Source: DASVDK01 sp036562265 [NCBI: Thermodesulfobacteriota bacterium]
Lineage (GTDB): Bacteria; DASVDK01
Assembly: GCA_036562265.1 (NCBI GenBank)
Contig: DATCKS010000163.1
Span: forward strand, 1-16,846
Direction: 5' to 3'
DNA: 16,846 bases
This document shows, one piece after another, positions 1 through 16,846 of this stretch. Positions within the stretch are counted from its first letter, which is position 1; each line of letters starts with the position of its first letter. Position numbers and translations under genes: made by a program. The notes under the pieces were generated by a model. The model saw only the letters and a program-made list of their open reading frames with translations, made no database searches and was not told the origin of the DNA.

Positions 1-1
1 G

Positions 2-529
2 TACTACGGCGACGAGATCGGCATGGAGGACGTCCCGATCCCGCCCGATCGCGTTCAGGACCCGTGGGAGCGGAACATCCCGGGGCTCGGCCTGGGGCGC
101 GACCCCGAGCGGACGCCGATGCAGTGGGACGACAGCCCCAACGCCGGCTTCACGACCGGAACGCCCTGGCTGCCGCTCGCGGCCGACCGGCAGGCGGTGA
201 ACGTCGCCGCCGAGCGCCGGGACGCCGGCTCGCTCCTCCACTTCTACCGCCGCCTCATCGCGCTGCGCCGCTCGGAACCGGCGCTCGCGGTGGGCGCCTA
301 CGCCCCGGTCGCCGCCGAGGGGGACCTCGTCGCCTACGTCCGGAAGCACGGCGCGCGGCGGTTCCTGATCGTCCTCAACCTCGGGTCACGGCCCGCGGCC
401 CTCGAGATGCCGGTCGAGGCGTCGCGCGGCCGCATCGTTCTCTCGACGCACCTCGACCGCGACGGCGAGCAGACCGGCGCCACGCTCTCCCTCCGCGGCG
501 ACGAGGGGGTGGTCGTGGCGCTGGCGTGA
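2..529 (+). CDS. GH13 alpha-glucosidase, C-terminal part (5' truncated)
   Basis: This is the last 175 residues of a glycoside hydrolase family 13 enzyme that hydrolyses or transfers alpha-glucosidic bonds; the beginning lies beyond the left edge. The readable part opens with YYGDEIGM, the conserved stretch late in the GH13 barrel. It continues with QDPWERN, then GLGRDPERTPMQWD and NAGFTTG, a combination typical of the oligo-1,6-glucosidase/alpha-glucosidase group. LHFYRRLIALRR and the following beta-rich region (FLIVLNLGS onward) form the usual C-terminal domain. The catalytic Asp and Glu are upstream and cannot be checked. Trehalose synthase or sucrose-acting relatives share these motifs, so substrate specificity is open. 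The gene ends 168 bp before the next gene and appears functionally unrelated to the rest of the window. Confidence 0.9.
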   Translation, partial: YYGDEIGMEDVPIPPDRVQDPWERNIPGLGLGRDPERTPMQWDDSPNAGFTTGTPWLPLAADRQAVNVAAERRDAGSLLHFYRRLIALRRSEPALAVGAYAPVAAEGDLVAYVRKHGARRFLIVLNLGSRPAALEMPVEASRGRIVLSTHLDRDGEQTGATLSLRGDEGVVVALA

Positions 530-640
530 CGGCGCCCGCGGTCGGTCCCTCCGCCTGCCACGAGGCCATCACGCGGTGCGAGACGGCAGTCGTCGCCCAC
601 CCGCTGCACGGCCGTTCATCGGCGCCCGATCACGACCCGC

Positions 641-690
641 TTCCCAGGCAGCCGCAGTCGTGTCAAGAATGGTGGGAGAGCTCCGGAGGA
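641..690 (+). promoter_or_regulatory. Weak candidate promoter and strong RBS ahead of the decarboxylase pair
   Basis: A possible -35 (TTCCCA, 641-646) and -10 (AAGAAT, 665-670) are separated by 18 bp. Each matches the sigma70 consensus at four of six positions, so the promoter call is weak. The Shine-Dalgarno GGAGGA at 685-690 lies 7 bases before the ATG at 698 and convincingly fixes that start. The rest of the 530-697 gap shows no gene and no clear terminator for the GH13 gene. Confidence 0.3.
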
Positions 691-697
691 AACCCCG

Positions 698-1255
698 ATG
701 GGACCAGGCGTCGGAGGGGCCGGCGTCGGGCGCGCGTGGCACACGATCGTGCACGACACGCTCAAGCACCACGACGTGCGGCTCGTGACCTACGTGCCGG
801 ACAAGGTGTTGATGCCGCTCATCACGAGCGTCGAGGCGGACCCCTTCTTCACCGCCTTCGCCACGACGAGGGAGGAGGAGGCCCTGGGGATCGTGGCCGG
901 CGCCTGGATGGCCGGGATGCGCGGCGCGGTCCTCATGCAGACGAGCGGCTTCGGGACCGTGCCGAACGCCCTGGCGTCGCTGATCGTCCCCTACCAGATC
1001 CCCGCCCTGATGATCGTCTCGGAGCGCGGCACGCTCGGGGAGTTCAACGTCGGCCAGGCGTACGTCTGCCGGACGATGCGCCCGGTCCTCGACGCGCTCG
1101 GCATCGAGCACCACACGATCACCCGTCTCGACGAGCTGGAGTTCATCGTCGACCGGACGATCGTCCAGGCGATCGCCACGCAGTCGCCTGCGGCGCTCGT
1201 CCTCTCGCCGCTGCTCACCGGCGGCAAGGTCTTCGAGACGCGAGGCGCCGCATGA
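698..1255 (+). CDS. TPP-dependent decarboxylase, alpha (PYR-domain) chain, sulfopyruvate/phosphonopyruvate decarboxylase-like
   Basis: A 185-residue protein matching the N-terminal, pyrimidine-binding domain of ThDP enzymes that decarboxylate 3-substituted pyruvates (ComD-type alpha chain). Visible hallmarks are the YVPDK segment at 32-36, the REEEALG stretch at 58-64 that supplies the glutamate activating the thiamine ring, GIVAGAWMAG at 64-73, and MQTSGFGTVPNAL at 80-92. The length fits a stand-alone alpha subunit; the fused phosphonopyruvate decarboxylases are about twice as long. The start is set by GGAGGA seven bases upstream. The stop overlaps the ATG of the beta chain by 4 bp (ATGA), implying coupled translation of a two-subunit enzyme. 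The family also contains phosphonopyruvate and other 2-oxoacid decarboxylases. No sulfonate or phosphonate gene flanks it, so the true substrate is unknown. Confidence 0.8.
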   Translation: MGPGVGGAGVGRAWHTIVHDTLKHHDVRLVTYVPDKVLMPLITSVEADPFFTAFATTREEEALGIVAGAWMAGMRGAVLMQTSGFGTVPNALASLIVPYQIPALMIVSERGTLGEFNVGQAYVCRTMRPVLDALGIEHHTITRLDELEFIVDRTIVQAIATQSPAALVLSPLLTGGKVFETRGAA

Positions 1256-1818
1256 ACCGCTTCGACCTCACCGCGCGCCTCGTCGCGAAGCTCGTGCGCG
1301 AGGAGGCGGTCGTCGCCGGCATCGGGAACACGAACTTCGACCTCTGGGCCGCCGGGCAGCGACCGCAGAACTTCTACATGCTGGGGAGCATGGGACTCGC
1401 CTGCCCGATCGCGCTCGGCGTCGCAATCGCGCAGCCCGAGCGCCGCGTCTTCGCCCTCGAGGGGGACGGCTCGCTCCTCATGCAGCTCGGCTGCCTCGCG
1501 ACCATCGCCGCGCGGCGGCCGCGCAACCTCGCGATCGTCGTCTGGGACAACGGCGCCTACCAGATCACCGGCTCCCAGCCGACGGCGACGGCGGCCGGCG
1601 CCGACCTGGTGGCGATCGCGCGCGGCGCCGGGCTCGCGCGGAGCGCCTGGGCCAAGGACGAGCGGCACTTCGAGGCGCTGGTCGACGAGGCGCTGGCGAA
1701 CGACGGACCGTGCCTGATCGCGGCACGGGTCGACCACGAGCCGGCGCGCGGCACGACCGAGCGCGACCCGGTCCGGATCCGCGAGCGCTTCATGCGCGGC
1801 CTCGGCGTCAGGCGCTGA
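1252..1818 (+). CDS. TPP-dependent decarboxylase, beta (PP-domain) chain, sulfopyruvate/phosphonopyruvate decarboxylase-like
   Basis: A 188-residue partner of the preceding alpha chain, carrying the diphosphate- and Mg-binding domain of ThDP enzymes (ComE-type). The TPP motif begins at GDGS (71-74) and closes about 25 residues later with DNGAYQ (99-104), which supplies the Mg-binding Asp/Asn. GSMGLACPIALGVA (45-58) is the usual preceding helix and glycine turn. Its ATG overlaps the alpha-chain stop by 4 bp, so the two are almost certainly cotranslated and form a heteromeric enzyme in the cytoplasm. A basic tail (about residues 165-188) follows the domain. The histidine kinase gene converges 36 bp downstream. 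A perfect 10-bp palindrome (GCCTCGAGGC, 1830-1839) sits in that gap, without a T-tract. Confidence 0.8.
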   Translation: MNRFDLTARLVAKLVREEAVVAGIGNTNFDLWAAGQRPQNFYMLGSMGLACPIALGVAIAQPERRVFALEGDGSLLMQLGCLATIAARRPRNLAIVVWDNGAYQITGSQPTATAAGADLVAIARGAGLARSAWAKDERHFEALVDEALANDGPCLIAARVDHEPARGTTERDPVRIRERFMRGLGVRR

Positions 1819-1854
1819 GCGGCAAGGCGGCCTCGAGGCGAGACTCGACGCCGG

Positions 1855-4467
1855 TCAGGCGGCCTGCCCGGCGTTCTCGGCTGCCGGCAGTCGGATGACG
1901 AAGACGCTGCCGTGGCCGGGTCCGTCGCTCTCCGCCCAGATCCGCCCGCCGTGGAGGTTGACGATCTGCCGGCAGATGGCGAGGCCGAGTCCGGTGCCGC
2001 GGGCGCCGAGCCGCCTTGCGTTTCTCGCCTGCGCGAACGGCTCGAAGATCCGCTCGAGGTGTTCGGCGGCGATCCCTTCCCCGGTGTCCCTGACCCGGAT
2101 GACCACCTCGCCGCCCACCGCTTCGGCCTCGACCGTGACCTCGCCCCCCGTCGGCGTGAACTTGACCGCGTTGGCGACGAGGTTCGTGAAGACCTGGATG
2201 AGCCTGAGCGGGTCGGCCCGGAGGACGAGGCTCGCCGGCACGTCGGACCTGAGCACGATGTCCTTCTCCCGGGCCTGCGCCTGCACGACCTCCTTGCTCG
2301 CGAGCACGATGTCGGCCAGCGCGACGGTCTCGAAGGCGAGCGGCGTCTCGCCGGCGGCGAGCTTCGACGCGTCGAGGAGGTCGTTGATGAGCGCGAGCAT
2401 CGCCGCCGTGTTCCGGCTGGCCATCTCGAGGAGCTCGTCCGCGGGATGCTTCGATCGGTCTGCCAGGGCGTGCTTGAGAAGCCGGATGCTGGCGAGCACC
2501 GACGTGAGCGGGGTGCGCAGCTCGTGCGAGGCCCGGGCGAGGAACGTGTCCCGGGTCCGGATCGCCTCCTGGGCCTCCTGGTAGAGCCTGACGTTGTCGA
2601 TGGCCAGGGCGGCGCGGTGGGCAAGCTCCTCGGCGAACCGCAGGTCGCTCGCCTCGTAGCGACGCCCGGACTCGGCCGCCAGGAAGGAGATCGCGCCGAG
2701 GCTGTGGCCCCTGGCGACGAGCGGCACGGCGATGAGCGACCGAAGCCCCATCGATCGCAGAAGCTCGAGGTGCTCGGCGTCCCGCGCGCCGTCGGCCAGG
2801 AGGGAGTCCGTGACCGCCGAGACCACCACCGGGCGGCCTTCCCGCAGCACCTTGCCCAGGATGTGGTTGTCCTTCGGCGGATACCGGCGCAGCCGCTCCC
2901 CCAGCGCCTGCCGGGCGGGGTCGGAGTGGGCGAAGGCGACGTGCCTCAAGAGCCCGCTCGGCTCCTGCAAGTCGACGACGCACCAGTCGGCGAACCTGGG
3001 GACCACGAGCCGGGCGATGCCGGCCAGGGTCGCCTCGTGGTCGAGGGTCGAGGCGAGGACCGTGCTCGCCTCGGCGAGGAAGCGCTGCTCCTCCTCGGCC
3101 TGCCTGCGCGCCGTCACGTCGAGCATCGACCCGACCGCGCGAACGGCGCGGCCCCGGTCGTCGCGCGCGATGTACGCCCGGTCGACGACGGCGGCGTAGG
3201 AGCCGTCGGCCCGCCTCACGCGATACTCGGCCGACCAGACCTCCTGCCCGTCGTCGATCGCGCGCTCCAGGCTCCCGACGAGACGGGCGCGGTCGTCGGG
3301 GTGGAGACAACCGGCCCACCAGGCCCGGGCGCGCTCGATCGTCGTCCCCGCCTCCTCGGGCGTGTACCCGAGGACGGCCGTCAGCGCCTCGTTCCAGGTC
3401 ATCTCGCCGGTGTCGATGTTCCAGTCCCAGATGACGTCGTTCATCGCCCGCGCGGCGAGCCGGTACCTGGCCTCGCTCGCGCGGAGCGCGTCCTCCATCC
3501 GCTTGCGCTCGGTGATGTCGGCCACGGCGAGGAAGCAGCCGCACACCTCGCCCGCCTCGTCGAAGACCGGGGCCGCCCACTCGAGGAGCTTGCGCATCGT
3601 CCCGTCGGGCCAGACCACGTCGAGCTCCACATCCGAGACGCTCACGCCCCGGGCGGCGGCCATCTGCATCGGCAGCTCCTCCGGCGCGAGCTCGCGGCCA
3701 TCCCGATACAGCCGGAACGGCGGCCTCTCGGTCGGCGGGGCGCTCTTCGAGAGGTTGCTCCCCGGCGGCATCCCCAGCATCCGCTCGAATGCCGGGTTGC
3801 CGGTGATGTAGCGGCACTCGCGGTCGTGGGCCAGGGCGATCCCGATCGGGATCAGGTCGAACAGCGTCTGGAACTCCGCGATGCGGCGCTCGAGCGCCCG
3901 GTTGGCCGCCGAGAGCTGCTCGAGCAACTTCGCGCGCTCGGTGTCGGCCCGCTGCCGGTCGATCGCGAGCGCCACCTGGTTGGCGATCGCCTCGATGAGT
4001 TCGACCTCGTCGGGTTCGAACCGCCGGCGCTGCCGGGTGCCGAAGGCAAGCGTCCCGAGGAGCCGGCCGCGCGCGACCAGGGGACAGCACACGTAGGCCT
4101 GGACGCCGAGCGCGCGGATGCGCCCGACGGCCGGGTCCGTGGTGGCCTGGACGTCCTCCACCACGAGCCGCGCCCGGCGCCGGGCGACCAGGCCGCACAC
4201 CCCCTCGCCGAGGCGGAGCCGCTCGACCGACCCGACCATCCGGTCCGGAATCCCGGCGCTCGAGTCGAGCCGCAACGCCTCGCCGTCCTCGGTCACCCAG
4301 TAGTTGAGGTAGACCTCCAGCGAGAGGTGCGCCGCGAGCATCTCGCAGAGCCGACGAAGCGCCGCTCGGGGCTGCTCCTCCGCGAGGAGCACGAGCGTCG
4401 TGCGGGCCAGGAGCGCAAGGTGCGCGTTCGCCTGTCCTGCGCGCGTGTCGGCGCCCTGCGGGTCCAT
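1855..4467 (-). CDS. Soluble sensor histidine kinase, GAF-PAS-PAS-GAF-HisKA-HATPase
   Basis: An 870-residue sensor kinase. In order it has a GAF domain (about 25-170, ending in ANQVALAID), two PAS/PAC modules (about 200-325 and 330-455, with the ADITERKRMEDALRASEARY linker at 316-335), a second GAF (about 475-627), and the kinase core. The H-box is ASHELRTPL with His648, the N-box NLVANAVKF contains Asn766, the G1 box is DTGEGI from Asp794, and the G2 box is GTGLGLA at 824-830, so the core looks active. There is no membrane segment, signal peptide or receiver domain, so it should sense a cytoplasmic cue and phosphorylate a separate regulator. I chose the ATG at 4467 (MDPQGADTRAG) because GAGGA lies just upstream and the GAF alignment begins soon after. 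An in-frame ATG at 4617 would add 50 low-complexity residues. No cognate regulator adjoins it. Confidence 0.9.
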   Translation of the reverse strand: MDPQGADTRAGQANAHLALLARTTLVLLAEEQPRAALRRLCEMLAAHLSLEVYLNYWVTEDGEALRLDSSAGIPDRMVGSVERLRLGEGVCGLVARRRARLVVEDVQATTDPAVGRIRALGVQAYVCCPLVARGRLLGTLAFGTRQRRRFEPDEVELIEAIANQVALAIDRQRADTERAKLLEQLSAANRALERRIAEFQTLFDLIPIGIALAHDRECRYITGNPAFERMLGMPPGSNLSKSAPPTERPPFRLYRDGRELAPEELPMQMAAARGVSVSDVELDVVWPDGTMRKLLEWAAPVFDEAGEVCGCFLAVADITERKRMEDALRASEARYRLAARAMNDVIWDWNIDTGEMTWNEALTAVLGYTPEEAGTTIERARAWWAGCLHPDDRARLVGSLERAIDDGQEVWSAEYRVRRADGSYAAVVDRAYIARDDRGRAVRAVGSMLDVTARRQAEEEQRFLAEASTVLASTLDHEATLAGIARLVVPRFADWCVVDLQEPSGLLRHVAFAHSDPARQALGERLRRYPPKDNHILGKVLREGRPVVVSAVTDSLLADGARDAEHLELLRSMGLRSLIAVPLVARGHSLGAISFLAAESGRRYEASDLRFAEELAHRAALAIDNVRLYQEAQEAIRTRDTFLARASHELRTPLTSVLASIRLLKHALADRSKHPADELLEMASRNTAAMLALINDLLDASKLAAGETPLAFETVALADIVLASKEVVQAQAREKDIVLRSDVPASLVLRADPLRLIQVFTNLVANAVKFTPTGGEVTVEAEAVGGEVVIRVRDTGEGIAAEHLERIFEPFAQARNARRLGARGTGLGLAICRQIVNLHGGRIWAESDGPGHGSVFVIRLPAAENAGQAA

Positions 4468-4810
4468 GTCACGATCCTCGTCGGGAGAGCACGGTGGGTG
4501 GCGGGTTGCGAACGGCGATTCTGCCGCCAGATCTGTCGACCGAGCAATCGATGCCCCGGCCTTCAGGCTGACAACCCGCCGTGGAACCGGGCGGCATTCT
4601 AGCGTGGCGCGACCCATTGCTCCACCGACGGCGCCGGAGGGGCGGGCCGCCTACGGCCCCGGCCCGCCTGGGCGGAGCGCCTGGTCGCCGATGGTCGATC
4701 GAGAAAGGGGGGCGGGCCGCGCCGCAACCGGGGCGGCCTACCTCGTCACCGACGTTCGCCGAGCCGACCGATCAGGCCGCGTCGGCGTCGGATGGGACAC
4801 GGAGCGCCGA
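4468..4810. other. Intergenic stretch between kinase and BON gene, weak promoter and hairpin candidates only
   Basis: 343 bp between two minus-strand genes; I see no convincing gene here. Read on the minus strand, TAGAAT (plus-strand ATTCTA, 4596-4601) could be a -10 element for the kinase, about 130 bases from its ATG, but no good -35 accompanies it. A 6-bp stem (4715-4720 with 4733-4738) is followed on the minus strand by a C-run and TTT, a possible weak terminator for the BON gene. An 8-bp inverted repeat GGCGGGCC/GGCCCGCC sits at 4641-4648 and 4661-4668. All are low confidence in such G+C-rich DNA. Confidence 0.3.
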
Positions 4811-5482
4811 TCAGGCGGCAATGACGATCTGGTCGTCCACCTCGACGACGCCGGGCGCCCCCCAGGCGACCCGCTCCGCCTCCTGCTTCTCCGCGAGCGA
4901 GCTGACCGTTCCCTTGAGGATCACCCTGGGCCCCTGCACGTCGACCGTGATCCGCTCGGCGTCCGTCTTCGCGCTGCGCACGAGCGCCTGCTCGATCTTC
5001 TCCTTGAGGTCCGAGGGTGACACGCCCGGCGCGACGGTCAGGTGGTTGCTCACGCCCCTGACACCCATCAGGCGGCGGACCACCTGCTCGGCGTCCTCCT
5101 TCTGGAACCGCCACTCGACCTCGCCCTCGAGCGTGACCCAACCATCGGAGACGGTGACGTCGATCCTGTCGGCGGGGACGAGGGCGTCCCACTCCAGGGC
5201 TCGGACGGCCGCCGCGGCGATGTCGGCGTCGGTCCGCTCGACCATCCCGGGCAGCCGGACCTCGATCTCGTTCGCCACGGCGTGGACGCCGCGCACGCGA
5301 TGGGCCGCTTCCTCGGCAGCCCACTTCTTGAGGTAGGAGTCGACCCAACCGGTCAACGTGACGATCCCGTCCTTCGCGGTAACCCCGATCTCGTTGGCCC
5401 GCAGCCGGGCATCCCACTTCAGTTCCGCCTGCACGTCCTTCTGGATCTGCTCGTCGCTCCGTCCGGCATCCGCGGTGGCCAT
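4811..5482 (-). CDS. Triple BON-domain protein, cytoplasmic
   Basis: A 223-residue protein made almost entirely of three consecutive BON modules, at about 10-77, 86-152 and 157-222. Each has the pattern of a helix with D-A/W-D-A residues, then a beta strand with I-x-V-x-V, a G-x-V-x-L-x-G turn ([27 protein letters not shown]) and a second helix ending in GV followed by an N or D. BON domains are thought to bind phospholipid or other hydrophobic surfaces, as in OsmY, and are often stress-induced. Unlike OsmY this protein has no signal peptide, so it should be cytoplasmic. The ATG at 5482 is preceded by AGGAGG at proper spacing; an in-frame start 63 bases upstream is less likely. It is divergent from the DsrE-like gene, with 252 bp between them. 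Confidence 0.85.
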
Positions 5483-5703
5483 CGCGTCCTCCTCTCCCTC
5501 CCCGGTGTCGGCGCCCGACGACATGCTACCGCCGGCGATCGACACGGTCGGCGCGCGGGTCGCGTCGATCGCGCCTTCGCCGCCCGACCGGGAGGCGCTT
5601 GCCAGGGCCTCTCGCGGCCCCAGGCCTCGCGTCCGGCGTCGCGGTCAAGAAAGCCGGCGGTCCGGACATGGACGAACGGCCGTCCCGAGACGATGCTGGG
5701 AAG

Positions 5704-5730
5704 CCAAGGAGGTTCGCCCAAGGAGGTTCG
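5704..5730 (+). promoter_or_regulatory. Tandemly duplicated Shine-Dalgarno
   Basis: The 13-mer CCAAGGAGGTTCG occurs twice, perfectly, at 5704-5716 and 5718-5730, with a 14-bp period. Each copy holds the full SD AAGGAGG. The second copy (5720-5726) is 8 bases from the ATG at 5735 and decides the start; the first is too far away to act directly. No recognisable promoter was found in the 5483-5703 divergent gap. Confidence 0.75.
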
Positions 5731-5734
5731 TGCG

Positions 5735-6151
5735 ATGAAACGCCTGGCCATCGTGATACGAGACGACGGCTTCGACCGGATCCTGACGCCGCTGACGTTC
5801 GCCTACACGCAGGCGTCCCATGGGGTGGAGGTCGACGTGCTGTTCGTCCTCTGGGCCGTCCGCGCGCTCACCGAGAAGGGGGCCGCCGCGCTGACGATCG
5901 ACGGACGCCACGCCGGCGAAGCCGAGTGGCTGCGGCGGCGCCTTGCCGAGATCGGCGCGCCGACCACCATCCGCGAGTTCCTGAAGCGGCTCGCGGACAC
6001 CGGCAAGGTCCGCCTCTACGCGTGCCAGTACGCGGCGAGGACGTTCGAGGTCGCCGAAGGCGACCTCGTCCCCGAGGCCGAGGGGATCGTCGACCCGGGC
6101 TGGTTCCTCGCGGAGCGAGCGACCCGCGCCGACCACTGCCAGTACTTCTGA
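5735..6151 (+). CDS. DsrE/DsrF-like small sulfur-relay family protein
   Basis: A 138-residue single-domain protein with the DsrE-like alpha/beta layout. The first strand is [10 protein letters not shown], followed by a helix rich in [10 protein letters not shown], strand [12 protein letters not shown], and the later [10 protein letters not shown] strand and turn, where Cys97 occupies the place of the conserved DsrE/TusD-type cysteine. A second cysteine, Cys135, is four residues from the C-terminus (DHCQYF). Members move sulfur or act as thiol-linked accessory proteins in the cytoplasm; many in this branch have no known job. The start is set by the AAGGAGG eight bases upstream. The gene stands alone on the plus strand, divergent from the BON gene and convergent with the SDR gene, and is followed within four bases by a strong hairpin. 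The family call is fairly secure; the function is not. Confidence 0.7.
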
Positions 6152-6154
6152 TCG

Positions 6155-6208
6155 GACGGCCCGTCCGGGGCCACTCCGCCTGGCCCCGGACGCCGCGGGC
6201 GGGCCGTC
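6155..6208. terminator. Nested stem-loop in a convergent gap, probable bidirectional terminator
   Basis: An 11-bp perfect stem (GTCCGGGGCCA 6163-6173 with TGGCCCCGGAC 6181-6191) closes a 7-base loop. It is enclosed by a further 8-bp stem (GACGGCCC 6155-6162 with GGGCCGTC 6201-6208), leaving a 9-base bulge on one side. It begins four bases after the DsrE-like stop and ends 27 bases before the end of the minus-strand SDR gene, so it can fold in both transcripts. There is no T-tract, which is common for hairpins in very G+C-rich genomes. Confidence 0.6.
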
Positions 6209-6235
6209 TCGAGGCTCGCTCGCGATGGTCGTTCG

Positions 6236-7003
6236 TCAGGGCATGTACAGGCCGCCGTTCACGTGGATGGTCTGCCCGGTGATGAACCGTCCCGTCGGCA
6301 CGCAGAGCGCGACCACCATCGCGGCCACCTCCTCCGGCCGCCCGGGCCGGCCGACGAGCGGCTCGCCGCTCCCCGCGATCGTGGCGCTCTCCCCCGCCGT
6401 CGCCGCGCGCTGGCCGCCGATCTTCCCCGGCGCGACGCAGTTGACCGTGACGCCCCTCGACGCGAACTCCACCGCGAGCGCCTTCGTGAGCCCGACGAGA
6501 CCGGCCTTGGCGGCGGCGACGTGCGCGCGGTTGTAGGCGCCGGTGTGGGCGGTGAGCCCGCCGATGTTGATGATCGTCCCGCCGCCGTTCGCGAGCATCA
6601 CGGGCAGCACGGCCCGCGAGCAGAGAAAGGCGCCGTCGAGGATGACGCTCGTGATCTCCCGCCACTCGGCCAGGCTCATCTCGGTGAACGGCGACTGCTT
6701 CCGGTTCGCGGCGTTGTTGACCAGGATGTCGATGCGGCCGAAGGTCTCCACCACGCGGCGGACCATGGCCTCGACCTGCGCCTCGTCGGTCACGTCCGCG
6801 AGGTGCGCGAGGGCCCGGCCGCCCCTCGCCTCGACCTCCGCCACGACCGCCTGAGCCTCGGCCGCCGAGGTGCGTGCGTTGATGACGACGGCCGCGCCCT
6901 CGTCGGCGAGCGCCAGGGCGGTGGCCCGGCCGGTGCGGCGCACCGCCCCCGTGAGCAGCGCCACCCGCCCCTCGAGACGCCTCGGACTCACCCGTGTCTC
7001 CAT
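6236..7003 (-). CDS. SDR-fold protein (FabG-like) with altered catalytic residues
   Basis: A 255-residue protein with a clear short-chain dehydrogenase/reductase fold: a glycine-rich nucleotide loop TGAVRRTG (18-25), NNAAN at 96-100, and the C-terminal segment ITGQTIHVNGG. However, the usual Asn-Ser-Tyr-Lys tetrad is mostly absent. Where most relatives read INISS the sequence reads INIGG (Gly149 at the Ser place). The YxxxK motif reads VAAAK (Val162 and Lys166), and the helix-4 Asn appears to be Ile121. It may therefore be a non-redox SDR, a hydratase/epimerase-like enzyme, or a protein using other residues. The ATG at 7003 follows GGGAGG by about 11 bases. It lies 28 bp behind the MmgE/PrpD gene and is surely cotranscribed with it from the divergent control region. 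Confidence 0.85.
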   Translation of the reverse strand: METRVSPRRLEGRVALLTGAVRRTGRATALALADEGAAVVINARTSAAEAQAVVAEVEARGGRALAHLADVTDEAQVEAMVRRVVETFGRIDILVNNAANRKQSPFTEMSLAEWREITSVILDGAFLCSRAVLPVMLANGGGTIINIGGLTAHTGAYNRAHVAAAKAGLVGLTKALAVEFASRGVTVNCVAPGKIGGQRAATAGESATIAGSGEPLVGRPGRPEEVAAMVVALCVPTGRFITGQTIHVNGGLYMP

Positions 7004-7031
7004 ACGTGACGTACCTCCCGCCGCGTCGAGG

Positions 7032-8408
7032 TCAGGCCTGAAGGAGAGGCCGAAGGGTACGCACCACGTCCTCGACGCGATCGATCTCGAGCAGCGTCGC
7101 GATCAGATCCTTGCCGCGCGCCTTGCCGATCACCGGCTCGATGAGGTCGAGCGCCTTGTCGGCGACCTCCTGCCGGCTCATCGGGTTCGCGGGCGTCCCC
7201 TTCACGGCGTGCGTCCGGTGGTACAGCTCCTTGCCCGCCCGGGTCCTGATCCGGATGATCACCTGCCGCGGCGGCAGCGCCGTCGTCAGCTCGGCGTTGG
7301 GGACGAGTTCGATCCGCTTCCGGAGGTCGAGGATCGCCGGATCGGACATGCGCGCGTGGTCGTGCGAGCTCGCGAACGACAGCCGGCCGTCGACCAGGGT
7401 GAGCGCGACGAGGTGCTGGACGTTGATGTTCGGCATCGTCCGGTTGTCGACGAGCCGGCACCGGTCGTCGGGCAGCTCGATGACGAGGCGGTCGACGTCG
7501 CCGGCCGTGACGCCGTGCTGCTCCATGAGGAAGACGATCGCGTCGATCGCGCCCTGGATCGGCGAACCGACGCACCACTTCTTGATCGTCGCCTCGAGGA
7601 TCTCGTAGCGGCTGCCGAGGTCCTTCCACAGCTCGTCGGGACGGGGGTCGCTCGAGAACGCGGTGAAGAAGTTGTTCTCGCCCGAGAGCGCGTCGGCGAC
7701 GCCGGTGAAGCCGGCGGCCACCATCGTGGCCGCCGCCAGGGCGTTCCTCGCGGTCATGCCGCCGAAGTCGAAGGCCTTCTCGATGTGCTGGTCGTCACGG
7801 GCCCAGCACTGCACCCCGGAGGCCTGCTGGACCGTGTAGGAGAGCTGGTACCGGATCTGCTCCGGGCTGAAGCCCATGAGCGCTCCGGCCGCGGCGGAGG
7901 CGCCGAAGAGCGGCCCGACGCTGTGCGTGCTGTGCCCGCCGGCATAGAGCTTGCGCGGGCCGAGCGACATGTTGAACCTCGCGCCGATGTCGTAGCCGAG
8001 CACGACCGCCTTGAGGAGGTTCCTGCCGTTCTGGCGCGCCAGCTCGGCGGCCGCGAGCGCGCCCGGCACGATGCCGCAGCCGGGGTGGAACCGCCCGCCG
8101 AGGTGCGAGTCGTCGGTTTCGTCCGCGTGTCCCATCATGCCGTTGGCGAGGGCGGCGTTGATCGGGTTCGTGAGGAAGTCGGCCCCGATCACCGTGCAGA
8201 CCGGCGCGCCGCCGAGCGATTTCACGTAGGCGGTGGCCAGGATCCCGGGCTTCAACCGGGAGCCGGACACCATGGCGGCCACCGTGTCGAGCAGGTGGTG
8301 TCGTCCCTTCTCGAGCACCGGCTCCGGCACGTCGTTCGCGAGCGCGGTGCTGATGTACGAGCTGAGCTGCTCCATACCCGCCGACACTTCGCCATCGGTC
8401 GTTCTCAT
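7032..8408 (-). CDS. MmgE/PrpD family protein (first copy)
   Basis: A 458-residue cytoplasmic protein of the MmgE/PrpD superfamily, which includes 2-methylcitrate dehydratase, cis-aconitate decarboxylase and iminodisuccinate epimerase. Family landmarks are GHADETDDSH at 93-102 with His108 in RFHPG, the H-S-T-H segment at 159-162 (GGHSTHSVG), EKAFDFGG with Lys211, and IKKWCVGSPIQGAID at 275-289. These are the places of the acidic, histidine and lysine residues lining the family's active site. It probably dehydrates, epimerises or decarboxylates a di- or tricarboxylate, but the reaction cannot be assigned by motif. The ATG at 8408 has GGAGGA five bases away. It heads a two-gene minus-strand operon with the SDR gene and diverges from the RraA-led operon across 102 bp. 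It is not a recent duplicate of the plus-strand PrpD copy; the motifs differ throughout. Confidence 0.9.
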   Translation of the reverse strand: MRTTDGEVSAGMEQLSSYISTALANDVPEPVLEKGRHHLLDTVAAMVSGSRLKPGILATAYVKSLGGAPVCTVIGADFLTNPINAALANGMMGHADETDDSHLGGRFHPGCGIVPGALAAAELARQNGRNLLKAVVLGYDIGARFNMSLGPRKLYAGGHSTHSVGPLFGASAAAGALMGFSPEQIRYQLSYTVQQASGVQCWARDDQHIEKAFDFGGMTARNALAAATMVAAGFTGVADALSGENNFFTAFSSDPRPDELWKDLGSRYEILEATIKKWCVGSPIQGAIDAIVFLMEQHGVTAGDVDRLVIELPDDRCRLVDNRTMPNINVQHLVALTLVDGRLSFASSHDHARMSDPAILDLRKRIELVPNAELTTALPPRQVIIRIRTRAGKELYHRTHAVKGTPANPMSRQEVADKALDLIEPVIGKARGKDLIATLLEIDRVEDVVRTLRPLLQA

Positions 8409-8441
8409 CGACTCCTCCGCGGCCCTTCACAGGTAGAAGAC

Positions 8442-8494
8442 CAACACGTCGTTGCACGGCCGTGTGGGACTCCGTATTATGCACGATCACACGG
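8442..8494. promoter_or_regulatory. Divergent control region: sigma70-like promoter with inverted repeats
   Basis: In the 102-bp gap between the divergent operons, TTGCAC (8452-8457) and TATTAT (8475-8480) are separated by exactly 17 bp, a good plus-strand promoter in otherwise G+C-rich DNA. Transcription would start about 25 bases before the RraA-like ATG, whose RBS GGAGG is at 8499-8503. A perfect 10-bp palindrome CACGGCCGTG (8455-8464) overlaps the -35 and spacer. An inverted repeat CCGTGTG/CACACGG (8460-8466 and 8488-8494) brackets the -10. A weaker CAAC/GTTG repeat lies at 8442-8454. These could be operator sites for a regulator not encoded in the window. No clear minus-strand promoter was found. 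Confidence 0.5.
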
Positions 8495-8510
8495 ACCCGG
8501 AGGGGCACGC

Positions 8511-9176
8511 ATGGCGCTCATCGTCGAGCATCCGCAGCACCGTCGCCTCGCGCCCGACGAACTCGAGCCCTGGCGCGCGATCCCGGCGACGATCGCGTCC
8601 GACGAGACCAACCGCGCGGGCGGCCTCGATGCCGGCATCAAGCCGATCGGGGACGGCAAGCGGATCGCCGGGCAGGCCGTCACCGTCGAGGTGATGGCCG
8701 GCGACAACGCCGCGATCCAGCACGCCCTGGCGACCGCGCCGGCCGGGTCGGTGCTCGTCGTCGACGCCGGCGGCCTCATGCGCAACGCCGTCTGGGGCGG
8801 CATCACCCACCGCTACGCCGAACTGCGCCGCCTCGGCGGCGTCGTGATCGACGGCTGCGTCCGCGACGTCGCCGAGATCCGCGCCTCCTCCCTCCCCGTC
8901 TTCGCCCGTGGCGCGGTGCCCAACGGCCCGCACAAGGGGTTCGGCGGGGCCATCAACCGGCCGATCCAGTGCGGCGGCCGTCCCGTGCGCCCCGGCGACC
9001 TCGTGCTGGGCGACGACGACGGGGTCGTCGTCGTGCCGCTCGAGCAGGTGGACGAGGTGCTCGCGCGCTGCCGGGCGAAGCTCGAGCGGGAGGCCAGGCT
9101 CCTCGAGCGGCTCTCGGCCGGCGAGTCGATCCTCGAGGTCTTCAACGTACCCCCGGCCGACCGCATCGGCCGCTGA
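8511..9176 (+). CDS. RraA-like aldolase/decarboxylase family protein
   Basis: A 221-residue protein of the RraA-like fold, the family of class II 4-hydroxy-4-methyl-2-oxoglutarate/4-carboxy-4-hydroxy-2-oxoadipate aldolases. The signature is visible: VLVVDAGG (81-88) and VWGGITHRYAE (94-104), followed 20 residues later by IDGCVRDVAEIR (113-124), whose Arg118-Asp119 are the substrate- and metal-binding pair. PGDLVLGDDDGVVVVP (161-176) is the usual C-terminal core strand pair. Such enzymes cleave hydroxylated oxo-di/tricarboxylates to pyruvate-type products or decarboxylate oxaloacetate. The ATG at 8511 has GGAGG seven bases upstream and a promoter just before. As first gene of the catabolic plus-strand block it is more likely an aldolase than the RNase E inhibitor RraA; the exact substrate is unknown. 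Confidence 0.85.
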   Translation: MALIVEHPQHRRLAPDELEPWRAIPATIASDETNRAGGLDAGIKPIGDGKRIAGQAVTVEVMAGDNAAIQHALATAPAGSVLVVDAGGLMRNAVWGGITHRYAELRRLGGVVIDGCVRDVAEIRASSLPVFARGAVPNGPHKGFGGAINRPIQCGGRPVRPGDLVLGDDDGVVVVPLEQVDEVLARCRAKLEREARLLERLSAGESILEVFNVPPADRIGR

Positions 9177-9224
9177 CGGCCGCGCCACGTCGGTCCCGCC
9201 CCGTCCCGAGGAGAGACAGGACGC

Positions 9225-10322
9225 ATGAAGATCGTCGACATCACGGCCACGGCGCACCACATCGAGGTGCCGCTTCCCCTGTTCACGAAGAACGTGGTCA
9301 CGCGCCGCATCGTGTTCGCCCAGGTGAAGACCGACGAGGGGATCACCGGGTACGGCCTGACGGGCGGCCAGTTCCTCCCGTGGTCGGTCGTCGCGGCCCT
9401 CGAGAACGACTTCCTCGAGGTGGTGCGCGGCATGGACCCGCGCGACACCGAGGCGATCCACGAGAAGGTCTGGTGGGCGCTGAACATGCGCACCTTCACG
9501 GGCGTCGTCTCCTTCGCCCTCTCGGCCCTCGACATCGCCTGCTGGGACATCAAGGGGAAGGCGAGCGGCCGCACCGTCGCGCAGATGCTCGGCGGCGCCC
9601 GCGACTGGGCGCCGATCTACGTGACGTTCGGGTTCCCGATCTACGACCGGCAGCAGCTCGTCGAGGCCGCGAAGATCCAGGTCGACCGGGGGATCAAGCG
9701 CCTCAAGATGGTCGTCGGCGTGCATCCGGACGGCTGGGCGGAGGACGCCCGGAGGGTCCGCGCCGTGCGGGAGGCGATCGGTCCGGACGTCGAACTGATG
9801 CTCGACGCCAACTACAAGTTCTCCCCCATCGACGCGAAGCTCTTCTGCCGGGCGGTGGAGGACTGCGGGATCGTGTGGTTCGAGGAGCCGCTCTACGCGA
9901 ACGACGTTCGCGCCCTCGCCGACCTCCGTCGCGCCACGAGCATTCCGATCGCGGCGGGCCAGATGGAGGGCCACCGCTGGCGCCTGCGCGAGCTGATCGA
10001 GCATCAGGCGGTGGACATCCTGCAGCCAAACGTTTGTTACAATGGCGGCTATACGGAGACCCAGAAGGTCGCGCACATGGCGCAGGCCTTCAACGTCCAG
10101 ATCGCGAACGGCGGCGGCTGGCCGCTGTACAACCTGCACACGATGGCCGGGCTGATGAACGGCTGGCGGGTCGAGTTCCACCTCGGCATGCAGGAAGTCG
10201 GCGAGCGGATCTTCATCGATCCACCGAAGCCCGAGGGGAACATCGTGAGGGTCGGCCCGAAGCCGGGCGTCGGGCTCGAGCCGAACTTCGACGCGCTCGC
10301 CGCCTGCCAGATGAAGCGCTGA
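9225..10322 (+). CDS. Mandelate racemase/muconate lactonizing enzyme family protein
   Basis: A 365-residue member of the enolase superfamily, whose members abstract a proton alpha to a carboxylate on a Mg2+ ion (sugar-acid dehydratases, racemases, cycloisomerases). The N-terminal capping domain (1-125) includes FALSALDIACWDIKGK (97-112), and the barrel follows. Metal ligands Asp194 (LMLDANYKF) and Glu220 (WFEEPLY) are plain. The third-ligand region reads AAGQMEGHRW (244-251 onward) where most relatives have AGE, so Gln246 or Glu248 must serve. The KxK motif is KMV (Lys161), and the barrel-end segment reads NGGGWP (295-300) where mandelate racemase has its His. The reaction is therefore probably of a non-standard subgroup. 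It sits 48 bp after the RraA-like gene and 23 bp before PrpD copy two. Codons 268-277 are anomalously A/T-ending. Confidence 0.85.
   Translation: MKIVDITATAHHIEVPLPLFTKNVVTRRIVFAQVKTDEGITGYGLTGGQFLPWSVVAALENDFLEVVRGMDPRDTEAIHEKVWWALNMRTFTGVVSFALSALDIACWDIKGKASGRTVAQMLGGARDWAPIYVTFGFPIYDRQQLVEAAKIQVDRGIKRLKMVVGVHPDGWAEDARRVRAVREAIGPDVELMLDANYKFSPIDAKLFCRAVEDCGIVWFEEPLYANDVRALADLRRATSIPIAAGQMEGHRWRLRELIEHQAVDILQPNVCYNGGYTETQKVAHMAQAFNVQIANGGGWPLYNLHTMAGLMNGWRVEFHLGMQEVGERIFIDPPKPEGNIVRVGPKPGVGLEPNFDALAACQMKR
10027..10043 (+). promoter_or_regulatory. Intragenic A+T-rich palindrome pair (possible LacI/PurR-type operator)
   Basis: Inside the MR/MLE gene, CAAACGTTTG (10027-10036) is a perfect 10-bp palindrome equal to the core of PurR/LacI-family operators. 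It overlaps a second one, TTGTTACAA (10034-10042). TACAAT (10038-10043) resembles a -10 box, but the best -35 (TGGACA, 10012-10017) is 20 bp away, too far for a normal promoter. The underlying codons CCA, GTT, TGT, AAT and TAT are rare in this window. Confidence 0.3.
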
Positions 10323-10345
10323 GTCGAGGGGCGACGAACGAACGC

Positions 10346-11725
10346 ATGGCGACCACGGGCAAGGTCGACCTCGAGTACGGCGCGGCGCCGCTGCGCCTCA
10401 ACGTCAGTCGGCGCTTCTGCGAGTTCGCGGCCGGCGTGCGGTTCGAGGACCTCCCCGAGGCGGTCGTGCACGAGACCCGCCGCGGCGTCCTCGACTGGCT
10501 CGGCTGCGCGCTGGCCGGCAGCACGCACCCGACCATCACGAAGCTCCTCGCGGGCCTCACGGCCCTCGGCAGTCTCGAGCGGGTGCCGGTCATCGGGCGC
10601 AAGCGCCGGCTCGGCCTCGTCGAGGCGGCCATCGCCAACGGGCAGAGCGGCCACGTGCTCGATTTCGACGACACGCACATGGACGGCGTCGTGCTCCACA
10701 CGAGCTCGCCCGTCCTCGCCGCCCTGCTCTCCGCGGCCGAGACCGGCCGGTACGCCGGCCGCGACCTCATGGTCGCCTACGCGCTCGCCTTCGAGGCCGG
10801 AGTCCGGGTGGGCAAGGCGTCGCCCGGCCACCACGACGGGGGCTGGCACCTGACCGGCACGCTCGGCACGATCGCCGCCGGCGTCGCCGTCGGGCGGCTC
10901 CTCGGCCTCGACGCGACGCGGATGACCTGCGCCCTCGGCATCGCCACCACGCAGGCGGCCGGCATGCAGCAGAACCGGGGCACGATGTGCAAGTCGTTCC
11001 ACGCCGGCCGGGCGGCCTCGAGCGGTCTGCTCGCCGCCTTCCTCGCGCGCGAGGGGTTCGACAGTTCCGACGAGATCATCGAGGGCAAGCGCGGCTTCGC
11101 GCGCATCTTCAGCAACGTCGCCGCGCCGGATGCGCTCCTCGAGAACCTCGGCTCCGACTGGCAGATCGTCCGGAACGGCTACAAGCCCTATGCCTGCGGG
11201 GTCGTCCTCCACCCGCTCATCGACGGCACGATCGCGCTCGGATCGCGAGGCATCGACCCGTCGCGCGTCGAGTCGATCGAGCTGGTCGTCCATCCCGCTG
11301 CCGTCCGCATCACGGGGGTCGAGGACCCCAGGACCGGCCTCCAGTCGAAGTTCAGCATCTACCACTCGGCCGCCGTCGCCTTCCTCGATCGGGCGGCCGG
11401 CGTGGCGCAGTACAGCGACGAGCGCGCCGTCGCGCCGGACGTCGTGGAGCTGCGCCGCAAGGTCAGGGTCTCCGTGAACGACCGCTTCCGGAAGGACGAG
11501 GCGCACGTCGCCGTCGTGGAGATCGGCGGCGCCCGTCACGAGACCCACGTCGATCACGCGTCGGGCACCAGGGACAACCCGATGTCCGACGAGGCGATCG
11601 AGGCGAAGTTCCTGGCCAACGCCGTGCCGGTCGTCGGCGAGGCGCGCGCGCGGGAGATCGCGAGGACGGTCTGGTCCCTCGAGGACTGCGCCGACGTTCG
11701 CGACCTCCTCGCCCTGTGCGCGTGA
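10346..11725 (+). CDS. MmgE/PrpD family protein (second copy)
   Basis: A 459-residue MmgE/PrpD superfamily protein, clearly diverged from the minus-strand copy. Active-site landmarks are GHVLDFDDTH (102-111), His118 in VLHTSSPV, His168 in GWHLTGTLG, Lys216 in MCKSFHAGRAA and Lys280 in GYKPYACG. These correspond to the Asp, His and Lys residues that line the pocket in cis-aconitate decarboxylase and iminodisuccinate epimerase relatives. In most relatives the residue after the second His is Pro; here it is Thr119. It likely acts on a C4-C7 di- or tricarboxylic acid as dehydratase, epimerase or decarboxylase. The ATG at 10346 is 23 bp after the MR/MLE stop, with only a distant GAGGGG as RBS, so translational coupling is plausible. 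Having two diverged PrpD proteins in facing operons suggests two different steps or stereoisomers. Confidence 0.9.
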   Translation: MATTGKVDLEYGAAPLRLNVSRRFCEFAAGVRFEDLPEAVVHETRRGVLDWLGCALAGSTHPTITKLLAGLTALGSLERVPVIGRKRRLGLVEAAIANGQSGHVLDFDDTHMDGVVLHTSSPVLAALLSAAETGRYAGRDLMVAYALAFEAGVRVGKASPGHHDGGWHLTGTLGTIAAGVAVGRLLGLDATRMTCALGIATTQAAGMQQNRGTMCKSFHAGRAASSGLLAAFLAREGFDSSDEIIEGKRGFARIFSNVAAPDALLENLGSDWQIVRNGYKPYACGVVLHPLIDGTIALGSRGIDPSRVESIELVVHPAAVRITGVEDPRTGLQSKFSIYHSAAVAFLDRAAGVAQYSDERAVAPDVVELRRKVRVSVNDRFRKDEAHVAVVEIGGARHETHVDHASGTRDNPMSDEAIEAKFLANAVPVVGEARAREIARTVWSLEDCADVRDLLALCA

Positions 11726-11748
11726 CCGGGCGGGAGCGGGTCTCGAGG

Positions 11749-12219
11749 ATGCCGCCGGCCCGGTTGAGAGACGGGGAGCTGCTCTCCGGCGCGGCGCTGG
11801 CCGGCCTTGGCGTCTACATCGTCAGCGAAGCGAGCCAGTGGTCCTTCCTCGGCCCGACCGGTCCGGGACCGGGCTTCTTCCCGGTCTGCTACGGCGTCGC
11901 GATGGTGGTGCTGTCGCTCGTGCTCGTCGGGCGCCGCCTCTTCGCGAGCCGGCCGGCAAGAGGCGGCGAGGCGCCGAACCGGCACGGGGTCGCCGTCGCC
12001 CTCCTCACCTGGCTCGCCTTCGCCCTCACCATCCCCCTCATGAAGTACCTCGGCTTCCTGGTCGCGTTCGGGCTGCTCACGTTCTTCGTCGTCGTGGTCG
12101 TCTTCAGGCGCTCGATCGCGGCGGGCGTCGCGGCGGCCGTCCTCTGCCCGGCGGCGTTCCAGCTCGTCTTCCCGGTCCTCCTCCAGGTGCGGCTGCCGGT
12201 CGGCCGCTTCGGGTTCTGA
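11749..12219 (+). CDS. tctB: TTT transporter small membrane subunit (TctB family)
   Basis: A 156-residue membrane protein, the small subunit of the tripartite tricarboxylate transporter. Hydrophobic segments run at about 10-27, 43-61, 81-97, 99-118 and 122-145. The family motif GPGFFP is at 40-45, where it should be, just before the second segment. Its role is to assist the large permease TctA. I chose the ATG at 11749, 23 bp after the PrpD stop. A GTG at 11722 that overlaps that stop (GTGA) is an in-frame alternative adding nine residues; neither has a strong RBS. The stop is one base before the tctA ATG, so the two are coupled. Sequence conservation in this family is low and the call rests on length, topology, the motif and context. 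Confidence 0.85.
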   Translation: MPPARLRDGELLSGAALAGLGVYIVSEASQWSFLGPTGPGPGFFPVCYGVAMVVLSLVLVGRRLFASRPARGGEAPNRHGVAVALLTWLAFALTIPLMKYLGFLVAFGLLTFFVVVVVFRRSIAAGVAAAVLCPAAFQLVFPVLLQVRLPVGRFGF

Positions 12220-12220
12220 G

Positions 12221-13726
12221 ATGGAAGCCGTACGCGGGCTCCTCCACGGATTCGGCGTCGCGCTCGAGCCGGTCAACCTGATGTGGTGCGTCATCGGCTG
12301 CTTCCTCGGCACGATCATCGGGATCCTGCCGGGCCTCGGGCCGGCGGCCACCATCGCCATGCTGCTGCCGCTCACCTTCCGGATGGACCCCACCGGCGGC
12401 ATCATCATGCTGGCCGGCATCTACTACGGCGCGAAGTACGGCGGCTCGACGACCTCCATCCTGCTCAACATGCCGGGCGAGGCCTCGTCCGTCGTGACCT
12501 GCATCGACGGCTACCAGATGGCGAGGAAGGGCCGCGCCGGCGCGGCCCTCGGGATCGCGGCCATCGCCTCGTTCGTGGCCGGCACGATCGGCATCGTCAT
12601 CCTCACGTTCCTGGCCCCGCCGCTGGCGGAACTCGCCCTCTCCTTCAGCTCGCCGGAGTTCTTCGCGCTGATGGTGCTCGGGCTCGCGCTGGTCGTCCTC
12701 CTGGCGGGAGACTCGATGCTCAAGGCCGTGCTGGCGCTCCTTCTGGGGCTGTGGCTCGCGAGCATCGGCACCGACCTCTTCACCGCGCAGACCCGCTTCA
12801 CCATGGGACAGAGCGATCTCCTCGGCGGCATCGAGTTCATGGTCATCGCCGTCGGCGTCTACGCGATCACCGAGGTGATGCTGAGCATCGAGAACCGCGA
12901 GGAGGCCCGGCTCCTCCCGGTCCCCCGGGGGCTGCGCAACTACCTGCCGAGCTGGGAGGAGCTCAAGGCCTGCCGCTTCGCCTTCCTCAACGGGTCGCTG
13001 ACCGGCTTCTTCATCGGCACGCTGCCCGGCGCGGCGTCCTCGGTGTCGTCGTTCGTCTCCTACGGGATCGAGAAGGCGGTCTCGAAGCGGCCGGAACTCT
13101 TCGGCCACGGCGCGCCGGAGGGGCTGGCCGCCCCGGAGGGAGCCAACAACGCCGACTCGAGCGGCGCCATGCTCCCGCTCCTGAGCTTCGGCATCCCGGC
13201 CGGCGGGAGCACGGCCATGCTGCTCTCGGCCCTGATCCTCTGGGGGTATCGCCCCGGTCCGCTCCTCATCCAGGAGTCGCCGGACCTCTTCTGGGGCCTG
13301 GTGGCGAGCATGTACATCGGCAACGTGGTTCTCCTGCTGATGAACCTCCCGCTCGTCCCCCTCTTCGCCCAGATCCTCCGGATCCCGACGCACATCCTCT
13401 TCTCGATCGTCCTCGGCGTCTCGATCGTCGGCGCCTACAGCGTGTCGGGCAACCTCTTCGACGTGCTGATGCTCGCCGCGTTCGGCCTGCTCGGGTACGT
13501 CATGGCCAAGCTGTCGTATCCGACGGCGCCGCTGGTGCTCGGCTTCGTGCTGGGCGATCCCCTCGAGCGAGCCGTCCGTCAGTCGCTCACCATGTCGCAG
13601 GGGGACCCCTCGATCCTCGTCGCGCGGCCGATTGCCGCCGTCATCCTGCTGGTCGCCGCCGTCGTCCTCTGCTCGCCGCTCATTCGCCGTCTGGTCGGCG
13701 CCGGCCGGCGCACGGCCGCCACGTGA
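12221..13726 (+). CDS. tctA: TTT transporter large permease subunit (TctA family)
   Basis: A 501-residue polytopic permease with about 11-12 membrane segments. It shows the internal duplication of the family: GTIIGILPGLGPA (30-42) in the first half answers GFFIGTLPGAASS in the second. Other landmarks are YYGAKYGGSTTSILLN, the GHGAPEGLAAPEGANNA stretch and LLSFGIPAGGSTAMLL, all strongly conserved in TctA proteins. It imports a carboxylate delivered by the periplasmic binding protein, using an ion gradient. The gene starts one base after tctB, without an SD of its own that I can see, which suggests translational coupling. The order B-A-C differs from the classical C-B-A. The substrate cannot be read from the permease. 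Confidence 0.95.
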   Translation: MEAVRGLLHGFGVALEPVNLMWCVIGCFLGTIIGILPGLGPAATIAMLLPLTFRMDPTGGIIMLAGIYYGAKYGGSTTSILLNMPGEASSVVTCIDGYQMARKGRAGAALGIAAIASFVAGTIGIVILTFLAPPLAELALSFSSPEFFALMVLGLALVVLLAGDSMLKAVLALLLGLWLASIGTDLFTAQTRFTMGQSDLLGGIEFMVIAVGVYAITEVMLSIENREEARLLPVPRGLRNYLPSWEELKACRFAFLNGSLTGFFIGTLPGAASSVSSFVSYGIEKAVSKRPELFGHGAPEGLAAPEGANNADSSGAMLPLLSFGIPAGGSTAMLLSALILWGYRPGPLLIQESPDLFWGLVASMYIGNVVLLLMNLPLVPLFAQILRIPTHILFSIVLGVSIVGAYSVSGNLFDVLMLAAFGLLGYVMAKLSYPTAPLVLGFVLGDPLERAVRQSLTMSQGDPSILVARPIAAVILLVAAVVLCSPLIRRLVGAGRRTAAT

Positions 13727-13778
13727 TGCGATCCCAGTGCCCACGTAGACCGTTCGACACTCGCATACGGGAGACACC

Positions 13779-14750
13779 ATGAGACTGAGCGTTCTGGCAG
13801 CAGTCGCAGGCATCCTCGTCACGGTCGCGAGCGCGCACGCGCAGGGCTTCACGCCGACCCGGCCGGTGGAGGTCGTCGTCCACACCGGCCCCGGCGGCGG
13901 AACGGACGCGTTCGCCCGGGCCATGTTCACGGCGCTCCGGAAGGACGGGCTCCTCCCCGTCAACTTCCTGGTCGTGAACAAGACCGGGGGCGGCAGCGCG
14001 ACCGCCATGCGGTACCTCCAGGAGAAGACGGGCGACGATCACACCATCGCCATCTTCTCCAGCGTCTGGATCACCGACCCGCTCGTCCAGAAGGAGGCGC
14101 CGCTCACGATCGATCAGCTCACGCCGATCTCCCGGCTCGTGCTCGAGCCGGCGCTCTTCGTCGTGAACGCGAAGTCCCCGTACAAGACGCTCAAGGACTT
14201 CATCGACGCCGCCAAGGCGAACCCCGGCCAGCTCAAGCAGTCCGGCGGCTCGGTGCTCGCTCGCGACGCCGTCGTCCGGCACGTGCTGCGGGCGCACACC
14301 GGCGCCGACTGGTCGTTCATCTCCTTCCCGTCGGGCGGCGAGCGGGTCGCGGCGCTCCTCGGCGGCCACGTCGACATCATGATGATCGAGCCGAGCGAGG
14401 CGGGCGAGCTGATCCGCTCCGGTCGCCTCCGGGCCCTCGCGCAGATCGCCGACACGCGGATCCCGGGGTTCCCCGACGTGCCGACGCTCAAGGAGGCCGG
14501 GTTCGACGTCCCCAACGTGCCGCAGGCGCGCGGGGTCGTGGCGCCCCCGAAGATGCCGGCGGCGGCCGTCGCCTACTACGAGGACCTCTTCCGCCGCGCG
14601 TCGCAGTCGCCCGCCTACAAGCAGTACCTGGCGGACACCCAGCTCGAGAACGCCTACCTCGGCTCGAGCGACCTCGCCGGCTTCCTGAAGCAGTACCAGA
14701 ACCAGATGCGCGAGATCCTGAAGGGCGCCGGCGTCGCCGTCGTCCGCTAG
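13779..14750 (+). CDS. tctC: TTT periplasmic substrate-binding protein (TctC/Bug family)
   Basis: A 323-residue extracytoplasmic binding protein. Residues 1-21 are a signal peptide with a hydrophobic core and an A-H-A cleavage site before Gln22. There is no lipobox cysteine, so the mature protein should be free in the periplasm, implying a diderm cell. RPVEVVVHTGPGGGTDAFAR is the N-terminal Bug-family strand, loop and helix that clamps a carboxylate. VNKTGGGSATAM, the SPYKTLKDFIDAAKANPG segment and FPDVPTLKEAGFDV are equally typical. Length is standard. GGGAGA sits four bases before the ATG. It is 52 bp after tctA and is followed within six bases by a perfect 32-bp palindrome, which could protect or raise its mRNA over downstream genes. 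Confidence 0.95.
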   Translation: MRLSVLAAVAGILVTVASAHAQGFTPTRPVEVVVHTGPGGGTDAFARAMFTALRKDGLLPVNFLVVNKTGGGSATAMRYLQEKTGDDHTIAIFSSVWITDPLVQKEAPLTIDQLTPISRLVLEPALFVVNAKSPYKTLKDFIDAAKANPGQLKQSGGSVLARDAVVRHVLRAHTGADWSFISFPSGGERVAALLGGHVDIMMIEPSEAGELIRSGRLRALAQIADTRIPGFPDVPTLKEAGFDVPNVPQARGVVAPPKMPAAAVAYYEDLFRRASQSPAYKQYLADTQLENAYLGSSDLAGFLKQYQNQMREILKGAGVAVVR

Positions 14751-14755
14751 TTCGC

Positions 14756-14787
14756 GCGTGGCCCGGCGCGCGCGCGCCGGGCCACGC
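14756..14787. repeat. Perfect 32-bp palindrome between tctC and the Ldh_2 gene
   Basis: The left arm GCGTGGCCCGGCGCGC (14756-14771) is exactly the reverse complement of 14772-14787, and the repeat begins six bases past the tctC stop. RNA from this region would form an extremely stable G+C hairpin. There is no T-run after it, and only 24 bases separate it from the next start. It is more likely an mRNA 3'-end stabiliser or partial terminator than a full stop. It also argues against the in-frame GTG at 14758 as a start, because that codon lies inside the stem. Confidence 0.75.
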
Positions 14788-14811
14788 CTCCCGATCGAGG
14801 CCACCCTCCCG

Positions 14812-15894
14812 ATGAGCGAAACACGTCTCCTGTTCGCCGCCGAGGAGCTGCACGCCTTCACGGCGGCCGTCTTCCGGCACTGGAACATGCCCGAGGCCGA
14901 CGCGCGCGTCGTCGCGACCGCGCTCGTGTCGGCCGACCTCCGGGGCGTCGACACGCACGGCGTCGCCCGCATCCCGTCCTACGTCGAGCGCTTCCGCCGG
15001 CGCCTCGTCGATCCCCGCCCGGCGATCACGGTGACCTCGCGGATGCCCTGGGCCGCGGTGGTCGACGGCGCCAACGGCATGGGGCCGGTCGTCGCGAACG
15101 CCGCCATGGGCGAGGCGATCCGGCGCGCGAACACGTTCGGCATCGGGGCTGCCACCGCGAAGCGGAGCAACCACTTCGGCGCGGCGGCCCACTACGCCCT
15201 GCAGGCCGTCGGTCACGACTGCATCGGCGTCTGCCTGTCGCCGGCCTCGAAGTCGCTCGCCCCCTACGGCAGCCGCGAACCGCTCTTCGGCACCAACCCC
15301 ATCGCCGTCGCCGTGCCGGCCGGCTCCCACGCGCCCTGGGTCATGGACATGGCCACGAGCATCGCGGCGCGCGGCCACATCCGCCTGGCGGCGCGCCACG
15401 GCAAGCCGATCCCGGAGGGATGGGCCCTCGACGCCGAAGGGCGCCCGACCACCGACGCCGAGAAGGCGCTGGCCGGCGTCATGCTCCCCTTCGCGGGCGC
15501 CAAGGGCTCCGCCCTGGCGATGATGGTCGACATCCTGGGCGGCGTCCTCTCCGGCTCCGCGTTCGGCGGCGAGATCCGCGACATGACGCGAGACTTCGAG
15601 GCGCCGCAGGACGTCGGCCACTTCTTCCTGGCGTTCAAGATCGAGGCGTTCATGCCGCTCGCCGAGTTCACGAGCCGCATGGAGACCGAGATCGCGCGCC
15701 TCAAGGCGCTCAGGCCGGCGGCCGGCTTCACCGAGGTCCTGTACCCCGGCGAGCCGGAGGCGCGGCGAGAGGCCGAGCGCCGCGCCAATGGCATCCCGCT
15801 GTCGCCGCAGGTCGTCGACAGCCTGAAGGCGGTCGCCGACGAGGCCGGCGTCGCCTTTCCGGCCCCACGGGGCGGCGGTCCCACGCCGGAGTGA
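14812..15894 (+). CDS. Ldh_2 family malate/lactate/sulfolactate-type dehydrogenase
   Basis: A 360-residue NAD(P)-dependent 2-hydroxyacid dehydrogenase of the Ldh_2 (YlbC/YiaK/ComC) family, structurally unrelated to classical lactate dehydrogenases. Visible motifs are VDTHGVARIPSYVERF (46-61), with the conserved His49 and Arg53, then SNHFGAAAHYA (119-129), GTNPIAVAVP (160-169), WVMDMATS (176-183), and GAKGSALAMMVDIL (229-242). Members oxidise malate, lactate, ureidoglycolate, 2,3-diketogulonate or (R)-sulfolactate, so the motif does not fix the substrate. I chose the ATG at 14812; a GTG at 14758 sits inside a palindrome. The stop overlaps the start of the TauE-like gene by 4 bp. Context implies oxidation of the imported hydroxy-carboxylate or of an intermediate. 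Confidence 0.9.
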   Translation: MSETRLLFAAEELHAFTAAVFRHWNMPEADARVVATALVSADLRGVDTHGVARIPSYVERFRRRLVDPRPAITVTSRMPWAAVVDGANGMGPVVANAAMGEAIRRANTFGIGAATAKRSNHFGAAAHYALQAVGHDCIGVCLSPASKSLAPYGSREPLFGTNPIAVAVPAGSHAPWVMDMATSIAARGHIRLAARHGKPIPEGWALDAEGRPTTDAEKALAGVMLPFAGAKGSALAMMVDILGGVLSGSAFGGEIRDMTRDFEAPQDVGHFFLAFKIEAFMPLAEFTSRMETEIARLKALRPAAGFTEVLYPGEPEARREAERRANGIPLSPQVVDSLKAVADEAGVAFPAPRGGGPTPE

Positions 15895-16628
15895 CGCCGC
15901 TCGATCTCGTCCTGGTCGGCGTCTCGGCCTTCCTGACCTCGACGATCGCCGGCCTCTCGGGGTACGGCGCCGGACTCCTCATGCCGCTCGTCCTGGCCCC
16001 GGTGCTCGGCGCGCAGGCCGTCGTGCCGGTCCTGGCGGTCGCGGCGCTCTTCAACAACGCGAGCCGGCTCCTCGCCTTCCGCGACCAGGTCGACTGGCGC
16101 CGGGCGGCGGCGCTCGTCGCGGCGGCCGTCCCGACCTGCATCCTCGGCGCCACCTTCTACACCCGTCTGGACGCGCGGCAGGCGTCGTGCGTGATCGGCC
16201 TGGTCCTCCTCCTGCTCGTCCCCGCCCGCCGGCGCCTCGGCAAGCGGCTGATCGGCGGCTCGACCGCGGCCGGCGTCGCGAGCGGCGCCGTCTACGGCCT
16301 CCTGATCGGCAGCGCGCCGGGCGCGGGCCTCGTCCTCATCCCCATCCTCATGGGCATGGGGCTCGCCGGCCGTGCCGTGGTCGCGACCGACAGCGCCGTG
16401 TCGCTGACCGTCGGCCTGGTCAAGGTGAGCACCTTCCAGGCGTTCGGGTTCCTTCCCGCGGCGTGGTGGGCCGCCGCGATCGTCATCGGCCTCTGCGGCG
16501 TGCCGGGCGCGTTCGTGGCGCGCTGGCTCGGCGACCGCCTCCACGCGCGCGTGCTCGACGGCATCCTCGACGCCGGCGTCGTGATCGGCGGCGGCATGCT
16601 CCTCCTTCGCGGGCTCGGCCTTGCGTGA
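15891..16628 (+). CDS. TauE/SafE family anion permease
   Basis: A 245-residue membrane protein with about seven or eight hydrophobic segments. The duplicated TauE/SafE pattern is present: an N-terminal half beginning LVGVSAFLTSTIAGLSGYGAG (with GAG followed by MPLVL) and a second half beginning STAAGVASGAVYGLLIGSAPG (with GAG followed by LVLIPIL). The family exports sulfite, sulfoacetate and other small organic anions, although many members act on unknown solutes. The start is the GTG at 15891, overlapping the Ldh_2 stop as GTGA, so the two are translationally coupled. This tight link to a carboxylate uptake and catabolic block suggests it exports a by-product or intermediate anion. It ends 15 bp before the convergent response regulator gene, with no room for a separate terminator. 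Confidence 0.85.
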   Translation: MTPLDLVLVGVSAFLTSTIAGLSGYGAGLLMPLVLAPVLGAQAVVPVLAVAALFNNASRLLAFRDQVDWRRAAALVAAAVPTCILGATFYTRLDARQASCVIGLVLLLLVPARRRLGKRLIGGSTAAGVASGAVYGLLIGSAPGAGLVLIPILMGMGLAGRAVVATDSAVSLTVGLVKVSTFQAFGFLPAAWWAAAIVIGLCGVPGAFVARWLGDRLHARVLDGILDAGVVIGGGMLLLRGLGLA

Positions 16629-16643
16629 GGGCCCCGTACCGGG

Positions 16644-16846
16644 TCAGCAGACCTCGACGGGCACGGCGAGGACGTAGCCGGCGCCCCGCTCGGTCCTGAT
16701 CAACTGGGGGACGCTCGGATCGACCTCGAGCTTGCGGCGCAGGCGGAGGACCTGCACGTCGATGCTCCGATCGTACACGTCGTCGTGGTGCACCCGGCTC
16801 GCGGCGAGGAGCTGCTCCCGGCTGAGCACCCGTTGCGGCGCCCGCA
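16644..16846 (-). CDS. OmpR-type response regulator, C-terminal DNA-binding domain (5' truncated)
   Basis: The last 66 residues of a winged-helix regulator; the receiver domain lies beyond the right edge. The text reads RVLSREQLL, then VYDRSIDVQVLRLRRKLE (the recognition helix of OmpR/PhoB proteins) and LIRTERGAGYVLAVPV, the C-terminal hairpin wing. It binds DNA as a phosphorylation-controlled transcription factor. The GTG at 16829 is internal to the domain and not a true start; the frame is open to the end of the window. It is convergent with the TauE-like gene. Its cognate kinase would normally be adjacent on the missing side, so there is no reason to pair it with the kinase at 1855-4467. 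Confidence 0.9.
   Translation of the reverse strand, partial: RAPQRVLSREQLLAASRVHHDDVYDRSIDVQVLRLRRKLEVDPSVPQLIRTERGAGYVLAVPVEVC

Follow-up and report, generated by a model that had tools for sequence, protein, structure and literature searches.

Ten genes at positions 6236-16628 of the window (the whole 16,846-nt stretch of DNA analyzed here) may form a single island of two divergent operons that takes up and catabolizes a small di- or tricarboxylic acid bearing hydroxyl groups. The likeliest candidates belong to the tartrate class, either tartrate itself or a substituted form of malate or tartrate, and we give this assignment an even chance of being right. The first-pass annotation is partly supported: the carboxylate uptake and catabolism that it had proposed find support, and the neighbors of orthologous genes, which include D-tartrate dehydratase (TarD), tartrate dehydrogenase, a C4-dicarboxylate-type symporter and TcuA, allow the substrates to be restricted to tartrate-like hydroxy-di/tricarboxylates. 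We infer the substrate, the order of the steps, each reaction and the co-regulation of the genes. If the proposal holds, MmgE/PrpD proteins, tripartite tricarboxylate transporters (TTT) and a subgroup of MR/MLE proteins, which belong to large families of mostly unknown function, would be tied to tartrate-class acids, and their substrates would become testable.

In the pathway that we envisage, TctC would capture the acid and TctAB would import it, after which the MR/MLE protein would perform Mg-assisted chemistry at its alpha-carbon (dehydration or epimerization). PrpD-1, with a one-base active site, may hydrate, dehydrate or decarboxylate an intermediate, and PrpD-2, with a two-base-like site, may isomerize or hydrate another. 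The Ldh_2 enzyme would oxidize a 2-hydroxy acid to a 2-oxo acid, which the RraA-like protein might decarboxylate or cleave towards pyruvate, the SDR would balance an oxo/hydroxy by-product, and TauE would export an anionic end product.

Organization of the locus

All ten genes belong to the families named earlier: each open reading frame has a single stop and passes the gathering threshold that Pfam sets for its family. The minus strand encodes an SDR and an MmgE/PrpD protein, and the plus strand encodes an RraA-like protein, an MR/MLE protein, a second PrpD, TctB, TctA, TctC, an Ldh_2 dehydrogenase and TauE. The two operons had been described as facing, but they are divergent, lying back to back on either side of a 102-bp gap (8409-8510, from the gene ends). 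As geometry this gap stands, but not in the role of a shared control region that had been ascribed to it, since a sigma-70 consensus scan of 8300-8620 gave no match and Pfam identified no regulator among the ten genes; scanning the gap for promoters and terminators gave no match either. With the revised starts given below, the gaps within the plus operon are 48, 23, 23, 1, 52, 61 and -4 bp, and that between PrpD-1 and the SDR gene on the minus strand is 28 bp; this close spacing makes two transcription units, one on each strand, plausible from the sequence.

Tartrate enzymes in the neighborhoods of orthologs

Of 80 loci centered on MR/MLE relatives, none has the exact ten-gene set, so that co-conservation fails for the full set, but sub-modules of MR/MLE, TTT and PrpD genes, and of PrpD and SDR genes, are recurrent. 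TctA was found in 39 of these loci, PrpD in 31 and a TarD-like gene in 36 by tblastn (34 by clustering), against 0, 1 and 0, respectively, of 20 control regions, which were chosen arbitrarily, not at random. Four further loci (L001, L036, L144 and L152) hold both MR/MLE and PrpD-1. The TarD-like representative matches the structures 4kem and 2dw7 (E 1e-164 or better), the latter of which we take to be the D-tartrate dehydratase TarD, Bll6730 of Bradyrhizobium. TarD-like genes lie on the MR/MLE strand in 32/32 loci with both genes called, four of them with a 4-bp overlap, and an SDF dicarboxylate symporter is present in 14/80 loci by clustering and 17/80 by tblastn. The likeness to TarD operons with a dicarboxylate symporter lies in relatives of the window MR/MLE gene near TarD-like genes; the window protein itself shares only 23-28% identity with TarD-like proteins and is without the KxK, Glu, Asp and His of TarD.

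On a Rhodospirillales contig (L152; also L029 and L150), six of the ten island families stand together with TarD and tartrate dehydrogenase: TcuA, SDR (73% identical), PrpD-1 (59%), TctC, TctA, PrpD-2 (43%), TarD, tartrate dehydrogenase and MR/MLE (60%). TcuA and tartrate dehydrogenase score 609 and 567 bits there, above curated cut-offs of 369 and 470. In Pacificitalea, a tartrate dehydrogenase (570.7 bits, cut-off 470.4) is clustered with orthologs of PrpD-1 (50%) and SDR, and in Phyllobacterium an SDR ortholog occurs with two annotated tartrate dehydrogenases. Like the window, these two clusters combine SDR (56-61% identical) and PrpD with a TTT; however, they carry tartrate dehydrogenase and PdxA, and the stretches retrieved contained no match to MR/MLE, whereas the window has MR/MLE, RraA and Ldh_2 instead.

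Neither TarD nor tartrate dehydrogenase is among the ten island genes (Pfam, NCBIfam); both are confined to related loci. Clustering and tblastn also detected no TarD in the MR/MLE subclade of the window (a SAR116 sister and 11 betaproteobacterial rows), some of whose contigs are short. Our search of the open-access literature for PrpD combined with TTT and mandelate racemase, or with TTT or tartrate, found no paper, although "MmgE/PrpD" spelled with a slash was probably missed.

Ldh_2 (4/80) and TauE (2/80) are occasional neighbors of MR/MLE. TctC matched nine times in 3/20 control regions, all in genome G002; because it is so common in the control background, its presence says little, and we dropped it as evidence of linkage. 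The RraA-like protein was rejected as a linked partner: weak matches (27-30% identical) occurred in 2/80 loci, and 3 of 299 genomes had a match at 1e-40, in retrieved regions without other island genes. One of these regions carried a CaiB homolog.

The MR/MLE protein has a noncanonical active site

The MR/MLE protein (9225-10322, plus strand; 365 aa) has the capping domain and barrel of the enolase superfamily (Pfam MR_MLE_C 187.4 bits, MR_MLE_N 45.1 bits). Its predicted model (pLDDT 92.6) aligns to enolase-superfamily structures with a best Z of 46.9, many of them at tied Z, so that the structure searches confirm the fold and single out no function. The catalytic signature of the mandelate racemase subgroup comprises a KxK motif, the acidic metal ligands Asp/Glu/Glu, and an Asp-His dyad carried on strands 6 and 7. 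Most of this is missing from an alignment of 81 sequences that includes the window protein. At the second barrel strand K161 is kept in 81/81, but the second position of KxK is Val in 79 and Ile in 2; canonical relatives retain KxK in a comparison set of 27 proteins (4 of 31 were dropped by a length filter), 23 of which are TarD-like, so that few families are covered. D194 and E220 are invariant, the third ligand position is Gln246 in 81/81, and the nearby E248 is invariant. The dyad Asp position is N269 in all 81, and the dyad His is absent from 66, the window protein among them: in this column 65 sequences, that of the window included, have Asn and one has Ile, while His remains in 15 (14 from actinobacteria, plus the truncated L071).

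The protein belongs to a subgroup marked by this sequence signature: Gln in place of the third Glu ligand, Asn at the dyad Asp position, and no second KxK lysine. The ordinary alpha-proton chemistry assumed earlier for this protein is therefore not safe, since most of the canonical catalytic residues are absent. We tentatively suggest, while thinking it rather less than probable, that the protein is the founder of a functionally distinct subgroup, with a metal site of Asp/Glu/Gln plus an invariant nearby Glu and mostly without the standard acid/base pair, which is distributed in Actinomycetota, Acidobacteriota, Desulfobacterota and Proteobacteria and might catalyze an undescribed reaction feeding D-tartrate dehydratase or, here, a PrpD/RraA route. 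If active, it would be an enolase-superfamily scaffold that works without the second lysine, the Asp-His pair and the third acidic metal ligand. A quick tree of MR/MLE proteins flagged long branches, that of the window protein included.

The MmgE/PrpD, SDR, RraA-like, Ldh_2 and transport proteins

PrpD-1 (7032-8408, minus strand; 458 aa; Pfam 174.9 and 89.7 bits) and PrpD-2 (10346-11725, plus strand; 459 aa; Pfam 231.8 and 131.3 bits) each contain both Pfam domains of the MmgE/PrpD family, together with its conserved residue set His, Asp/Glu, His, Lys, Lys. PrpD-1 retains H94, E97, H108, H159, K211 and K276; in PrpD-2 the final Lys of the set aligns one column off. Their nearest solved relatives are IDS-epimerase (2hp3) for PrpD-1 and B. 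subtilis IRG1 (7bra) for PrpD-2. The conserved set is shared with IDS-epimerase, methylsuccinate isomerase and cis-aconitate decarboxylase (PMC12290011, PMC7347537). Unlike these enzymes, both window proteins are without the Tyr base (Tyr145 of IDS-epimerase), which is replaced by Leu154 in PrpD-1 (Tyr in 2/34 homologs) and by His163 in PrpD-2 (Tyr in 6/7 relatives), and neither reaches an NCBIfam equivalog. Specifically, 2-methylcitrate dehydratase PrpD was rejected, with NCBIfam scores of 23-27 bits for PrpD-1 and 32-47 bits for PrpD-2 against cut-offs of 458-950.

The FabG-like SDR oxidoreductase (6236-7003, minus strand; 255 aa; Pfam adh_short_C2 184.7 bits) has counterparts 61-73% identical to it that adjoin PrpD-1 orthologs in 5/33 regions; identities are 73% in L150/L152, 66% in L100, 65% in L137, 63% in L102 and 61% in L081, and the SDR of Paracoccus versutus is 65% identical.

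The RraA-like protein (8511-9176, plus strand; 221 aa; Pfam RraA-like 145.7 bits) is closest to the solved structure 3noj. The HMG/CHA aldolase / RraA class of class II aldolases has the motif D-X20-R-D, and a second motif of the class is worded G-X20-R-D-X2-E/D. The window protein does not have the former, Gly97 standing where Asp is expected, and has the latter in G97, R118, D119 and E122 (G97-X20-R118-D119-X2-E122). It thus has the fold family and the R-D pair in common with HMG/CHA aldolase and RraA (3noj), but differs from them in a Gly for the metal-side Asp. That two motifs exist in the family is stated in PMC5065237. A plain HMG-aldolase label was rejected, as all ten NCBIfam models matched by the protein are under their cut-offs.

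The Ldh_2 dehydrogenase (14812-15894, plus strand; 360 aa; Pfam Ldh_2 420.6 bits) is of the malate/L-lactate/sulfolactate type; its best NCBIfam match, L-sulfolactate dehydrogenase, was rejected as a label (269.9 bits, cut-off 500). The last gene (15891-16628, plus strand; 245 aa) encodes a TauE/SafE-type membrane protein (Pfam TauE 74.4 bits, cut-off 32.6), a putative anion exporter.

All three TTT components are present on the plus strand: the small membrane subunit TctB (11749-12219; Pfam 56 bits), the large membrane subunit TctA (12221-13726; 523.5 bits) and the Bug-type periplasmic binding protein TctC (13779-14750; 153.5 bits), whose best solved relative is 25hk. The nearest relative found for TctA, 54-55% identical, lies in a Propionibacteriales locus (L034/L184) within a PrpD-TctB-TctA-TctC-PrpD operon beside MR/MLE and TarD; relatives at 49-51% identity have varied gene contexts.

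Alternative interpretations

The alternative that survives best, though we regard it as unlikely, is a tricarboxylate route (aconitate, tricarballylate or hydroxycitrate) with PrpD proteins of the aconitate decarboxylase or hydratase types. Both are closest to the IDS-epimerase, IRG1 and cis-aconitate decarboxylase structures, and the gene content of the sister locus L001, where TcuA exceeds its cut-off while the methylisocitrate-lyase-like, RipC-like and CaiB-type genes fall short of theirs, points to tricarboxylates rather than the tartrate class. TcuA also accompanies the SDR ortholog in P. versutus and L152 and lies near PrpD-1 in L138 and L139. However, none of the ten island genes encodes a lyase or CoA transferase of this kind, the NCBIfam PrpD models stay at 23-47 bits, and the TarD-associated loci indicate C4 acids.

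Slightly less probable is that there is no single pathway, but two or three independent carboxylate modules adjoining one another in a genome that has many genes for TTT and PrpD proteins. The ten-gene set recurs nowhere among the 80 loci, RraA is unlinked, no regulator or promoter was found in the scans above, and PrpD is greatly expanded in the genomes of some related loci (41 matches in G002, 27 in G003). Against this stand the tight gene spacing inside each operon, the four loci that combine MR/MLE with PrpD-1, and the recurrence of the order PrpD-TctB-TctA-TctC in L034.

Least likely of all is catabolism of an organosulfonate or organosulfur dicarboxylate, in which, after TTT uptake and oxidation by a sulfolactate-type Ldh_2, the TPP enzyme pair encoded at 698-1818 would carry out a decarboxylation and TauE would export sulfite: the best NCBIfam match of Ldh_2 and those of the TPP pair (sulfopyruvate decarboxylase alpha and beta) fit, but all are under curated cut-offs (269.9/500, 117.1/147.95 and 160.5/221.5), Pfam found no desulfonating enzyme among the 16 window genes scanned, and the TPP pair lies 4.4 kb off with HK, BON and DsrE genes intervening. 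A homolog of at least the TPP beta subunit does lie near MR/MLE in L064 and L067 and near PrpD-1 in 5/33 regions, all of one genome family; a rhodanese cluster occurs in 12/80 loci (one scanned member has four rhodanese domains), and a Sodalis TTT (TctA 50%) stands with two PrpD genes, cysteine dioxygenase and rhodanese.

Gene starts and a palindrome in the plus operon

The TauE start was set at GTG 15891, giving a 4-bp overlap with the Ldh_2 stop. For Ldh_2 itself, ATG 14812 is better placed than GTG 14758, because a perfect 30-nt palindrome (14757-14786) occupies the TctC-Ldh_2 gap upstream. This palindrome is predicted to form a strong hairpin (-42.9 kcal/mol for the fold of 14740-14815, z -3.37), and it occurs once in the window, allowing up to 3 mismatches.

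Organization of the ten-gene island

Ten open reading frames with single stops and close spacing run from 6236 to 16628 in the window (G+C content 71.7%), and each exceeded the Pfam gathering threshold for the family assigned to it in the first-pass annotation, which bears out all ten named families. The SDR (6236..7003) and PrpD-1 (7032..8408) genes form a first operon on the minus strand, while the genes for RraA-like (8511..9176), MR/MLE (9225..10322), PrpD-2 (10346..11725), TctB, TctA, TctC, Ldh_2 (14812..15894) and TauE (15891..16628) follow in that order on the plus strand as a second operon; the two were described as facing, but they diverge. The 102-bp gap between them (8409-8510), proposed as a shared control region, does exist; however, a control role lacks support, since Pfam detected no regulator among the ten island genes (0/10) and a scan of the gap for sigma-70 promoters gave no match. 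We regard the island as real and plausibly catabolic, composed of known families. A perfect 30-nt GC palindrome lies between TctC and Ldh_2 (14757-14786), and the segment spanning it (14740-14815) has a predicted fold of -42.9 kcal/mol (z -3.37), which could serve attenuation or protection of the operon mRNA.

Active sites of the island enzymes

The most interesting element of the island is a non-canonical MR/MLE subgroup. We aligned the window protein with 80 relatives, naming active-site positions after mandelate racemase. K161, D194, E220, E221, G245, Q246, E248 and N269 do not vary among the 81 sequences, in which Val takes the place of the second lysine of KxK (Ile in 2), Gln that of the third acidic metal ligand and Asn that of the dyad Asp. 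The dyad His column, which precedes a GGGWP loop, holds Asn in 65/81 sequences including the window's, His in 15 and Ile in one; His is kept in the truncated L071 and in 14 actinobacterial proteins (L032, L035, L037, L042, L044-L046, L049, L051, L053, L057, L062, L064 and L067). The same shifts are evident in alignments of the window protein to 5olc and 4ggb, and its confident structure model (pLDDT 92.6) matches enolase-superfamily structures with Z up to 46.9. As a control, we aligned the 27 of 31 other MR/MLE proteins of the same loci that passed a length filter: 25 of the 27 retain KxK, GE, Asp and His, and all but two of those 25 (23) are D-tartrate dehydratase-like (TarD-like). One exception, L001_16, deviates in another way; the other, L047_5, is a more distant MR/MLE protein of locus L047 carrying the GQ and QPN signature, and thus the subgroup extends beyond the window's own family.

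In PrpD-1, His94, Glu97, His108, Lys211 and Lys276 are conserved in 33-34 of 34 homologues. Since Leu occupies the Tyr-base position (Tyr in 2/34) and His159, present in the window, is His in only 15/34, one-base chemistry fits this protein better than two-base epimerisation. PrpD-2 has His103, Asp106, His118, His168 and Lys216, conserved in 6-7 of seven homologues, and His163 where six of the seven have Tyr. The RraA-like protein has the motif G97-X20-R118-D119-X2-E122 without the classical Asp, where relatives have Gly, Glu or Asp; this fits the second motif of the family. That two motifs exist, and only that, is confirmed by PMC5065237.

Gene neighborhoods of MR/MLE relatives

One genome scan with the MR/MLE protein yielded 122 pattern matches, with 93 relatives confirmed; of these, the best 80 loci (53-76% identity) were used. 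The loci are not independent, Nocardia and Rhizobiales contributing many of them, and they include several short contigs (44/80 exceed 20 kb). Co-conservation of the full ten-gene set was found in 0/80. By tblastn, TctA and TctC each occur in 39/80 loci, PrpD in 31, SDR in 19, Ldh_2 in four, TauE and RraA in two each and TctB in one. Twenty arbitrary regions (319,580 bases in all), taken from seven of these genomes, contained TctA in 0/20, PrpD in 1/20, TarD in 0/20, SDR in 1/20 and TctC in 3/20 (nine copies, all in genome G002); therefore TctA and PrpD are meaningful neighbors, whereas TctC is not. A rhodanese cluster, unexplained for a carboxylate cluster, occurs in 12/80 loci, adjoining an alpha/beta hydrolase near MR/MLE in L029, L041, L043, L048, L050, L063 and others; the single member scanned has four rhodanese domains.

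The commonest unexpected neighbor is a second, TarD-like MR/MLE protein, a representative of which matches PDB chains 4kem and 2dw7 (E 5.9e-170 and 7.7e-165), the latter being the D-tartrate dehydratase of Bradyrhizobium. Its gene is present in 34/80 loci by clustering or 36/80 by tblastn (adding L020 and L033), on the same strand as MR/MLE in 32/32 loci with both called, and with a 4-bp overlap in four. A sodium:dicarboxylate symporter also occurs in 14 loci (clustering) or 17 (tblastn), the sampled one being closest to DctA, below cut-off (463.7 vs 513). A quick tree shows at least eight changes of the TarD label, which is found in Desulfobulbia as well as in a large clade comprising Actinomycetes, Acidobacteria and Alphaproteobacteria. 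The window protein clusters with SAR116 L001 (SH-aLRT 99) and 11 betaproteobacterial rows, the tree program giving a long-branch warning for it and L001. Since neither clustering nor tblastn found TarD in this subclade, the tartrate assignment would carry over to the window to a limited extent.

The PrpD-1/SDR module

Among 33 regions with PrpD-1 relatives, several sharing a genome, TctA occurs in 13 and an SDR of 61-73% identity adjoins PrpD-1 in five (L081, L100, L102, L137 and L150), with varying orientation. One other locus, L152, the complete contig to which L029 and L150 belong, unites six of the window's ten families by similarity. It carries SDR (73%), PrpD-1 (59%), PrpD-2 (43%) and MR/MLE (60%), together with TctC, TctA, two additional PrpDs, TarD, TcuA (609 bits vs cut-off 369), tartrate dehydrogenase (567 vs 470) and, where TctB is expected, an unscored TctB-sized ORF. 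MR/MLE (58%) adjoins PrpD-1 (50%) in L144, with TctA, and both genes are present in L001 and L036. Like the window, a Pacificitalea cluster has PrpD-1 and SDR orthologues with TTT (two there), and also four other PrpDs, tartrate dehydrogenase (570.7 bits vs cut-off 470.4) and PdxA; in Phyllobacterium, two genes annotated as tartrate dehydrogenases accompany a 56% SDR, TTT and PrpDs, and in Paracoccus versutus a 65% SDR occurs together with an annotated TcuA, TTT and PrpDs.

The genes upstream of the island encode the C-terminal end of an alpha-amylase-type enzyme, a TPP enzyme of two subunits (698-1818), a histidine kinase with GAF/PAS domains, a triple BON protein and a DsrE-like protein. The TPP enzyme is a decarboxylase related to sulfopyruvate/phosphonopyruvate decarboxylase, its beta subunit scoring 345.5 bits against an NCBIfam family that has no name (cut-off 240). 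The enzyme could be part of a wider module, because homologues of at least this subunit lie close to PrpD-1 in 5/33 regions, all of one family of genomes, and to MR/MLE in two Nocardia loci.

Putative substrate class

Uptake and catabolism of a tartrate-class hydroxy-di/tricarboxylate is a plausible and the simplest account of the island, with the substrate class narrowed, not fixed; the pathway would end with conversion of a 2-oxo acid to pyruvate via RraA. Partner enzymes differ between MR/MLE loci: FAA_hydrolase-family genes (one confirmed by Pfam) lie divergently beside MR/MLE in 5/11 betaproteobacterial loci of the window subclade (L003, L004, L008, L011 and L016), and L001 has a methylisocitrate-lyase-like gene. 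Since such families include oxaloacetate decarboxylases, the loci might share a 2-oxo acid intermediate.

The nearest TctA found (54-55% identity) is at L034/L184, where an operon PrpD-TctB-TctA-TctC-PrpD, sharing the order PrpD-TctB-TctA-TctC with the window, adjoins MR/MLE and TarD; TctA matches at 1e-150 occurred in 1/296 and 2/299 genomes of two groups. Because other relatives at 49-51% (L177, L178, L180, L182 and L183) occur in varied contexts, the transporter alone does not fix the substrate. In L180, a Sodalis praecaptivus plasmid, the TTT (50% TctA) adjoins two PrpDs, cysteine dioxygenase and a rhodanese protein, possibly a thio-dicarboxylate system. Large MmgE/PrpD expansions occur in four genomes: at E 1e-20, one PrpD query for each genome matched 41 times in G002 (genome of L002), 27 times in G003 (L017), 22 times in G005 (L034) and 15 times in G007 (L020).
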